This document shows, in pieces, positions 1-64,000 of a DNA stretch of 64,000 bases. The translations under genes and the position numbers were made by a program. Origin of the DNA: Clostridiaceae bacterium HFYG-1003 (GTDB lineage: Bacteria > Bacillota > Clostridia > Clostridiales > Clostridiaceae); contig CP102060.1 in NCBI GenBank assembly GCA_024579835.1, positions 372,001-436,000 of the forward strand, in the 5' to 3' direction. A model generated the notes under the pieces. The model saw only the letters and a program-made list of their open reading frames with translations, searched no databases and was not told the origin of the DNA. Positions within the stretch are counted from its first letter, which is position 1. Every line of letters begins with the position of its first letter.

Positions 1-57
1 TGCCCCTGATACAAAACAATGATAAAGTTTTTCACCGTCCAGATATTTCGTTTCCAT
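1..57 (-). CDS. Partial gene, possible DegV/DAK (DhaL-like) domain protein, N-terminus only
   Basis: Only the first 19 codons lie in the window and the gene runs off the left edge. An ATG on the minus strand at 55-57 is preceded by an AGGAG ribosome site at suitable spacing. The peptide begins METKYLDGEKLYHCFVSGA. The motif Y-[LI]-D-G-x-[KR]-L-Y followed by a small-residue SGA is the usual start of DAK2-DegV fusion proteins, which carry a DhaL-like kinase domain and a fatty-acid-binding DegV domain. The assignment rests on a very short stretch and needs the sequence to the left. Confidence 0.4.
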   Translation of the reverse strand, partial: METKYLDGEKLYHCFVSGA

Positions 58-235
58 AATCAGTTCTCCTGTCGCTTGTATTTTGCGGTTATTATTCGTT
101 CGGTATTAAATCGAACTCTTTCAACGTTTTAACTGTCAAACATATAATTAATAAAAAATACTGATGTATCCATTCAGACAAATTCATCCTTAGTTCCTGG
201 AGTGTTCTGTCTGCCCGAAGGCCTGTAGCTGCAGG

Positions 236-637
236 TTATTTGAGAAAGCGGGTAACGATCCAGTAGGTGATGCCGGACGTAGCGGCGTTCAGGAAGGTGC
301 CCCACATCAGATCAATGATTGTAATGTTGAGGGGCCAGTCTTTGATAGTTGCCAGATTGGTCAGATCGTAGGTGGCATAGGTAATGAGTCCGAAAAAGCC
401 TCCGGCAGCTACAGCGTACCAGAAACTGCTTTTGGCCAGAGCCGGATCAATGACAAAGAATACCAGGCCGGCGATGAACAGGAGATAGAAGATGATGGCG
501 GCAGTCCAGTTGACCTGAGGGGCCATCAGATGTCCCAGGTAGTTCTTATACAGGTTTTTTGAGATGACACCCAGCCAGAAAATGTCTACGACAAAGAACA
601 CGACCACAGTAATCAGGTAGATTTTAATTTTATCCAT
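236..637 (-). CDS. DUF2177 family membrane protein
   Basis: This 133-residue protein has four predicted membrane helices, starting near residues 5-25, 43-63, 70-90 and 105-128. The pattern ATYDLTNLATIKDWPL in the third to fourth helix region, with the D-x-x-W-G-T stretch after it, is typical of the DUF2177 family, whose function is unknown. I chose the ATG at 637, which has a GGGAG ribosome site at good spacing, over an upstream in-frame ATG at 676 that has none. It stands alone, in the same orientation as the partial gene at the left edge and divergent from the antiporter. Confidence 0.8.
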   Translation of the reverse strand: MDKIKIYLITVVVFFVVDIFWLGVISKNLYKNYLGHLMAPQVNWTAAIIFYLLFIAGLVFFVIDPALAKSSFWYAVAAGGFFGLITYATYDLTNLATIKDWPLNITIIDLMWGTFLNAATSGITYWIVTRFLK

Positions 638-1165
638 AATATCAGCTCCCGCTTTTGATAATTGGGGTGAAAACATGAGAGATTACTTTCTATGTATTCA
701 TTAGTACCATCATAAGATGAAACCGGGTTACCCGTAAGAGGTAATTCATGTCGAAACCAAGAAGAAATCATGAAATTTTAGGTAAAGCTGCACCAAACAG
801 CCTGGGAACTGGTTCTTAGGGGAATCATGGCGTGATATTCATTGAAAGGATAGGTCGTATTGAAGTGGAAAATACCACGTTTTGAAATAAAAAAAAGATT
901 TTAAAAAGAATTAAATAGTGATAATAAGCCTAGCAGGCTTACTTCAGGTGGATGGTTCTATCTAAAGCGTATTTCGATCTCGTGTTAAATCCCGCAGTTT
1001 GTTAAGGAAGGGGCTTACTGACGATAAGGATTGATATATAAAAAATACTCTTGCGAAAGACTGTTTCTTTCAAAAGTCTGCTTCTTACACTTTTAGCTGC
1101 AATTCGGAATCTTTCGAAAGTCAGCTTCTTTCGATGTGCTGTGAACCGTTTATATGGTATGATGT
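638..1165. other. Intergenic region without a recognised gene
   Basis: This AT-rich stretch separates the divergent DUF2177 gene and the riboswitch-controlled antiporter. It holds no convincing coding frame. A short hairpin (AAGCCT-AGC-AGGCTT) lies near 926. A loosely repeated motif, CTTTC(A/G)AAAGTC(T/A)GCTTCTT, occurs twice between about 1068 and 1132. A TATGAT box at 1158-1163 could be the -10 element for the riboswitch leader, but I see no good -35 partner. Confidence 0.4.
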
Positions 1166-1268
1166 GGAAGGGAATGAGGTTCTCCCAAGGAACGCCGTAA
1201 GCGGTGTGCCTGAACTGCCTGGTGCTGATGACTTCTGCGATGTACGCAGAAAGTGTCGGCTTTTTTTA
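1166..1268 (+). promoter_or_regulatory. Fluoride (crcB-type) riboswitch with overlapping terminator
   Basis: The leader carries the conserved blocks of the fluoride riboswitch in order: an ATGAGGTTCTCCC block, an AACGCC block, and GCTGATGACTTCTGC. The GAGGT of the first block can pair with ACTTC of the last, as GGAGT pairs with ACTCC in known members. The 3' block GCTGATGACTTCTGC can instead pair with GCAGAAAGTGTCGGC at about 1246-1260, which is followed by a run of T. This forms a terminator that ligand binding would be expected to prevent. The gene downstream is a cation/proton antiporter, a known target class of this riboswitch. Ligand identity is inferred from the motif. Confidence 0.8.
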
Positions 1269-1309
1269 TTGCTTTTATTCTGAATTTTTAATCGCTGCAG
1301 GAGGGAGCT

Positions 1310-2488
1310 ATGTTCACCAGTTTATCCATTATTTTCTTGTTGGGTCTGTCTTTGGGGAAATGTTTCAAGCTTCTTAAAATGCCCAGTCTGCTGGGCATGC
1401 TGATTACCGGCATGATTTTAGGGCCCTATGCCCTGAATCTGCTGGATCCATCGATCCTGGCTGTTTCGGCGGATCTGCGTCAGCTGGCCCTGATTGTCAT
1501 TCTGACTCGAGCCGGCCTGGCGCTGGATCTGAAGGACCTGAGAAAAGTTGGGCGGCCGGCTCTGCTGATGTGCTTTGTCCCGGCTACCTTCGAAATTTTG
1601 GGTGTCATTCTGCTGGGTCCGCCTCTTCTTGGACTGTCCCTGCTGGACAGTGCAATCCTGGGAACTGTTCTTGGCGCGGTCTCGCCGGCCGTCATCGTTC
1701 CCCGCATGCTGAAGCTCATGGGGCAGGGGTACGGCAAGGAGCATTCAATCCCGCAGCTGATTCTGGCGGGAGCGTCGGTGGATGATGTCTATGTAATTGT
1801 TCTGTTCACCGCCTTTACCTCCCTCGCCAAAGGCGGCAGCATTTCAGCCGTTCAATTTCTGGAAATTCCGGTTTCCATTCTTCTCGGGATTCTGGCCGGA
1901 ATCGTGATTGGTCTGGCCTTGATCTGGTTTTTCAAAAAATACCACATGCGCGACACCGTCAAGATTCTGATTATTATCAGCCTCTCCGCCCTGCTCCTGG
2001 AGTTCCAGAACTTCCTCGCCGGAACGATCCCGTTCTCGGGCCTGCTGGCCATCATGAGCATTGGCATTACCATTTATCAGAGATATCAAATCCTTGCTGA
2101 GCGCCTCTCCAACAAATACAACAAGATCTGGGTCGGAGCGGAAATCCTGCTGTTTGTTCTGGTGGGAGCTACGGTAGATCTCAACTATGCCCTGGCAGCC
2201 GGTGTCATGTCACTGGTCATCGTAGCAGCCGGTCTTCTCTTCCGGGTGATGGGAGTTTTCTTCAGCCTGTCTGGAACGAAGCTGTCCGCAAATGAACGCA
2301 TTTTCGCCATGATGGCTTATACTCCGAAAGCTACCGTTCAGGCTGCCATTGGCGGCATCCCACTGGCCATGGGGTTAGCCAGCGGCAATCAGATCCTCAC
2401 CGTTGCGGTGCTGTCCATCCTCCTGACCGCACCTCTGGGAGCGCTGCTCATCGATCATTTTTTTCCGAAACTGCTGGAGAGGGCTTGA
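1310..2488 (+). CDS. Cation:proton antiporter (CPA-type), riboswitch-controlled
   Basis: The 392-residue protein is almost entirely hydrophobic, with 11-12 predicted membrane helices, and looks like a Na+/H+ exchanger domain of the CPA superfamily without the C-terminal TrkA-N or regulatory domain. The G-A-V-S-P-A-V motif near residue 127 and the GASVDD acidic pair near residue 155 are where ion-binding residues sit in the family. The ATG follows a GGAGGGAGC ribosome site. The upstream fluoride-type riboswitch suggests the exporter helps cells cope with fluoride or with the acid and ion load that comes with HF entry. The exchanged cation is not known from sequence. Confidence 0.85.
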   Translation: MFTSLSIIFLLGLSLGKCFKLLKMPSLLGMLITGMILGPYALNLLDPSILAVSADLRQLALIVILTRAGLALDLKDLRKVGRPALLMCFVPATFEILGVILLGPPLLGLSLLDSAILGTVLGAVSPAVIVPRMLKLMGQGYGKEHSIPQLILAGASVDDVYVIVLFTAFTSLAKGGSISAVQFLEIPVSILLGILAGIVIGLALIWFFKKYHMRDTVKILIIISLSALLLEFQNFLAGTIPFSGLLAIMSIGITIYQRYQILAERLSNKYNKIWVGAEILLFVLVGATVDLNYALAAGVMSLVIVAAGLLFRVMGVFFSLSGTKLSANERIFAMMAYTPKATVQAAIGGIPLAMGLASGNQILTVAVLSILLTAPLGALLIDHFFPKLLERA

Positions 2489-2620
2489 TGGGATCACCTG
2501 ACCACTCCAGACGAAATATTGGCAGAGTCTCAAGTTGATCGACTGCATCCCCTTCACAGATCATTGAAGCCACACCCCTGTTGTCTAGTGACCACACCAC
2601 ATAATTCATGACCCCGATAT

Positions 2621-2671
2621 CAAAAAGACAGTCGCCTGGCATCCAACTCGATGCCGGGCGACTGTCTTGAT
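2621..2671. terminator. Strong hairpin between convergent genes
   Basis: GACAGTCGCC-T-GGCAT pairs with ATGCC-G-GGCGACTGTC across an eight-base loop at about 2627-2665. AAAAA precedes it and TTGAT follows it. It lies between the antiporter on the plus strand and the SatP gene on the minus strand, so it probably terminates both. Confidence 0.7.
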
Positions 2672-2720
2672 CCCGCGGTCTGCAGTACCTGCAGGGTGCG
2701 GAGTTATTTCAATGAAATGT

Positions 2721-3332
2721 CTACTTGAAAATTCCGAAGGGCTTGCCAACCGGAAGAACCTGTTTGCCGAAGTGCGTATTGAGGACGGCAGCAGCTGATC
2801 CGTAGAAGGAGAGCAGGGCGATGGCCAGCTCAGACCAGGCGGCAAGTCCATGGGAAAAATCGTGGGCAATTCCGAACGAGGTCAGAGTCAGTCCGATGAA
2901 TAAGAAATCGATCAATACGAAAATCGCGAACAGTACTTTGTGAGTTTCCATGGCACCTATAGTCATGAAGAAGGTGAAGATGAAATATCCCAGGAAAGCA
3001 ACTCCGAGCTGTTTCGGATCTGCGGCTGCCTTTAAGGCATCTCCGAATACACCAGCCTGGATCAGCCAGGTGGCTGCTACGCCAAGCCAGAAAAAGCCAT
3101 ATCCACCGAATGCTGTGGTACCAAACGTATTGTTGTGTTTGGAATCCAAAACGCTGGCGTAAAGCTGAGCACAGGCTCCAAGGAAGATGGCCCATGGGAT
3201 GACTAATGAGGTTCCGCTGGTCCAGCCCAATTTCTGGGACGAGGCTACCAGGGTGACCATGGCCAGGCCGAATAAACCAATCGCTGAAGGGTCTGCGACG
3301 ACGACTTTGACTTTTTGCATGTTGTTTTCCAT
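2721..3332 (-). CDS. satP: Acetate/succinate transporter, GPR1/FUN34/YaaH (SatP) family
   Basis: The 203-residue protein has six predicted membrane helices, the usual size for bacterial SatP channels that move acetate and other short acids. The family signature is visible near residues 65-80 as NNTFGTTAFGGYGFFW, and an acidic-histidine turn (GAMETHK) follows the fourth helix. The ATG at 3332 has a GGAGG site four bases upstream. Longer in-frame starts would place the family domain after an unrelated hydrophobic stretch and have no ribosome site. It has its own strong promoter, so it is not simply co-transcribed with the TetR-DUF2871 genes behind it. Confidence 0.88.
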   Translation of the reverse strand: MENNMQKVKVVVADPSAIGLFGLAMVTLVASSQKLGWTSGTSLVIPWAIFLGACAQLYASVLDSKHNNTFGTTAFGGYGFFWLGVAATWLIQAGVFGDALKAAADPKQLGVAFLGYFIFTFFMTIGAMETHKVLFAIFVLIDFLFIGLTLTSFGIAHDFSHGLAAWSELAIALLSFYGSAAAVLNTHFGKQVLPVGKPFGIFK

Positions 3333-3387
3333 AATTCCTCCGAATAATCTAATAGTCCTTGAGGCCGGATTTTGGGCACTCCTATCT

Positions 3388-3416
3388 AGTATATTTTTTA
3401 ACAACACCAGTGTCAA
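3388..3416 (-). promoter_or_regulatory. Sigma-A-type promoter of satP with a possible TetR half-site
   Basis: Read on the minus strand this is TTGACA, a 17-base spacer and TATACT, an almost consensus housekeeping promoter. The -35 region continues as TTGACACTGGTGTTG, which resembles the TGACAC-C-GTGTCA operators of the neighbouring TetR gene but with a two-base centre and a weaker right half. Control of satP by that regulator is therefore possible but unproven. Confidence 0.75.
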
Positions 3417-3533
3417 TATGACAAAACAAATAATTTTTTGTTTCATTTTTGTAAACGGAACCAACTGGTCAGATCAACAGAGAAGGTTGGATTTCCATCC
3501 GACTTTCTGAAATGAGGAACTTGGAATAATGGG

Positions 3534-3556
3534 AAAAGCGGGGAAAAATCCCCGCT
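3534..3556 (-). terminator. Intrinsic terminator after the DUF2871 gene
   Basis: AGCGGGG and CCCCGCT form a perfect seven-pair stem with a six-base loop. On the minus strand the stem is followed by TTTT. It ends the TetR-DUF2871 transcript before the separate satP promoter. Confidence 0.7.
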
Positions 3557-3569
3557 CGATGGATGTCAA

Positions 3570-4664
3570 TTATCGTTTTCCGGCTTTCACAGTCTGTTTG
3601 ACTGCCGGAACAGTCTGTTCTGCCTTAACCAAAGTCAGAATTGTCCAGCCCATGCCCAAGGCAAGGATGATGTGGCCCGCTCCGGCAAGACCGGAGATGG
3701 CAGCTTGTGGAACGGTACCGTAGTATCCGCCGACGACTTCCAGGATGCCATGGAAGACCATCATGATGACGGAGAAGAGCAGACCGCCGGTCCAGGTGTA
3801 GATGGGCAGGCGAAGCGCCGGGGTCAGGCTTTCCCGACCACGAACGAGCAGGTAAATCATGAAGAAGCTGAGGAAACCAAGAACCAGGGTGTGGACATGG
3901 AGCTTGCCCAGGAAAGTTGCTCCGCTATAATTGTAGAATTTCGTGAATTCCCGGAAGAATACTCCACCGGCCAGACCCATGACCAGGCTCACAAAAGAGA
4001 TTTCAAAAATGCTCTGCAGGGTGAATTCCTTCTTGTAGTTCTTGAAGCCCACAATAACCAGAAGCAGATATGCGACGGTTTTCGGAATCATGAGAGCTCC
4101 GACGATGGGGACAAACCGGGCAAACAGCACAACCGGCAGATAGAACAGGAAGCTGAAGAAGACCAGCGATGCCATGTGCTTCAATCCCTTTGTACTGCGT
4201 TCAGCCCATGCCCAGAGAATCAGCGCGATTCCAAGGATGGCGAAGGGGATGTTGCGCAGGATGGCAAAGGTGTAGTTCCCTTCAGCCAGTCCCCAGCCGT
4301 TCTGGGGCAGCAGGGTGAAGAGGATGCGCAGCACGACCATGCTGTAAACCAGGAGGTCTTTCGACCGAGTGTCTTTTCCGGTCAGATGCTTATAGTAGAA
4401 ATAGAACAGCAGATAGAAGATGGTCATCGTAATGGAAGTGACAAACTCACCCCAGGACAGTGCGGCTGCGTGAGCTTCAAAGCCGCCGCGGCTTAAGTGG
4501 GAAATGACTCGGGGGATCAGGTGGAAGGCGTCGCCGCTTCCCAGAAGGACACCCATCAGGCCAAACAGCCGGGCTCCCCTGTCATTGACCAGCAGCAGGC
4601 GGATACCCAGGGATACTACCAGGATCAGGTACGTTAAATCAAACATTGTCTCGAATAATGCCAT
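3570..4664 (-). CDS. Polytopic membrane protein with C-terminal DUF2871-like domain
   Basis: The 364-residue protein has about ten predicted membrane helices. The C-terminal 140 residues match the DUF2871 pattern: G-G-V-F-F-R-E-F-T-K-F, then GKLHVHTLVLGF, then a helix with FHG and another with GAGH. The N-terminal 200 residues are a further six-helix block of unknown family. Several histidines lie inside or at the ends of helices (HVH, FHG, GHI, HAA), which could bind haem or metal; that is inference only. It is encoded 18 bases after the TetR gene and is probably that regulator's direct target. Function unknown. Confidence 0.7.
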   Translation of the reverse strand: MALFETMFDLTYLILVVSLGIRLLLVNDRGARLFGLMGVLLGSGDAFHLIPRVISHLSRGGFEAHAAALSWGEFVTSITMTIFYLLFYFYYKHLTGKDTRSKDLLVYSMVVLRILFTLLPQNGWGLAEGNYTFAILRNIPFAILGIALILWAWAERSTKGLKHMASLVFFSFLFYLPVVLFARFVPIVGALMIPKTVAYLLLVIVGFKNYKKEFTLQSIFEISFVSLVMGLAGGVFFREFTKFYNYSGATFLGKLHVHTLVLGFLSFFMIYLLVRGRESLTPALRLPIYTWTGGLLFSVIMMVFHGILEVVGGYYGTVPQAAISGLAGAGHIILALGMGWTILTLVKAEQTVPAVKQTVKAGKR

Positions 4665-4682
4665 GTGTTTTCTCCTTAATTT

Positions 4683-5282
4683 TTACAGATTGCTTTTTAT
4701 GCCATGCTCCATCAGTTGGACCTGGCTGTCATAATGCTTCAGGAATGTCTCGCTGTCCCAATTCTCGGCAAACAGGCGTCGGATCAGGGCGTGAATGACC
4801 GCCTTGATAAATTCTCTGATCTCCTTGAGGTCATCATTGCCATCCCGCATGAAGTCAGATTCCATAACCAGGCGTTTCTCTTCGTGATTCACTGCCTGGT
4901 AGTGCCGCCACTGCTGTTCCAGATCGGAAGTCCAGTACAGGAAGCGGTTGCGGTACAACGCGTGTTTCTCGGATTTGAACAGTTCTCTGGCCAGGGCTTT
5001 GCCGTAGTCCGGGAATGTTTTAAACAGGTCTCCCCGATGCTCTCGTAGTAGGTCCAGTAACAGTTCATGAACCTCAATGGTCTCCTGGTCCAAAATATAA
5101 AAATAGCTTTCTTCCAGATTCTCAAAGTATGTGTAGAAGCTGCCTCGGGCGATTCCCAGGTCATTCACGATATCTTTGACACTGGCCTCTGAGATCGGAT
5201 GCTTTTCAAATTCTTTCTTGATGACATCCAGTACCAGCTCCCGTTTCTTCGGGGGCAAATTGAAGAATGTATCTTTTGGCAT
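4683..5282 (-). CDS. TetR/AcrR family transcriptional repressor
   Basis: The 199-residue protein has the TetR layout: a helix-turn-helix in residues 18-55 (ASVKDIVNDLGIARGSFYTYF) and a helical ligand domain behind it, the full length for the family. It is the first gene of a two-gene operon with the DUF2871 membrane protein. Two identical palindromic sites flank its own promoter, so it very likely represses itself and the membrane protein until a ligand appears. The ligand is unknown; the adjacent acetate/succinate transporter gives only a weak hint. Confidence 0.88.
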   Translation of the reverse strand: MPKDTFFNLPPKKRELVLDVIKKEFEKHPISEASVKDIVNDLGIARGSFYTYFENLEESYFYILDQETIEVHELLLDLLREHRGDLFKTFPDYGKALARELFKSEKHALYRNRFLYWTSDLEQQWRHYQAVNHEEKRLVMESDFMRDGNDDLKEIREFIKAVIHALIRRLFAENWDSETFLKHYDSQVQLMEHGIKSNL

Positions 5283-5331
5283 TGTATCCTCCCTTCGTCG
5301 ATTTCTAAATCGATCCGTCCTCAGAAGAAAA

Positions 5332-5384
5332 ATGACACCGTGTCATTTCAAGGTTATTCTAATTCAGGAATGACACCGTGTCAA
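5332..5384 (-). promoter_or_regulatory. TetR operon promoter with two palindromic operators
   Basis: Two copies of TGACAC-C-GTGTCA occur at 5332-5346 (perfect, with flanking A/T) and 5370-5384. On the minus strand a promoter TTGACA, 17-base spacer, TAGAAT is embedded between them: the -35 is part of the distal operator (5379-5384), the -10 is at 5356-5361, and the second operator sits just downstream of the start point. This is a textbook autorepression layout. The repeats are directly visible; their binding by the adjacent TetR protein is inferred. Confidence 0.85.
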
Positions 5385-5675
5385 CGTGGTTTTATACGAT
5401 TTAATTTTTCTTTAATAATTCCGTTTGATTCAGGCTTCACCTCAGAATGAACTGGAAGCAGGCGTCAGACTGGATCCTGGCAGTATCAAGCTTTGCCTGC
5501 GTCACGGAAAAAATAAACTCTGTCACAAGATTTTTGCTTCATGTTCAACGACAGATTCGAACAGTGGTACAATGATTACGTCTTGAAAGTGGGACAGAGG
5601 TTTCAACTGAAAGTTTCTGCAAACGGAAAGGAAAAAGAATCATTTTTACAGTGATAGAAGGACAAAGGAGTATAG
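5385..5675. other. Intergenic region, nothing recognised beyond flanking sites
   Basis: This region separates the divergent TetR promoter and the unknown gene at 5676. I see no conserved RNA or coding frame. Confidence 0.3.
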
Positions 5676-6176
5676 ATGAGTTCATTTTTATTTTTAGCCA
5701 GTGATGAAGCGCTGACAATCGTCGAAAATCCATATATTAAGAAGCTGTCGCTTCATGAAGCCCTCGCTCTGGATATGGAGCTCCCTGATTTTCTTTTGGA
5801 AAATCAGGAAATAGACCCTAATGAACCCATTATCCAGATCTGTGAATCGGATGAGTTGCTCGGTGAACTGGAAATCGCCCCGGCATTGGACTGTGAGGAT
5901 CTGGTCCGACCTTATACCGGACGGAAGCTGATCTATGGAGTGAGTCTGCAGTACACGCAAGCAAGGGGTGGAGCTCTCCTTGATTATTTACAAACCGAAC
6001 TGGAGCGCGTCCCGGTGATTGAACTGTACAGTATCTGGCTGGGGGACGATCAATCACCGGCATGCCGGGAAGTTTTTTCCCAGAACCTGAGCGAACACCA
6101 CCTGCGCTTTCTGGATCAAACCCAGGGTTTTCAAGGATCCAGAGGATTGATTCTCCATGCTCGTCCCAGAGAATAA
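5676..6176 (+). CDS. Hypothetical protein, 166 residues
   Basis: I do not recognise this protein. It is soluble and acidic, with no signal peptide or membrane helix, and reads as two parts: an acidic N-terminal half with E-N-Q-E-I-D-P-N-E-P, and a C-terminal half with a hydrophobic beta pattern (VIELYSIWLG). The ATG has a good AAAGGAG ribosome site. The coding end lies just before a block of CCGGAACTTAA repeats that looks like the end of an IS21-type element, so the present C-terminus may have been altered by insertion. It could also be a complete accessory gene. Confidence 0.6.
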   Translation: MSSFLFLASDEALTIVENPYIKKLSLHEALALDMELPDFLLENQEIDPNEPIIQICESDELLGELEIAPALDCEDLVRPYTGRKLIYGVSLQYTQARGGALLDYLQTELERVPVIELYSIWLGDDQSPACREVFSQNLSEHHLRFLDQTQGFQGSRGLILHARPRE

Positions 6177-6186
6177 TCCAGAACAA

Positions 6187-6246
6187 TACCGGAAAGTGCC
6201 GGAAGAAACCGGAACTTAAGGGAATATACCGGAACTTAACGGAACA
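6187..6246. repeat. CCGGAA-type repeat block, possible solo IS21-like end
   Basis: The block has five CCGGAA or GCCGGAA hexamers, and the sequence ACCGGAACTTAA(G/C)GGAA occurs twice, ending in GGAACA at 6246. Read on the minus strand it begins TGTTCCGTTAAGTTCCGG, like the multi-repeat transposase-binding ends of IS21-family elements. No istA or istB genes are next to it, so it would be a leftover end. It lies directly outside the TGTCC-ended transposon to its right. Confidence 0.45.
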
Positions 6247-6352
6247 TAATTGTTACTGCTATTGTTCCTTGTCCAGAAGTTGATGGTATTTCTTGTCCGG
6301 GAATTGCTGGAAAGAATGGCAAGTTGAGAGAAATTTCAACTTGCCATTTTGT

Positions 6353-7153
6353 TTAGCTCAGTTCCCCATTGATGACCAGTTTGACCATGTGGTCGTCAAT
6401 GATTCGCTTTCCACTTTGGTAACCAAAAATCAGGGTGCTGGTACACACTTGGTTGACTAGCCTGGCGGATCCACCGGAGTATCGATAGATTGCCTCAGTA
6501 GCCTCATCTGAGAAGAGCTCATGGTCGATCCCGGCATATTCCAGGTGGCGTTTCATGTATCCCTTCACCTGTGAGTGGTCCATCAATTGCATTTTGCACT
6601 GGATGTCGATCCGTTGCCGGATCGCCGTATAGGACTGCATCTGGAGCTTCTCCCATAGCTCGACCTGGCCCACCAGTACCAGTGCCATGGGACTGACGGC
6701 ATCCATCCGGAAGTTGAGGAGAAAACGTACCTCTTCAAGCATTTCTCGATCCAGCAGATGCGCCTCATCGACAACGACCACCGGACGCTTATTGTGGAGT
6801 CCTTTCATCAGCTCGATCTCTTTATGCAGCTGGCGTTTGGCATCCCCTCGATAGAATCTTGATTCGGCCCCCAGCTGATCCAGCATCCCTTTGTAGAAAT
6901 TTCTCGGCGTCATTTTCGAGTCTGCCAGATAGATCAGGGTATATCTGCTGTCATCCAGTTGATCGCGGAATCGGCGAATGGTGGTCGTCTTACCAGTGCC
7001 GCACTCTCCGGTGAGTACACAGAAGAGTTGCCGTTCGGCGACATAGGATAATCTGCTCAGAGACTCCTCCAGCGTATTGGAGGGGAATAGTTCCGTCGTC
7101 GGCAGATCCCGACAGAATGGAGTTTTCTTGAAGCCATAAAACTCTTCAAACAT
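6353..7153 (-). CDS. Transposition-associated AAA ATPase (ExeA/TniB/IstB-like)
   Basis: The protein is about 266 residues with Walker A GECGTGKT near residue 45, Walker B VVVDEAHLLD near residue 125, and the lid region found in ExeA and TniB-type ATPases. In elements of this type the ATPase binds target DNA and helps choose where the DDE transposase inserts. It overlaps the transposase gene by a few bases, so the two are translated together. The start at 7153 (ATG TTT GAA) follows a G-rich site in AAGGGGGTGG; an upstream GTG at 7162 is possible. Confidence 0.85.
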   Translation of the reverse strand: MFEEFYGFKKTPFCRDLPTTELFPSNTLEESLSRLSYVAERQLFCVLTGECGTGKTTTIRRFRDQLDDSRYTLIYLADSKMTPRNFYKGMLDQLGAESRFYRGDAKRQLHKEIELMKGLHNKRPVVVVDEAHLLDREMLEEVRFLLNFRMDAVSPMALVLVGQVELWEKLQMQSYTAIRQRIDIQCKMQLMDHSQVKGYMKRHLEYAGIDHELFSDEATEAIYRYSGGSARLVNQVCTSTLIFGYQSGKRIIDDHMVKLVINGELS

Positions 7154-8501
7154 CACTGCCACCCCCTTTTCTTATGTCTTTGAAAGAGATGGCCGTAGAC
7201 TGCTGTTTGTCTTTTCGCTTCTGATTCTGCTTTTGGGCACCATCGAGTAACCGGGAAGAGGTTGGCTTGACTGGAGTCAGGAACTCCGGCAGCTGAGGCT
7301 TGGGCGCCACCCGCTCCCCAATGACCAGCTTTCTCACCACAAAGGGTTTGTCATCCTGATACTCAATGCTCAATTCCTCGGTGTTACTGGGGTCATAGAC
7401 CACTTCCACGCTGCGAGCCACATAGGGTAGCCCAACTTCATACTTCGCGCCGCCAAAGCTGATGCAGCCACTCTTATCGACTTTTCTGGTCTCAGCGTGC
7501 AAAAAGGCGTTGGCGACCTTCTCCGCTGGCAGATATTTCAAGGGCCTGGGATCCAGATTATACGCCTGATGCGGGGTCGTTCCATTGAGTGCGGTATGCG
7601 GTTTGTTCTGGTAGCATTCTTCCAACCAGATCCAGAACCGCTCATTCATAACCTCGAGGGATCGTTCCGAGTTATCGAATTTATACTCATCGAGAAACCG
7701 ATCGATATTCTGATTGAATTTTTCTATTTTTCCGGTGCCTTCCGGAGAGTAGGGCTTTGCGAAGATCAGCCGGATGCCAAGCTTTGCGCAGGCTCTGGAC
7801 ATCCACTTATTTTTAAACTGGCGGCCGTTATCGAAGTATGCCTGCTCTGGAATTCCCCACTTGAGGATGGCTTTGCGGAAGCAATCCTCAACGATGCTCT
7901 GCTCCAGGTTCGAGTAGAACTGGGCATGGAGGATCATCCGGGTAGCGTCGTCCAAAAACGCCACCAGATAGACCTGCTGCGGCTTGTTTCCAGGACCGAT
8001 CGGCAGGTAACAGCCATACTTGATATCCGAATGCCACAGTTTGTTGCGGGTGCGTTTTTGAAATCGGCGGGTAGCTACCCCGCCAGCGGCATAGATGGCC
8101 ATATGCTTCCCGCTGTAGCCCTTCTCCTGCAATTTCTCCTGCAGGCTGCTTCGCTTGATCGAGCCAGCTTCGGTGAGGCCTTCCCATTCCATGATTCGAA
8201 TGATCTCAGCCACACTTCTGGACGGGATCTCTTTGCGCAGCCGCACGGCTTCGTCCAACACCAGCGCCGGGATGGCTCTTGAATCCTGCGATACCCTCGC
8301 CTGCGGTATCAGTCCGGAAAATCCCTTCTGCTGATAACTATTCAGATATCGCCGTAAGGTCCGCTCGGAAATCCCAGCCTCGCGGCAGATCTGCTCCTTA
8401 AGCACCCGGATCTGCCCCTTGTCCAAGTCATGGGAAAGAAGGGGCGCCAGTAGAATCGCCCGTTGCGTCGCTATTTCCTGTGCTTTTTCCTTGTCCTTCA
8501 T
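7146..8501 (-). CDS. DDE transposase (rve integrase core, Mu/IS481-type)
   Basis: The 451-residue transposase has an N-terminal helix-turn-helix (EAGISERTLRRYL) and an integrase core with the acidic triad visible as HSDIKYG, YFDNGRQF and the glutamate in TGKIEKFNQ. A C-terminal Mu-type beta barrel follows (KVDKSGCISFGG). I chose the ATG at 8501, which has GGAGG six bases upstream, over a GTG at 8561 that has no site. It cuts and joins the element's ends, working with the overlapping ATPase. The frame is intact, so the element may still be active. Confidence 0.9.
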   Translation of the reverse strand: MKDKEKAQEIATQRAILLAPLLSHDLDKGQIRVLKEQICREAGISERTLRRYLNSYQQKGFSGLIPQARVSQDSRAIPALVLDEAVRLRKEIPSRSVAEIIRIMEWEGLTEAGSIKRSSLQEKLQEKGYSGKHMAIYAAGGVATRRFQKRTRNKLWHSDIKYGCYLPIGPGNKPQQVYLVAFLDDATRMILHAQFYSNLEQSIVEDCFRKAILKWGIPEQAYFDNGRQFKNKWMSRACAKLGIRLIFAKPYSPEGTGKIEKFNQNIDRFLDEYKFDNSERSLEVMNERFWIWLEECYQNKPHTALNGTTPHQAYNLDPRPLKYLPAEKVANAFLHAETRKVDKSGCISFGGAKYEVGLPYVARSVEVVYDPSNTEELSIEYQDDKPFVVRKLVIGERVAPKPQLPEFLTPVKPTSSRLLDGAQKQNQKRKDKQQSTAISFKDIRKGGGSDV

Positions 8502-8561
8502 GTCATGCCTCCATTCAATTTCGAGTGATGACATGATTTTAGAGGACTCCTCGGTGGACAC

Positions 8562-9059
8562 CTATGCCAACTGGGTATGTGGCCATCGGTGATTGTTGAC
8601 TAAAATCCGGACAACCTTTTTCAGCCAGCCCGCAGGCTCGCCTACAAAGAAGAAAATCCTCTCGAGTATGGACTGAGGCAGATCGGAAAAGTCGACCCCA
8701 TAGTCCTGAGTGACTGTAGCATATGTACTGAGCAGAGCACCGACTAAAGCGTGGGCTCTGGAGTTGAACCAGGCTCGGACCCGCCGAATGGTCGAATTCT
8801 CAACGGGCACCGCTTCATGTTGACCGGTGATGATCTGCTCCAGGATCGTTGTGGTCTGCCGCTTATAGGGAGTTAAGAGATCCGGAAGTTCGTGATGGAT
8901 CTTCCCGCAACCGGGGTTGGTACAGCGCAGGCGACGAAGCACCAGGATCATGACATCCCCATTCTCGTTGATCACTGATCTCCTGCGGGAGCCAATGACC
9001 TTAAGCGACTGATGACAGATGGGACATATGCTTTTCTCCATACTCCGAACAAAAAACAC
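8562..9059 (-). CDS. DUF6431 protein, transposon accessory with zinc ribbon
   Basis: The 165-residue protein has a zinc-ribbon-like N-terminus (CPICHQSL, then RCTNPGCGKIH) and a helical remainder that contains ETxxIRRVRAWF-like DNA-binding character. Proteins of this type commonly precede a DDE transposase and an ATPase in Firmicutes transposons, which is the order seen here. Its biochemical role is not known. The start could be the GTG at 9059 or the in-frame ATG at 9041; neither has an ideal ribosome site. Confidence 0.7.
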   Translation of the reverse strand: MFFVRSMEKSICPICHQSLKVIGSRRRSVINENGDVMILVLRRLRCTNPGCGKIHHELPDLLTPYKRQTTTILEQIITGQHEAVPVENSTIRRVRAWFNSRAHALVGALLSTYATVTQDYGVDFSDLPQSILERIFFFVGEPAGWLKKVVRILVNNHRWPHTQLA

Positions 9060-9121
9060 CCTGATCGGGATTCCATTCTAAAATGTATTTTGATATACTG
9101 ATCATGCTAATAACTTAGTAA

Positions 9122-9176
9122 GGATCCTCCCTGATGACTCGGCGCGAACCATAGAGTCAGGGAGGATCTCTTTTTG
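9122..9176 (+). terminator. Terminator hairpin just inside the transposon right end
   Basis: GATCCTCCCTGA-(TGA)-CTC pairs with GAGTCAGGGAGGATC and is followed by TCTCTTTTT on the plus strand. It lies between the element's outer end and its first gene, so it may insulate the neighbouring DNA from plus-strand readthrough. It would not stop the transposon's own minus-strand transcripts efficiently. Confidence 0.65.
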
Positions 9177-9309
9177 TCCTCCAAAATATATTTATGGACA
9201 TTATATCCGTCTATTTACGGACAGGCAAGGCTGGCTACTATAGGACGATTGGTTCCGGCATAAACACATAATAGTCAAAGTCCATCAAGGACACGTTGAC
9301 CAGAGCAGT

Positions 9310-9334
9310 CAGGTGGTTATCACCTGGCTTTTTT
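9310..9334 (+). terminator. Short terminator outside the transposon
   Basis: CAGGTG-GTTAT-CACCTG is followed by GCTTTTTT. No gene directly upstream on this strand explains it. It may be the surviving terminator of something split or deleted by the transposon. Confidence 0.5.
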
Positions 9335-9476
9335 GCTGTTGCTGGTTCCTCAGATGCGGCTGCTTTTCTGAACAAAATGAGACAACAATGGGAATAGTCT
9401 ATGACCTTTGAATCAAACGGAGGAACGCAACTTATACTGAAAGGGTAGTGATTCGATCGATCAGGAGCGTGAAGGA

Positions 9477-10070
9477 ATGGATTTCAGCGATGTAGTGGTC
9501 AGGCAAAAGCGAAAGCGGCAGATTCTGTTTCGTAAGGAAAGCCCTTGTCTTCACAATTTGATGAATTTAATCCGCAGCTCAGATCATCGGGCCCTGGTAC
9601 TCTGGGCCTTGGAGTGTGCCGAGGAAACATTATGTGAAGTCGAGGAGAGACTGCCTGGGGAGTTAAGACCCAGGATATGTCTTGAACAATGTGATGCCTG
9701 GTCTCAGGGACTGATCAAAATGCCTCAGGCAAAACGTGCCATATTGGCATGCCATGCGGTTGCCGGGACAACGGATCCGATCACCGGAGCCTTGTGCCAC
9801 GCCATCGGACATGCAGGAGCCACAGTCCACACAGGAGGCCATGCCATCGGACTGCCCATGTATGAATTGACAGCTCTGGCGCTGAATCACCAGGGCTCAG
9901 GCTATGAGTCGGAAGCGGAACGTAAGATCCAATGGTATGAAGAGCGGCTGCGGTACTGGCAGTCTCATTGGAAAGAAGCCGGAAGACCCTGGGCGGCATT
10001 TTTAGAAAAACCAGACCCGGAACCCTCAGGCACTGAAAGCCTCATCGAGCCAAAATCAAAGCAACCTTAA
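9477..10070 (+). CDS. Imm5-like putative immunity protein
   Basis: The 197-residue protein has the Imm5-like pattern: LVLWALECAEETL near residue 43, a RPR...CDAW segment, then KRAILACHAVAG and the histidine-rich HAIGHAGATVHTGGHAIG near residues 105-122. Members of this family are predicted immunity proteins of polymorphic toxin systems but are very often found alone, and some act outside toxin loci. No toxin gene is near it here. An AGGAG site precedes the ATG, and the gene sits 22 bases before the DUF4256 gene, so the two are probably co-transcribed. Confidence 0.7.
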   Translation: MDFSDVVVRQKRKRQILFRKESPCLHNLMNLIRSSDHRALVLWALECAEETLCEVEERLPGELRPRICLEQCDAWSQGLIKMPQAKRAILACHAVAGTTDPITGALCHAIGHAGATVHTGGHAIGLPMYELTALALNHQGSGYESEAERKIQWYEERLRYWQSHWKEAGRPWAAFLEKPDPEPSGTESLIEPKSKQP

Positions 10071-10092
10071 TAGGATGCAGGAGGAATTAACA

Positions 10093-10650
10093 ATGAACCA
10101 AAGCGAGTTAAATATACCGATCCGTGATCAGGAGCTGTTGAAAATCCTTGAAGAGCGGTTTGAACAGAATTTACGGCGCCACCCCGAAATGAAATGGGAT
10201 GAAATCGCCCGGCGTCTGGAACACAATCCGGAAGCTTTGCAGACCCTTCATCAGATGGAAGAGACGGGGGGAGAGCCGGATGTAGTATGGACTGAAGGGG
10301 AATCCATCGTATTTGCCGACTGCTCCCCGGAGACTCCTTCCGGACGGCGCAATCTCTGCTATGATGAACCAGCCCGAAAGGCCCGAAAGAAAAATGCCCC
10401 GGAAGCCAGCGCCATGGGCGTGGCCGGGACGATGGGCCTTGCTCTGCTGACGGAAGCAGAGTACCGCCGGCTGCAGGAGACAGGACCCTTTGATCAGAAG
10501 ACCTCAAGCTGGCTTCTGACCCCGGAATCAATTCGAAGCCTGGGGGGAGCACTGTTCGGCGATTATCGCTACGGCACCGTGTTTATTTACCACAACGGCG
10601 CGGATTCCTACTACGGAGTTCGAGGGTTCCGGGGACTGCTGAAAGTTTAA
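10093..10650 (+). CDS. DUF4256 family protein
   Basis: The 185-residue soluble protein matches DUF4256 from end to end: KWDEIARRLE near residue 30, an EETGGEPDVV segment, then SPETPSGRRNLCYDEPAR near residue 75, GxALLTEAEYRRLQ, and the closing YYGVRGFRGLLKV. The family is widespread and uncharacterised. The start at ATG 10093 is set by GGAGGAATTA just upstream; an ATG at 10075 would sit before the ribosome site. It shares a short spacer with the Imm5-like gene. Confidence 0.85.
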   Translation: MNQSELNIPIRDQELLKILEERFEQNLRRHPEMKWDEIARRLEHNPEALQTLHQMEETGGEPDVVWTEGESIVFADCSPETPSGRRNLCYDEPARKARKKNAPEASAMGVAGTMGLALLTEAEYRRLQETGPFDQKTSSWLLTPESIRSLGGALFGDYRYGTVFIYHNGADSYYGVRGFRGLLKV

Positions 10651-10665
10651 TGAAATCACGAGAAA

Positions 10666-10703
10666 AAGCTGGAGCTGTCTTGCCGGACGCTCCGGCTTTT
10701 TTT
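10666..10703 (+). terminator. Intrinsic terminator after the DUF4256 gene
   Basis: AGCTGGAGC pairs with GCTCCGGCT (one G-T-type mismatch) and is followed by TTTTTTT. It ends the Imm5-like/DUF4256 transcript. Confidence 0.75.
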
Positions 10704-10793
10704 CATCGATGGCAGCAAAAGATTTTCGCTATGGGTTTGTGTGAGCTGAATGTTAATTGCAAGTTATTTCTTGGCAGGTCATATTGATAACTT

Positions 10794-10840
10794 TCGATAT
10801 GCAGGATATACTGTAACTGGATATCGATACTTGTCGATAT
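10794..10840 (+). promoter_or_regulatory. Candidate ArsR operator
   Basis: ATATCGA-(6)-TCGATAT is a perfect inverted repeat at 10821-10840, and a further TCGATAT half-site lies at 10794-10800. It is 120-170 bases upstream of arsR. ArsR-type repressors bind imperfect inverted repeats of about this size, so this is the best candidate site for autorepression by arsR. No binding evidence exists. Confidence 0.5.
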
Positions 10841-10963
10841 GATGCAGATCGAACGTAGTCAGTTTCGAAACTCAGACTTCTGGGCGTGGAGCTGCCAAGA
10901 AATGAAAGCCTGACCGGACAGTACCGATCTGTCTGAGGAAGGTACAGATGAAAGGAGTACCCC

Positions 10964-11293
10964 ATGAACTATACTACAGCGGAATATGTACCGATCATGA
11001 AGGCTCTGTCTGATGAGACCAGACTTCGAATCATCGACATGCTGTCGTGCGGCACCCTGTGTGCCTGTGACATATTGGAAGAATTCAGCATCTCACAGTC
11101 GACGCTGAGCTATCATATGCGAATTCTTACCGAAAGCGGCTTGATTCAGGCTCAGAAAGACGGAGCCTGGATGAGATACTCACTCAATCAGACAAAAGCC
11201 GAGGAGCTGATTCAGTTCCTGAACCGTATTACCCATGATAAGGAAGACTGTATCTGCAAAAGCAGATCACACCCTCAGAACAAATGCTGCTAA
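10964..11293 (+). CDS. arsR: ArsR-family arsenic-responsive repressor
   Basis: The 109-residue winged-helix repressor starts the arsenic locus. The metal-sensing motif near residues 26-31 reads LCACDI, close to the ELCVCDL motif where arsenite binds two or three cysteines in classic ArsR. Further cysteines lie at the C-terminus (CICK, and a final CC). The recognition helix is SQSTLSYHMRILTESG. It would repress the operon until As(III) binds. The ATG follows a GAAAGGAG site. Confidence 0.9.
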   Translation: MNYTTAEYVPIMKALSDETRLRIIDMLSCGTLCACDILEEFSISQSTLSYHMRILTESGLIQAQKDGAWMRYSLNQTKAEELIQFLNRITHDKEDCICKSRSHPQNKCC

Positions 11294-11441
11294 GCCCTTA
11301 TGAATCCAATGACTAACTTGCAGGCAGGAATTTTGATAGCGATGAATCCCAATTTCTTTATCATTGCGGCAGTCAGCATGTTTATGTTTATGAAAGAAAG
11401 ATAAAAATGAGAAAAGAAATAATATGAAAGAAGGAAGAGAA

Positions 11442-12008
11442 ATGAAAGAGTCGGGAGAAGGCAAACTTCTCATTGAAACCAAAGAACCGGTGTCAGGTTG
11501 CTGCGGGGGCAGCCGATGTGACTGTTCAGACACGAGTTTAAAGAAGCAGGTGCTGATTGAATTTCTCTATTTGGATTTGTCTCAATGTGATCGGTGTCAG
11601 GGGACGGATGCCAATCTGGATGAAGCCATCGCCCAGGTTCGTCCGGTGCTCGCCGCGGCGGGTTTTGACCTGAAGGTCGAGAAAATCAATGTGAATACGA
11701 AAGAACTTGCCATCAAGCATCAATTTCTGAGTTCCCCCACGATTCGGGTGAATGGACAGGACATTGATTTCGTGGTCAGGGAATCGGACTGCAGGGAATG
11801 CGGGGATTTGTGCGGGGATCAGGTAAGCTGCCGCGTCTATGATTATGAAGGAACGGAACATAATGAACCGCCCAGGAGCATGATCATCGAAGCAATCCTG
11901 AAGCAGATCTTTGGGGGTGCCAGAATCATGGAACATCAGACGGAATATGTTCTGCCTGAGAACCTTGCCAGATTTTATGAGCGGATGGAGGAACTTCGGG
12001 GAGTATAA
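11442..12008 (+). CDS. DUF2703 protein of the arsenic locus (thioredoxin-like, Cys-rich)
   Basis: The 188-residue protein has a Cys-rich N-terminus (CCGGSRCDC) followed by a DUF2703 domain: a beta strand then CDRCQG, the segment VNTKELA, SSPTIRVNG, and later CRECGDLCGD. This is a thioredoxin-like fold with a CxxC pair and many extra cysteines. Such proteins recur in ars operons, where a role in holding or passing As(III) to the efflux pump has been suggested but is not settled. The start at 11442 has an AAGGAAG site; an upstream ATG at 11424 is possible. Confidence 0.8.
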   Translation: MKESGEGKLLIETKEPVSGCCGGSRCDCSDTSLKKQVLIEFLYLDLSQCDRCQGTDANLDEAIAQVRPVLAAAGFDLKVEKINVNTKELAIKHQFLSSPTIRVNGQDIDFVVRESDCRECGDLCGDQVSCRVYDYEGTEHNEPPRSMIIEAILKQIFGGARIMEHQTEYVLPENLARFYERMEELRGV

Positions 12009-12170
12009 GAATCAGGCGGCCAGCAATAGAACTGGACACACTTCTGAGCGAAACCTGGAATCATAGGGATCAATCTTCCTTTCCAACGAGGCAGGAGCTG
12101 ATCGTCAAAGGGCGTTACAAATCTTTATTCGAAAAGGCTGCCTTTTGATCATATGGAACATATATGAAAC

Positions 12171-12248
12171 GAACTTATCAAATGAACTTATCAAATGAAC
12201 TTATCAGATGAACTCATCAGATGAACTTATCAGATGAACTTATTAGTC
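12171..12248. repeat. Six tandem 13-bp units upstream of acr3
   Basis: The units are GAACTTATCAAAT with small changes (T/C at position 6, A/G at position 11), six in a row without gaps, the last degenerate. The array lies in the gap between the DUF2703 gene and acr3 and ends about 45 bases before the acr3 ATG. The unit length is not a multiple of three and the block is not translated. Confidence 0.9.
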
Positions 12249-12294
12249 GAGCTTTTTAAAACTAAGAAACGAATCAACTTCAACGAGGTGCACA

Positions 12295-13374
12295 ATGAAT
12301 AAACAAAAAACAGACGGTATCAGCTTTTTCGAACGCTATCTGTCGGTCTGGGTCATACTCTGTATGGTGACAGGAATTCTGATCGGACAGTTTCTTCCTG
12401 CCATCCCGCGACTGCTGAATCAATTTGAATATGCCAAGGTATCCATGCCCATTGCCATTCTGATCTGGCTTATGATTTATCCCATGATGCTGAAGGTCGA
12501 TTTTCACAGTGTTCGCAATGTGGGGAGAAATCCCAAGGGGCTTTATGTCACCTGGATTACGAACTGGCTGATCAAGCCCTTTACGATGTTCGCCATCGCA
12601 TGGCTGTTTTTCAATGTCATTTTTAAGCCCTTCATTTCACCAGACTTGGCGAAAAACTATCTAGCTGGTGCGATCCTGCTGGGGGCTGCACCCTGTACGG
12701 CCATGGTTTTCGTCTGGAGCCACCTGACAAAGGGTAATCCCGCTTACACAGTTGTTCAGGTCGCCACCAATGATCTGATTATTCTCTTCGCTTTTACTCC
12801 CATTGTGGCTTTTCTGCTGGGTGTGAGCGGAGTTCCGATTCCCTGGGATACGCTGATCCTCTCGGTTGTTCTGTTCGTTGTGATTCCACTGACAGCGGGG
12901 GCACTGACCCGGCATTTCGTCGTTAAAAACAAAGGACAGGAGTATTTTGAACGTTCGTTTGTTCCGAAATTCAACAATGTCACGATCATTGGACTGCTCC
13001 TGACACTGATCATCATCTTTTCCTTCCAGGGCGAAGTAATTCTGAAAAATCCGCTGCATATCGTCCTGATTGCAATTCCGCTGACCATTCAGACGTTCCT
13101 GATCTTCTTCATTGCCTACATTGCGAGCCGGATTCTGAAGTTGCCCCATGACATCGCAGCCCCGGCCGGAATGATCGGTGCGTCAAACTTCTTTGAACTG
13201 GCCGTTGCTGTTGCGATCTCCCTCTTTGGTACACAGAGTCCAGCAGCTTTGGCTACGATTGTCGGAGTTCTGACGGAGGTCCCGGTCATGCTTATTCTGG
13301 TCAAAATCGCCAACAATACAAAACACTGGTTTCCGATTCAGTCATCCCAAGGAGAAATGATTCATGAGCAATAA
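12295..13374 (+). CDS. acr3: Arsenite efflux permease, ACR3 family
   Basis: The 359-residue protein has ten predicted membrane helices, as in the ACR3 (Arsenical Resistance-3) family of As(OH)3/H+ exchangers. The essential cysteine of helix 4 is present in GAAPCTAMVFVWSHL, and the second signature GASNFFELAVAVAISLFG lies near residue 295. It expels arsenite produced by ArsC. It overlaps arsC by 11 bases, which indicates translational coupling. The ATG follows an AACGAGGTG site. Confidence 0.93.
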   Translation: MNKQKTDGISFFERYLSVWVILCMVTGILIGQFLPAIPRLLNQFEYAKVSMPIAILIWLMIYPMMLKVDFHSVRNVGRNPKGLYVTWITNWLIKPFTMFAIAWLFFNVIFKPFISPDLAKNYLAGAILLGAAPCTAMVFVWSHLTKGNPAYTVVQVATNDLIILFAFTPIVAFLLGVSGVPIPWDTLILSVVLFVVIPLTAGALTRHFVVKNKGQEYFERSFVPKFNNVTIIGLLLTLIIIFSFQGEVILKNPLHIVLIAIPLTIQTFLIFFIAYIASRILKLPHDIAAPAGMIGASNFFELAVAVAISLFGTQSPAALATIVGVLTEVPVMLILVKIANNTKHWFPIQSSQGEMIHEQ

Positions 13375-13771
13375 AACGAAAGTTGCATTCATCTGTGTTC
13401 ACAACTCCTGCCGCAGCCAGATCGCGGAAGCGCTGGGCAAACAGTACGGCAGTGAGGTTTTTGAAAGCTATTCCGGCGGTACGGAGACAAAGCCTCAGAT
13501 CAATCAGGATGCCGTTCGCCTGATGAAACAGGAGTATGGCATTGATATGGAAGCGACGCAGCATTCGAAGCTGATTGACGATCTGCCGGAGATTGATGTG
13601 GTTATCACCATGGGCTGCAATGTTCAGTGTCCCTTCCTGCCCAGCCGCCACCGGGAAGACTGGGGGCTGGAAGATCCCTCCGGGAAAAGCGACGAAGAAT
13701 TCTTACAGGTGATATCCGTGATAGATGCTAAAGTGCAGGAGCTGGTTACAAGGCTGAAGCACGGGCTGTAG
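13364..13771 (+). CDS. arsC: Arsenate reductase, thioredoxin-coupled LMW-PTPase type
   Basis: The 135-residue protein has the phosphatase-type P-loop with C11-(x4)-C16-R17 (CVHNSCR) and the acid in EDPSG at residue 104. The second redox cysteines are C85 and C89 in MGCNVQC. This spacing is shorter than in the staphylococcal enzyme but common in clostridial members. It reduces As(V) to As(III), which the overlapping acr3 product exports. The gene starts inside the 3' end of acr3. Confidence 0.92.
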   Translation: MSNKTKVAFICVHNSCRSQIAEALGKQYGSEVFESYSGGTETKPQINQDAVRLMKQEYGIDMEATQHSKLIDDLPEIDVVITMGCNVQCPFLPSRHREDWGLEDPSGKSDEEFLQVISVIDAKVQELVTRLKHGL

Positions 13772-13870
13772 TTAGAGACTGGAGACAGGTGCACAATTTC
13801 TGAATCGACCTCATTTTCTGCTGAACCCCGGAAGATTATTTCACACTTTCGATGCTCAACGATAAAGATC

Positions 13871-13912
13871 AAAGTCCTTCCCACCGGCTGAATGCCAGTG
13901 GGAAGGACTTTT
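13871..13912 (+). terminator. Terminator of the ars locus
   Basis: AAAGTCCTTCCCAC and GTGGGAAGGACTTT form a perfect 14-pair stem around a 13-base loop, followed by TTCCC. The following 240 bases up to the next gene show nothing recognisable. Confidence 0.8.
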
Positions 13913-14152
13913 CCCTTTGCTGTACATCTCCGGCAAGCATTCACCAGTCAGAGTTCTTCGTTCAGCATACTTGGAGTTGGATCATCAATGTTCTGGAAGC
14001 GCCCAGACGATAATGGATGTGGCTGATGGAGCTTCACAATTAAGTTACTTTTATCCGATTCGGGAAATCTTTCTTATATCATGCGAGAGTGGGATAATCA
14101 AGCTAAAGAAGGAAGATGAGCAAGGGTCAGCATAATCGCGGAGGTGAGCCAA

Positions 14153-15106
14153 ATGGATCGAATTTTGGAATGGCTTCTGGAAGGAGATGTCAGCGTTCAG
14201 TATCTGACAAGGAAATATTTGCTCCGGCAGCCGCAATCCGGCCTGACAGAGTTGCGTCAGCGAATTGCCGCAGAAGGCTTCGGCCGGCGATTTCTTCAAG
14301 TTCGGCAGCCCAATGGACACTGGGGGTATGAATTCTACAGCCCGAAGTGGATCAGTTCTCACTACACTCTGCTGGATCTGCGGTATCTGGAAATCGAACC
14401 GGTGGAAGAAATCGGCGAAACCTTACGGCTGATCCTGCGGGATCACAAAGGACCTGACGGCAGTCTGTATGAATCCAGGATGCCTCGCAGGGGAGATGTC
14501 TGTGTCAATGGCATGTTCCTGAATTATGCCGCGTTTTTCGGTGTGCCAGAGGATTCCCTGAGATCGGTGGTGGATTTTTTGATGAGTTGCGTCATGCCAG
14601 ACGGAGGGTTCAACTGTGATTTCTTGAAGCCTGGCGTTCATCACAGTTCCATGCATACCACCTTGTCGGTTCTGGAGGGCTTGTGGGAATTTCGGAAGCA
14701 GGGGTATGCCTATCGATCGGAGGAACTGACCGAGTGCATGGCTGGGGCGGAAGAGTTCTTGCTGATCCATCATCTGTTCCGCTCCGACAAGACCGGTGAG
14801 ATCATCAATCCAGCCTGGCTGAGGCTGTCTTTCCCGGTGCGCTGGAAATACGACATCCTCAGAGCTTTGGTCTATTTTGCAGATCGCGGAATCTTGGCAG
14901 ACCCCAGACTGGTGGAGCCGGTGAAGGTTCTGCGGCAAAAACAAAGAAAAGACGGAACTTGGCCAGTTCAGGCAAAACATTCCGGACTGGTTCATTTTGA
15001 TATGGAGAAGACGGGAGAACCCAGCCGGTTCAATACCTTGCGGGCTCTGCGGGTCCTCAATTCCCTGCCGGAGGGCGGGAATCAGAGTGGTATGTCTCTG
15101 AATTAG
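14153..15106 (+). CDS. Squalene-cyclase/prenyltransferase-like alpha-toroid protein
   Basis: The 317-residue protein is helical throughout with repeated turn motifs NGHWGYEF, DGSLYE, DGGFNCDF and DGTWPVQ, spaced about 60-100 residues apart. These are the DGxW/QW-type turns of the alpha/alpha toroid seen in terpene cyclases and protein prenyltransferases. The catalytic DxDD motif of squalene-hopene cyclases is not visible, so it is probably not a hopanoid enzyme. There is no signal peptide. I chose the ATG at 14153, six bases after GGAGGTG, over a GTG at 14144. It is unlinked to an isoprenoid gene here. Confidence 0.6.
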   Translation: MDRILEWLLEGDVSVQYLTRKYLLRQPQSGLTELRQRIAAEGFGRRFLQVRQPNGHWGYEFYSPKWISSHYTLLDLRYLEIEPVEEIGETLRLILRDHKGPDGSLYESRMPRRGDVCVNGMFLNYAAFFGVPEDSLRSVVDFLMSCVMPDGGFNCDFLKPGVHHSSMHTTLSVLEGLWEFRKQGYAYRSEELTECMAGAEEFLLIHHLFRSDKTGEIINPAWLRLSFPVRWKYDILRALVYFADRGILADPRLVEPVKVLRQKQRKDGTWPVQAKHSGLVHFDMEKTGEPSRFNTLRALRVLNSLPEGGNQSGMSLN

Positions 15107-15200
15107 TGAATCGGTATGAAACGGATGATTCCTTAGAATTGTCAATGCTGTATGTTGACCGTTGTAAGGATCCGATCGTTCTGAAAAGGAGGAAGCACCT

Positions 15201-17714
15201 ATGGAATCAAAAGAGTTTAGCTATTGGAGTATCCCAGCGGATGATGCGATAAAAGGGCTGTCGTCATCGATCAACGGACTGAGCTCCCAGGAAGCCAGCC
15301 GGCGATTGAAAGAAATGGGTGAGAATGTGTTGGCTTCCAAGAAGAAGACTTCGGAGCTGCTGATTTTCCTGAATCAGTTTAAAACACCCATTGTTCTGAT
15401 TTTAGTGGTGGCCACCATCATTTCCGCATTGAGCGGTGAATGGCTGGATGCGTTTATTATCTTTCTGATTGTTCTGTCCAGTTCCCTGATCAGCTACTTT
15501 CAGGAGCGTCGGGCCAGTACAGCTCTTGAAAAATTACGCGAAACGGTTCAGGTGACGACTCAGGTTCTGCGAGATGGCAGCTGGATTCCGGTTCCCTCCC
15601 GTCTCCTGGTTGCCGGGGATGTCGTCCGGATTAGCACAGGAAGCCTGATTCCGGCCGACGGACTGATTCTGGAAGCCATGGACCTGCAAGTGAATCAGGC
15701 AATTCTGACAGGGGAGTCTCTCCCCATTTCGAAGCAGCCTGGCAGCCTGGGAGAAGAGACTGCTCTGAAAGACCGAGCCAACTGCGTGTACATGGGAACC
15801 AATGTCCATAATGGCAGCGCCACGGTTCTCCTGACAAAGACCGGATCTTCCACCGCTTTCGGTGAAATTGCCAAAAAACTGACCCTGCGACCTCCTGAAA
15901 CCGAATTTGAACGAGGCATCCGGACATTTGGCGGGTTTCTGACGCAGATTATGCTGGTGCTGGTTCTCATTGTGTTTGCTATCAATGTACTGCTCCTGAA
16001 GCCGCCCATCGACTCGCTGCTGTTTTCAGTGGCCCTGGCCGTTGGCATCTCTCCGGAACTGCTGCCGGCCATCATCAGTCTGACGCTGTCCCAGGGCTCG
16101 CATGTCATGGCAAAGGAAGGCGTCATTGTCAAACGGCTGAACGCCATCGAGAATTTCGGTTCCATGGACATTCTCTGCACCGATAAAACCGGCACTCTGA
16201 CAGAAGGCGTGATCCGAATCGATGGTGGCTACGACCTTTCCGGCCATCCCTCGGACGAGGTGTATCGCATGGCTTATTTGAATGCGTTCTTCCAGGCGGG
16301 GATGGCAAATTCCCTGGACGACGCGATTGTAAAGAGCCGACCGCCCGAAATGACCGGGGTAACAAAAATCGACGAAATCCCCTTTGATTTTGACCGGGAG
16401 CGGCTGAGCGTCATCGTCAAAGATGGCGGCCAGAATTTACTGCTCACAAAAGGCGCCATTCAGAGCGTGCTGTCGATTTCCACGCATGTTCTTGATGGCC
16501 AGGAAGCGGTAAAGCTGGACGAAGGTCATCTGCAACGGATCCAGGAACAATATGCTGAATGGAGTCGTCAGGGGATTCGCGTCCTGGCTGTTGCCTGCCG
16601 GGTTGTTCCGCAGCAGGCCGATTATGGGATTCCGGATGAAACGGACATGATATTCGCCGGTTTCCTGCTGATGTATGACCATCCCAAGGAAGATGTTGCC
16701 CAGACGATTCGTGATTTATCGGTTCACGGGATCAGCCTGTGCCTGATTACAGGGGACAACAAACTAATCGCCGTTCATACCGCGGAAAGCGTCGGACTGA
16801 CTGTCACGGGCGTTCTGACCGGGGGAGAGCTGCGCAGCCTCAGTGATGAATCCTTCTGGCATCGGGTAGATCAAATCAATATTTTTTGTGAGGTCGATCC
16901 CAATCAGAAAGAACGAATTATTTTAGCACTGAAGAAAAAGTCCCATGTGGTGGGATTCCTGGGAGATGGAATTAATGACGTGCCCGCTCTTCACGCAGCG
17001 GATGTCAGTATCTCTGTGAACAATGCGGCAGATATCGCGAAAGAAACGGCAGATCTGGTCCTGCTCGAACATAAGCTCGAGGTTCTGGATCGCGGCGTCA
17101 TTCTGGGCCGGACTACTTTCCACAATACGCTTAAATACATTCAGATCACTACCAGCGCAAATTTTGGCAACATGGTCAGCATGGCCGGATTGTCACTGTT
17201 CCTGCCATTTTTACCTCTTCTGCCCAAACAGATCCTTCTGCTCAATTTCCTGTCCGATATTCCGGCCATTGCCATTGCACAGGACTATGTGGATCAGGAC
17301 AGCCTGAAATCCCCTCAACGCTGGAACATTCACTTTATCCGGAACTTCATGTTCCTGTTCGGGTTGATCAGCAGTGTGTTTGACTACATTACCTTCGGCG
17401 TCTTGCTGCTGATCATCAAGGCCAATGAAGCACTGTTTCAGAGCAGCTGGTTTACGGTCTCGGTGCTGACCGAACTGCTTATTCTGATGGTCATGCGCAC
17501 CCGCCGAACCTTCTACAAGAGCCGGCCAGCGCCGATTATGATCTTCGCTTCCCTGGCAGTTGGTGTGTTCACGCTGGTAGTGCCTTATCTCCCGTTTGCA
17601 TCGGCACTGGGCATCACACCGGTTCCTCCGTACCTTCTGCTGGCTCTGCTGTTCATCACATTCTGCTATCTGGTGGCAACAGAATTCGGGAAACGCTGGT
17701 TTTACCGGAAGTGA
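15201..17714 (+). CDS. mgtA: Mg2+-importing P-type ATPase (P3B)
   Basis: The 837-residue protein has the P-type ATPase blocks in order: actuator ILTGESLP near residue 173, phosphorylation site DKTGTLTEG near residue 328, nucleotide domain, and GDGINDVPALHAADVS near residue 590. The C-terminal six-helix block with LPLLPKQILLLNFLSDIPAIAI is characteristic of the MgtA/MgtB group. It takes up Mg2+ driven by ATP. It stands alone with a GGAGGAAG site. I see no Mg2+ riboswitch in the short upstream gap. Confidence 0.9.
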   Translation: MESKEFSYWSIPADDAIKGLSSSINGLSSQEASRRLKEMGENVLASKKKTSELLIFLNQFKTPIVLILVVATIISALSGEWLDAFIIFLIVLSSSLISYFQERRASTALEKLRETVQVTTQVLRDGSWIPVPSRLLVAGDVVRISTGSLIPADGLILEAMDLQVNQAILTGESLPISKQPGSLGEETALKDRANCVYMGTNVHNGSATVLLTKTGSSTAFGEIAKKLTLRPPETEFERGIRTFGGFLTQIMLVLVLIVFAINVLLLKPPIDSLLFSVALAVGISPELLPAIISLTLSQGSHVMAKEGVIVKRLNAIENFGSMDILCTDKTGTLTEGVIRIDGGYDLSGHPSDEVYRMAYLNAFFQAGMANSLDDAIVKSRPPEMTGVTKIDEIPFDFDRERLSVIVKDGGQNLLLTKGAIQSVLSISTHVLDGQEAVKLDEGHLQRIQEQYAEWSRQGIRVLAVACRVVPQQADYGIPDETDMIFAGFLLMYDHPKEDVAQTIRDLSVHGISLCLITGDNKLIAVHTAESVGLTVTGVLTGGELRSLSDESFWHRVDQINIFCEVDPNQKERIILALKKKSHVVGFLGDGINDVPALHAADVSISVNNAADIAKETADLVLLEHKLEVLDRGVILGRTTFHNTLKYIQITTSANFGNMVSMAGLSLFLPFLPLLPKQILLLNFLSDIPAIAIAQDYVDQDSLKSPQRWNIHFIRNFMFLFGLISSVFDYITFGVLLLIIKANEALFQSSWFTVSVLTELLILMVMRTRRTFYKSRPAPIMIFASLAVGVFTLVVPYLPFASALGITPVPPYLLLALLFITFCYLVATEFGKRWFYRK

Positions 17715-17856
17715 CCATTGCGTGACTGAACGCAGCTCAGGCGGTTCGTACAGTCACCTGCTCATTCAGCAGTTCAAGGATTGTTCAGGGATTGTTGAGA
17801 ATAATGGGGAAGACTTTTTGCTATACTGAACCTACAAGCGAACAGGAGGAAGAAAT

Positions 17857-18252
17857 ATGAATATTGAACGGCTGGATCGGATTTGCATCGCGGTGCCGAA
17901 CCTGGAAGAGGGGAAGCAGCGTTTTGGGAAACTGCTGGGAATCCGCTTTGAGTTCTCAGGCGAGGTGACTATGCCGGACGGGAAAATCGTCCATATGGCG
18001 TTGTCCAATCAAGGCATTGAGCTGCTGGAAGTCCCGGATCGAGAAGTGCACGTGCGCAGCTTCCACTTCAAGGTTAATGACCTGGAGGAGGCGGTACAGC
18101 AGGTCAGGGACCGAAACGTCGATGTGCTGGGAGAATTCCGGGTGGGAGATATGAAAGAAGCCATCCTTGATCTGATGGGATTGAGGGCTCTTCTCATTGA
18201 ATACCCAGGAACAGATCCTGCCCTGGCAGCCAAAGGCGAGGCGAAAGTCTGA
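17857..18252 (+). CDS. VOC (glyoxalase/bleomycin-resistance) family protein
   Basis: The 131-residue protein is a single VOC unit of two beta-alpha-beta-beta-beta modules. It begins DRICIAVPNLEEGKQRFGKLLG, the start usual in methylmalonyl-CoA epimerase-like members, and the second module starts SFHFKVNDLEEAV. The metal-ligand positions are only partly clear; the first-strand histidine of true epimerases is absent here (RICIAV), so catalysis by the epimerase route is doubtful. The ATG follows AGGAGGAAG. Substrate unknown. Confidence 0.7.
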   Translation: MNIERLDRICIAVPNLEEGKQRFGKLLGIRFEFSGEVTMPDGKIVHMALSNQGIELLEVPDREVHVRSFHFKVNDLEEAVQQVRDRNVDVLGEFRVGDMKEAILDLMGLRALLIEYPGTDPALAAKGEAKV

Positions 18253-18349
18253 GTTTGAACTCTCTGGACAGAGAACGGACTGGCAAAATAACAATCAGAA
18301 AAAATTGAAGACACCAAAACAAAAGATAACATAGGAAAAGGAGATCAGA

Positions 18350-18739
18350 ATGGATTTTATTTACGAACAGAAAACGGATAAAACATTCGAACAGGCAGTC
18401 AAGGATCTGACCGCCAATTTGGCCGCTCATTCCTTCGGGGTTTTGTGGCAGCTTAATTTCAAGGATAAGCTGCAGGAAAAGGGGCTGGAATTTGACCATA
18501 ATTTTATGGTGCTGGAAGTGTGCAATCCGGCCCAGGCAAAGAAAGTGCTGGATCAGAAACTTGAAATGGGCTATATGCTGCCCTGTAAGATGGCGATCTA
18601 TGAGAAGGACGGAGTGGTGCGGCTCGGCATGATGAAGCCGCAGGCCCTGGTTCAGCTGATGGGCGAGACCGATCTGGGAGAAACAGCCCTTGAGGTTGAA
18701 ATGACGCTCAGGAAGGCCATTGACGATTCCATTCATTAA
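18350..18739 (+). CDS. DUF302 domain protein
   Basis: The 129-residue protein is one DUF302 domain: a strand-helix start with FEQAVKDLTANLAAHSFGVLW, the segment VLEVCNPAQAKKVLD, then GYMLPCKMAIYE near residue 75, and MxPxALxxLMG. DUF302 proteins are small and soluble and their role is unsettled. An AAGGAGAT site sits at correct spacing. The gene lies 97 bases after the VOC gene and the pair may be co-transcribed. Confidence 0.8.
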   Translation: MDFIYEQKTDKTFEQAVKDLTANLAAHSFGVLWQLNFKDKLQEKGLEFDHNFMVLEVCNPAQAKKVLDQKLEMGYMLPCKMAIYEKDGVVRLGMMKPQALVQLMGETDLGETALEVEMTLRKAIDDSIH

Positions 18740-18892
18740 ATAATTTGGTCTATAAAGAATGAGCTGAAACAATCTGCCGTGATTTAAAATGACCAACCGG
18801 AAACTCCAGCAGCAGATTAAGGCAATTGACCCTGACCAGCGATTTCGGAATGAGAACCCAGAATCCCTCGGGGAAAGAGTTTGATTGAAACG

Positions 18893-18934
18893 AAGAACGG
18901 CCGGACATCCTTCATGTGGTGTTCGGCCGTTCTT
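18893..18934 (+). terminator. Hairpin downstream of the DUF302 gene
   Basis: AAGAACGGCCG and CGGCCGTTCTT form an 11-pair stem, extended inward by partial pairing of GACATCC with GGTGTT. The downstream T-run is short (CTTAATTT). It lies about 150 bases after the stop codon. Confidence 0.6.
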
Positions 18935-19011
18935 AATTTCCCGATGAGAGTGCTACAGGAAAAGTTCATTAGAAGGGAGTCTGCAGCAGCGGTCAACCTG
19001 ACTGAACAGTT

Positions 19012-20573
19012 GCTTGAGCGTTAGTGTAAAGTTACTGTAGGTCGAAAATGAAAGAGAATAAGCCCAAGTGCTAGAATGTTAGTAACAACCAAAAACAAAC
19101 TACACGAAAGGACTTATTCTCATGCCTATCTTAACAGATTTCAACTCAATGTTCACCACTCTCAGACAAAGTTTTGATTCAAGAATGGCAAGCGGTACTC
19201 TCACCATGGATCAAGTGGTACAGGAGACTCACGAGCTGACGGATCGGATTGCCCGTGAGCAGATCCAGGATTATGTTCAGGTACTCGATGAGCGCCTGAG
19301 GAACTCACAGTTACGGAAAAAAGACTACACCATCGAACGGCGCTATCAAACAAAAACCATCGCTACTACAGCCGGACCTGTGGTCTTTGGCCGGACGTAC
19401 TTTCGGAATAAAAAGACCAATCACCATGTGTGTCTGGTGGATCGTCTTCTGGGCCTTGAGCCCCATCAGAGAATCAGCCGGGAACTAGCCTCGTGTCTTC
19501 TCTCCAGTGCTAAAGATATTTCTTACCAGGGGACGGTGGAGCGCTATGCAAGCAGCGGAATTACCAGCCGCACTACGGTAATGAATCTGGTCCATCGACT
19601 GGGGAACATTGAGTCTTCTGAGGGACCCCTGCCTCAGAAAAAAGTGGCATCTCGGATCTATATTGAGGCCGATGAGGATCATGTAGCTATGCAGGACGGT
19701 TCCAATCAGCAGATGCGGCTGATCTACGTCCATGAGGGGCAGCAGAGTGTCGGGAAGAGACGCAAGGCCTTAATGGGTGTACGTCGATTTGCAGGCTTCT
19801 ACAAGGGCAACTCGGATGAACTGTGGTACGAAGTGTTCGATTACCTGAACTCGGCTTATGAAGTGGATAAGATCGAGGAAATCTCCTTATCAGGGGATGG
19901 GGCGTCCTGGATCAAGATGGGTGCCCAGATTCTGCCTCGATGCAAGCTCTATCTGGATAAGTTCCACCTGGAAAAGGCCCTGCGCCAGGCGGCAACGCCG
20001 ATTGATTCCTACAAAGGGACAAAGGATGAATATTACTGGTACCTCAAAGACGCCATCAGCATGGACTCCCTTGAGGACATCAACACATTCTTCGAATCAG
20101 CAGCGGGATTGCCGCTTAAAAAGACCCAGGAAAAGAAGTTAGGCGAGATGCAAACCTATCTTGTGTCCAACTGGGAATCGATCCAGAACGCGGCCAAGTC
20201 GGGCTATCAGGGCTGCAGTGCGGAAGGGCATGTCAGTCATGTGCTTTCCTCACGGTTATCTTCACGCCCGATGGGGTGGAGCACAGTAGGTGCTGAGAAT
20301 ATAGCGCGCATGCGAGTTTTCGTCCTCAATGGCGGGGATCTCATGGGCTACTTCGCTGCCAAAGAGAAAGAAAAGAAGAAGGAAGCCCGACTTTTGAGGC
20401 TGGAAAAACGGATCGTGAAGAAGAGCCGGGTCTACCCGGTAAAACAAGGTTCAATCAGCTATGCAACGCCTCATTTTGGGTGGTATAAATCGTAAAACCC
20501 GGGCTACTTGGAATCCGCACGGCAGGCTTATTCAGTTTTTGAACCGAAAGTAAGTTGACACTATCGCTTGAGC
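19012..20573 (+). mobile_element. ISLre2-family insertion sequence, copy 1
   Basis: The element spans 19020-20565 (1546 bp). Its left end reads GTTAGTGTAAAGTTACTG and its right end, on the other strand, reads GATAGTGTCAACTTACTT, so the terminal repeats share TAGTGT-AA-TTACT and further bases. The eight-base sequence GCTTGAGC is present on both sides (19012-19019 and 20566-20573), which is a target duplication, one base short of or with one mismatch to the nine bases seen for copy 2. It lies downstream of the DUF302 terminator and breaks no recognisable gene. Confidence 0.92.
19122..20495 (+). CDS. ISLre2 family transposase (UPF0236-type), copy 1
   Basis: The 457-residue transposase has a helical N-terminus, the GPVVFGRTYFR segment where the catalytic region begins, and IEADEDHVAMQ and LSGDGASWIK, which hold the likely catalytic aspartates. 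The family's FHLEKALRQ motif follows. It moves the 1.5-kb element by a DDE-type mechanism. The frame is intact. It differs from copy 2 at about ten residues, roughly 98 percent identical by eye. The ATG has an AAAGGAC site. Confidence 0.93.
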   Translation: MPILTDFNSMFTTLRQSFDSRMASGTLTMDQVVQETHELTDRIAREQIQDYVQVLDERLRNSQLRKKDYTIERRYQTKTIATTAGPVVFGRTYFRNKKTNHHVCLVDRLLGLEPHQRISRELASCLLSSAKDISYQGTVERYASSGITSRTTVMNLVHRLGNIESSEGPLPQKKVASRIYIEADEDHVAMQDGSNQQMRLIYVHEGQQSVGKRRKALMGVRRFAGFYKGNSDELWYEVFDYLNSAYEVDKIEEISLSGDGASWIKMGAQILPRCKLYLDKFHLEKALRQAATPIDSYKGTKDEYYWYLKDAISMDSLEDINTFFESAAGLPLKKTQEKKLGEMQTYLVSNWESIQNAAKSGYQGCSAEGHVSHVLSSRLSSRPMGWSTVGAENIARMRVFVLNGGDLMGYFAAKEKEKKKEARLLRLEKRIVKKSRVYPVKQGSISYATPHFGWYKS

Positions 20574-20587
20574 CGGGGTGATTGAAG

Positions 20588-20647
20588 ATGTCCTGTAATA
20601 GTTGTAAAATTAAATCAAAGAAAAAGTGCGACATTATTCGCAAGTGA
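20588..20647 (+). CDS. Possible 19-residue Cys-rich peptide
   Basis: A short frame reads MSCNSCKIKSKKKCDIIRK with a GGGGTGA site seven bases before the ATG. It starts right after the target duplication of the first ISLre2 copy. The C-x-x-C plus third Cys and seven lysines are unlike background sequence but the frame is very short. It could be chance or a fragment of a gene cut by the insertion. Confidence 0.25.
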   Translation: MSCNSCKIKSKKKCDIIRK

Positions 20648-20735
20648 CTTCATCGTATGGGCAGAAATGACATTGGTTTTTTCAGAAGGTTTCCTCAAAC
20701 GTATTTTCACAAATATACATAAAGAGGTGAATGTC

Positions 20736-21479
20736 ATGAACCGTACTCAAAAGTTCCTGGCGCTGTTTTACGGCGTCGCCACCGGCCTGATCCTGCTGTC
20801 TCACACAGTTTACGGAAAAGGCGACCCCAGTCTTTATCTTACCTTTGGGGTTCGAACAACCATGGTCCTGGCAGCCTGGTTGTTAACGACCCGTCTCAGG
20901 GAGAGGTACTTGCTGCGATTAGCGTTTCTCTTCACTCTGGTGTCTGATTACTTTTTTATTCTGGCCCAGGTGTTTGATGAAAGTATGCCAAATCGCCAGC
21001 TCTATGGCATGCTGGGATTCATCCTTTCTTATCTTTTCCTGATTCTGGCCTTCAGCCGGCAAATGAAATTCGGGCACAGAGAGCTGATGACTTTCCTTCC
21101 CTTTGGCCTGATCTTTCTCTATCTTTTCATGAATCTGCAGAAATTCGCCACCGGGTTCATGCTGCAGGCCGGCATCGGAATCGGAGTGATTCTTAGTTTG
21201 GCCGGAATGACTATGGTTTCGACACTCTATCGCGGCCTTTATACCAGGCGGGCCGCCTGGATGATTGCCCTGGCAGGGTTCCTCATGTTCTTCAGTGACC
21301 TGTTGGTAGCTTATTCCATTTATGATCCAGCCTTTGCAAATTTCATGCTGTGGAAAGAAAACCTGATCTGGGGAACCTACGTGCCGGCCTGGACCTTGCT
21401 GCTGTTGCTGATGGCAGAGGACCGGCCCTATCTGGAAGTACAGAACCACGGCAGACAAATACTGACAGCCAGACTTTAG
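20736..21479 (+). CDS. YhhN-like (lysoplasmalogenase/TMEM86-like) membrane protein
   Basis: The 247-residue protein has eight predicted membrane helices, as in the YhhN/TMEM86 family. The helix-3 sequence FTLVSDYFF and the helix-4 sequence LGFILSYLFLILAF occupy the places of the family's GDxxL and FxxSHxxY blocks, though the match is loose. Known relatives hydrolyse lysoplasmalogens; activity here is not assured because the acidic residues are only partly conserved. The ATG at 20736 has AAAGAGGTGA in front; an upstream in-frame ATG at 20667 has no site. The next gene starts two bases after its stop. Confidence 0.5.
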   Translation: MNRTQKFLALFYGVATGLILLSHTVYGKGDPSLYLTFGVRTTMVLAAWLLTTRLRERYLLRLAFLFTLVSDYFFILAQVFDESMPNRQLYGMLGFILSYLFLILAFSRQMKFGHRELMTFLPFGLIFLYLFMNLQKFATGFMLQAGIGIGVILSLAGMTMVSTLYRGLYTRRAAWMIALAGFLMFFSDLLVAYSIYDPAFANFMLWKENLIWGTYVPAWTLLLLLMAEDRPYLEVQNHGRQILTARL

Positions 21480-21480
21480 G

Positions 21481-21726
21481 ATGGATTTTATGAGCCGATC
21501 AGTGATTTTCGCTGTCCTTGGTGCTGTGCTGTTTCTGGTTCTCGGCGCTGTGGCGGGACTGGTCATCGGAGCTGTCATTGGAGGGAACTTCTTTACAGAA
21601 TTTCGAATGTTCGGTGTCCAGGGCTACGAAGCGACCGGAGATCTGGGAGCGATCCTCGGGGGATTGCTGGGATTGATTCTGGGTGCCAGACTGGGAAGCC
21701 GGATCGGACGTCCCCGAACATTCTGA
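21481..21726 (+). CDS. Small glycine-zipper membrane protein
   Basis: The 81-residue protein has two hydrophobic helices rich in GxxxG spacing: AVAGLVIGAVIGG near residues 22-36 and LGAILGGLLGLILGARLG near residues 55-72. Glycine zippers of this kind drive helix packing. I recognise no family. It begins two bases after the YhhN-like stop and is surely co-transcribed with it. Confidence 0.65.
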   Translation: MDFMSRSVIFAVLGAVLFLVLGAVAGLVIGAVIGGNFFTEFRMFGVQGYEATGDLGAILGGLLGLILGARLGSRIGRPRTF

Positions 21727-22041
21727 CACGCTGGTGATTGGATGGATCCTGCCGCTGAGGATCCGTCCTTCCGGGCTGAAGAGTAACCGAACAAAATAGG
21801 AAGTCCTGCATTTAGAGAATCCAGTATTAAGAGAAGTCCTGAAGTGCGCAATGATCCCATCATTAAGAGATCTGCCATAACGGGACTTCTCACTGCATCT
21901 GACGTTCTTTATGACCGATTCATTGAGAAAACTGAAGCTTAAGAAGATCCCGGTTGGTTCAGAAAGCGACAGCTGCCAGAGCGTCGGGGGAAGAGTAGGG
22001 TCCATAAAAATTTGGAACTGATGAAATCAGAGAAGGAGATC
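21727..22041. other. Intergenic region with inverted repeats
   Basis: A GGATCC-(9)-GGATCC hairpin lies near 21744-21764. GAGAAGTCC at about 21831 can pair with GGGACTTCTC at about 21883. Neither is followed by a T-run. No gene is seen. Confidence 0.35.
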
Positions 22042-22416
22042 ATGATGAAACTTGGATCGTTTTCGGTAAGTTTAAATGTGGCAAATCTGGAAGCATCTCG
22101 GGATTTCTACCAAAAATTAGGGTTTGAGGTCTTGATGGGAGAGCCTTCCATGAACTGGCTCATCCTGAAAAAAGAGGACGTTGTCCTTGGTCTGTTTAAA
22201 GGAATGCTGAGTGCCAACGGGCTGACGTTTAATCCAGGCTGGGATTCCAATGCTCAGCCCCTGGCGGGAGCCGCGGATGTCCGTCAGATTCAGCAAGAAT
22301 TAAAGCGTCAGGGAATTTCATTCATCAGAGAAGCGGATGAATCCGGAGCTGGTCCGGACTGGTTCATGATTGCGGATCCCGATGGCAATCAGATTCTGTT
22401 CGATCAGCATCTCTGA
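22042..22416 (+). CDS. VOC family protein (glyoxalase/extradiol-type fold)
   Basis: The 124-residue protein is a single VOC unit: SVSLNVANLEASRDFYQKLGFEV at the start and WFMIADPDGNQILFDQ at the end, the latter the common closing strand with DPDGN. The first-strand and last-strand metal positions look substituted, so this may be a binding or resistance-type member rather than an enzyme. Two adjacent ATGs (22042, 22045) follow GAAGGAG; either may start it. Confidence 0.8.
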   Translation: MMKLGSFSVSLNVANLEASRDFYQKLGFEVLMGEPSMNWLILKKEDVVLGLFKGMLSANGLTFNPGWDSNAQPLAGAADVRQIQQELKRQGISFIREADESGAGPDWFMIADPDGNQILFDQHL

Positions 22417-23167
22417 TCGAGTCACTGAATCGATTCCTTGTTCTGGTTGATTGGGGGAGGCGGCAACAGGGATGTCACCAAACGTTTTGGAATGTTGATC
22501 ATTAATCCTGGGTGATCAAAGTCCTTAACCGGTGAGTTGGAGGAAAAAGCCTCTGAGACCAACCTTTTGGGATTGAGATTCCAGGCCGTCGATTCGGCCA
22601 TGAGATCAGGATTCTGCTGAACTTGCCTGAATGATCATGGAGGAATTTCAGGGAGCAATTACTGTTCTGTTGTTATTACAGTACACTCTCTGTCTATTTT
22701 TATACAATATAAATTTAATTATTTAATCATACTCATTTGCTGATTCCGGCATTATGAGTATGATTTCTTTGTTTCATCGAAATATATACTAAGGAAGTAC
22801 AAATCGATTGGTTAACAGAGGATGTCACAATGAGAGTTCTAAGAAATAGCTGGAATAATTCTTAAATCATAAAAAAGAGACGAAGGAAGTAAAGAAGTTG
22901 TAAAGAATAAAGTGTTTTTTTAATGATTTCAAATAAACAACTTGTTATTTTTAATAAGCTTGTTTTATTAAAGCGGTAACAAAAGTTACGATTGACAAAA
23001 CTATTTAATAACAAAAACAAAGTTATAATGTAACAATGTCAAAACAAGAATTATAATTTAAAAATAAAGTTTGTAATAACTGTAATACTTTCGTAATATG
23101 TTTTTAGAGATTAAAAATTACAAACAGGTAACAGTACACATTGAGGTAAGAATTTTCGGAGGAAACT
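22417..23167. other. Long regulatory gap before the NlpC/P60 hydrolase
   Basis: About 750 bases without a gene. A perfect 12-pair inverted repeat AATCATACTCAT / ATGAGTATGATT lies at 22725-22765 with a 17-base loop, followed by TCTTTGTTT. From 22860 the DNA is very AT-rich. It includes GTAAC-AAAA-GTTAC near 22977, TATAAT at 23024-23029, and TGTAAT-ACTTT-CGTAAT at 23081-23097, one base off the WalR consensus. TTGACA at 22993 is too far (25 bases) from TATAAT to be its partner. I could not match a c-di-AMP riboswitch here. Confidence 0.5.
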
Positions 23168-24610
23168 ATGAAGAAACGAAACTCACAACTGAAGGTCCTG
23201 GCAGCTGCCCTTGTAGCCGCCGCCACGCTTCTGGCCCCGCTTACCGGTGCGATCGCTGAAGCCACCACCCTCAAGGCTAAGTCGAATGTTAACGTGAGAG
23301 CGTCAAGCAGCAGCACATCAGAGAAAGTCGGGTACGTTACGGCAGGTTCGATCCATCAATATCTGGGAACTGAGAACGGCTGGTACAAAATCGATCTGAA
23401 CGGACTGGTTGGGTATACCTATCGGGATTACTGGCAGGCCAATACGCTGACGGCGCGTTCCAATGTCAACGTGAGAAAATCGGCCAACAATCAAGCTGAA
23501 AAAGTGTTCTATGCTCAGGCTGGAACCGAAGCTCTGGTTCTCGGCAGGAGCGCATCTTGGCTCTATCTTGAAATCAATGGAACCAGAGGATATTCCTATA
23601 AGTCTTACTGGGATCTTTCCGATGTCCTGTTCTACAGCCTGCCGGTTGTAACCGGCGATGCTGGTGGAACGATCACTCCCGTTGATCCTGCTCCGGCTCC
23701 GCTCCCGCCCGCTCCGACCAATCCGGAGAATATTGCAGCGGGAGATCAGTACAAAGTGTTTACATCAATTTCCGGGTATCTGACAGCCGCCGACGCGCAG
23801 GCCGGAACGAATTCCACTCGCAAAGTGGCTCCTGGAACATACGTTGTCTACAAGGTCTTCAGCGGCATGTACAATGTGTCCACCACCAACGGAGTGCCTG
23901 GTTCCTGGGTAAATCCCGAAACGAATGTGGCCCAGCTTCCGCCCACTGAACCCTCGCCCCCGACCGATCCAGGAACAGAGCCAACTGAGCCCAGGCCGAT
24001 TGAAGCAGGTGACCAGTATAAAGTCCTTGCACCTTTGGCCGGATACTACACAGCAGCCGAAGCCGCCGAAGGCGGAACACCGCTCACCGTATTGCCAGCC
24101 GGTACGTATTATATTTACAAGATTTTCAGCGGTATGTATAATCTGTCAGCCACTCAGGGAACACCCGGTGCCTGGATTAATCCTGCCATGAATAATGGCA
24201 CTGCCACTCCGACTCCTGACCCTTCACCGGATAACAACGAACTGGGCGACCGTGTCGTGGCAATCGCCAAGACTCTGATCGGCGCGCCGTACGTTTACGC
24301 CGGCGAATCCTGGGAAGAAGGCGGATTCGACTGTTCCGGACTGACCTACTATTCCTACAACAAAGTTGGGATTCGGATCCCCCGTACCGCTTCCACTCAG
24401 TGGGCCGGCATCGCGAACAAAGTATCCGTTCCGCGGCCTGGGGATATCATAGCCTTTGAAAAAGACGGAAAAGTCTACCATGTGGGAATCTACATCGGAA
24501 ACAACCAGATGATCCATTCCCCGAAACCAGGCGACTACGTGAAAATCGTCGACCTGACCTGGTACTACAAGAATAATCTGGTCAAGGGATTCCTTCGGCC
24601 GACACCATAA
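23168..24610 (+). CDS. Secreted SH3b/NlpC-P60 peptidoglycan endopeptidase
   Basis: The 480-residue protein is exported and likely cuts peptide stems of peptidoglycan. It has a signal peptide (about 1-30), two bacterial SH3 domains (about 33-87 and 93-150), a Pro-rich linker, two copies of an unnamed repeat of about 58 residues (192-250 and 280-338) each ending in GxPGxWxNP, and a C-terminal NlpC/P60 domain. The catalytic residues are visible as C389 in FDCSGLTYYSY, H438 in YHVGIY and H450 in MIHSP. The ATG has a GGAGGAAAC site. Cell-wall hydrolases of this kind are classical WalRK targets. Confidence 0.92.
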   Translation: MKKRNSQLKVLAAALVAAATLLAPLTGAIAEATTLKAKSNVNVRASSSSTSEKVGYVTAGSIHQYLGTENGWYKIDLNGLVGYTYRDYWQANTLTARSNVNVRKSANNQAEKVFYAQAGTEALVLGRSASWLYLEINGTRGYSYKSYWDLSDVLFYSLPVVTGDAGGTITPVDPAPAPLPPAPTNPENIAAGDQYKVFTSISGYLTAADAQAGTNSTRKVAPGTYVVYKVFSGMYNVSTTNGVPGSWVNPETNVAQLPPTEPSPPTDPGTEPTEPRPIEAGDQYKVLAPLAGYYTAAEAAEGGTPLTVLPAGTYYIYKIFSGMYNLSATQGTPGAWINPAMNNGTATPTPDPSPDNNELGDRVVAIAKTLIGAPYVYAGESWEEGGFDCSGLTYYSYNKVGIRIPRTASTQWAGIANKVSVPRPGDIIAFEKDGKVYHVGIYIGNNQMIHSPKPGDYVKIVDLTWYYKNNLVKGFLRPTP

Positions 24611-24619
24611 CCCTGTCAA

Positions 24620-24671
24620 GAGAGAACGACCGGTTCCTGGGAACAGCCCCGGCCGTTCTCTTTCTTTTTTT
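24620..24671 (+). terminator. Terminator of the NlpC/P60 gene
   Basis: AGAGAACGACCGG pairs with CCGGCCGTTCTCT, with one mismatch, and is followed by TTCTTTTTTT. Confidence 0.85.
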
Positions 24672-25047
24672 GCTGACAACTGGTTCCTTCTGGTCAACTT
24701 CAATTCCGGAGCCTTTACCGCCGCGCTGAGTAATAATTTCTGCTAAAGGTCTCGTCGGGCTCAGCCATTCCCCGAGAATCAATGAATGCAACAGTTGATT
24801 ATGCAGTAATTCGCGAATAAACAGAAAGAAAATAAAGTTCGACGAACTTCATAGAATGCTAATGAAAGTGTTCCTTTATGGGGAATCTTAAATTTATACC
24901 CGAGGTCACGGGCGAAATGAGCAAATAATTTGCTTATTTGAACAGTTTTTAAGGGTTGTTAATGAAAAAGTAATGGGTCCAGGTGGTTTTATTCTTCGGA
25001 ATCTTTACTTATAATATATTAATACATTTGGTATAAGGAGCGATAAA
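24672..25047. other. Intergenic region before hppA
   Basis: No gene is seen. AAATGAGCAAAT-AATTTGCTTATTT at about 24915-24940 is an imperfect palindrome that could be an operator or part of the promoter. The stretch just before hppA is AT-rich with several TATA-like boxes near 25010-25022. Confidence 0.35.
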
Positions 25048-27051
25048 ATGAATAACTGGATACTTGCTGCAACTTTATCCGGAGCGCTTGCCATTGCCAT
25101 GGCGGTGTTCCTGACTGTCTGGATCACCAAACAGGATACCGGAAACGATCGGATGAGGGAGATCGCCGGATACATCCGGGAAGGGGCCATGGCATTCCTG
25201 AAGCGGGAATACATCTACATGGTCGCAATTATGTCTATCTTATTTCTGGTCATTCTGTTCGGAATTAACCTGCAGACTGCATTCCTCTTCCTGTTTGGAG
25301 CTATCCTGTCCGTTCTGGCGGGAGCCTTCGGCATGAATGCCGCGACCCAGGGGAATGTTCGAACCGCCGCCGCCGCAAAGAACAGTGGCATGGGCAGTGC
25401 ATTGAAGATTGCGTTCCGGTCAGGAGCGGTCATGGGTCTGGCGGTAGCCGGACTGGGACTGTTCGGAATCGGGTTCTCGCTGTTCCTTTTGGGCTTTGAT
25501 GCCTACAGCGTCATCACCGGATTCTCTCTGGGGGCTTCATCCGTTGCCCTGTTCGGCCGCGTGGGCGGCGGAATTTATACAAAAGCTGCCGATGTCGGAG
25601 CTGACCTGGTTGGTAAGGTGGAGGCTGGCATTCCGGAAGATGATCCAAGAAATCCGGCAGTCATCGCTGACAACGTCGGAGACAACGTGGGCGACGTAGC
25701 GGGCATGGGCTCGGATCTGTTTGAGAGCTATGTCGGATCCATCATCTCTGCCATCACACTGGCAGTAACGATTGAAAAGATTGTTCCGCTGCTTGGAAAG
25801 GAATTCCTTGTCCCCGTTGTCGAAGGATCCATTTTCCCGCTGGTTATCGCCGGAATCGGAATACTGGCCTCCATGGCAGGTATTATGAACGTTAAGGGAA
25901 CATCTGATCCAGCAAAATCACTGAATATGGGCACCTATGTGTCCAGCGGCCTGGTGCTGGTTGCCTCGCTCTTCTTCAGCAGCTACTTCTTTCAGACGCT
26001 GCAGCCGGCTTATGCCATTATTTCGGGAATCGTGGTTGGTCTCATGATCGGAAAGGTCACTGAGCTTTACACCTCTGACGCTTTTCGGTCTGTTCGCCGC
26101 ATTGCGGCTCAGTCTGAAACCGGAACGGCCACCAATATCATCTCCGGACTCGGTGTAGGAATGTTCTCCACCCTTTGGCCCATTCTGATCATCTGTGTTG
26201 GAATCATGGTTTCCTTCCTGTTTGCCGGCCTTTACGGAATCGCGCTGGCCGCAGTGGGTATGCTCTCAACGACCGCCATGGTCGTCTCGGTGGATGCTTA
26301 CGGCCCGGTGGCAGACAATGCCGGTGGAATTGCCGAAATGAGCAAGCTGCCCCATGAAGTCCGTGAAATCACGGACACCCTGGACTCTGTCGGAAATACC
26401 ACCGCTGCCATCGGCAAAGGCTTTGCCATTGGTTCCGCGGCTCTTACCGCCCTGGCTCTGTTCTCATCCTATGCGCAGGTTGCCAAGCTTTCAGAAATCA
26501 GTCTGCTCAATCCAACGGTTATCGTCGGCCTTCTGATCGGAGGCATGCTGCCGTTCCTGTTCTCGGCTTTGACCATGGATTCAGTCGGCAGAGCAGCGGA
26601 TGAAATGATCAAGGAAGTACGCCGTCAGTTCAAGGAAATGCCGGGCATTATGGCTGGAACTGAGAAACCGGATTACGCACGATGCGTCTCCATTTCTACA
26701 GCTCATGCTCTGAAGGAAATGATCGCCCCCGGGCTCATTGCCTTGCTGGCACCTCTTGCCACCGGTTTCGTGCTGGGCAAAGAAGCCCTGGGCGGACTGC
26801 TGGCGGGAGCCCTTGTAACCGGTGTCCTCCTGGCCATCATGATGTCCAACTCAGGCGGAGCCTGGGACAATGCCAAGAAGTACATCGAATCCGGCCATCA
26901 CGGCGGAAAGGGCTCTGATGCTCACAAAGCAGCCGTTGTCGGAGATACTGTGGGAGATCCGTTCAAGGATACTTCAGGACCCTCCATCAATATCCTGATC
27001 AAGCTGATGACCATCATTTCTCTGGTTTTTGCACCGCTCTTCTTCCGCTAA
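25048..27051 (+). CDS. hppA: Membrane-bound ion-pumping pyrophosphatase, K+-dependent type
   Basis: The 667-residue protein has about 15-16 membrane helices and the family motifs [11 protein letters not shown] near residue 180, [16 protein letters not shown] near residue 210, and the C-terminal [15 protein letters not shown]. It couples hydrolysis of PPi to H+ or Na+ export. The sequence [10 protein letters not shown] at residues 449-458 has alanine where K+-independent enzymes have lysine, so it should need K+. Whether it moves H+ or Na+ cannot be settled by eye. A GGAGCG site precedes the ATG, and it stands alone with its own terminator. Confidence 0.95.
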
Positions 27052-27066
27052 AAATTCCCTTCTACA

Positions 27067-27111
27067 AAGGATCAGCCGCCTGGCATCGCGCCAGCTGGCT
27101 GATCCTTTTTT
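27067..27111 (+). terminator. Terminator of hppA
   Basis: AAGGATCAGCCGCCTGGC pairs with GCCAGCTGGCTGATCCTT, apart from a small internal mismatch, and is followed by TTTT. Confidence 0.85.
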
Positions 27112-27516
27112 CGAGTGACCAGCAGTCTGCGGAGTCTTAATTTCAGTCATTAAGCAGGAGGATCAATTAAAACTGGATCCTGGCAGAGAAACGGATTCTG
27201 GTAATGTGACCAAACGTTGATCATGAACCCGGCATTGCTACACGAACAGACCAAAATATCGGAAATGAATGAGTTTAGTATCGTCGACTGCCTGATGAAA
27301 AGTGAAAAGTTCATTTTGGGCGATATAAGGTCATTTTAGCTGATTTCAGACGATGAGAGCTGATTAATAAAACGGTAATTGGAGAGAAGCACAGGGAAGT
27401 GAAGGGAAGTTGAGGTTTCATGAGGTAAATTCAAACAACCACGGTTAAGTCGGGGGATTTGTCCCGGGGTTTGTGCTATGGTGGATAGAGTTTACTGATG
27501 GGAGGTCCTGGATACT
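27112..27516. other. Intergenic region, no gene seen
   Basis: About 400 bases. A TGTGACCAAACGTTGATCATG stretch near 27206 resembles TGTCACCAAACGTTTTGGAATGTTGATCATT near 22472, the only detectable similarity. No RNA motif is recognised. Confidence 0.3.
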
Positions 27517-28023
27517 GTGAATCAGATCATTGAGCTGGATGATGAGATTTTTTTAAATGATGCCTATTTGATGGCTGACTGGCTGGATAATGAGGAAATA
27601 ACTCAATACATTTCAGAGGGGCATGAGATTAGCAATGAAATTCGGGCCGCTCTGCGTTATACGACTTGTCCGATTGTAACCCACATGTTCTGCAGCGGCG
27701 GAAATTTCTATTTAATCAAGCACAATGGCCGCTCCATTGGCTATCTGAAGCTGGTCGACAAGGGCAATCGCCTGGCCGAAATCGTCATTGTCATCGGTGA
27801 CAAAGAAATGTGGAACCGGGGATATGGCACCAGAGCAGTTGAACTCGCGCTGCAGGAGTGCTTCTTCCGCCTCCGTTATGAAACCCTCCAGGCAAAAATC
27901 ATGCCCGGGAACGAGGGTAGTCACCACTTGTTCCGAAAACTGGGATTTACAGAAGAAACCGCCAAATCAGGTGTTGCAAGATATCTGATGAAGCTGGAGC
28001 AGTACCTGAAGCGTGCTGCCTGA
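27517..28023 (+). CDS. GNAT family N-acetyltransferase
   Basis: The 168-residue protein has the GNAT fold of RimJ/RimL type: a beta strand with IGYLKLVD near residue 70, the acetyl-CoA loop in WNRGYGTRAVELALQ near residues 103-117, and the closing NEGSHHLFRKLGF segment near residues 131-143. It probably acetylates an amino group on a protein or small molecule; the substrate is unknown. It starts at GTG (27517) after GGGAGGT. It is followed directly by an array of CCTATA hexamers. Confidence 0.85.
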   Translation: MNQIIELDDEIFLNDAYLMADWLDNEEITQYISEGHEISNEIRAALRYTTCPIVTHMFCSGGNFYLIKHNGRSIGYLKLVDKGNRLAEIVIVIGDKEMWNRGYGTRAVELALQECFFRLRYETLQAKIMPGNEGSHHLFRKLGFTEETAKSGVARYLMKLEQYLKRAA

Positions 28024-28058
28024 TGGGGCAAGAACCTGGATCTGGAACTGAACCGGAA

Positions 28059-28097
28059 CCTATACCTATACCTATACCTATACCTATACCTATACCC
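28059..28097. repeat. CCTATA hexanucleotide microsatellite after the GNAT gene
   Basis: CCTATA is repeated about six and a half times, 35 bases after the GNAT stop codon. The array is bounded by GAAC-containing repeats (AACATGAACGTGAACATGAAC) from about 28109. The hexamer is prone to copy-number change by slippage. Confidence 0.95.
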
Positions 28098-28180
28098 AAA
28101 CCCGAAGCTGAACATGAACGTGAACATGAACTGATCAGAGCTCCGGTTTGGATTAGGATGTTTAGCAGATCATGAAATAA

Positions 28181-28250
28181 AAAACTGACGCCTTGAATGA
28201 TCACTTCCTGTCATGCAGACAGGTCAAGATCATTCAAGGCGTCAGTTTTC
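28181..28250. terminator. Bidirectional terminator between GNAT and XRE genes
   Basis: AAAACTGACGCCTTGAATGATC pairs perfectly with its reverse complement about 25 bases on, with A-run on the left and TTTT on the right. It serves both convergent genes. Confidence 0.85.
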
Positions 28251-28333
28251 TGTTGGGTCGGTATTGTTAGTCGACATTGCGTCCGCTTGGCCGGCAGTTC
28301 TCCAGGAGAAATCCTGATCGATCATATACCTGA

Positions 28334-29287
28334 TCAGGGTATCTCGATCTGATAGTTGTCCTTGCTGACAGTGCGGTAAAGCTTTGCCATTTCCTGCTTG
28401 TCCTGAATCTCCAGCATGGTCACCGCGAAGCGCAGAGCATCCAGGTAGTTCGCTTGACCGAGCAGATACTGGGCGATGCCCTTGCGATAATACAGGGCGT
28501 GGAGCAGGGTGAAATCCGATGTTTCCTTGGCATAATCGATTCCTGCCTCTGCAATCTCCAGGGCCTTGTCGAACTGATCGGTCACATGGTAATGATAAGA
28601 CAGGTTAAACAGCGCGATCAGGAAGACTTTCTGCTCCCGGACGACCTGCTTGCGCAGGGATTTGAAGCGAAGGTAGATGGATTCGAGGATGCGAATAGAT
28701 ACATCATAATGGTCCAGGTTTCCTTCCAAAAGGGCCAGCAGGATCAGGAGCCGGATTTCCCACAGGTTGAAGCGGCCTTTGTCCAGTTTGTGCCACTTCA
28801 TGTCGGGATTGACCCGCTGCAATGTCGCGCGGATGTTCTCGATCATGGCCTGGATTTGAAAGTCCTTCAGGTTATGGTGGTAATATTTGGCAGCGTTCGC
28901 CAGGAAGCATTCCAGCAGATCCAAATCGCTTGAATTGATTAAGTCTCGATGATCGCCCGATTTCAGATACTCGAAGTACTGCTCATGGCACTGCTGCAGA
29001 ATCTGGGGCTGGTTATTGATGATGGCTTCATCGGCCTTGACCATGATGGTCTCAAGGCTCGTATCATACCGATACTTGAGAAACAGGGCCATGAGGTCGA
29101 TCTTGTAGGCCAGGGACAGGAGCTCAAGGGTTTCATATTTGGGGATAACCTGCCCTTTCTCGAGCTTCATCAGGGCATTTTCACTGATTCCGACACGGTC
29201 CCGTACATCCTTTTGAGTCATATTGAGAGATCGGCGGATGGTGCGCACGACTTCTCCAAAGTTTTTCATATTATAGCTTTCAATCAT
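28334..29287 (-). CDS. XRE-type regulator with helical-repeat C-terminus (RRNPP-like)
   Basis: The 317-residue protein starts with a Cro/CI helix-turn-helix (about residues 9-65, with MTQKDVRDRVGISENALMKLE). The rest is all alpha with helices paired every 35-40 residues, as in the TPR-like peptide-sensing regulators (Rgg, PlcR, PrgX). That group binds a short peptide pheromone with its repeat domain. A minus-strand GAGGG lies six bases before the ATG. The family assignment is by architecture, not by a specific motif. Its start faces a short divergent frame and a terminator on the plus strand. Confidence 0.7.
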   Translation of the reverse strand: MIESYNMKNFGEVVRTIRRSLNMTQKDVRDRVGISENALMKLEKGQVIPKYETLELLSLAYKIDLMALFLKYRYDTSLETIMVKADEAIINNQPQILQQCHEQYFEYLKSGDHRDLINSSDLDLLECFLANAAKYYHHNLKDFQIQAMIENIRATLQRVNPDMKWHKLDKGRFNLWEIRLLILLALLEGNLDHYDVSIRILESIYLRFKSLRKQVVREQKVFLIALFNLSYHYHVTDQFDKALEIAEAGIDYAKETSDFTLLHALYYRKGIAQYLLGQANYLDALRFAVTMLEIQDKQEMAKLYRTVSKDNYQIEIP

Positions 29288-29443
29288 GTCATGCCCTCTG
29301 TCATAAAAAATTTAAAATCCACACTCAACTGCGGTTTTTTAACCTTGAGTCTATTATATATTAGAAATAGAAAAGCTGGTGAAAAGTGGTACAATTTTTC
29401 ATTCTTTTCCCTTCTTCTATACCGAAAGGTGTATGAGTACCCA

Positions 29444-29506
29444 ATGACATTCGTTATTATGGATTTACCTCCCATAGTAAAGAACAAACCTTCTGACGTC
29501 ATATGA
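29444..29506 (+). CDS. Possible 20-residue peptide opposite the XRE regulator
   Basis: The frame reads MTFVIMDLPPIVKNKPSDVI and its stop codon lies in the stem of the terminator at 29498-29537. AAAGG at 29425 is 14 bases upstream, which is long. The position, divergent from an Rgg-like regulator and with its own terminator, is what a peptide pheromone gene would show. The weak ribosome site keeps this low. Confidence 0.25.
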   Translation: MTFVIMDLPPIVKNKPSDVI

Positions 29507-29537
29507 AGTCTGTGAGAGCTTCATATGACTTTTTTTA
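29498..29537 (+). terminator. Plus-strand terminator with no long gene in front
   Basis: GTCATATGAAG and CTTCATATGAC form a perfect 11-pair stem with a 10-base loop, followed by TTTTTTT. The only plus-strand material upstream, back to the regulator's start, is the 20-codon frame at 29444. This suggests a short transcript, either a small peptide mRNA or a small RNA. Confidence 0.75.
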
Positions 29538-29857
29538 TTTGTGTATTATTTCAGCAATAAAATTGATACACAAGGACCACTTGCTCGGGGATCCTGAACG
29601 ATTATGTCAACGAGCCGATTCAGCGATTCTGATTTTTGGAATCGGGCGAATGAGTAATAATAACCCACTTGGACCTCTTTTGGCTCTTTTTGAGCAGTAA
29701 TCAGCAAGAGATCGAGTCAGCTCTGGTTCCGGCAGTTCGGCCGGTACGCTGAATTAGCAGTGGTATCTGTGCTAATTCGTTGTTTCTGTGGTACTATTTG
29801 GGTAAGAAATCAATTGGACGTAACCAAAAAATCGATGGTAAGCAGCAAGGAGGAAGT
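29538..29857. other. Gap before the pirin gene with a hairpin
   Basis: GAATTAGCA-(10)-TGCTAATTC at 29751-29778 is a perfect nine-pair inverted repeat about 80 bases before the pirin ATG, placed like an operator or mRNA leader stem. Nothing else is recognised. Confidence 0.4.
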
Positions 29858-30718
29858 ATGAAACGGGGAATACAGGAAATCAGACGAGGATTTGATGGAA
29901 TGGACGGAGCCGGAGTTAAGCTGGTTCGGGTCCTGAGTCAGGCGACGATCAACAAACTGGATCCGTTCCTGATGCTGGATGTGTTTGATTCAGACAACTA
30001 TCTCGATTACATCGCTGGCTTTCCGATGCATCCGCATCGGGGGATCGAAACCATTACCTATCTAATTTCCGGTGCCATCGAGCATCAGGACTCCTTAGGC
30101 AACCGAGGAACCATACTGCCTGGCGGTACACAGTGGATGACAGCGGGTTCCGGGATCATGCATCAGGAAATGCCCCTGAAATCGGAGGCAATGATTGGAT
30201 TCCAGCTATGGCTCAACATGCCGCAGAAAGACAAAATGCAGCCCCCGGCTTATCGGGAAGTAAATGAAGATCAGATGCCGGTGTATACCCAGCCAGGCAT
30301 GACTGTACGGCTGATCTCCGGAGAGTTTGGCGGAGTCCAGGGAGAAGTGCGGCCTGATTATGTTTCCCCCCAGATCTACTTTGTGGAACTGGCAGCGGGC
30401 AGCTCGTTCAGCAAGCAGCTGCCTCATGATGATACCGCATTCCTCTTTATCTTCCGCGGCGCCCTCCAGGCAGGAGAAACTCTTGTGGAAAAGAAGAATG
30501 GCGTTCTGTTTACTCCCGGAACCGACCTCGAAGTCACTGCTTCAGAGCCGGCCCTGTTTATGTACATCGAAGGCCCGAAGCTTGACGAACCCGTTGCCTG
30601 GGGAGGACCCATTGTTATGAACACCAAGGAAGAACTGAACGAGGCCTTTGCCGAACTGCGCAGCGGAACTTTCCTGAAAACCAGTGAAGTCCGCGGAGTG
30701 GAAACTCTGAACAAATAA
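29858..30718 (+). CDS. Pirin family protein
   Basis: The 286-residue protein is a bicupin. The N-terminal metal-binding cupin is seen in FPMHPHRGIETITYLISG with H-x-H-x4-E, then EHQDSLGNRGTILPGGTQWMTAGSGIMHQEMP, which carries the further ligands. The C-terminal pirin cupin includes YFVELAAGSSF and the closing strand YIEGPKLDEPVAWGGP. Bacterial pirins can act as quercetin 2,3-dioxygenases or as protein partners in metabolism; the present role is unknown. The ATG at 29858 has AAGGAGGAAG directly in front; a frame extending to 29780 lacks one. Confidence 0.92.
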   Translation: MKRGIQEIRRGFDGMDGAGVKLVRVLSQATINKLDPFLMLDVFDSDNYLDYIAGFPMHPHRGIETITYLISGAIEHQDSLGNRGTILPGGTQWMTAGSGIMHQEMPLKSEAMIGFQLWLNMPQKDKMQPPAYREVNEDQMPVYTQPGMTVRLISGEFGGVQGEVRPDYVSPQIYFVELAAGSSFSKQLPHDDTAFLFIFRGALQAGETLVEKKNGVLFTPGTDLEVTASEPALFMYIEGPKLDEPVAWGGPIVMNTKEELNEAFAELRSGTFLKTSEVRGVETLNK

Positions 30719-30743
30719 CCGAACCCATTCTGATGAGAAAGTC

Positions 30744-30795
30744 ATTGAATTTCAATATTGAAATTCGATTGTGAAATTCGATTTTGAAATTCGAT
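30744..30795. repeat. Four tandem 13-bp units after the pirin gene
   Basis: Units are of the form (A/T)(T/G)TGAAATTCGAT, with the first copy ATTGAATTTCAAT diverged. The array begins 25 bases after the pirin stop codon. Confidence 0.9.
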
Positions 30796-30811
30796 ATTTA
30801 ATTCCAATAAT

Positions 30812-30851
30812 AAAGCGAGGCGCAGTTCCAAACCTGGACCTGCGCTTCGCT
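30812..30851 (+). terminator. Hairpin after the pirin gene
   Basis: AAGCGAGGCGCAG pairs with CTGCGCTTCGCTT with one mismatch. The T-run is missing (GTCAGC), so it may be a transcript-protecting stem or a weak terminator. Confidence 0.45.
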
Positions 30852-30988
30852 TGTCAGCACGAATTGGTGAAGAGCCCCTCGAAATGATGAGCTCAGGCGG
30901 TGATCATCCACATTCAGTTTAAAACCCTTCGGAGGCCAGTTGCACGTTCAGTCTGTAGATCCGGGTGATCCATCCGACTGGCGATAGC

Positions 30989-32278
30989 TTACGGCAGGAT
31001 GTCACTGAAGAAATCATAGCGAATCCTTCCGTCAACGCCACAGAGAGAAGAACCCATGAGCTTGGCGATGGTCGGGCCTTCATCAATCAGATTCATCGCC
31101 GCGATCCGGTGACCGGAGCGGATGCCAGGACCAGACATCAGGAACACTGTTTGATAGTCCGGAAGGTGCGGTTCATAGCCGTGACAGGACCGGTACAGGG
31201 CTGGATCATTCTCGACATCCTCGATGAATTCTCCGATGGGGGATTCGCTGAAATAATAACCATCACAGGCACAGAGCATGAACGTGCAGTTGGGGTCGGC
31301 GCCCCGTGAGGCTGCCGTCGATCCATCCATGAAACGGAGGAGTCCGTTTTCCTCATAGGCGGACAGAACGGTCAGATTGTCGCGGATCAGTTCCACGACT
31401 TCCGGATGCCGTTTATCCACGTAAATATAGCCGGAGCCGTCACAGCTCTTGAAGTACGCTTTCCAGTCCAGTATGTCATTCTCGATCATTTTAATCAGGC
31501 CGAGCTTTCGTAAAAAGACATTCGGCCGGATAACCTTCTTTACGGCCCGGTGGTAATGGTCGCCCAGAACGATGAATACAGTAGTTTCCAGCTTGCCGGA
31601 TTCCCTAAGGAAGTTGATCCAGTCATTGATCCGCTCTCCGTGCCGCAATATCGCCTGGCGAGCTTCTTCTGAATCCAGTCCGTGTTCATGGCGCATGGAA
31701 TCCAGATCGACATAATGGACCAGAGTCAGATAGGGCTGATATTTGCTGAAGGTATATTTGGCGCTGGCATGGACAAAATGATCCAGCCAGGGCTGAGCGA
31801 TGCCCTTGCGCAGATGCTTGAACTTATTGTCGAGTTCCAGGCAGTATCTGGGGCTGCCGGCCGCCATCACCTGCGAGACCTGCGTCTGGTAGGCTCTGAC
31901 CGGAATGATTTCCGGAAGGTTGTACTTGATATTGCTGCGCCCTGTAACAGGCCACAGCAGGGAAGCTACGGACTTCTTCTGCTTATGGGCGATATCCCAG
32001 ATAGTTTCACCGTGGATATCCTTGCGGTACCAGAACCATTCGGGCTGATCCCGATCAGGCTGGATCTTTGTATTATTAATGATGCCGTGATTGCGCGGCA
32101 TTTTACCGGTAACGATCGAACAATGGGCCGGGTAGGTCAGGGAGGGGCAGACACTGGTGACCTGGTCGCAGTAAGTCCCGTTTTCCAGGAGATATTGAAA
32201 TCCAGGGGTGTCTTTCAACTGATTGAAATCAGCTGTACCCATGGCATCCAGTGAAATCACGACGATGTGTTCGTGCAT
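30989..32278 (-). CDS. Type I phosphodiesterase / nucleotide pyrophosphatase family protein
   Basis: The 429-residue protein belongs to the alkaline phosphatase superfamily, with metal and nucleophile residues visible as ISLDAMG near residue 10, the nucleophile threonine in SLTYPAHCSIVTG near residue 48, HYVDLDSMRHEHG near residue 190, and LGDHYHR near residue 240. A final GTG-like site in YEPHLPDYQTVFLMSG follows the family's H-x-x-x. No signal peptide is seen, so it probably acts in the cytosol on phosphodiesters or pyrophosphates. The ATG follows an AGGAATG site, and the ISLre2 copy 2 inserted 76 bases upstream. Confidence 0.88.
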   Translation of the reverse strand: MHEHIVVISLDAMGTADFNQLKDTPGFQYLLENGTYCDQVTSVCPSLTYPAHCSIVTGKMPRNHGIINNTKIQPDRDQPEWFWYRKDIHGETIWDIAHKQKKSVASLLWPVTGRSNIKYNLPEIIPVRAYQTQVSQVMAAGSPRYCLELDNKFKHLRKGIAQPWLDHFVHASAKYTFSKYQPYLTLVHYVDLDSMRHEHGLDSEEARQAILRHGERINDWINFLRESGKLETTVFIVLGDHYHRAVKKVIRPNVFLRKLGLIKMIENDILDWKAYFKSCDGSGYIYVDKRHPEVVELIRDNLTVLSAYEENGLLRFMDGSTAASRGADPNCTFMLCACDGYYFSESPIGEFIEDVENDPALYRSCHGYEPHLPDYQTVFLMSGPGIRSGHRIAAMNLIDEGPTIAKLMGSSLCGVDGRIRYDFFSDILP

Positions 32279-32345
32279 GGTGTATCATTCCTTTCTCGTA
32301 TTGCTTTCATTGTATACCAAACTGGCCATAACCGGGTAGCTCACT

Positions 32346-33909
32346 TTCCGGGATGATAGTGTCAACTTACTTTCGGTTCAAAAATTGAATAGGCCTGCCG
32401 TGCGGATTCCAAGTAGCCCGGGTTTTACGATTTATACCACCCAAAATGAGGCGTTGCATAGCTGATTGAACCTTGTTTTACCGGGTAGACCCGGCTATTC
32501 TTCACGATCCGTTTTTCCAGCCTCAAAAGTCGGGCTTCCTTCTTCTTTTCTTTCTCTTTGGCAGCGAAGTAGCCCATGAGATCCCCGCCATTGAGGACGA
32601 AAACTCGCATGCGCGCTATATTCTCAGCACCTACTGTGCTCCACCCCATCGGGCGTGATGATAACCGTGAGGAAAGCACATGACTGACATGCCCTTCCGC
32701 ACTGCAGCCCTGATAGCCCGACTTGGCCGCGTTCTGGATCGATTCCCAGTTGGACAAAAGATAGGTTTTCATCTCGCCTAACTTCTTTTCCTGGGTCTTT
32801 TTAAGCGGCAATCCCGCCGCTGATTCGAAGAATGTGTTGATGTCCTCAAGGGAGTCCATGCTGATGGCGTCTTTGAGGTACCAGTAATATTCATCCTTTG
32901 TCCCTTTGTAGGAATCAATCGGCGTTGCCGCCTGGCGCAGGGCCTTTTCCAGGTGGAACTTATCCAGATAGAGCTTGCATCGAGGCAGAATCTGGGCACC
33001 CATCTTGATCCAGGACGCCCCATCCCCTGATAAGGAGATTTCCTCGATCTTATCCACTTCATAAGCCGAGTTCAGGTAATCGAACACTTCGTACCACAGT
33101 TCATCCGAGTTGCCCTTGTAGAAGCCTGCAAATCGACGTACACCCATTAAGGCCTTGCGTCTCTTCCCGACACTCTGCTGCCCCTCATGGACGTAGATCA
33201 GCCGCATCTGCTGATTGGAACCGTCCTGCATAGCTACATGATCCTCATCGGCCTCAATATAGATCCGAGATACCACTTTTTTCTGAGGCAGGGGTCCCTC
33301 AGAAGACTCAATGTTCCCCAGTCGATGGACCAGATTCATTACCGTAGTGCGGCTGGTAATTCCGCTGCTTGCATAGCGCTCCACCGTCCCCTGGTAAGAA
33401 ATATCTTTAGCACTGGAGAGAAGACACGAGGCTAGTTCCCGGCTGATTCTCTGATGGGGCTCAAGGCCCAGAAGACGATCCACCAGACACACATGGTGAT
33501 TAGTCTTTTTATCCCGAAAGTACGTCCGGTCAAAGACCACAGGTCCGGCTGTAGTAGCGATGGTTTTTGTTTGATTACGCCGTTCGATGGAGTAATCCTT
33601 TTTGCGTAACTGTGAGTTCCTCAGGCGCTCATCGAGTACCTGAACATAATCCTGGATCTGCTCACGGGCAATCCGATCCGTCAGCTCGTGAGTCTCCTGG
33701 ACCACCTGATCCATGGTGAGGGTACCGCTTGCCATTCTTGAATCAAAACCTTGTCTGAGAGAGGTGAACATTGAGTTGAAATCTGTTAAGATAGGCATGA
33801 GAATAAGTCCTTTCGTGTAGTTTGTTTGTTGTTGTTACTAACATTCTAGCACTTGGGCTTATTCTCTTTCATTTTCGACCTACAGTAACTTTACACTAAG
33901 TTCCGGGAT
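32346..33909 (-). mobile_element. ISLre2-family insertion sequence, copy 2 (inverted)
   Basis: The element spans 32355-33900 (1546 bp, the same as copy 1) in opposite orientation. A perfect nine-base target duplication TTCCGGGAT is present at 32346-32354 and 33901-33909. The ends match copy 1 apart from the first base of the left end. It landed between the divergent phosphodiesterase and ung genes and separated their promoter regions. Confidence 0.95.
32425..33798 (-). CDS. ISLre2 family transposase (UPF0236-type), copy 2
   Basis: The 457-residue transposase is the same length as copy 1, with intact motifs IEADEDHVAMQ, LSGDGASWIK and FHLEKALRQ. It differs from copy 1 at about ten residues, including FDRTYFR versus FGRTYFR and VKNSR versus VKKSR. 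Both copies appear functional. Confidence 0.93.
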   Translation of the reverse strand: MPILTDFNSMFTSLRQGFDSRMASGTLTMDQVVQETHELTDRIAREQIQDYVQVLDERLRNSQLRKKDYSIERRNQTKTIATTAGPVVFDRTYFRDKKTNHHVCLVDRLLGLEPHQRISRELASCLLSSAKDISYQGTVERYASSGITSRTTVMNLVHRLGNIESSEGPLPQKKVVSRIYIEADEDHVAMQDGSNQQMRLIYVHEGQQSVGKRRKALMGVRRFAGFYKGNSDELWYEVFDYLNSAYEVDKIEEISLSGDGASWIKMGAQILPRCKLYLDKFHLEKALRQAATPIDSYKGTKDEYYWYLKDAISMDSLEDINTFFESAAGLPLKKTQEKKLGEMKTYLLSNWESIQNAAKSGYQGCSAEGHVSHVLSSRLSSRPMGWSTVGAENIARMRVFVLNGGDLMGYFAAKEKEKKKEARLLRLEKRIVKNSRVYPVKQGSISYATPHFGWYKS

Positions 33910-33974
33910 GGAGTTCGGCCCCGGAAGTTATAGTACAATAGAAGCAGACAACCCCAGGAAGGAGTAGACAGAAC

Positions 33975-34643
33975 ATGATTCAGATCGGCAATGACTGGGA
34001 CGATGTCCTCAAAGATGTATTCCAGTCGGAACACTACCTCAGGCTGAGAGAATTTTTAATCCAGGAGTACCGCACCCAGACCATATATCCGCCCAAACAT
34101 GATATTTTTAACGCCCTGAAGGCCACCCCGTTTGGTGAGGTCAAGGCCGTGATCCTGGGCCAGGATCCTTATCACGGGCCAAACCAGGCCCACGGCATGT
34201 GTTTTTCGGTCAGGCCGGGTGTGAAAATCCCGCCTTCGCTGATGAACATCTACAAGGAACTGCATGCCGAATTCGGCTGTCCCATTCCCAACCACGGCTA
34301 CCTGGCCGATTGGTCGAAGGAAGGGGTGCTGCTGCTCAACACGATTCTGACGGTGCGGGAAAGCAAGCCGCTGAGCCATAAGGGCTGTGGCTGGGAAGAA
34401 ATCACGGATACGATCATACATCGCCTGAATGACCGGGAAAAGCCCATGGTGTTCCTGCTCTGGGGAGCCCCGGCTCAGCAGAAAGCCCGGCTCATTAATT
34501 CAGAACGACATTTGATCCTGAAAACCACGCACCCCTCTCCGCTGTCGGCGCACCGCGGTTTTTTGGGCTGTGGACATTTCAAGCAGGCCAATGAGTTTCT
34601 GGCACAGAACGGACTTGGACCCATCGACTGGACGATCCGCTGA
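33975..34643 (+). CDS. ung: Uracil-DNA glycosylase
   Basis: The 222-residue protein is family-1 UDG, which removes uracil from DNA after cytosine deamination or dUMP misincorporation. The catalytic water-activating motif GQDPYHG is near residue 61, and the DNA-intercalation loop HPSPLSAHRGF is near residue 180, both complete. A GGAAGGAG site precedes the ATG. The NUDIX gene follows 15 bases later, so the two are one transcript. The copy-2 IS element lies only 66 bases upstream and may have displaced the original promoter. Confidence 0.95.
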   Translation: MIQIGNDWDDVLKDVFQSEHYLRLREFLIQEYRTQTIYPPKHDIFNALKATPFGEVKAVILGQDPYHGPNQAHGMCFSVRPGVKIPPSLMNIYKELHAEFGCPIPNHGYLADWSKEGVLLLNTILTVRESKPLSHKGCGWEEITDTIIHRLNDREKPMVFLLWGAPAQQKARLINSERHLILKTTHPSPLSAHRGFLGCGHFKQANEFLAQNGLGPIDWTIR

Positions 34644-34657
34644 GAAAGGAGAAGACA

Positions 34658-35185
34658 ATGAAAGAAATTATCAAAAAGCAGGAACAGGTATTTCAAGGGG
34701 ATTTCCTGAAGGTGGATCGCGTGCTGGTGGAACTTCCCAATGGACGGGAAGGGATCCGGGACATTGTCCGCCATCCGGGGGCGGTGGCAGTTCTTGCCAT
34801 CAATGACGAGGATGAAATTCTGCTGGAGTACCAGTACCGGACTGCTTTAGACGAAGTCATCCTGGAGATTCCGGCCGGCAAGGTTGATCCGGCGGAAGAC
34901 CGGACGGCGGCCGCTCACCGGGAACTGGAAGAAGAAACCGGGTTCTCAGCCCGGTCCATGGAATACCTGGGGGATGTGGCCCTGGCTGCCGGATATTCAG
35001 ATGAGAAAATCTCGCTTTACCTGGCCCGCGGACTCTCCGAGGGCCAGGAACACCGCGATGAAGACGAGTTCCTCGAGTGGGAATTTGTTCCACGGTCCCA
35101 GGTCCTGGAATGGATCCGTACCAATCAGATTCAGGATTCCAAGACCATCTGCGCCATGTTCTATCTGAGCCTGCGTGAGTTCTAA
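34658..35185 (+). CDS. NUDIX hydrolase, ADP-ribose pyrophosphatase-like
   Basis: The 175-residue protein has the NUDIX box GKVDPAEDRTAAAHRELEEE (GX5EX7REUXEE) near residues 72-92 and the upstream ILEIPAGKV segment that typifies ADP-ribose pyrophosphatase (NudF-like) members. It would split ADP-ribose or a related nucleoside diphosphate. A GAAAGGAG site sits at correct spacing. Grouping with ung and, convergently, alkA gives a small nucleotide-sanitation and DNA-repair cluster. Confidence 0.88.
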   Translation: MKEIIKKQEQVFQGDFLKVDRVLVELPNGREGIRDIVRHPGAVAVLAINDEDEILLEYQYRTALDEVILEIPAGKVDPAEDRTAAAHRELEEETGFSARSMEYLGDVALAAGYSDEKISLYLARGLSEGQEHRDEDEFLEWEFVPRSQVLEWIRTNQIQDSKTICAMFYLSLREF

Positions 35186-35276
35186 TTCCTAAGGAGCGAT
35201 GCTTCGGCAGATACTCTTTGAGTAACTAACCGAAAGAAAAAGAGGTGCGATCATTCCGGATCCTGCCCAAAGAGTC

Positions 35277-35307
35277 AAGCCGCTGTCCAAAGATTGGACA
35301 GCGGCTT
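35277..35307. terminator. Perfect hairpin between the NUDIX and alkA genes
   Basis: AAGCCGCTGTCCAA pairs with TTGGACAGCGGCTT around a short loop. There is no T-run on either side, so it may be a stabilising stem or a weak terminator for the convergent genes. Confidence 0.5.
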
Positions 35308-35342
35308 ATGATCTTCCGGGAGTTTGTTTCAAGACATAAATC

Positions 35343-35417
35343 AAGTGTATACATTAGAAGATATTACAAATGTTTAATTCAAAAGAAATTACAAGTGTTT
35401 ACTTCAGGAGATATTAC
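35343..35417. repeat. Three tandem 25-bp units
   Basis: Three 25-base units of the form AA(G/A)TGTTTA-TTCA-(A/G)AGA-ATTAC follow one another without gaps, with the first copy most diverged. The array is in the convergent gap between the NUDIX and alkA genes. Confidence 0.85.
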
Positions 35418-35474
35418 ATAAAATAGTCCATGGAGTATTCCCGGAGACATTCTGCTTTTGGGGGTGGGCCGGTG

Positions 35475-36152
35475 TCATTCCGTGGCACCTGGTGAACCCT
35501 GGTCTTGTTGGGCGACCGCAGCGGATGGAATCGGTTCATGGGACAGTTCCCAAAAGTAGAGGGATGCGATGGAGTTGTAAGGGGAGAGACGTCTGCGGAT
35601 TTCTTCGAACTGGGCTTTGGTCAGGGCTTCCATCCTGTAGAGGGTCTGAATGCCCCGGCGAATGGCAAGATCACCGTAGCTCAAGACATCCGGCCGCTGC
35701 AGGGAGAAGATCAGGAGCATTTCGGCCGTCCAGCGGCCGATTCCGGGCAGCTGACTCAACCGGCGGATTACTTCTTCATCCGGCAGGTCGTGGAGCTGAG
35801 TCAGGTCCAGTTCCCCTGAATCAACCTGTCCGGCAATGGTCAGGATCCAGTCCGTCTTTTTGTAGGAAAGTCCGCAGGCTTTGATGCGATCGCGATCCAG
35901 GGACAGGATATTCCGGGCGGTAACCGGCCCTGTCAGAGTCTTCAGTCTGTTCCAGACCGTTTCATAAGCTTTTTTGGCAATTTGCTGGCTGACAATGGAA
36001 GAGATCAGGGCTTCGAACAGGTCCGGAACAATCGGCCGCTGAATGAGGCCGATTCGCCGGATGGCCTGAGCCAGGCGTTCATCCCTGCGGGCCAGCTCTT
36101 CGATTTCCTTGGGGCCGTAAGGAAAGACCGGAGATGGAGTGATCTGCGTCAT
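35475..36152 (-). CDS. alkA: DNA-3-methyladenine glycosylase II, HhH-GPD family
   Basis: The 225-residue protein removes alkylated purines from DNA. The helix-hairpin-helix is LPGIGRWTAEMLL near residues 135-147 and the catalytic aspartate follows in SYGDLAIRRG near residue 162. It lacks the N-terminal TBP-like domain of E. coli AlkA, the usual form in Gram-positive bacteria. Its start overlaps the stop of the ABC permease gene by four bases (ATGA), so it is translated from the exporter transcript. Confidence 0.9.
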   Translation of the reverse strand: MTQITPSPVFPYGPKEIEELARRDERLAQAIRRIGLIQRPIVPDLFEALISSIVSQQIAKKAYETVWNRLKTLTGPVTARNILSLDRDRIKACGLSYKKTDWILTIAGQVDSGELDLTQLHDLPDEEVIRRLSQLPGIGRWTAEMLLIFSLQRPDVLSYGDLAIRRGIQTLYRMEALTKAQFEEIRRRLSPYNSIASLYFWELSHEPIPSAAVAQQDQGSPGATE

Positions 36153-37813
36153 GGTCTGTCCTGGAATGAGCGCTGTGCCAGAATCGGCAGCTGCCGATAG
36201 ATCAGCGCGTTCAAGACCGCGAGAACGACAAAGAACACCGCGAACAGAACGAACTTATCCAGGGGAACAAACAGATAGAGGACAACGGGGAGAGCTCCAG
36301 CCACCATCGAACCGAAGGATGAAATCATGGCATTGAAATTGTTCTTGACCGCTTTCTGTTCCGTGGTCCAGGTCAGGACGGGCTTGACGATGTCCAGGCT
36401 GAGCATGGCGAAGTTCAGCGCCAGCGACAGGAGCAGGCCCAGGATAATTCCGGCGGCCACTGCCCAGGCAGCCGGCCGAAGCAGGATAATGGCGGGGACC
36501 AGAAGGATCATGACTCCTGCCAGTTCAACGACCATGGCGGGGATCAGCTTGCCCATGAGCTGGGTGCGGTAGGGAACCGGAATGTATTTCATAAAGCTGA
36601 AGTTGCTGCCTTCCCGGGTAATGGCAGTGGCAGCAATCAGATTAAGTCCGGCATAGAAGGCCATGAGGGCCATAATGCCGATAATGACCATGTCCGGCTT
36701 GACATACTGCCGAATCTGATTGAAATCAGACATTCCGATCTCTGTAGCCAGTTCGTTCAGGTCTCCGCCGAACAGGACCGGGAAGATAAAGAACACCGGC
36801 ATGATCAGGCTCACCAGAATGCAGTTGAGAAAATACGGGGGAGTCCGAAGCAGAATGCGCATTTCCTTGACGGCAATCGCCATCATGGCACTGCTTCTTC
36901 TGGTGGAAGCGGACATTTCCTTGACGCTGAGAGACTTGCGGCGCATGCCGGATTCCTTCAGGCCCTTGGCGCCGTCGATATAGAGCATGTTTCCGAGCTG
37001 ATAGAATACGAAGATGAACGCGCCGCAGACGGCCAGAGCCAGTCCGGTGTAGAGCAGGAAGGTGCCGGCTGAACCGAAGATTGCGCGGTGCATCAGGGTG
37101 GTGGCGGGGAATACCGCGGAAAGCACATTGAACAGTGTTCCCTGAGTCTGAAGCAGAGCCGGGAGACCGTCCGAAGTGCTGTTGGCCAGGCGCTGCATAA
37201 TGCTGGACATAGACAGAGCAATGAAAATACCTACAAGGGATGAGAGCAGGGTGAAGCGATCCTTGTTCCGGAAGAGCTTTGAGAAGCGCATCAGGATCAT
37301 GCACAGGATCGCCATGATCGCCAGAGGTGCAATGGGCAGTATGATCATGGTCAGGAGCACTTTGAGATAAAACAGCGGTCCCTGTCCATCCATGACGCCG
37401 AACACCACGAAGGAGGGATAGAAAATAGCCAGGGTGCTGATGACTTCGTAAAAAGCTACGATCATGAACTTGGCCAGAACCAGAGCTCCGGGCTTGATCG
37501 GCAGATACAGGTAGTTCTCAATGTCGCTGGAGTAATAGAAGACGCTCATGACATAGAAAAAGCCGAAAATCAGAACGATAAAGGAAGCTCCGAACAGCAG
37601 CAGCTTCAGCAGCAGATCCTGCATTCCCATCATTTTGAATGGGGGATACAGTTCCGCGATGATGGGAGCGAAGGACACTCCGGCTAAGAGCAGGAGCAGG
37701 ATCAGTCCGATGACCTTAAAAATCCCCTTAATCCGACCGGAGCGCTGCATGTTGATTTCCAGCACATCCTCCGATCGAAACATTGTTTTGAATAGAAGCA
37801 GTGTTTTATTCAT
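36149..37813 (-). CDS. ABC exporter permease
   Basis: The 554-residue protein has about twelve membrane helices in two halves, with a soluble insertion of about 50 residues near position 290. It resembles the large permeases of the putative bacterial ABC exporter group that pair with one soluble ATPase. The upstream ATPase gene overlaps it by 8 bases and alkA follows with a four-base overlap. What is exported is not known. Confidence 0.85.
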   Translation of the reverse strand: MNKTLLLFKTMFRSEDVLEINMQRSGRIKGIFKVIGLILLLLLAGVSFAPIIAELYPPFKMMGMQDLLLKLLLFGASFIVLIFGFFYVMSVFYYSSDIENYLYLPIKPGALVLAKFMIVAFYEVISTLAIFYPSFVVFGVMDGQGPLFYLKVLLTMIILPIAPLAIMAILCMILMRFSKLFRNKDRFTLLSSLVGIFIALSMSSIMQRLANSTSDGLPALLQTQGTLFNVLSAVFPATTLMHRAIFGSAGTFLLYTGLALAVCGAFIFVFYQLGNMLYIDGAKGLKESGMRRKSLSVKEMSASTRRSSAMMAIAVKEMRILLRTPPYFLNCILVSLIMPVFFIFPVLFGGDLNELATEIGMSDFNQIRQYVKPDMVIIGIMALMAFYAGLNLIAATAITREGSNFSFMKYIPVPYRTQLMGKLIPAMVVELAGVMILLVPAIILLRPAAWAVAAGIILGLLLSLALNFAMLSLDIVKPVLTWTTEQKAVKNNFNAMISSFGSMVAGALPVVLYLFVPLDKFVLFAVFFVVLAVLNALIYRQLPILAQRSFQDRP

Positions 37814-38531
37814 TTTCCGTCAGCTCCAGGAACATCTGCTCCAGACTGGTGTTTTCACCCAGTGTTTCTCGCAGATTCTGCACGTTTCCGACATACAGCA
37901 GCTTACCTTTGTTGATAATCGCGACCCGGTCGCAGATTTTTTCCGCTACTTCCAGCACATGGGTGGAGAAGAAGACGATATTGCCCCGGTCGGCGTGGGA
38001 TCTCATGCGCTCCTTCAAAATATAGGAGGATTTGGGATCCAGGCCGGTCATTGGTTCATCCAGAATCCAGGCATTCGGTTCATGGATCAAAGCACCCATC
38101 AGGACGATCTTCTGACGCATACCATGGGAGTAGCTCTGAATCTTGTCTCCCAGCGCCGAAGTCATCTCGAAATCGCGAGCCATCTGCTCGATTCGCTGCT
38201 GCCGGTCCTGGGGCGGTACATTATAGATATCTCCCATGAAGTTGAGATATTCAATTCCCCGCAGGCGGATATAAATGTCCGGATTGTCCGGTACATAGCC
38301 AAACTGGCTTTTGGCCTGAATGGGATCCTTCAGGATATCGATGCCGTTGACTTCGATCTGTCCGGATGTCGGCGGAGTGATCCCGACCAGCATTTTCAGC
38401 GTGGTGGTCTTGCCGGCGCCGTTGGGTCCCAGAAAGCCGAAGATTTCGCCCGGCTGAATTTCAAGCGACAGCCCGTCAACGGCCTTATGCGTACCGTTGT
38501 AGACTTTGGTGACTTCATCAAAACGAATCAT
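37806..38531 (-). CDS. ABC transporter ATP-binding protein
   Basis: The 241-residue ATPase has Walker A GPNGAGKTT near residue 36, the signature SYSHGMRQK (in place of LSGGQ) near residue 135, Walker B AWILDEPMTGLD near residue 155 and the H-loop in FFSTHVLEVAE. It powers the following permease. The spacing to the permease and alkA indicates one operon. A near-perfect palindrome (38572-38599) upstream is a likely operator. Confidence 0.93.
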   Translation of the reverse strand: MIRFDEVTKVYNGTHKAVDGLSLEIQPGEIFGFLGPNGAGKTTTLKMLVGITPPTSGQIEVNGIDILKDPIQAKSQFGYVPDNPDIYIRLRGIEYLNFMGDIYNVPPQDRQQRIEQMARDFEMTSALGDKIQSYSHGMRQKIVLMGALIHEPNAWILDEPMTGLDPKSSYILKERMRSHADRGNIVFFSTHVLEVAEKICDRVAIINKGKLLYVGNVQNLRETLGENTSLEQMFLELTENE

Positions 38532-38571
38532 GTTTGCTACCTCGTATCCTGTCTTATTTTTACGTATATAA

Positions 38572-38599
38572 TGATATCACAATCTGTGTTGTGAAATCA
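38572..38599 (-). promoter_or_regulatory. Palindrome upstream of the ABC exporter operon
   Basis: TGATATCACAA-(6)-TTGTGAAATCA is an 11-base inverted repeat with one mismatch, located 40-70 bases before the ATPase start. The minus strand also shows ATTATAT just downstream, as a -10 might. No regulator gene is adjacent, so the binding protein is unknown. A YtrA-type GntR regulator would be typical for such exporters. Confidence 0.45.
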
Positions 38600-38860
38600 T
38601 TCACATCGAGTTAACTATAGGATTGCCATATTAAACTTGTATTAAACTTTTATGAAGACCATAACAGATTCGCCATCCGGTCGATGGACGGATTTAATCC
38701 ATGAAGTCCTGAACCTAGAACTGTCATAATTCGGTTTTCGGTACCGTCGAACCGACGAACAGATTTGACACAGGTTCCGGGGTATTTTTTGAAGCAAACC
38801 GGTTTTTGCTATATACTTAGGAGAAGAGCTTTTTTGAGTTTTTACAATGGGAGGTCCGGC
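38600..38860. other. Gap between the ABC operon and lepB, nothing recognised
   Basis: The only structure seen is a repeated TATTAAACTT near 38630-38648. A lepB promoter could include TATATACT near 38812-38818. Confidence 0.3.
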
Positions 38861-39379
38861 ATGCCTAGTACTGAAACCGCATTTCGATTGACCCTGCTGC
38901 TTCTGGCCGGCCTGCGGCTGTACCTGATGTGGTTCTCTTTCTTTCGGATCCAGGTTCCCAGCGGATCCATGCTGCCGCTGATTCAGCCGGGTGATCGCCT
39001 GCTGGTCCGGCGGATCACGGGAAGCGGAACGATCCGAAGGGGCGATCTTCTGGTGTTTCGATCCACGGCCCGGCAAAAGGGCGACGGCAGCCTGGTCATG
39101 ATCAAGCGGCTGATCGGTCTGCCCGGAGAAACGGTGGAAATTCGGCAGGGAAAGATTTATGTCAATGACACTCCTCTGAATGAGCCTTATATTAAGGGAC
39201 ATACCAAAGGAGAGCACCTTTTTCACATCCCCCTCGGATCCTGTCTCTTTCTGGGAGACAACCGCGAAGACTCGCATGACGCCAGAGTCTGGCAGGAACC
39301 CTTTGTTCGCCGGCGTGAAATCATGGGGAAAGTCATTCTGCGGTTCGGACCCATCCGACGAATGGGATATCTTAAGTAA
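38861..39379 (+). CDS. lepB: Signal peptidase I
   Basis: The 172-residue protein is the small Gram-positive form: one N-terminal membrane helix (about 8-27), then the catalytic serine in QVPSGSMLP near residue 36 and the lysine in MIKRLIGLPGE near residue 82. The closing box LFLGDNREDSHDAR follows. It removes signal peptides at the outer face of the membrane. The ATG at 38861 has GGAGGT in front. The NlpC/P60 hydrolase in this window would be among its substrates; lipoproteins are cut by another enzyme. Confidence 0.93.
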   Translation: MPSTETAFRLTLLLLAGLRLYLMWFSFFRIQVPSGSMLPLIQPGDRLLVRRITGSGTIRRGDLLVFRSTARQKGDGSLVMIKRLIGLPGETVEIRQGKIYVNDTPLNEPYIKGHTKGEHLFHIPLGSCLFLGDNREDSHDARVWQEPFVRRREIMGKVILRFGPIRRMGYLK

Positions 39380-39571
39380 AATTTAATCTAAGCTCTATAC
39401 AATGAACTGATGTGGATCTTCAGGAAGCAGAAGGAAGTTTTCCGTTTCCCGCAGTCCCTTTTCGAAACGTTTGACCATGGCATTGATCAATTCCGGCGCC
39501 GGACCAGATACGGTCCGTCCAGCCGCGACAACCCGTCCCAATGGGACAGCAACAAAAGGAAGGGCACCACG

Positions 39572-40870
39572 ATGAATTTAAAAGCAAGAATAGAAAGTTA
39601 TCAGGAAGACATGCTCCGGGATCTGAACCGGCTGCTAGCTCACGATTCGGTGGCAGGAGAGCCCAAGACCGGCGCACCCTGCGGCGAAGCGGTAGCGCAG
39701 TGTCTGGAGGAAGCTCTGGCCATTGCCAGAGAACTGGGCCTGTCAACCCGCAATGTCGAAGGCTGGGTGGGAGAAGCTTCCCATGGCCAGGGGGATGACT
39801 ATGTCGCCATCCTGGGTCATCTGGACATTGTTCCGGTCGGAAACGACTGGACCACCAACCCATTTGGAGAAATCAGGGACGGAAGAATCTACGGCCGCGG
39901 GACCAATGACGACAAAGGTCCGCTGGTAGCCGCTCTGTACGCCCTGAAAGCACTTCGGGAAGAAGGTGCGGTTCTGACTTCCCCGGTGCGTGTGATTATG
40001 GGGACCTGTGAAGAAACCGGCGGACCGGATATCGAAACCTATCTCAAGTCAGCGCCGCAACCCAAAGCCGGCTTCACCCCGGATGCCTCCTTCCCCGTGA
40101 TCTACGCGGAAAAGGGGATCCTGCGGGTTGAACTGAGAAAGCCGCTCAAGACCTCGGACATTGAGATTCTTGAACTGACGGGGGGCAGCGCGCCCAATAT
40201 GGTTCCCGATAAAGCTACATTGAGCTACTGTCTGGACGGAGAGTCCACCAAACTGGCGCTCAAAGGCCTGTCAGCTCATGGCTCCACGCCGGAACTGGGG
40301 GATAACGCCATTCTGAAGTTATTCCGCAGCATGAAGCAGCTGGATCGCCGGCTGGCACCGGAAATGGAGTTCCTGCTGGATGCATTTGCCGATGTCAACG
40401 GCGAGCATCTGGGCATCGGACTGTCCGATGAGCCCTCCGGCAAACTGACCTGTAACCTGGGACAGCTAATGTGCGACGGCGGTCAGATGAAGCTGGTGCT
40501 TGACCTGAGAATCCCGGTGACCTTTACCGACGCAGACGTCATCAGCGCGCTGCGCCTGAAGTTTGCGCCCCGGGGCTACCAACTGTCCTTCGGTGAATTT
40601 ACACCGCCGCTCTACTACCCCGAGGATCTGCCCATGATCCAGTCACTGATGAGTGTATACCAGGAAGTAACTGGCGATGAGTCCGCCCGTCCCATTGCCA
40701 TCGGCGGCGGCACCTACGCCAAGTCCATGAACAATGTGGTGGCCTTCGGACCCGGCCTGCCGGGGCGTGAAGAAGTCGATCACATCGCGGATGAATTCAT
40801 CCGGATTGAAGATCTGCTGACCTGGACCCATATCTACGCAAAAGCCATCCTTGCTTTATCCAATTTGTAA
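39572..40870 (+). CDS. M20 dipeptidase, PepV/Sapep type
   Basis: The 432-residue protein has metal-site motifs of the M20 family: LGHLDIVPVG near residue 79, GRGTNDDKGP near residue 110 and GTCEETGGPD near residue 145, then the lid domain and a closing GGGTYAKSM with histidine region. This is the PepV-like subgroup of dipeptidases, with two metal ions. It follows lepB by 192 bases and probably has its own promoter. The ATG at 39572 has an AAGGAAGGG site; an upstream frame to 39410 has no site. Confidence 0.88.
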   Translation: MNLKARIESYQEDMLRDLNRLLAHDSVAGEPKTGAPCGEAVAQCLEEALAIARELGLSTRNVEGWVGEASHGQGDDYVAILGHLDIVPVGNDWTTNPFGEIRDGRIYGRGTNDDKGPLVAALYALKALREEGAVLTSPVRVIMGTCEETGGPDIETYLKSAPQPKAGFTPDASFPVIYAEKGILRVELRKPLKTSDIEILELTGGSAPNMVPDKATLSYCLDGESTKLALKGLSAHGSTPELGDNAILKLFRSMKQLDRRLAPEMEFLLDAFADVNGEHLGIGLSDEPSGKLTCNLGQLMCDGGQMKLVLDLRIPVTFTDADVISALRLKFAPRGYQLSFGEFTPPLYYPEDLPMIQSLMSVYQEVTGDESARPIAIGGGTYAKSMNNVVAFGPGLPGREEVDHIADEFIRIEDLLTWTHIYAKAILALSNL

Positions 40871-40894
40871 TGAAACCCGACAGGGAGGAACAAA

Positions 40895-42976
<2,082 letters not shown>

Positions 42977-43018
42977 ACAACACTGGGGAGAAAACCCCGT
43001 TTGGGGAGGAATATCAAT

Positions 43019-45160
43019 TTGTCAAAAGCAACTATCGATCTCGATCGCTCACGACCTCAGGTTCAGGTGGAGCTCAGCCATCTGGATGGAGTCATTCAGA
43101 GACTGAATCAGGAAGTCGCGGACCTGGCCGGACAGAAGCAGAAACTCACGGAGTATCTGGTGGATTATCGCAAGCAGATGATCGAAGAAAATAAATTTGA
43201 TGAGGACATGCCGTTGGATGCATTTGATCATGAAATGTTCGCCAAGGAAGAGAACTTCAAAGCCGTTCTGCGGCGGATCAATGAACTCCAGGATCTCATC
43301 GACACTCCTTATTTCGGGAAGATCGCTTTTTCCGAAGGAAGTGACCAGGAAGAAATCTACATCGGCAAGTATGGTTTTATTGACCATGCCAGAATGGAGC
43401 CCCTCATCATCGACTGGCGGGCCCCTATTGCCACACTGTTCTATCATGGCGGCCTGGGACAGGCCAGCTATAAAACCCCGGCAGGTGACGCCCAGGCTGA
43501 GATTCTGGCCCGGCGCCAGTTCATCATCAAGGCTTCCCGCCTGCTCGGTATGTTCGACTCAGACGTTGAAGTAAGAGATGAAATTCTGCAGTATGTCCTG
43601 TCATCCAGTGCCGGAGAGAAGCTCAAGGACATCGTTATGACCATCCAGCGGGAGCAGGATGAAATCATCCGGCATCGCCCGCAGGGTGTCGCCGTGGTGA
43701 ACGGCATCGCCGGTTCAGGTAAGACGACCATCGCCCTGCACCGGGTCGCCTGGCTGCTGTACAATTACCGCAAGAAGCTGGAAGACAAGGTGCTGATCCT
43801 GGGCCCTAACAACATCTTTATGGAATACATTTCTCAGGTTCTGCCCACCCTGGGTGAAACCGGAGTTCGTCAGAACACCATGGTGGACTTTATGCTGGAA
43901 CTCCTCGCCGAGCCCAATCTGGATCTGCTCCCCCAGGAGGACTTTATTGAAGCCATTGCCTCCGGGGATGAGGATCTTTATCGGGATGCGGCCAGCAAAC
44001 GCTCGGAGGCCAGCTTTGACCGGATGGATCGGCTGGTGAAGGATCTGGAAGCATCGCTTTACCCGGAGCAGGACATTGTTTTCTTAGGGAAAGTCCTGAT
44101 GAGCCGGAATGAAATGCACCAGACCATGGCCCGCGATTTTGCCTACATGCCCCTGATTCCGCGTGCGCTGCGAATCAAGCGGGTCATTATTAACCGGATG
44201 CGCGAAGTCCGCAACCGGGAACTGCGGGAAATAGACCGCAGGTACCGGGACCTCCAGAAAAAGGTCGAGAGCGGGGCGACCCTCAATGAAGATGCATCAC
44301 TGTCACGCTGGCAAAGCGTACGCCAGCTTGTCGAGAAAGTTGTACAATTCCGGGAGCAGATCACTTATCTGGGAAAAGGCAGCATTCTGGAACTGTATCA
44401 GGCTGGCAATACGATGCGGATCCTGACCCATGAGGACCTGGCACCTATGCTGTATCTGAAGCATCGCCTTCAGGGCGTGAAGCTTCCCTACGAAGTCAAA
44501 TACCTGATCATCGATGAAGCCCAGGACCTGTCCCTGAATCATTTCCGCGTGATCAAGGAAATCACCGGCTGCGTCAACGCAACCATCGTCGGAGATCTCA
44601 ATCAGCGGCTGATTCAATGGGAGGATGCCGGATTCCTTGAACTGGGCCGTCTGTTTGAGGATGTCAGGATCTTTGAACTGAACAAGAGCTACCGCTCCAC
44701 GGATGAAATTGTGAAATACGCCGATACATTCCTGCCCAATGGAACATCCGAATCCCTGCGCAGCGGGGAGCCGGTCCAGGTGGAATCAGCGCCGGACCTT
44801 GCGTCGGCGGCGGCTCTGGTCAAGGCGCAGTATGCCCGGATGCGGGAAGACGGCGTGGAGTCCATCGCCATTCTGACTCGTGACCTGGACAGTGCGCAGG
44901 ACCTGCATCAGCTTCTGAAGAATGAAATCTACTATAAGTTCATCCGGACTGAGGATGGCGTGTATTCCTCCAGCACCCTGCTGTTATCGGCCTTCCTGGC
45001 CAAGGGCCTGGAATTTGACGGAGTCATTCTGGTGGATACCAGACCCAACCGCCCCAAACCGGACCTGGTCAAATACATCATGAGCACGCGTGCCCTGCAC
45101 CGTCTCCATGTGATTGAGACACAGAACGAAGACGTCAATTTCTCGGATGGTTCGAAGTAG
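43019..45160 (+). CDS. helD: HelD-type RNA polymerase recycling helicase (UvrD/Rep-like)
   Basis: The 713-residue protein has the HelD layout. A coiled-coil N-terminal arm (about 10-95) reaches into RNA polymerase, a split superfamily-1 domain has Walker A GIAGSGKTTIALHR near residue 226 and DEXX-box LIIDEAQDLS near residue 495, and an insertion carries RNELREIDRRYRDLQKK-type coiled coil. The closing motif KGLEFDGVILVD is typical of 1A helicases. It dislodges stalled polymerase. The start is probably TTG at 43019, eight bases after GGGGAGGA. Confidence 0.88.
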   Translation: MSKATIDLDRSRPQVQVELSHLDGVIQRLNQEVADLAGQKQKLTEYLVDYRKQMIEENKFDEDMPLDAFDHEMFAKEENFKAVLRRINELQDLIDTPYFGKIAFSEGSDQEEIYIGKYGFIDHARMEPLIIDWRAPIATLFYHGGLGQASYKTPAGDAQAEILARRQFIIKASRLLGMFDSDVEVRDEILQYVLSSSAGEKLKDIVMTIQREQDEIIRHRPQGVAVVNGIAGSGKTTIALHRVAWLLYNYRKKLEDKVLILGPNNIFMEYISQVLPTLGETGVRQNTMVDFMLELLAEPNLDLLPQEDFIEAIASGDEDLYRDAASKRSEASFDRMDRLVKDLEASLYPEQDIVFLGKVLMSRNEMHQTMARDFAYMPLIPRALRIKRVIINRMREVRNRELREIDRRYRDLQKKVESGATLNEDASLSRWQSVRQLVEKVVQFREQITYLGKGSILELYQAGNTMRILTHEDLAPMLYLKHRLQGVKLPYEVKYLIIDEAQDLSLNHFRVIKEITGCVNATIVGDLNQRLIQWEDAGFLELGRLFEDVRIFELNKSYRSTDEIVKYADTFLPNGTSESLRSGEPVQVESAPDLASAAALVKAQYARMREDGVESIAILTRDLDSAQDLHQLLKNEIYYKFIRTEDGVYSSSTLLLSAFLAKGLEFDGVILVDTRPNRPKPDLVKYIMSTRALHRLHVIETQNEDVNFSDGSK

Positions 45161-45229
45161 GCATATAAGCACTGCAAAGAGAACTTCATGACTTTCATCC
45201 CGCCTCTCAATAGAGAGGGATGAAACAAT

Positions 45230-45275
45230 AAGGCGGCCCCTGTCGTATCCTGAGGATATAACAGGGGCCGCCTTT
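45230..45275 (+). terminator. Terminator after helD
   Basis: AAGGCGGCCCCTGT pairs perfectly with ACAGGGGCCGCCTT around a 17-base loop. It is preceded by AATA and followed by TGCG with a short T-run, so termination may be weak despite the strong stem. Confidence 0.7.
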
Positions 45276-45351
45276 GCGAATGCAAATATAACATTTATAG
45301 AATACAGCCAAATTCAGATGGGATTGCGGATCATTGGTCTGGTTTGAGCAT

Positions 45352-45933
45352 TTACTGCCTGCTCACCCGGAGGGACAGCACAGAGAGAAACAGCTTGGAC
45401 TGAATGAGCTGATCCAGATCGACTTCGAAGGGACTGCCCCAGGAGCTGACGTGGAGCATGGCCCGATCGGCCTCGAGGTCCAGTCCGGTGATCAGGACCC
45501 AGTGATTTTTAAAGTCCCGGCGATAAACAGCGCCGGGGCGGTTGGGTCCCATGAGCAGGGGCAGGGGATGATCCGTCTCCAGGGAGCTGATGATGAGGCG
45601 CAGGACGCGTTCCCGCCCCTTCGGGCTATGCCGGAAGAGGGTTTGCCGGATAGGATCCAGGTGAAAGCCGGAGCGCTCAAACAGGCGTCTGGCCCCTCGG
45701 ATAAACTGCTGGGGAAGTACCACCGGTCCGCTCAGGAAGCGGGTGATCAATTCCTGGAGGCGGGTTATGTCCGACTGGTTCAGGCGGAGGTTGCGGTACC
45801 AGGCATACAGGTTGGCCAGTGCCACCGGTCCGCAGCCCGTCTGCAGCTGATACTTCTGGGGAAACCACATCTGACTGCCTCCATAGCTCTCCAGAGAAAT
45901 GTCAAAAGGACGGCTTAAGCGATAAGATCTCAT
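45352..45933 (-). CDS. C39-like cysteine peptidase-fold protein
   Basis: The 193-residue protein has a papain-type core: the cysteine in QTGCGPVALANLYAW near residue 34 and the histidine in NHWVLITGLD near residue 143, with a SSWGSP segment after it. This is the pattern of C39-like or butirosin-BtrH-type proteins. There is no signal peptide or membrane helix. Its start overlaps the stop of the CDF transporter gene by four bases (ATGA). The substrate is unknown; a peptidase or transferase role both fit. Confidence 0.6.
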   Translation of the reverse strand: MRSYRLSRPFDISLESYGGSQMWFPQKYQLQTGCGPVALANLYAWYRNLRLNQSDITRLQELITRFLSGPVVLPQQFIRGARRLFERSGFHLDPIRQTLFRHSPKGRERVLRLIISSLETDHPLPLLMGPNRPGAVYRRDFKNHWVLITGLDLEADRAMLHVSSWGSPFEVDLDQLIQSKLFLSVLSLRVSRQ

Positions 45934-47099
45934 GATTTACTCCAGCCGTGACTCATGAGGTTGTGTACCTCGAGGTGAAGGTCAGGTTCCAGCTGATGAT
46001 CCCGGACAATCTGCTCAGCAACTCGCTGAGTGGAGGCCAGATCAGTTTCCGGGTCTACTACCAGTTCAGCGATGTATCGGGTCTCGTGCTCGCGCAGTCT
46101 CACATCATGGAGCGAGCGAACGCCATCGACCTGGAGGAGTTCATCCCTGAGATGACGGACGATGGCCACTTTTTTCTCGTCCGCCATCCGGATCGGATCC
46201 ATATGGATTACCAGTTCTACGTCGAGTTCGCGTAGGACCCGTTTTTCCAGATCATCAATAATGTCATGAATTTCGGTTACGGAGATGTCATCCCGCACCT
46301 CGACATGAGTGGTGGCAAAAACCGTACTAGGTCCGTAATTATGGGTCACCGTATCATGAACTCCAAAAACTTCTTCGTTGCTCAGGAGGATTTGATTCAT
46401 CCGTTCAATCAGCTCTTCGTCGGCCTGAGTCCCAAGCAGGGGATTCAAGGTTTCCCGAATCAGCTCCCAGGCACTTTTCACGATCATGCCGGCGACAAAC
46501 AATCCAATGTAGCCGTCAATTTCGATATGGCTGAAGTGGGAAAACAGGAGCCCGGCCACGACGGTGGAGGAGATCATGACGTCTCCTTTGGCATCCAGGG
46601 CAGATGCCTTGAGCGCCGAGGAGTTGATTTTATTTCCAATAGTATGATTGAAACCGGAGATCCAGATTTTTGAGAAGATGGAGACAATCAGCAGGATGAT
46701 AGGAATCCAGCGGAATTCCAGCGGGGTGGGGTTTAAGATTCGCCGGACAGACGTCACAAGAAACTGGATGCCGACGTAGAGTACCAGCACCGAGACAATC
46801 AGGCCGGAAAAATATTCAATCCGTCCGTGGCCATAGGGGTGTCCTTCATCAGCGGGGCGGTTGCCCAGGCGGAAGCCGATCATGGTAATCAGGGATGAGG
46901 CAGTATCCGACAGGTTGTTGAACGCATCGGCGATGACGGAGATACTGTTCATCAACAGACCCACCGTGAGCTTCAGTCCAAACAGGGCAATATTGACAAG
47001 AATACCCACCGCCGAACCCAGATAACCGTATTTTTCCCGTACGGCCGGATCCTGAACATTGTCACTCTTAATAAAACGCTTAATTAAAAAATCAGTCAT
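45930..47099 (-). CDS. Cation diffusion facilitator (CDF) transporter
   Basis: The 389-residue protein has six membrane helices and a C-terminal cytosolic domain, plus an extra 70-residue extension beyond the usual CDF end. The metal-site residues of helix 2 read IADAFNNLSDT and of helix 5 SALDAKGDV. The NNLSD pattern, with asparagine in place of the first histidine or aspartate of zinc-type CDFs, is often linked to Mn2+ or mixed selectivity, but I cannot fix the metal. It exports divalent cations in exchange for protons. It is translationally coupled to the C39-like gene. Confidence 0.88.
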   Translation of the reverse strand: MTDFLIKRFIKSDNVQDPAVREKYGYLGSAVGILVNIALFGLKLTVGLLMNSISVIADAFNNLSDTASSLITMIGFRLGNRPADEGHPYGHGRIEYFSGLIVSVLVLYVGIQFLVTSVRRILNPTPLEFRWIPIILLIVSIFSKIWISGFNHTIGNKINSSALKASALDAKGDVMISSTVVAGLLFSHFSHIEIDGYIGLFVAGMIVKSAWELIRETLNPLLGTQADEELIERMNQILLSNEEVFGVHDTVTHNYGPSTVFATTHVEVRDDISVTEIHDIIDDLEKRVLRELDVELVIHMDPIRMADEKKVAIVRHLRDELLQVDGVRSLHDVRLREHETRYIAELVVDPETDLASTQRVAEQIVRDHQLEPDLHLEVHNLMSHGWSKS

Positions 47100-47330
47100 G
47101 GGTTCCTCTTTTCACGATACCAGGTGGATCTTTATTTTTGACGGGCAGTGCCCAGTCCAATTATTTCACTATAGCACACGTGAGATATCATACCCGTCTC
47201 CAGGGCGAGAATTCAAGGAAAATTAACGGCATGATGGAGAGAATCAATCTCAGGAGGGGCCTTTGTTTGCTATACTGGTACTGTATGAAAAGAGGCTGAA
47301 TAAAGCCCGGAAAGAAACAGGAGGAAGATT

Positions 47331-48617
47331 ATGACGAAGAAAGAACTGGCACAGGATCTGATGGACTTTTTGCATCGCGGCTCCAGCGCCTACCAGGCGG
47401 TGGCGGACATCGCCGATACTTTGGAGCGCGCGGGCTACCGGGAACTGAAAGGAGACGCGGACTGGTCCGTAAAAGAAGGGGATAAAGTTTACTACATCAA
47501 GAACGGATCCTCGATCTTCGCAGTGGACCTTGGAGCAGGCACCTATCACAATGGATTCCGGCTGATCGGTTCCCATTCCGATTCGCCCTCCTTTCGGATC
47601 AAGCCAAACTGCGAAATGCGTTCAGAAGGTTTCGTTCGTCTGAATACAGAAGTTTATGGCGGCCCGATCCTGAACACCTGGTTTGACCGGCCCTTGTCGG
47701 TAGCCGGACGGGTCGCGGTGAAATCGAATGACCCCATGGCCCCCCAGCTGATGAATATTGATCTGGAGCGTCCGGTGCTCTATATTCCCAATCCAGCCAT
47801 CCACATGAACCGGGAAGTCAACAAGGGCGTTGAACTGAATCCTCAGACTCAGGTGCTTCCAATTGTCTGCCTGGAAGAAACAGCCACGGAAGAAAAGATC
47901 TTCCAGCAGCTGATTGCCCAGAAGCTGGAGATTGAGGTTGAGGACATTCTCGATTACGAACTGTACCTCTATGAGACAGCCAGGGGAGAACTGGTCGGAC
48001 TCAAGGAAGAATTTATCTCCTCCAAGCGCATGGATAATCTGGCTATGGCCCATGCTTCCTTGAAAGCAATGCTGGAAACCACCGGAAAGGGAATCCGCGT
48101 GGCAGCGGTTTACGACAACGAAGAAGTCGGATCGCGCACCAAGCAGGGAGCCGGTGCCCCCACTCTGGCCCATCTTCTGGAGCGGCTCGTCTATGCCCTG
48201 GGCGGCTCACGGGCGGACTACCTCCAGGCTCTGGAAAAATCTTTCATGGTCTCCGCGGACCTGGCTCACGCGGTTCATCCCAACTTCAGTGAATTCGCCG
48301 ATCCGACCAACCGGCCGCGCATGAATCAGGGACCGGTGATCAAGATCGCCGCCAATCAGAGTTACACCTCGGATGCTCAGTCCACCGCTGTGTTCAAGGC
48401 GATTTGTGAAAAAGCCGGCGTTCCCTGTCAGACCTATGTGAACCGCTCTGATAAATCCGGCGGCTCAACCATCGGCCCCATCTCTTCCACGGTCCTGCCG
48501 ATCCGTTCCGTCGACATTGGCAATGCGATCCTGGGCATGCACTCCATCCGCGAACTGGCCGGAGTCGATGACCACTGGTTTGTTTACCAAGCATTCAAAG
48601 TTTTTTACGGGAATTAA
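47331..48617 (+). CDS. apeB: M18 family aminopeptidase
   Basis: The 428-residue protein is a two-zinc aminopeptidase of the aspartyl-aminopeptidase family. The zinc ligands and catalytic acids are visible in GSHSDSPSFRIKP near residue 83, YDNEEVGSRTKQGA near residue 262, and SADLAHAVHPNFSEF near residue 310. The closing HSIRELAGVDD near residue 404 supplies the last histidine. It trims N-terminal acidic or neutral residues from peptides. The ATG follows AGGAGGAAG. It is followed by desulfoferrodoxin 48 bases later. Confidence 0.9.
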   Translation: MTKKELAQDLMDFLHRGSSAYQAVADIADTLERAGYRELKGDADWSVKEGDKVYYIKNGSSIFAVDLGAGTYHNGFRLIGSHSDSPSFRIKPNCEMRSEGFVRLNTEVYGGPILNTWFDRPLSVAGRVAVKSNDPMAPQLMNIDLERPVLYIPNPAIHMNREVNKGVELNPQTQVLPIVCLEETATEEKIFQQLIAQKLEIEVEDILDYELYLYETARGELVGLKEEFISSKRMDNLAMAHASLKAMLETTGKGIRVAAVYDNEEVGSRTKQGAGAPTLAHLLERLVYALGGSRADYLQALEKSFMVSADLAHAVHPNFSEFADPTNRPRMNQGPVIKIAANQSYTSDAQSTAVFKAICEKAGVPCQTYVNRSDKSGGSTIGPISSTVLPIRSVDIGNAILGMHSIRELAGVDDHWFVYQAFKVFYGN

Positions 48618-48665
48618 GGCTATAATAGAGACAGTACTAATCCACGATTTCAAGGAGGAGATATA

Positions 48666-49058
48666 ATGGCAATTGAAGTAAAAGAAATCTACAAATGCAA
48701 TGTATGCGGCAATGTGGTTGAGGTTTTGCTCGCCGGAGGCGGCGCATTGGTATGCTGCGGAGAGGAAATGAAACTGCTCAAGGAGAACACAGTGGACGCT
48801 GCTCTGGAAAAACACGTTCCGGTTATTGAAGCTGCTGAAGGCGGCGTATGGGTGAAAGTTGGATCTGTGGCTCATCCCATGCTCCCGGAACATTGGATTT
48901 CCACCATTGAAGTTCTCACCAAAAACGGTCAGGTACTGCGCCAGGATCTCAACCCCGGCGATGCACCGCAGGCCTTCTTCCAGGTCGCCATTGACGAAGT
49001 GGAACTTGCCAGAGAATACTGCAACCTGCATGGACTCTGGGTCAAAGCCAACGCTTAA
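48666..49058 (+). CDS. dfx: Desulfoferrodoxin (superoxide reductase)
   Basis: The 130-residue protein reduces superoxide to peroxide without making oxygen, which suits an anaerobe. The N-terminal desulforedoxin domain has its iron ligands in CNVCGN and the CCG pair near residues 10-33. The catalytic iron site is built by EKHVP near residue 50, the HPM and EHWI histidines near residues 75-81, and CNLHGLW near residue 120. An AAGGAGG site precedes the ATG and a TATAAT box lies at 48621-48626. Electrons would come from a rubredoxin or a ferredoxin not found in this window. Confidence 0.95.
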
Positions 49059-49082
49059 TCACGAGAAAGACCACATATGGAC

Positions 49083-49113
49083 AAGGCAGGGGAGCCAACG
49101 CTTCCCTGCCTTT
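49083..49113 (+). terminator. Terminator after dfx
   Basis: AAGGCAGGGGAGC pairs with GCTTCCCTGCCTT with one mismatch and is followed by TCATG. Confidence 0.6.
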
Positions 49114-49254
49114 CATGTGACATCATAATCCAGGCAGCAATCCAGAAACTGCTGCACGGAGCTGCCCTCAGACTTCCTTTTGATCTGTGCCGCCTCCCAA
49201 TTGTCTCGAGGACTGGTGCACTCAGTATTTCCATTTTTGAGAAACGGGGTAACA

Positions 49255-49635
49255 ATGAAAAAAATTATCAGCAGGGAATCCATTGGCTTTTTTACCATCA
49301 GTCTGACTGTCTTTCTGGTGGGGGCGGATTTCCCGCCGCCTGCCGGTTTCTGGATCATCGGGCTGATCCTCCTGGTATTCACCTTAATTCAGGCACGATT
49401 TCTCGGTTGGCTGGTGCCCCGGATCCGGCGGGAGAGAACGTTCCGGCAGACCATGCTGTTCTATCTGACCAGCGCCCTGGTTCTGGCCGCGCCGTTTTTC
49501 GTTCCGATCGATACCTTGACCCAGCGCTTTCCCTGGATCATACTGAGCCTGATCGCGGGATTTCTTTTCGGAGCGTTTGTGTGGCTGGTTCACTGGCTGA
49601 TGATGACCCGGTATCAAAATCAGTGGCAGGAGTAA
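49255..49635 (+). CDS. Small four-helix membrane protein
   Basis: The 126-residue protein has four hydrophobic helices near residues 10-24, 31-47, 69-83 and 93-113. Positively charged loops (RIRRERTFR) lie between the second and third. I recognise no family. The ATG at 49255 has a weak ACGGGG site. A frame extending left to 49180 would run into the dfx terminator region and lacks a site. It is a separate small unit in the same orientation as its neighbours. Confidence 0.6.
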   Translation: MKKIISRESIGFFTISLTVFLVGADFPPPAGFWIIGLILLVFTLIQARFLGWLVPRIRRERTFRQTMLFYLTSALVLAAPFFVPIDTLTQRFPWIILSLIAGFLFGAFVWLVHWLMMTRYQNQWQE

Positions 49636-49739
49636 TGAACTCTTCATTCTGTTTTAATCGATCTGTGTTATGATGTGAATCAACATGAATCATAATCATT
49701 AAGTTAGACCGAGAATCATTATGTATGGAGGAGATGTCT

Positions 49740-50261
49740 GTGGATTTCCTGTTTTTTTTAATTATCATCATTAGTATTATCTCCTGGATTGGCGGTGCCG
49801 GAAAGGCCAGCCGGACCGGGGGCCAATACCGAGGCTATCAAAAGCCCAATCAGCCGGGAGGGCTCATTAATCCGCCGTCAGCCACCACTCAGCCAAGACA
49901 GGCAGCTCAGGCAAAGACCAGCTGGCAGGACCTGGAGAAGCGGCTGAATGATTCCCTCCAGAATTCAACCCACGTCGGACGCAGAGCGGCTGAAAAAGCC
50001 CAGGCTTCCAAATTTTCCAATTCAGCCATGAAATCGGACAGTACCATGCGCGGCAACAACAGTCCCCTGGTTAAGTCAACCTTCCATAATCATGAGGAAG
50101 CCTCCGGCTATTTGCGCGATGAAATGACGGAATCCAGAGTCCTGTGGGCACAGAACCGCCAGCAGATGCAGCGGGTCAATCAGGATTTCAATCAGTTTGT
50201 AGCCCACCAGCATGAACAGATCCGCCGCATGATGCAGGATGCCCGGTCCGTTGACCGGTAA
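49740..50261 (+). CDS. Membrane-anchored protein with charged soluble domain
   Basis: The 173-residue protein has one N-terminal membrane helix (FLFFLIIIISIISWI, residues 3-18), a Gly/Pro/Gln-rich linker, and a polar, partly coiled-coil C-terminal part (about 85-173). I do not recognise a family. It starts at GTG 49740, six bases after GGAGGAG. An ATG at 49725 would start before the ribosome site. It probably sits in the membrane with its bulk in the cytosol. Confidence 0.6.
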   Translation: MDFLFFLIIIISIISWIGGAGKASRTGGQYRGYQKPNQPGGLINPPSATTQPRQAAQAKTSWQDLEKRLNDSLQNSTHVGRRAAEKAQASKFSNSAMKSDSTMRGNNSPLVKSTFHNHEEASGYLRDEMTESRVLWAQNRQQMQRVNQDFNQFVAHQHEQIRRMMQDARSVDR

Positions 50262-50271
50262 CTTGGATATT

Positions 50272-50319
50272 GAACAACATAAAAAAACTGGAGCATTGAT
50301 GGCTCCAGTTTTTTTATGT
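50272..50319. terminator. Strong bidirectional terminator
   Basis: ACAACATAAAAAAACTGGAGC pairs with its reverse complement over about 20 bases around ATTGATG, giving T-runs on both strands. It serves the gene at 49740 and, in the other direction, the prfC transcript. Confidence 0.85.
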
Positions 50320-50334
50320 TGTTTGGGGTTAGAA

Positions 50335-50403
50335 ACTTCATCCAGGACTTCATCCCGGACTTCATCCAGGACTTCATCCAGGACTAAGTCCAAGACTGCA
50401 TCC
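50335..50403. repeat. Tandem 12-bp units beside prfC
   Basis: Five and a half copies of ACTTCATCCAGG and variants lie between the terminator and the 3' end of prfC. The first four are nearly identical and the last two are degenerate. The unit is a multiple of three, which keeps a minus-strand frame open as LDEV repeats, but no start site or ribosome site supports translation. Confidence 0.9.
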
Positions 50404-50454
50404 TTTGCTTTGATCCAAGTCCTGGATAAAAGTGAAATGGCAGATCGGATACCC

Positions 50455-52041
50455 TTAGCTGCCCAGGGCAGACAGAACCAGTCCCTTATTGTGGTCCAGA
50501 GCCCAGGCGATGCCCCACTCGTTGGAGAAAATGATGACATGACGGCCTTTGGAGTCAACCAGGCGCTTGGAGTCAGAGGTCAGAGACAACGCTTCCGGAT
50601 CCTTATCCCAGTGCTCAATCCAGCGGACATGGCAGTAGGAGAGCTGATCCAGGCGAATGTCGACGCCATACTCATTTTTAAGTCGGTATTCCAGAACTTC
50701 AAACTGCAGGACACCCACTACACCGGCGATGATTTCTTCCATTCCGGCATAGTCTTCTTTATAAACCTGGATAGCGCCTTCCTGGGCCACCTGAGTGATT
50801 CCCTTGACGAACTGCTTGCGCTTCATGGTGTCCACCGGCCGGATCCGGGCATAATGTTCCGGGGCAAATGCCGGGATGGGATCAAATTTAAACTTATTGG
50901 ACGCCGGGCAGAGCGTATCTCCAATGGAGAAAATGCCCGGATCGAATACACCGATGATGTCGCCGGCATAAGCTTCTTCGACAATTTCACGGTCCTGCGC
51001 CAGGAACTGCTGGGGCTGTGCCAGTTTAATCTTGCCCTTGCCTTCCATATGGAATACTTCCATGCCCCGTTCAAATTTCCCGGATACGATTCGCATAAAG
51101 GCGATTCGGTCGCGGTGAGCCGGGTTCATGTTGGCCTGAATTTTAAAAACGAAGGCCGAGAAGAATGGATCAAAGGGATGGATGGATCCCTGATCGGAAT
51201 TTCGTTTCAGCGGAGCCTGTGTCAGCTTGAGGAAATGTTCCAGGAAGGGTTCTACACCGAAGTTAGTCAGGGCAGAACCAAAGAAGACCGGAGACAGTTC
51301 CCCTTTGGAGACGGCTTCGAAATTGAAATCATCGCCGGCGATGTCCATCAGCTCGATGTCTTCTTTGAGCTTATCCAGCTGATGCGGCGCGATATGGGCC
51401 CGTTCTGACTCATTGTTCAGATCAATGATTTCGGTATCGGCTTCCTTGGATCCGTGCTTTCCGCCGGAGAACAGGAGGACTCGTTCCGCTTCACGTTCAT
51501 ACACGCCGGAAAATTCCTTGCCGGAACCCAGGGGCCAGTTCATGGGATAAGTCCGGATGCCGAGGACATCCTCGATTTCCTGCATCAGCTCAAAGGGATC
51601 CCGGGCTTCCCGGTCCATTTTATTGACAAAGGTAAAAACCGGGATTCCCCGCAGGGAACAGACCTGGAACAGCTTCTTCGTCTGTTCCTCCACGCCTTTG
51701 GCTCCGTCAATGACCATGACCGCTGAATCCGCCGCCATCAGGGTCCGGTAGGTATCCTCCGAGAAGTCCTGATGTCCGGGAGTATCCAGAATGTTGATGC
51801 AGAATCCGTCGTAGTTAAACTGCATGACGGAGGAGGTTACGGAGATTCCCCTCTGTTTTTCGATTTCCATCCAGTCACTGGTTGCGTGGCGGGCAGCCTT
51901 GCGTGCTTTGACCGAACCGGCCTCCCGGATCGCGCCTCCGTACAGCAGCAATTTTTCCGTCAGTGTCGTTTTACCGGCATCCGGATGGGATATGATGGCA
52001 AACGTTCGCCGTCTTTCTATTTCCTTACGTATATCGTCCAT
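50455..52041 (-). CDS. prfC: Peptide chain release factor 3
   Basis: The 528-residue GTPase recycles release factors 1 and 2 from the ribosome after termination. The G domain has the P-loop HPDAGKTT near residue 19, DTPGHQDF near residue 90, and NKMD near residue 144. The RF3-specific domain with QLSYCHVRWIEH near residue 475 closes it, at full length for the family. The ATG has a GGAGGTTT-like site on the minus strand. Confidence 0.95.
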   Translation of the reverse strand: MDDIRKEIERRRTFAIISHPDAGKTTLTEKLLLYGGAIREAGSVKARKAARHATSDWMEIEKQRGISVTSSVMQFNYDGFCINILDTPGHQDFSEDTYRTLMAADSAVMVIDGAKGVEEQTKKLFQVCSLRGIPVFTFVNKMDREARDPFELMQEIEDVLGIRTYPMNWPLGSGKEFSGVYEREAERVLLFSGGKHGSKEADTEIIDLNNESERAHIAPHQLDKLKEDIELMDIAGDDFNFEAVSKGELSPVFFGSALTNFGVEPFLEHFLKLTQAPLKRNSDQGSIHPFDPFFSAFVFKIQANMNPAHRDRIAFMRIVSGKFERGMEVFHMEGKGKIKLAQPQQFLAQDREIVEEAYAGDIIGVFDPGIFSIGDTLCPASNKFKFDPIPAFAPEHYARIRPVDTMKRKQFVKGITQVAQEGAIQVYKEDYAGMEEIIAGVVGVLQFEVLEYRLKNEYGVDIRLDQLSYCHVRWIEHWDKDPEALSLTSDSKRLVDSKGRHVIIFSNEWGIAWALDHNKGLVLSALGS

Positions 52042-52570
52042 GGGAAACCTCCCGATTTCATAGTCACAGTTCTAAAAAAAATCAAACATTACAAGTATAT
52101 ACGAAATAAGGATTAAAAAAAAGTGGATTTCGTAAACAGGCTGTTTCCCGATCTGATTCCGGTAGGACATGGATAGCGTGTGGAAATGATCGGGAAATTG
52201 TCAGTAAGTGGTTGGAAAGTGATCGGATGTTTTCGGCTGGCTCAGGACTGCTGGTTCAGGATTGCTGGTTAAGTACTGCTGGTTTAAAAAAGTTCATTAT
52301 TTCTGTTGGAAAAGAAAAAAATGAGAACATTTTATATCGAATGAGCACTAAAGAGCTTAATTTAGTAAAATAAACGTATAAATTTCGAGTGATTTATGAT
52401 GTTGCGATCACACTTGATTGAGCCGGGGAAGAAGGTGAAGATCGGCTTGGTCGCCATCTCACCCTTGACTGAGCCGACACGACTTTCTGAAGGAAACCTG
52501 CGGTGTGGTCAGGATCCGGATCTCATCGACGAATTGTTCGATTTAAATAAAAACAAGGAGTGACTACAGG
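52042..52570. other. Intergenic region with repeats before the haem module
   Basis: About 530 bases. Three and a half 14-bp units of the form CTGGTTCAGGATTG lie at 52237-52285. TCACACTTGATTGAGCCG at 52408-52425 recurs as TCACCCTTGACTGAGCCG at 52459-52476. The AT-rich stretch 52280-52395 probably contains the promoter of the haem module. No gene is seen. Confidence 0.5.
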
Positions 52571-52969
52571 ATGAATAGACATACGAAACGTACCGGACTG
52601 CTGCTGGCAGGACTCATGGCCGGTTCACTGCTGGTGGGGTGTTCCGCCGGTACGCCTGCAAACACTACTTCGGCGGCAACCTCTGCTGTGACAACCGCTG
52701 CACCAGCTACGACCCAGCCGGGGACTCAGACCACGGAACTGGAACTGACGCTGGAAGAACTGGCAAAATATGACGGAAAGAACGGCCAGCCTGCCTATGT
52801 GGCAGTGGATGGCATCATCTACGACGTGACGAATTCCCCGGCCTGGAAGGGCGGAGGCCACAACGGCTTTACGGCCGGCAAGGATCTCACGCAAGAAATC
52901 AAGAATGTGTCACCGCATGGAGTTTCCAAGCTGGGCAATGTTCCGGCTGTCGGCAAATTGAAAAAATAG
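52571..52969 (+). CDS. Cytochrome b5-like haem-binding lipoprotein
   Basis: The 132-residue protein has a lipoprotein signal ending in LLVGC (Cys 24), a Thr/Ala/Pro-rich linker (about 27-56), and a small cytochrome b5-like domain (57-132) with LAKYDGKNGQPAYVAVDG and YDVTNSPAW. The haem-ligand candidates are H97 in GGGHNGF and H116 in VSPHGVSK, both conserved positions in prokaryotic members. It would sit outside the membrane, bound by lipid. It is 12 bases before a small four-helix protein with two H-x13-H helices, and the pair looks like one electron-transfer unit. The ATG follows an AAGGAGTG site. Confidence 0.8.
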   Translation: MNRHTKRTGLLLAGLMAGSLLVGCSAGTPANTTSAATSAVTTAAPATTQPGTQTTELELTLEELAKYDGKNGQPAYVAVDGIIYDVTNSPAWKGGGHNGFTAGKDLTQEIKNVSPHGVSKLGNVPAVGKLKK

Positions 52970-52981
52970 GGGGTACAGCGG

Positions 52982-53377
52982 ATGGATTACCGACTCCTTG
53001 GTTACCTCAACGTTCTGATCGTGGGACTGCTGATTCTGCCGTTTATCCTGAACCGGATCAGCCGATATCTGTCAGCCGAGGCAAAAGCCGCCATGAAAGA
53101 CGTCACCAAATTCCTGCGGAAGCTGCATAAGCCATTAGGGATTGTATTTCTGGCAACGGGGCTCATCCACGGCTACCTGGCCCTGGGCGGCATTTCCCTT
53201 CATACCGGAACCCTGCTCTATGCAACCGTCATTGTCCAGGCCGGTCTGGGCGGCGCCTTCTACCGGACCAAGAAGAAAGGTCTGTTCAAAGCTCATCGGA
53301 TGATGGCATTTGTAATCGCGGGACTTCTCCTGCTTCACTATGTCGCGCCCGGCGCGCTGTATCAGCTGATCCGATAG
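52982..53377 (+). CDS. Small four-helix membrane protein, likely dihaem cytochrome b
   Basis: The 131-residue protein has four membrane helices (about 6-23, 48-68, 74-95, 104-124). In the second helix H49 and H63, and in the fourth H105 and H119, are each separated by exactly 13 residues. That H-x13-H spacing in two helices is how the bc1 cytochrome b and NOX/Steap-type proteins hold two stacked haems, one on each side of the membrane. H74 is a further histidine. The gene is 12 bases after the b5-like lipoprotein. I do not recognise a named family. Haem binding is inferred from spacing alone. Confidence 0.7.
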   Translation: MDYRLLGYLNVLIVGLLILPFILNRISRYLSAEAKAAMKDVTKFLRKLHKPLGIVFLATGLIHGYLALGGISLHTGTLLYATVIVQAGLGGAFYRTKKKGLFKAHRMMAFVIAGLLLLHYVAPGALYQLIR

Positions 53378-53493
53378 TAATTCTGAATGAAGTTGAAGCT
53401 TCACGGAAGGAAGACGTTTGGACGGCGATCGGTCCTTTGCGCGTGGTCATGGCGATGTTCCCTGACTGCGAATTCGATCGATCGCAACACTCA

Positions 53494-53539
53494 AGCAGCC
53501 GATGCCCTCTGGTCGATCCAGTGAGCATCGGCTGTTTTT
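53494..53539 (+). terminator. Terminator of the haem module
   Basis: AGCAGCCGATGC pairs with GCATCGGCTGTTTTT with one mismatch around a 19-base loop, followed by TTTTC. It lies 115 bases after the second gene. Confidence 0.75.
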
Positions 53540-53573
53540 CATCCAGGTGATTGAGCTCAGGTGCGGGGTACCA

Positions 53574-53924
53574 TTATAGGTCCGGTCGGATCTCGACCTC
53601 GTCGCCATAGATATCTTTCTCGAAGTCATAGAATTCATCTTCCGGAGAAGGAACTGGTTCCTCCGACAAGCAGGTTTCCAGCTCTTTGGAACGCACCAGA
53701 TCAGGGAGGGGTTGCTTAACCGGCTTGATTTCCGGCCGGATCACCTCAGTTGGCAGGTGTTCCACCTCATAACCTGTGCCAAGAGGCAGTTTTTCAACCT
53801 TCGGCTTCCTGATTTCCTCTTTCATTTCAGGCTCCGGTGTCTGGTCCGGCTGTTCTGTGACGGGCTTTCGTTCCTCGGCTTTGCTGCGGTCATGTTCTTT
53901 GTCTGAAGAATAATGTGTCACCAT
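53574..53924 (-). CDS. Acidic, Pro/Glu-rich, probably disordered protein
   Basis: The 116-residue protein has no hydrophobic core. It is rich in Glu, Pro and Lys (for example EQPDQTPEPEMKEEIRKPK) and ends acidic (DIYGDEVEIRPDL). The ATG at 53924 has AAAGGAGG, the strongest ribosome site nearby; a longer frame back to 54014 has none. I recognise no family. It is a monocistronic gene in a convergent position. Confidence 0.6.
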   Translation of the reverse strand: MVTHYSSDKEHDRSKAEERKPVTEQPDQTPEPEMKEEIRKPKVEKLPLGTGYEVEHLPTEVIRPEIKPVKQPLPDLVRSKELETCLSEEPVPSPEDEFYDFEKDIYGDEVEIRPDL

Positions 53925-54215
53925 AAGGGGCCTCCTTTCAGGCATCGTCCAAAGGGTTGGCAGAAGGATGCGAGTACTGGTCTTGACCGTATCGTAACAC
54001 AAGAAACTGGCCAAAGTAGTTCCAGTTTGTAAAGGAAATTTTAATTTTACCGAAAGCCGCCTTTAACCCTGGCTTAACCCGGACGCTGCACAATAAAAGC
54101 ATTGCGGAATGGATGATGCCGGGAGGTTTCACAGAGAAGCTGCCGGCGTCATGCAGTACGAGAAAAAGATTGGAATCGGCATCGGCTTTTACGTGGTGCC
54201 GGTTGGGGGAGGATT

Positions 54216-54671
54216 ATGAATCGAATTGAACCTGTGGAATTGACGAACATGATCATGATTTACCGGGGGGATCAGATTCTGGTTCAGGAGCGCCTGAATC
54301 CGGACTGGCCCGGCGTTACGTTTCCGGGAGGCCATGTTCAGCCGAGGGAGTCCTTCATCGAGGCAGCCCGGCGAGAGGTATGGGAAGAAACCGGTCTGAC
54401 TGTCTCCCATTTATCCCTGTGCGGGGTCAAGCAATGGACGCAGAAGGACGGAGCGTTCCGGTATGTCGTCCTATTCTTTAAAAGCGATTCCTTTGAAGGG
54501 GAAATCAAGGATTCCAGAGAAGGCAGAGTATTCTGGATTCGACGGGAGGAACTGGACGGGCTGACCTTATCCGATGGGTTTCGGCAGATGCTGGAGGTGT
54601 TTGACCAGGATGGGCTGTCTGAGAATTACCATTGGCTGGAAGATGGTGCCTGGCAGTGCAGAAATTTGTAG
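54216..54671 (+). CDS. NUDIX hydrolase
   Basis: The 151-residue protein has a complete NUDIX box, GGHVQPRESFIEAARREVWEE near residues 44-63, and the strand LTNMIMIYRGDQILVQERL before it. It resembles MutT/8-oxo-dGTP-type members in length, but the substrate is not fixed by sequence. The ATG has a GGGGAGG-type site (GGTTGGGGGAGG). Confidence 0.85.
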   Translation: MNRIEPVELTNMIMIYRGDQILVQERLNPDWPGVTFPGGHVQPRESFIEAARREVWEETGLTVSHLSLCGVKQWTQKDGAFRYVVLFFKSDSFEGEIKDSREGRVFWIRREELDGLTLSDGFRQMLEVFDQDGLSENYHWLEDGAWQCRNL

Positions 54672-54807
54672 CGGAGAACCAATGGGGGGGAATTGTAGAC
54701 AGTGTTTGAACATTTGGACTGCTTCATTGTAACTGAAGGGGAGCTATACTAAGATGAAATTGACTGGAGATATTAATGACAGAAGAAAGGATGGTGATGA
54801 ATCATCG

Positions 54808-56793
54808 ATGTTCCGAAAATTTAAAGTATTGCCGTCGCTTCTCCTGCTGATCCTGGCCTTTGCAGCCGCGCTGCTTCCGGGAAGGACCGCCCTGGCTGCC
54901 GGCAGCTTCGGCATCAGCCGTTATGAAGCGACCTATGAGGTGCAATCCAACGGTTCCGTAAAGGTGACTGAAACCATTGAGTTTGATATCCAGGGGGATA
55001 TCAACGGCGTCTTTCGGGATGTGGATACTAACCTGGGGGATCGCCTGCGAAATACCACAGCCAAGCCGGTCGGAATCGACTTTGTCAGCGCAGCGGTGGT
55101 TGAGAACGGAACAGAACGCGTGCTCTACATGACCGATGAGGGAACGGGACGAGCAGGTCTGTTTGAATTCTATGAAGGAGACAAACAGAACATTTACCGG
55201 TTCAAGGTGTTTGAGCCCTCCAGCGATGAGCGGAAAAGCATCCGCTTCCGCTATACCCTGACCAATGCCGTTGTCAAATTCAATGACATTGCCACACTCA
55301 ACTGGAATATGGTTGATGCCAACTGGGGCGTCCCCATCGAAAATGTCAAAATTACGATTCGGATCCCGCGGGGTGCCGCCAAATCAGATCTCAAGATCTT
55401 CTCGCATGGTGATTTGACTGGCTTCAATGAGATCCTGAATGAAACAACCTTCAATGTCGAGATCCCGCTGGTGGATCCGGGCGCGGTTGTGGAAAATCTG
55501 GTGATCTTTCCTCTGAGCCTTGTTCCGGACTCGCAGAATATCGTGGCGGTTACAGAACTTCCCAGAATTTTGGAGGAAGAAGCCAGGTATGCGGAGGAAG
55601 CCAATCAGGCCAGGGAAGAAGCCAAAGCCCGTGTCGAAGCCGAGAAAAAGCGGCTGGAAGACGAACGGCTGCGGCGGGAAACCGGCAGGACCCTGAGTCC
55701 GTTTATTCTGGCACTGGGCGCCATCGGAGCAGCCGTCGCCGGCTTTATCGGAATCCGCTATGGCCGGGAACGCAAACCTCAGTTCACCGGCGACTATTAC
55801 CGCGAACTGCCGGGAGACTATACGCCGGCTGTCATGAGTTATCTGCTGGAGCGCGGTACTCAGTCCAAGGACATCATGGCAACACTGATGGATCTGGCCC
55901 GCAAGGACATCCTCTCGATTGAGCCCTATCAGACGGTGAAGCGTTCCCTGTTCGGGGAGAAGTCGGAAACCGACTACCGGCTTCGCAGTCAGGGGCCAAC
56001 TGAGCAGCAGCTGTCGAAGCTGATGGCCCATGAGCGGTTCCTCTACGACTGGTTCATCAATGACCTGGGTGATGGTCAGACACTGGCCATGGACGATCTG
56101 GAAAGCCTGATGAAGCGCCAGGCCAACGCCTATCAGTTCAATCGGGACTATGCCCAGTTCAAGGGCTACGTGACCGGACAGGGCGAAGCCATGGGATTCC
56201 GCGAAGCCAACAAAACAACCGGCTCGGCCGTGTTCTACCTGGTCGGTCTGGTGTTCATGGCTGGCGGCGCGTTTGTGCTGCTGCGCTATTTCAACTTCCT
56301 CGGCGTGGTGCCGATTATTGCTGGCGTGGCCGTCATTGCGGTGAATGCCTCGATGTACTTCAAGCGCAAGCTGACCCAGTACGGAGCGGACCAGACGGCG
56401 ATGTGGAAGGCCTTCAAGAACTTCCTGCTGACCTTCTCCAACATGGACAAGGCCGAAATCCCAGCTCTTGCAATCTGGAACCATTATCTGGTCTACGCCA
56501 CTTCACTGGGCGTGGCCAAGGAAGTCATCGACCAGCTGCCCAAGGTATACACCATGCAGCAGCTGCAGGATCCTACCTTCACCCGGACCTTCTATCCGGA
56601 CTTCTACTTTGGCCGAGGCTATATGATGATGGACCGCTCACTTAATCAGGCCATTTCGACAGCCAATCAGACCATTCAGAAAGCCGAAGCAGTGGCAGCC
56701 TCCAGGCGCTCCTCCTCATCCGGCGGCGGCGGCGGGTTCTCCGGCGGCTCATCTGGCGGCGGCGGTGGCGGCGGTGGCGGTGGTGTCTTCTAA
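54808..56793 (+). CDS. DUF2207 family membrane protein with Gly-rich tail
   Basis: The 661-residue protein has a signal peptide (about 1-33), an extracellular DUF2207 domain (about 38-260) that opens with SRYEATYEVQSNGSVKVTETIEF, a coiled-coil stalk with EEANQAREEAKARVEAEKKR, three membrane helices (about 297-318 and 475-520), cytosolic regions between them, and a final run of glycines (GGGGGGGGGGVF) at the C-terminus. That poly-Gly end is usual in the family. Function is unknown, and a role at the cell envelope with LemA is often assumed. I chose the ATG at 54808, which has GGATGGTGATGA before it, over 54754. Confidence 0.85.
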   Translation: MFRKFKVLPSLLLLILAFAAALLPGRTALAAGSFGISRYEATYEVQSNGSVKVTETIEFDIQGDINGVFRDVDTNLGDRLRNTTAKPVGIDFVSAAVVENGTERVLYMTDEGTGRAGLFEFYEGDKQNIYRFKVFEPSSDERKSIRFRYTLTNAVVKFNDIATLNWNMVDANWGVPIENVKITIRIPRGAAKSDLKIFSHGDLTGFNEILNETTFNVEIPLVDPGAVVENLVIFPLSLVPDSQNIVAVTELPRILEEEARYAEEANQAREEAKARVEAEKKRLEDERLRRETGRTLSPFILALGAIGAAVAGFIGIRYGRERKPQFTGDYYRELPGDYTPAVMSYLLERGTQSKDIMATLMDLARKDILSIEPYQTVKRSLFGEKSETDYRLRSQGPTEQQLSKLMAHERFLYDWFINDLGDGQTLAMDDLESLMKRQANAYQFNRDYAQFKGYVTGQGEAMGFREANKTTGSAVFYLVGLVFMAGGAFVLLRYFNFLGVVPIIAGVAVIAVNASMYFKRKLTQYGADQTAMWKAFKNFLLTFSNMDKAEIPALAIWNHYLVYATSLGVAKEVIDQLPKVYTMQQLQDPTFTRTFYPDFYFGRGYMMMDRSLNQAISTANQTIQKAEAVAASRRSSSSGGGGGFSGGSSGGGGGGGGGGVF

Positions 56794-56882
56794 AGAGATC
56801 TTTATCGCAGCGCAAATCATCGCCAATTCATATCTAAAATTTCAGAACGGATCAAAATACAGGAAGAAAAAGGAGAAACAAG

Positions 56883-57554
56883 ATGCCAACATTATTCTGG
56901 GTACTATTAGGAATCATCGTGGTACTGGCCCTGGTGGTCATTTCCATGTACAACGGACTGGTAAGCATGCGCAATCAAGTGCGCAACGCTTACGCGCAGA
57001 TGGATGTGCAGATGAAGAACCGGGCGGATCTGATCCCTGGCCTGGTGGAAACCGTAAAAGGCGCAGCCGGCCACGAGCGCGGCACGCTGGAAGCCGTCAT
57101 TCAGGCCAGATCGGCCGTCATGAATGCGGCCACGCCGGATGAAGCCATGGAAGCCAACAATCAGATGACTTCCGCCCTGAACCGCATGATGCTTCTGGTC
57201 GAAAATTATCCGGAGCTGAAAGCCAATGCCAATTTCCAGCAGCTGATGGGCGAACTGAAGGATGCGGAGGAAAAAATCCGGTACTCCCGCCAGTTCTACA
57301 ACGATACGGTTCAAAAGTACAACACCAAGATCGAAGTCTTCCCGTCCAATATCATCGCCGGCATGTTCGGATTCCGGGCAGAGCGCTTCTTCGAGATTAC
57401 CGAATCCGAACGGCAGGCTCCGCGGGTTGATTTCTCCGGCATGTATGACGCCAATTACAACAAGAACGATGCCTACGCTCAGAAGGCGCCCAAGACGGAT
57501 ACGGCCGGAACGCCGCAGAGTCTGGACGATCTGAAGAACGGACGGAACCAGTAA
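56883..57554 (+). CDS. lemA: LemA family protein
   Basis: The 223-residue protein has an N-terminal membrane helix (about 5-25), then the LemA coiled-coil domain starting VSMRNQVRNAYAQMDVQMKNRADLIPGLVETVKG and ending FQQLMGELKDAEEKIRYSRQFYND, followed by FPSNIIAGMFGF. It follows the DUF2207 gene by 89 bases, the common partner pair in Gram-positive bacteria. It is thought to sit in the membrane with its helical domain in the cytosol or outside. The role is not settled. An AGGAG site precedes the ATG and a terminator follows. Confidence 0.92.
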   Translation: MPTLFWVLLGIIVVLALVVISMYNGLVSMRNQVRNAYAQMDVQMKNRADLIPGLVETVKGAAGHERGTLEAVIQARSAVMNAATPDEAMEANNQMTSALNRMMLLVENYPELKANANFQQLMGELKDAEEKIRYSRQFYNDTVQKYNTKIEVFPSNIIAGMFGFRAERFFEITESERQAPRVDFSGMYDANYNKNDAYAQKAPKTDTAGTPQSLDDLKNGRNQ

Positions 57555-57570
57555 CCGCATCATGCACTGT

Positions 57571-57602
57571 GAACAGGACTCACCGGGTCCTGTTCTTTTT
57601 TT
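57571..57602 (+). terminator. Terminator after lemA
   Basis: GAACAGGAC pairs perfectly with GTCCTGTTC around a seven-base loop and is followed by TTTTTTT. It separates DUF2207-lemA from the Nqr-like operon. Confidence 0.8.
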
Positions 57603-57737
57603 AACAATTAGTTACTAAAAAACGATTGTAGGAGAATAATCTGGCCCCAATTCATGAATAAATTTAAAATAAAGCAGAATTGTAAACGAGTTGGGTTATA
57701 ATTAGAAGTGTTAAAATATTTACTGTGAGGTCTTATT

Positions 57738-58718
57738 ATGCAAATTACAAAGTACCTAACCAAACAGAAAATGATGAGGACAGTTCTTTGGAGTCTGCTT
57801 CCGATCTATCTATTTTCGATCTATCTGTTTGGCTGGAGGGTTCTCCTGGTGCTGGCCGTATCTCTTGTGAGCGCATTTGCCGGTGAATTGGTCATCATGC
57901 GAATGATTAATGGAGACAAGGCCAAGGTATCGGAAGCCGCTCTGGTCACCGCAGCACTCTTCACGCTGACGCTTCCTCCCACCATTCCGCTGTGGATCAC
58001 AGTGGTCGGCACTCTGTTCGGCATTATCTTTGGCAAAGCCATTTTTGGCGGATTCGGCAAGAATGTCTTCAATCCGGCTTTGGTTGGCCGCGCCTTTGTT
58101 TATGTCAGCTTTCCGATTCAGATGACGGTCAACTGGCAGAAGCCGTTCAGCGGGTTCCCCGGCGGATTCATGCACTGGGCAGGCACTGCGGATCTGGCTA
58201 CTTCCGTGACGCCCATGATCGACATGGAAGTCAACGGACTGTCCACCAATCCACTGAACCTGTTCATCGGAAATATTTCCGGATCCATGGGTGAAACCTC
58301 GGCCATTCTGATTCTTCTGGCTGCAGCCTACCTGATCTATACTAAGACTGCTTCCTGGAAGATTATGGCCTCAGTAGCTGCTTCGGGCATCGTGTTTACT
58401 CTGCTGTTCGGCGCCCTGGGCGGCCCGCAGGGGGATCCGGTGTTCTCGATTCTGTCCGGCGGCTTCCTGTTCGGTACCGTATTCATGGCCACGGATCCGG
58501 TATCGGCTCCCATGAAGGATACCTCCAAGATCCTGTACGGCATCCTGATCGGCTTTGTCACCATGGTCATTCGGAGTTTCTCTCTCTTTACGGAAGGCAT
58601 GATGTTTGCCATTCTGATCGCCAACTCCTTTGCCCCCCTGATTGACCTGAACGTTAAGAACTGGGAGGCGAAGAAAAAAGCGAAAGCCGCTCCCCCACCA
58701 TTCAAGGAGGTGAAATAG
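57738..58718 (+). CDS. RnfD/NqrB-type membrane subunit
   Basis: The 326-residue subunit has about nine membrane helices. It is close to RnfD in length and shorter than typical NqrB, but its place before a NqrC/D/E/F-type series makes it the NqrB/RnfD part of a Nqr-like complex. The helix-bound FMN site is likely T155 in GTADLATSVTP. The closing loop FMATDPVSAPMKD holds the family's D-P-V-S motif. A TATAAT box at 57697-57702 is a likely -10 of the operon. The next gene starts one base after its stop. Confidence 0.88.
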   Translation: MQITKYLTKQKMMRTVLWSLLPIYLFSIYLFGWRVLLVLAVSLVSAFAGELVIMRMINGDKAKVSEAALVTAALFTLTLPPTIPLWITVVGTLFGIIFGKAIFGGFGKNVFNPALVGRAFVYVSFPIQMTVNWQKPFSGFPGGFMHWAGTADLATSVTPMIDMEVNGLSTNPLNLFIGNISGSMGETSAILILLAAAYLIYTKTASWKIMASVAASGIVFTLLFGALGGPQGDPVFSILSGGFLFGTVFMATDPVSAPMKDTSKILYGILIGFVTMVIRSFSLFTEGMMFAILIANSFAPLIDLNVKNWEAKKKAKAAPPPFKEVK

Positions 58719-58719
58719 C

Positions 58720-59322
58720 ATGAAAAAAGGATATCAGTATACCGTTATCTTCATGATCATCGTTGCCAGCTTTTTCACCGCACTGCTCTCCACCGCGCAG
58801 ACGGCCATGAATCCGAAGATTGCCGAAAACAAGGAGATCGCCCGCCGTCAGGCCATTCTGTACGCCTTTGACGTTCCCAGCGGCCAGACCAATGAGGAGG
58901 TCAGCCAGACCTATGACAAATACGTCAAGCCGGATACCCGGACCATCGAGGGAACGTCCATTGAAGCGTTCCAGCTGGTGGATGATGCCGGCCAGGTAAA
59001 GGGCTACGCCTTCCCCTTCGACGGCCCTGCCCTGTGGGGGACCATCCGTGGCTATCTCGCCGTGACGGAAGACCTGAAAGAAATCAAGGGTCTGACCTTT
59101 ACCGAGCAGAACGAAACTCCTGGTCTGGGCGGACGAATTGATGAAGAACCCTTCAAGAATCAGTGGCGCGGTGTGCCGCTGCCCGATGGCGATCTGGCCT
59201 ATGGCATCATCGGCGACAAGAAGGTGGATGCCATCTCCGGAGCAACCCAGTCTTCCACGGCAGTGACAAAAGCACTGAACATACTGAAGCAAAACGTCAT
59301 TTCCAAATGGGAGGTAAAATAA
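58720..59322 (+). CDS. RnfG/NqrC-type flavin-bound subunit
   Basis: The 200-residue subunit has one N-terminal membrane helix and a FMN-binding domain outside the membrane. The flavinylation motif is DAISGATQSSTAVT with T176 as the covalent FMN site. It needs an ApbE flavin transferase, which is not in this window. Its start is one base after the previous stop and its stop overlaps the next start (TAATG). Confidence 0.92.
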   Translation: MKKGYQYTVIFMIIVASFFTALLSTAQTAMNPKIAENKEIARRQAILYAFDVPSGQTNEEVSQTYDKYVKPDTRTIEGTSIEAFQLVDDAGQVKGYAFPFDGPALWGTIRGYLAVTEDLKEIKGLTFTEQNETPGLGGRIDEEPFKNQWRGVPLPDGDLAYGIIGDKKVDAISGATQSSTAVTKALNILKQNVISKWEVK

Positions 59323-59987
59323 TGGCTACCGAATCAGCAAAACAAGTCGCGATCCGAAATATCTGGACCGATAACCAGGTTCTGCGCCAGATTCTTGGCA
59401 TCTGTTCCTCCCTGGCGGTAACCAACCGGATGCAGAATTCTCTGGTTATGGGGCTCGGTGTGCTGTTTGCCACCGCTCTGTCCAGCCTCACGGTTTCCGC
59501 CATGCGGAATCTGATCCCGCAGAGGATCCGTATGATCATTCAGGTTCTGATCATTTCCTTCTACGTCATCATTGTCAACATCATCCTGCAGGCTTTCCTG
59601 CCGGATATTTCCAAACAGCTGGGACCCTATGTCGGTCTGATCATTACCAACTGCATCATCATGGGCCGGATGGAAGCCTACGCGGCCAAGAATCCTCCGC
59701 TGATCTCGATGCTGGACGGAATGTTCGCCGGTCTTGGCTACACCATCGTTCTTTTGATCATTTCCTTCATCCGTGAAATTCTGGGCTTTGGCACCGTGTT
59801 CGGCATGGCGCTGCCCTTTGAATTCACTAAGTGGACCCTGATGGTCATGCCGCCTGCCGCCTTCTTCATCATTGGCACACTGGTCTGGGCTGTCAACAAT
59901 TACCAGGCCGGCCGAGAAGAACGCCAGGGCATTGTCCGCTCCGGCAGTCTGACCGTCCAGAAAAAACCGGAAGGGGGAACGAACTAA
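59322..59987 (+). CDS. RnfE/NqrD-type membrane subunit
   Basis: The 221-residue subunit has six membrane helices. The two membrane cysteines that help hold a 2Fe-2S cluster with the partner RnfA/NqrE are visible as C28 in LGICSSLAV and C111 in IITNCIIMG. The start at 59322 follows GGGAGGT and overlaps the previous stop. Gene order (after RnfG, before RnfA) matches both rnf and nqr operons. Confidence 0.92.
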   Translation: MATESAKQVAIRNIWTDNQVLRQILGICSSLAVTNRMQNSLVMGLGVLFATALSSLTVSAMRNLIPQRIRMIIQVLIISFYVIIVNIILQAFLPDISKQLGPYVGLIITNCIIMGRMEAYAAKNPPLISMLDGMFAGLGYTIVLLIISFIREILGFGTVFGMALPFEFTKWTLMVMPPAAFFIIGTLVWAVNNYQAGREERQGIVRSGSLTVQKKPEGGTN

Positions 59988-60586
59988 TGGAAGTTGCACC
60001 GAATATCAGCCCGATTGTCATTTTCTTCGCGTCGATTTTCACATCCAACATGATCCTGTCGAATTTCCTGGGGATGTGTTCCTACCTCTCCGTTTCCAGT
60101 GAATTCAAGACAGCCAACGGACTGGGCAAGGCCGTTGTTCTGGTTCTGGTCATCACCAACTCGGTGAACTGGCTTTTGAACAAGTACGTCATCATGCCTC
60201 TTGGCATTGAATATCTGTCCTTCATTATCTACATCATGGTCATCGCGGCCATTGTCCAGATCCTGGAAATGGCGCTGGATCGCTATCTGCCGGATCTGCA
60301 CTCCAAGCTGGGTATTTTCCTTCCTCTGATTACGGTCAACTGTGCCGTGCTCGGAGCTACCCTGTTCCAGGATATCCGCAACTACAGCTTCCTGCAGACG
60401 TTCCTGTTCAACCTGGGATCCGGCATTGGCTGGTGGATGGCCATTTCCATGCTGGCCGCCATCAAGGAGAAGATCTCCAAGAACAAGATGCCGCGCGGTT
60501 TGCAGGGCATCGGCATATCCTTCATCATCACCGGCATCATGGCCCTGGCGTTCATTGGATTCTCCGGCATCTTCGTAATACAGTAG
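59987..60586 (+). CDS. RnfA/NqrE-type membrane subunit
   Basis: The 199-residue subunit has six membrane helices in a pattern related by internal inversion to its partner. C31 in LGMCSYLSV and C119 in TVNCAVLGA mirror those of the RnfE/NqrD subunit and should complete the intramembrane iron-sulfur site. Its start overlaps the previous stop (TAATG). Confidence 0.92.
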   Translation: MEVAPNISPIVIFFASIFTSNMILSNFLGMCSYLSVSSEFKTANGLGKAVVLVLVITNSVNWLLNKYVIMPLGIEYLSFIIYIMVIAAIVQILEMALDRYLPDLHSKLGIFLPLITVNCAVLGATLFQDIRNYSFLQTFLFNLGSGIGWWMAISMLAAIKEKISKNKMPRGLQGIGISFIITGIMALAFIGFSGIFVIQ

Positions 60587-60601
60587 GGAGGCGAGCAAAA
60601 C

Positions 60602-61711
60602 ATGATTCAAGATATTTTGACCGGCACCTTTAGTATTACAGCCATCGCCGGCGGCCTGGCCGTGATCATTTCGGTGGCGGAGCGCTACCTGAACAACTAC
60701 GGCGAATGCAAGATCGACATTAATGACGGAACCAAGGAACTGGTGGTGGACGGCGGAAACAATCTTCTGACCACTTTATCCGACAAAAAGCTCTTTATTC
60801 CTTCCGCATGCGGCGGCAAAGCCACCTGTGGCCTGTGCAAGGTCCAGGTGTTTGAAGGGGCCGGCCCTCTGCTGCCCACTGAGGAACCTTACCTGACCCA
60901 GAAAGAACGGGACAACCACTACCGACTGGCCTGTCAGATCAAGGTCAAAGGAAACATGAAACTGGGCATTCCGGAAGAACTGTTCAACATCAAGGAATAC
61001 AATACCAGACTGGTTTCCCTGAAGGATCTGACCTACGACATCAAAGAGCTGCGCATGGAGCTCCCGGCCGGTGAAACCGTCAATTTCAAGGCGGGACAGT
61101 TCATGCAGTTCTATACCAAACCCTATGACAAGGTGAAGGAAGAGGTCTTCCGGGCCTATTCCATTTCATCACCCCCTCAGGACAACAATCATGTGGAACT
61201 GGTCATTCGCCAGGTACCGGAAGGCCTCTGCTCAACCTATGTCCACAAGCATCTCAAGGAAGGGGATCAGGTCCGGCTGTCCGGCCCCTACGGAGATTTC
61301 TACTACCGAGGCAACTGCGACACCATGATCATGGTAGCGGCCGGTTCAGGACTTGCGCCGATGCGCTCTCTGATCTACGACAACCTGCATAAGAAGGTGC
61401 CCGTGGACATGGTCTTCTACTTCGGAGCCAGAGCCCAGGATGATCTCTACTACATCGAAGAGTTCACCAAGCTGGCCGAGGAAAACGAAAACTTTACATT
61501 TATTCCCACCCTGTCCCGGCCGGATGAGGGTTGGACCGGCGACAAGGGCCGTGTCACCGATCTGCTGGATCGAGATCTGGAAGACGGAACCGGCGCCCAG
61601 GGCAAGGAAGCCTATCTGTGCGGATCCCCGGGGTTCCTGAAGTCCGTGAATGAAATGCTGATGAAAAAGGGCTTCGACAAGGAAACCCAGATATTCTATG
61701 ACGAATTCTAG
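60602..61711 (+). CDS. nqrF: NqrF-type NADH dehydrogenase subunit (2Fe-2S, FAD)
   Basis: The 369-residue subunit has one N-terminal membrane helix (about 6-28), a ferredoxin domain with C70-x5-C76-x2-C79 and C111, and a flavodoxin-reductase-like part with the FAD motif RAYSISSPP near residue 180, the NAD loop VAAGSGLAPMRSL near residue 245, and an aromatic C-terminal end (YDEF). It should oxidise NADH and feed electrons to the membrane subunits. An rnfC or rnfB gene would be the alternative here, but neither is present. The gene is 15 bases after the RnfA-type gene, with a GGGAGGCG site. Confidence 0.92.
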   Translation: MIQDILTGTFSITAIAGGLAVIISVAERYLNNYGECKIDINDGTKELVVDGGNNLLTTLSDKKLFIPSACGGKATCGLCKVQVFEGAGPLLPTEEPYLTQKERDNHYRLACQIKVKGNMKLGIPEELFNIKEYNTRLVSLKDLTYDIKELRMELPAGETVNFKAGQFMQFYTKPYDKVKEEVFRAYSISSPPQDNNHVELVIRQVPEGLCSTYVHKHLKEGDQVRLSGPYGDFYYRGNCDTMIMVAAGSGLAPMRSLIYDNLHKKVPVDMVFYFGARAQDDLYYIEEFTKLAEENENFTFIPTLSRPDEGWTGDKGRVTDLLDRDLEDGTGAQGKEAYLCGSPGFLKSVNEMLMKKGFDKETQIFYDEF

Positions 61712-61723
61712 GAGGTGCCGGAA

Positions 61724-62206
61724 ATGAAAGTCAGGCCCGAAATGAAACCCATCGAACAGGACATGCAGCCCGGCCGGCTGACGCTGGACGGTTATCTCGG
61801 AGAGGACACCAGATCCCTTGAAACCATCATCAATGAAGACCGCATGGTGCTGGAAGACTTCAATGTCACCGCAGAAGCCATCGGCAAAGTCATGCGGCGG
61901 CTGACCCGCGCGGGGATGGAGGCTCAGGGGGAACCGGTCGTGTTTGACGGCTTTGAGGTGGAAGTTACCGAGTACATGGGCTGGCTGGGATGTCCCTTCA
62001 AGGACAACCGCAAGTTCGGCAAGCGCATCACCAATGTGACGGATCTTGCCACCGGAGAACACCTCAACTGGACCGATGTCGGAATTCATCTGATCAAGGA
62101 CCATGGATTTTTCCAGGGAATCGGTTCGCCGTTCCGCCTGGAACCAGTCAAACTGGTGGAGTTTCTGCGGATGCAGCAGCGCCAGAGTGAGGAACCAGCC
62201 AGGTAA
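61724..62206 (+). CDS. Unknown protein encoded last in the Nqr-like operon
   Basis: I do not recognise this 160-residue protein. It is soluble and acidic with no signal peptide or membrane helix. A single cysteine lies in MGWLGCPFKDN near residue 89. It starts 12 bases after nqrF, with GGAGG eight bases before the ATG, and is the last gene before the terminator, so it is clearly part of the operon. It does not resemble NqrA, RnfB, RnfC or ApbE. It might be a new subunit or an assembly or regulatory factor. Confidence 0.7.
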   Translation: MKVRPEMKPIEQDMQPGRLTLDGYLGEDTRSLETIINEDRMVLEDFNVTAEAIGKVMRRLTRAGMEAQGEPVVFDGFEVEVTEYMGWLGCPFKDNRKFGKRITNVTDLATGEHLNWTDVGIHLIKDHGFFQGIGSPFRLEPVKLVEFLRMQQRQSEEPAR

Positions 62207-62233
62207 GGTCAAACCCGAGAAAAAAACAAACGC

Positions 62234-62270
62234 AAAACACCGGAGCCTGTTCGTCAGGCTCCGGTGTTTT
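62234..62270 (+). terminator. Terminator of the Nqr-like operon
   Basis: AAAACACCGGAGCCTG pairs perfectly with CAGGCTCCGGTGTTTT around six bases, giving T-runs in both directions. Confidence 0.88.
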
Positions 62271-62320
62271 GGATTGCTGCTAAAGTCATTGCGGAAATGA
62301 TTAATATTCCTTTTTCGTTT

Positions 62321-62389
62321 GAAGCATCGCAGTTGAAGTAGCGCATTTGAAGCATCGCAGTTTGCAGCAGGATCAAACTGCGATGCTGC
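62321..62389. repeat. Repeated 14-bp unit with an inverted copy
   Basis: GAAGCATCGCAGTT at 62321 and 62349 flanks a diverged copy GAAGTAGCGCATTT. The inverted copy AAACTGCGATGCTGC follows at about 62375, so the second unit can form a hairpin of about 13 pairs. It lies between the Nqr-like operon terminator and trpS. Confidence 0.85.
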
Positions 62390-62506
62390 GGTACGGTAAA
62401 GGATGCTTAATCCCTGAATGCAGATCATGCCTGACCAGTCTGTTCAGATGGCTCAGGCTGGTCAGAGATCTCGGGCTGGCGCCACCGGCGATGGAAGAGC
62501 GGTGAG

Positions 62507-63526
62507 TTAGAAGGAAGGGACAAAGCCTACTTTTTTGTACATTTTGCGCAGGGTCTTTTGTGCCATGTGGTCTGCCCGGGCAGCACCTTCCTTCAGGATT
62601 GCTTCCAGCTCGGACCGGCCGCTGCCCATTAGTTCCTCTACCTTTTCACGGACGGGAGTGAGTTCGGCAATGATGGTCTCTGCCACCGCTTCCTTGAACT
62701 CCTTGTAGCTTGCTGCGGCATACTGGGCGGCAATTGCTTCCGGAGACTGTCCGTTGATAGCGGACATGATGTTGATCAGATTCTGGATGCCTGGCTGGTC
62801 ATCGGAGTACTTGATCACTCCGATGGAATCGGTAACGGCCCGGGAGATTTTACGACGGATATCCTCCGGCTTATCCATAATCATGATATAGGAATTCGGG
62901 TTGTCGCTGGATTTGGACATTTTCTTTTCGGGATTCTGCAGATCCATGATTTTGGCACCGGCTTTCATCAGGAGTACTTCCGGTACGGTAAACGTGGGGG
63001 AGTAGTAGTTATTGAACCGGATGGCCAGATCTCTGGTCAGTTCCACATGCTGGGTCTGGTCGATGCCTACCGGTACGTAGTCGGCCTGATAGAGCAGAAT
63101 ATCAGCAGCCATCAGAACGGGGTAGTACAAAAGGCCGGCTTCGATGGCTTCGCCTTCCTTGTTCTGAGTTTTCATTTTGTACTGGGTCATCCGCGAAAGT
63201 TCACCCATATAGGCGTTGCAGGTTAACACCCAGGCCGCCTGAGCATGTGCCGGTACATGGGACTGAATGAAAATGGCTGACTTTTCCGGATCAATGCCGG
63301 AGGCCAGATAGATGGCGGCTACTTCCAGGCTGCGGCGACGAAGATCAGCCGGGTTCTGGCGAACCGTAATGGCATGCATATCAACGATACAGAACACATT
63401 ATTATATAGATCCTGATGATTCACCCAGTTCTTGATCGCTCCCAGGTAATTGCCGATGGTCAGGCTGCCGCTGGGCTGTATTCCGGAAAAAACAATTTTC
63501 TTTTTGGGGGTTGCTGCTTCAGTCAT
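62507..63526 (-). CDS. trpS: Tryptophanyl-tRNA synthetase
   Basis: The 339-residue class I synthetase charges tRNA-Trp. The HIGH-type loop is SGSLTIGNYLGA near residue 19 and the KMSKS loop is KKMSKSSDN near residue 202. The length is normal. It is transcribed from a promoter at 63891-63919 through a T-box leader and has its own ribosome site (AAGGAGGAAC). Confidence 0.96.
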   Translation of the reverse strand: MTEAATPKKKIVFSGIQPSGSLTIGNYLGAIKNWVNHQDLYNNVFCIVDMHAITVRQNPADLRRRSLEVAAIYLASGIDPEKSAIFIQSHVPAHAQAAWVLTCNAYMGELSRMTQYKMKTQNKEGEAIEAGLLYYPVLMAADILLYQADYVPVGIDQTQHVELTRDLAIRFNNYYSPTFTVPEVLLMKAGAKIMDLQNPEKKMSKSSDNPNSYIMIMDKPEDIRRKISRAVTDSIGVIKYSDDQPGIQNLINIMSAINGQSPEAIAAQYAAASYKEFKEAVAETIIAELTPVREKVEELMGSGRSELEAILKEGAARADHMAQKTLRKMYKKVGFVPSF

Positions 63527-63625
63527 TGTGTAGTTCCTCCTTCGGATTGGTTAACGGATTCGGGTTGATTTAACTGGTTCCAGCCTGAACTTCACAAGGA
63601 AGCAGACGGCTCGGTCAGATACGAC

Positions 63626-63885
63626 AAAAAGCCCTGTGTGCTGTGCACACAGGGCGTATTTACGCGGTACCACCTGTTTTCAAAGACGAAGTCTTCCTCA
63701 TGGGATCCAGTCAGATCCCGGCTCAAAGATAACGGAGAGCCATGCCCGCCTGTTCCTACTTCAAGTTCAGATCAGGGACATTGAAGAACCCATTCACAAG
63801 GATCCAACTGCCTTCATTCCACCGTCAAAGGCTCTCTTTGAGTCGGATGACCCTTCCTACTTGCTTTCTTCTGTTGCGTCGTTAC
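63626..63885 (-). promoter_or_regulatory. T-box leader of trpS
   Basis: On the minus strand the leader has a long stem I closed by GAGAGCC-GGCTCTC, the conserved T-box GGTGGTACCGCG at 63663-63674, and a final GCCCTGTGTGC-(3)-GCACACAGGGC hairpin at 63631-63655 followed by TTTTT. Uncharged tRNA-Trp should stabilise the antiterminator and let transcription into trpS. I could not place the tryptophan specifier codon with confidence. Confidence 0.92.
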
Positions 63886-63890
63886 CTAAC

Positions 63891-63919
63891 AGTATAATGC
63901 GTTGTCCTGGTATTTTCAA
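63891..63919 (-). promoter_or_regulatory. Promoter of the trpS T-box leader
   Basis: On the minus strand: TTGAAA, a 17-base spacer and TATACT. The start point would be just before the T-box leader. Confidence 0.8.
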
Positions 63920-64000
63920 GAGCAGGCGTTTTTCCTGAACGATGCCGTTGTCTGCCTGAAAGGAAGTCATTCTTCTGACACAAAGTCTTTGTCTGGGATG
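63920..64000. other. Right edge, nothing recognised
   Basis: Only 81 bases remain. I see no gene start or RNA here; a gene from outside might end in it. Confidence 0.2.

Follow-up and report, generated by a model that had tools for sequence, protein, structure and literature searches.

A b5 lipoprotein and a four-helix membrane protein as a candidate minimal haem electron conduit in a Clostridiaceae bacterium

Two neighboring genes of Clostridiaceae bacterium HFYG-1003 probably encode a minimal b-haem electron conduit that would carry electrons across the cytoplasmic membrane, to or from an outer b5 haem. We put the probability of this reading at roughly 0.6. The genes are located on the plus strand of a 64,000-nucleotide stretch of contig CP102060.1 (hereafter the window), in which all positions below are numbered. 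The first gene (52571..52969) codes for a 132-residue b5 lipoprotein, and the second (52982..53377), starting 12 bases after the stop codon of the first, codes for a 131-residue, 14.4-kDa four-helix membrane protein that is a candidate dihaem cytochrome b. The membrane protein would bind one b haem on the inner side through H49 and H105 and a second on the outer side through H63 and H119, and it would exchange electrons with the b5 haem of the lipoprotein tethered to the outer face. Haem occupancy, this pairing of the histidines, and contact of the two proteins are what we infer. Counted in favor of the conduit are a natural b5 fusion (L064), an FMN domain found at the same end of other homologues, near-invariant histidines, and the charge pattern of the membrane protein. 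Counted against it are 17 of 25 class genomes in which no b5 gene adjoins that of the membrane protein, a b5-linked homologue (L008) that lacks H119, the lack of a ferrochelatase, of a convincing AhbD, and of a cytoplasmic reductase gene next to the pair, and the lack of a Pfam score above the cut-off or a significant fold match.

Residues 60-130 of the lipoprotein are a cytochrome b5 domain (PF00173, 35.9 bits, above the curated cut-off of 23.7), and Cys24 is a lipobox cysteine in the motif LVGC (codon 52640..52642, plus strand). Its only histidines are at positions 4, 97, and 116. In a phmmer search the protein matched 6nzx (E 1.3e-15), and H97 (codon 52859..52861) and H116 (codon 52916..52918, both plus strand) aligned with histidines of 6nzx, filling by this alignment the two axial histidine positions of the b5 family. 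The first-pass annotation, made from the DNA letters, had called the protein a b5-like lipoprotein with these two residues as candidate haem ligands, a description with which the domain match, the lipobox, and the alignment all agree. On sequence grounds, the lipoprotein is a candidate binder of haem b. The solved b5 structure 6NZX, which is archaeal according to PMC7096707, shares the b5 domain and the two aligned histidines, but it is a soluble domain, whereas the window gene has a lipoprotein anchor and a membrane partner.

The second gene product carries two H-x13-H pairs, H49/H63 and H105/H119. An AlphaFold2 model, built on an alignment of five sequences, has helices at residues 4-27, 32-68, 75-96, and 99-121 and a short one at 125-130 (mean pLDDT 83.7), which puts one pair in helix 2 and the other in helix 4. 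The open reading frame and the model thus bore out the annotation's account of a 131-residue, four-helix protein encoded 12 bases downstream, with H-x13-H in its second and fourth helices. The respective codons, all on the plus strand, are 53126..53128 (H49), 53168..53170 (H63), 53294..53296 (H105), and 53336..53338 (H119). The distribution of lysine and arginine is uneven: eight in the loop between helices 1 and 2, six in that between helices 3 and 4, none in the loop between helices 2 and 3, and one in each tail. Lys/Arg-rich loops of membrane proteins face the cytoplasm (the positive-inside rule). Taken together, the charge pattern and this rule predict that both termini are outside, on the side of the lipoprotein, and that helices 2 and 4 run in the same direction. 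This direction would place H49 and H105 on the inner side of the membrane and H63 and H119 on the outer side, i.e., the arrangement of two stacked haems. Another histidine, H74, is not considered a candidate ligand, as it is replaced by Asn in L016 and is not His in further alignment rows.

When the sequence of the membrane protein was shuffled, two or more H-x13-H pairs appeared in 1125 of 200,000 shuffles, so one sequence by itself carries modest weight. The same frequency speaks for an alternative in which the histidines do not bind haem at all, serving as metal sites or in helix packing, with the b5 adjacency being incidental. Homologues provide a stronger criterion. A protein search of 58 genomes, which covered that of the window and those closest to it, gave matches in four, the window's own among them, and two other searched genomes of the window's genus had no match to the membrane protein. 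A contig scan of genomes then gave four relatives (L005-L008) whose best segments were 39-48% identical. A profile made from the window sequence and these four relatives was run on 391 genomes of the class and matched in 37, of which 25 were kept. The 12 dropped genomes comprised ten with matches inside frames of ~880-924 aa and two (G022 and G400) with weak partial matches; two paralogue rows from kept genomes were not counted separately. In a second sample, 18 of 338 genomes of the phylum matched, two of which (the window's own and G116) were already in the class sample.

We aligned 34 membrane domains, most of which share 20-48% identity with the window protein. The only invariant columns are H49, H63, G76, and H105, and H119 is present in 33. 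Conservation in the family is highest at the paired histidines of helices 2 and 4. Homologues without the paired histidines had been named with the original proposal as a point that would tell against it. All four histidines are kept in 33 of the 34 domains, but the remaining one (L008:6001-6357) is b5-linked, and its helix 4 has a shortened end that lacks H119; decay, an error, or a one-haem variant are candidate readings of this form. Near-invariance of exactly these four residues across the 34 homologues, together with 15 linked loci and one fusion, makes a non-haem role of the histidines very improbable, and haem binding is the reading carried forward here.

A b5 gene is adjacent or, in one case, fused to the membrane protein gene in 15 loci, distantly related anaerobes included. 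It is directly upstream in all four relatives from the contig scan. The class sample contains eight such genomes among the 25 (the window, L012, L014, L016, L026, L031, L075, and L064), and the phylum sample contributes L111, L114, and L115. In L031 the b5 gene is downstream of the membrane protein gene, and in L064 the two are a single 240-residue protein with an N-terminal membrane part and a C-terminal b5 part. Both b5 histidines are retained in all 18 b5 domains encoded at the 15 linked loci, as counted with a b5 profile that, like the one for the neighborhood scans, was built from the window b5 sequence alone. Among the 14 separate b5 proteins of these loci, 11 match a simple lipobox pattern; the exceptions are L005 (a signal without a lipobox), L007 (cut by the contig end), and L115 (a near-fit). 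The L005 protein (L005:5110-5880) is an outward protein with three tandem b5 domains, whose gene immediately precedes that of the membrane protein, and the truncated L007 gene encodes at least two. The L115 protein scored 104 bits with the window b5 profile, yet it had no Pfam match at E<=1e-5.

The other 17 of the 25 genomes kept from the class sample have no b5 gene next to that of the membrane protein; linkage is therefore frequent, not constant, and the constant linkage that was to support the original proposal was not observed. When the b5 label is mapped on a 42-homologue tree, it requires 8 changes, at least 6 of them forced by starred branches, compared with a shuffled mean of 12.6, which indicates repeated gain or loss of the pairing. 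We also examined the relationship from the b5 side. A b5 search of the class sample returned 40 rows from 37 genomes, in which 13 outward proteins with both histidines were counted and two rows (L070 and L073) were dropped because they lacked the histidines. Eight of the 13 are adjacent or fused to the membrane protein, four occur in genomes that have it elsewhere (G119, G146, G170, and G317), and one is in a genome without it (G283). None of the 24 remaining b5 rows examined (a second G297 row was left out) had a membrane-profile match in the fetched stretch.

Other homologues of the membrane protein are standalone, have a C-terminal FMN-binding domain, or are encoded beside Nqr-like or Rnf genes. 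Nine rows of the 42-row tree have an FMN-binding-like part C-terminal to the membrane part, as confirmed by Pfam in L019 and judged by eye from length and motif in the others. These nine and L118 form a starred group of ten, and support for the nine as one clade is weak (64/34). The L019 gene (L019:2-2340), which joins the membrane core to FMN_bind, directly follows genes for an Rnf-Nqr membrane protein and an RnfB-like ferredoxin. The direct partner in the window is b5 and not an FMN-binding protein, the FMN_bind protein of the window being NqrC, ~5 kb away. The occurrence of the same membrane core with either b5 or FMN on the outside argues for electron transfer. The earlier notion of a transmembrane relay to or from the outer lipoprotein draws support from the conserved histidines, the recurrent b5, the predicted outer position of the C-terminal partner domains, and the co-occurrence with NqrF-like genes described below, and is weakened by the inconstant linkage.

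As the first-pass annotation had also recorded, the organism has an Nqr-like complex: Pfam and NCBIfam identified nqrB, C, D, E, and F genes at 57738..61711 (plus strand), 4.4 kb from the gene pair. They are a possible electron source, connected with the pair by co-occurrence statistics only. We called NqrF-like genes by a first domain of at least 148 bits and found them in 20 of the 391 class genomes, i.e., in 12 of 25 with the membrane protein versus 8 of 366 others (Fisher p 2e-11, uncorrected for kinship). Counted by family, with 86 families estimated from family codes, seven were shared (p 6e-6), and kinship both below and above the family level remains in these figures. Directly after nqrF in the window is a 163-aa gene (61715..62206, plus strand) with no Pfam match. 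In three genomes of one genus (L013, L015, and L017), the membrane protein gene follows a homologue of this gene, which is itself preceded in L013 and L017 by an NqrF-like gene (Pfam-checked in L013); the L015 stretch starts too late to include this region. The 163-aa gene occurs in 13 of the 391 class genomes, one match being a fragment. NqrA had no match anywhere in the window genome. Its cut-off was passed by none of the 12 genomes with a full 163-aa match; eight of these had weak matches, two of which (L098 and L099) looked by eye like RnfC encoded in separate Rnf clusters. One gene of the window genome that resembles MenA scored 225.5 bits, below the cut-off of 289. Among the window genes next to the pair, we found no cytoplasmic reductase gene. 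The donor of electrons to the conduit, which may be the Nqr-like complex, a quinol, or a cytoplasmic reductase, the direction of flow, for which outward is favored, and the last partner on the outside are the least certain points of the proposed mechanism.

Likeness of the membrane protein to known haem-b membrane families is weak but consistent. The window protein scored below the respective Pfam cut-offs for DUF4405 (PF14358, 17.0 bits versus 26.7), Ferric_reduct/MsrQ-like proteins (PF01794, 17.6 versus 28), and prokaryotic cytochrome b561 (PF01292, 16.3 versus 30.1). At E<=0.01, the 34 family members gave matches to Ferric_reduct in 13 cases, DUF4405 in 11, and Ni_hydr_CYTB in 9. The top match of a profile search of PDB sequences was SpNOX (E 0.011), and Foldseek with the AlphaFold2 model returned no match at E<=0.001. 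The VIA list contained the designed dihaem protein 4D2 (7ah0, Z 10.0, 101 aligned residues, 3.2 A) and CybB (5oc0, Z 9.6, 115 aligned residues, 3.1 A), with unrelated bundles at similar Z, as well as STEAP, NOX, and cytochrome b6 chains, all with Z <12 and among unrelated bundles; absence of a family from this list is uninformative. The profile and structure-prediction check proposed along with the original annotation gave a model with the expected four helices, and neither a Foldseek match nor a score above a Pfam cut-off.

These matches also bear on a second alternative, i.e., that the membrane protein is a ferric, superoxide, or quinone oxidoreductase that works on its own, similar to CybB or to NOX/STEAP proteins, with b5 as an accessory and a role in iron assimilation or detoxification, not in respiration. 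The SpNOX profile likeness, the Ferric_reduct matches in 13 of 34 members, and the presence of CybB in the VIA list speak for it. However, the 131 residues contain no NAD or flavin domain, no iron transporter gene was noted next to the two genes in the window, and NqrF-like genes are overrepresented in genomes that carry the membrane protein. We consider this alternative unlikely, though it overlaps with the conduit reading in its haem chemistry.

Comparison with individual systems suggested both common and distinct features. In the available part of PMC11334425, the DUF4405 and FezC membrane cytochromes bind haem b and, like the window family, have four conserved central histidines. Unlike the window protein with its four helices, DUF4405 proteins have six transmembrane segments according to the same text, and FezC forms its sites by homodimerization, whereas the window protein holds all four histidines itself. 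The term cytochrome b5, the partner in the window, does not occur in the text of PMC11334425 that was available. The MsrQ-like, flavinylation-linked systems resemble the window pair in combining a membrane electron carrier with an exported cofactor domain, but MsrQ-like proteins have six predicted helices (both points from the available part of PMC8238504), and the exported cofactor in the window would be b5 haem. The main text of PMC8238504 mentions neither cytochrome b5 nor DUF4405. Four histidines of SpNOX (PDB 8qt6), which has the NOX/STEAP core, align with those of the window protein, but at E 0.011 only; its second pair is one residue shorter, and the window protein is without the FAD/NADPH domain. 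CybB, the E. coli superoxide oxidase of the b561 family, and the designed proteins 4D2 and CytbX are, like the proposed structure, four-helix dihaem bundles, although Z values of 9.6-10 for helical bundles may reflect a common arrangement only. We know of no b5 partner for CybB or the designed dihaem proteins. CytbX is artificial, and the available part of PMC10120048 gives its inter-haem distance as shorter than that in bc1. We consider the product of the second gene a small protein related, through descent or convergence, to bis-His membrane cytochromes.

Haem supply is a separate question. Neither the window genome nor any of 15 other genomes with both proteins yielded a ferrochelatase match; the 15 are 11 from the class sample (seven linked and four unlinked) and L005-L008, with L111, L114, and L115 outside this screen. 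For AhbD, the best match in the window genome was unconvincing (70.6 bits versus a cut-off of 500), and radical-SAM matches below the cut-off occur in control genomes too. If these organisms do not make haem, as the missing ferrochelatase suggests, the haem of the conduit would have to be taken from the surroundings. The same finding, ferrochelatase in 0 of 16 genomes, is the main point for a third alternative, in which the lipoprotein captures haem outside the cell and the histidines of the four-helix protein pass it inward. The lack of the enzyme may, however, be plain background of the class. In addition, a related group of membrane proteins bears FMN-binding domains, which are redox parts, family members adjoin Rnf or Nqr-like genes, and two histidine pairs in two parallel helices are a pattern of fixed cofactors. 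Haem import is thus doubtful, somewhat more so than the oxidoreductase alternative.

Under the preferred conduit reading, the membrane core would be a variant of a known bis-His type, and what appears new, judged by the searchable papers, is its form with an exported b5 haem. This literature, with most subscription papers and bioRxiv outside its scope, described neither the pairing of a b5 lipoprotein with a four-helix dihaem protein nor an Nqr lacking NqrA; as evidence of novelty, this is weak. If two haems are indeed bound, the 14.4-kDa protein would carry one per ~7 kDa, below the 11.1 kDa per haem of the smallest dihaem b-type cytochrome in a 2019 survey of solved structures (PMC7096707, from the part available), and designed proteins such as CytbX would gain a natural counterpart. 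The known exported flavin and c-type carriers would then be joined by an exported b5 haem, either single or in tandem. Given the apparent lack of haem synthesis, the system is predicted to be active only when haem is supplied. A more speculative extension, to which we assign little probability, is haem-switched outward respiration, in which scavenged haem loads a wire that serves as the outlet of an NqrA-less Nqr-like pump in anaerobes that do not make haem. Equally tentative is the composition of this wire, i.e., two haems in the 14-kDa membrane protein followed by the haem of the b5 lipoprotein, or by three b5 domains in L005.

Several observations concern the surroundings of these genes. 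A different, apparently cytosolic type of b5 adjoins [NiFe] hydrogenase-like genes in many Clostridia, mostly as judged by eye. Pfam, run here on L043 and L060 only, confirmed the [NiFe] hydrogenase large subunit in L060 (L060:1222-3210), near a b5 of the cytosolic type, and L043:1273-2595 encodes a b5 domain fused to a hydrogenase small subunit. Genes beside L009-L011 had by eye resembled those of a V-type ATPase, an assignment that was set aside, as the one tested, in L011, had no Pfam match at E<=1e-5. No tRNA was found in the whole window, and no match to promoter-like or terminator-like consensus sequences was detected at 52040-53800. The single Rfam match, far from the pair, is a fluoride riboswitch at 1161-1244 (37.4 bits versus 34). 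Finally, two short tandem repeats, at 50335-50403 (a 12-base unit, 5.8 copies) and 52236-52284 (a 14-base unit, 3.5 copies), flank a long minus-strand open reading frame at 50455-52041.
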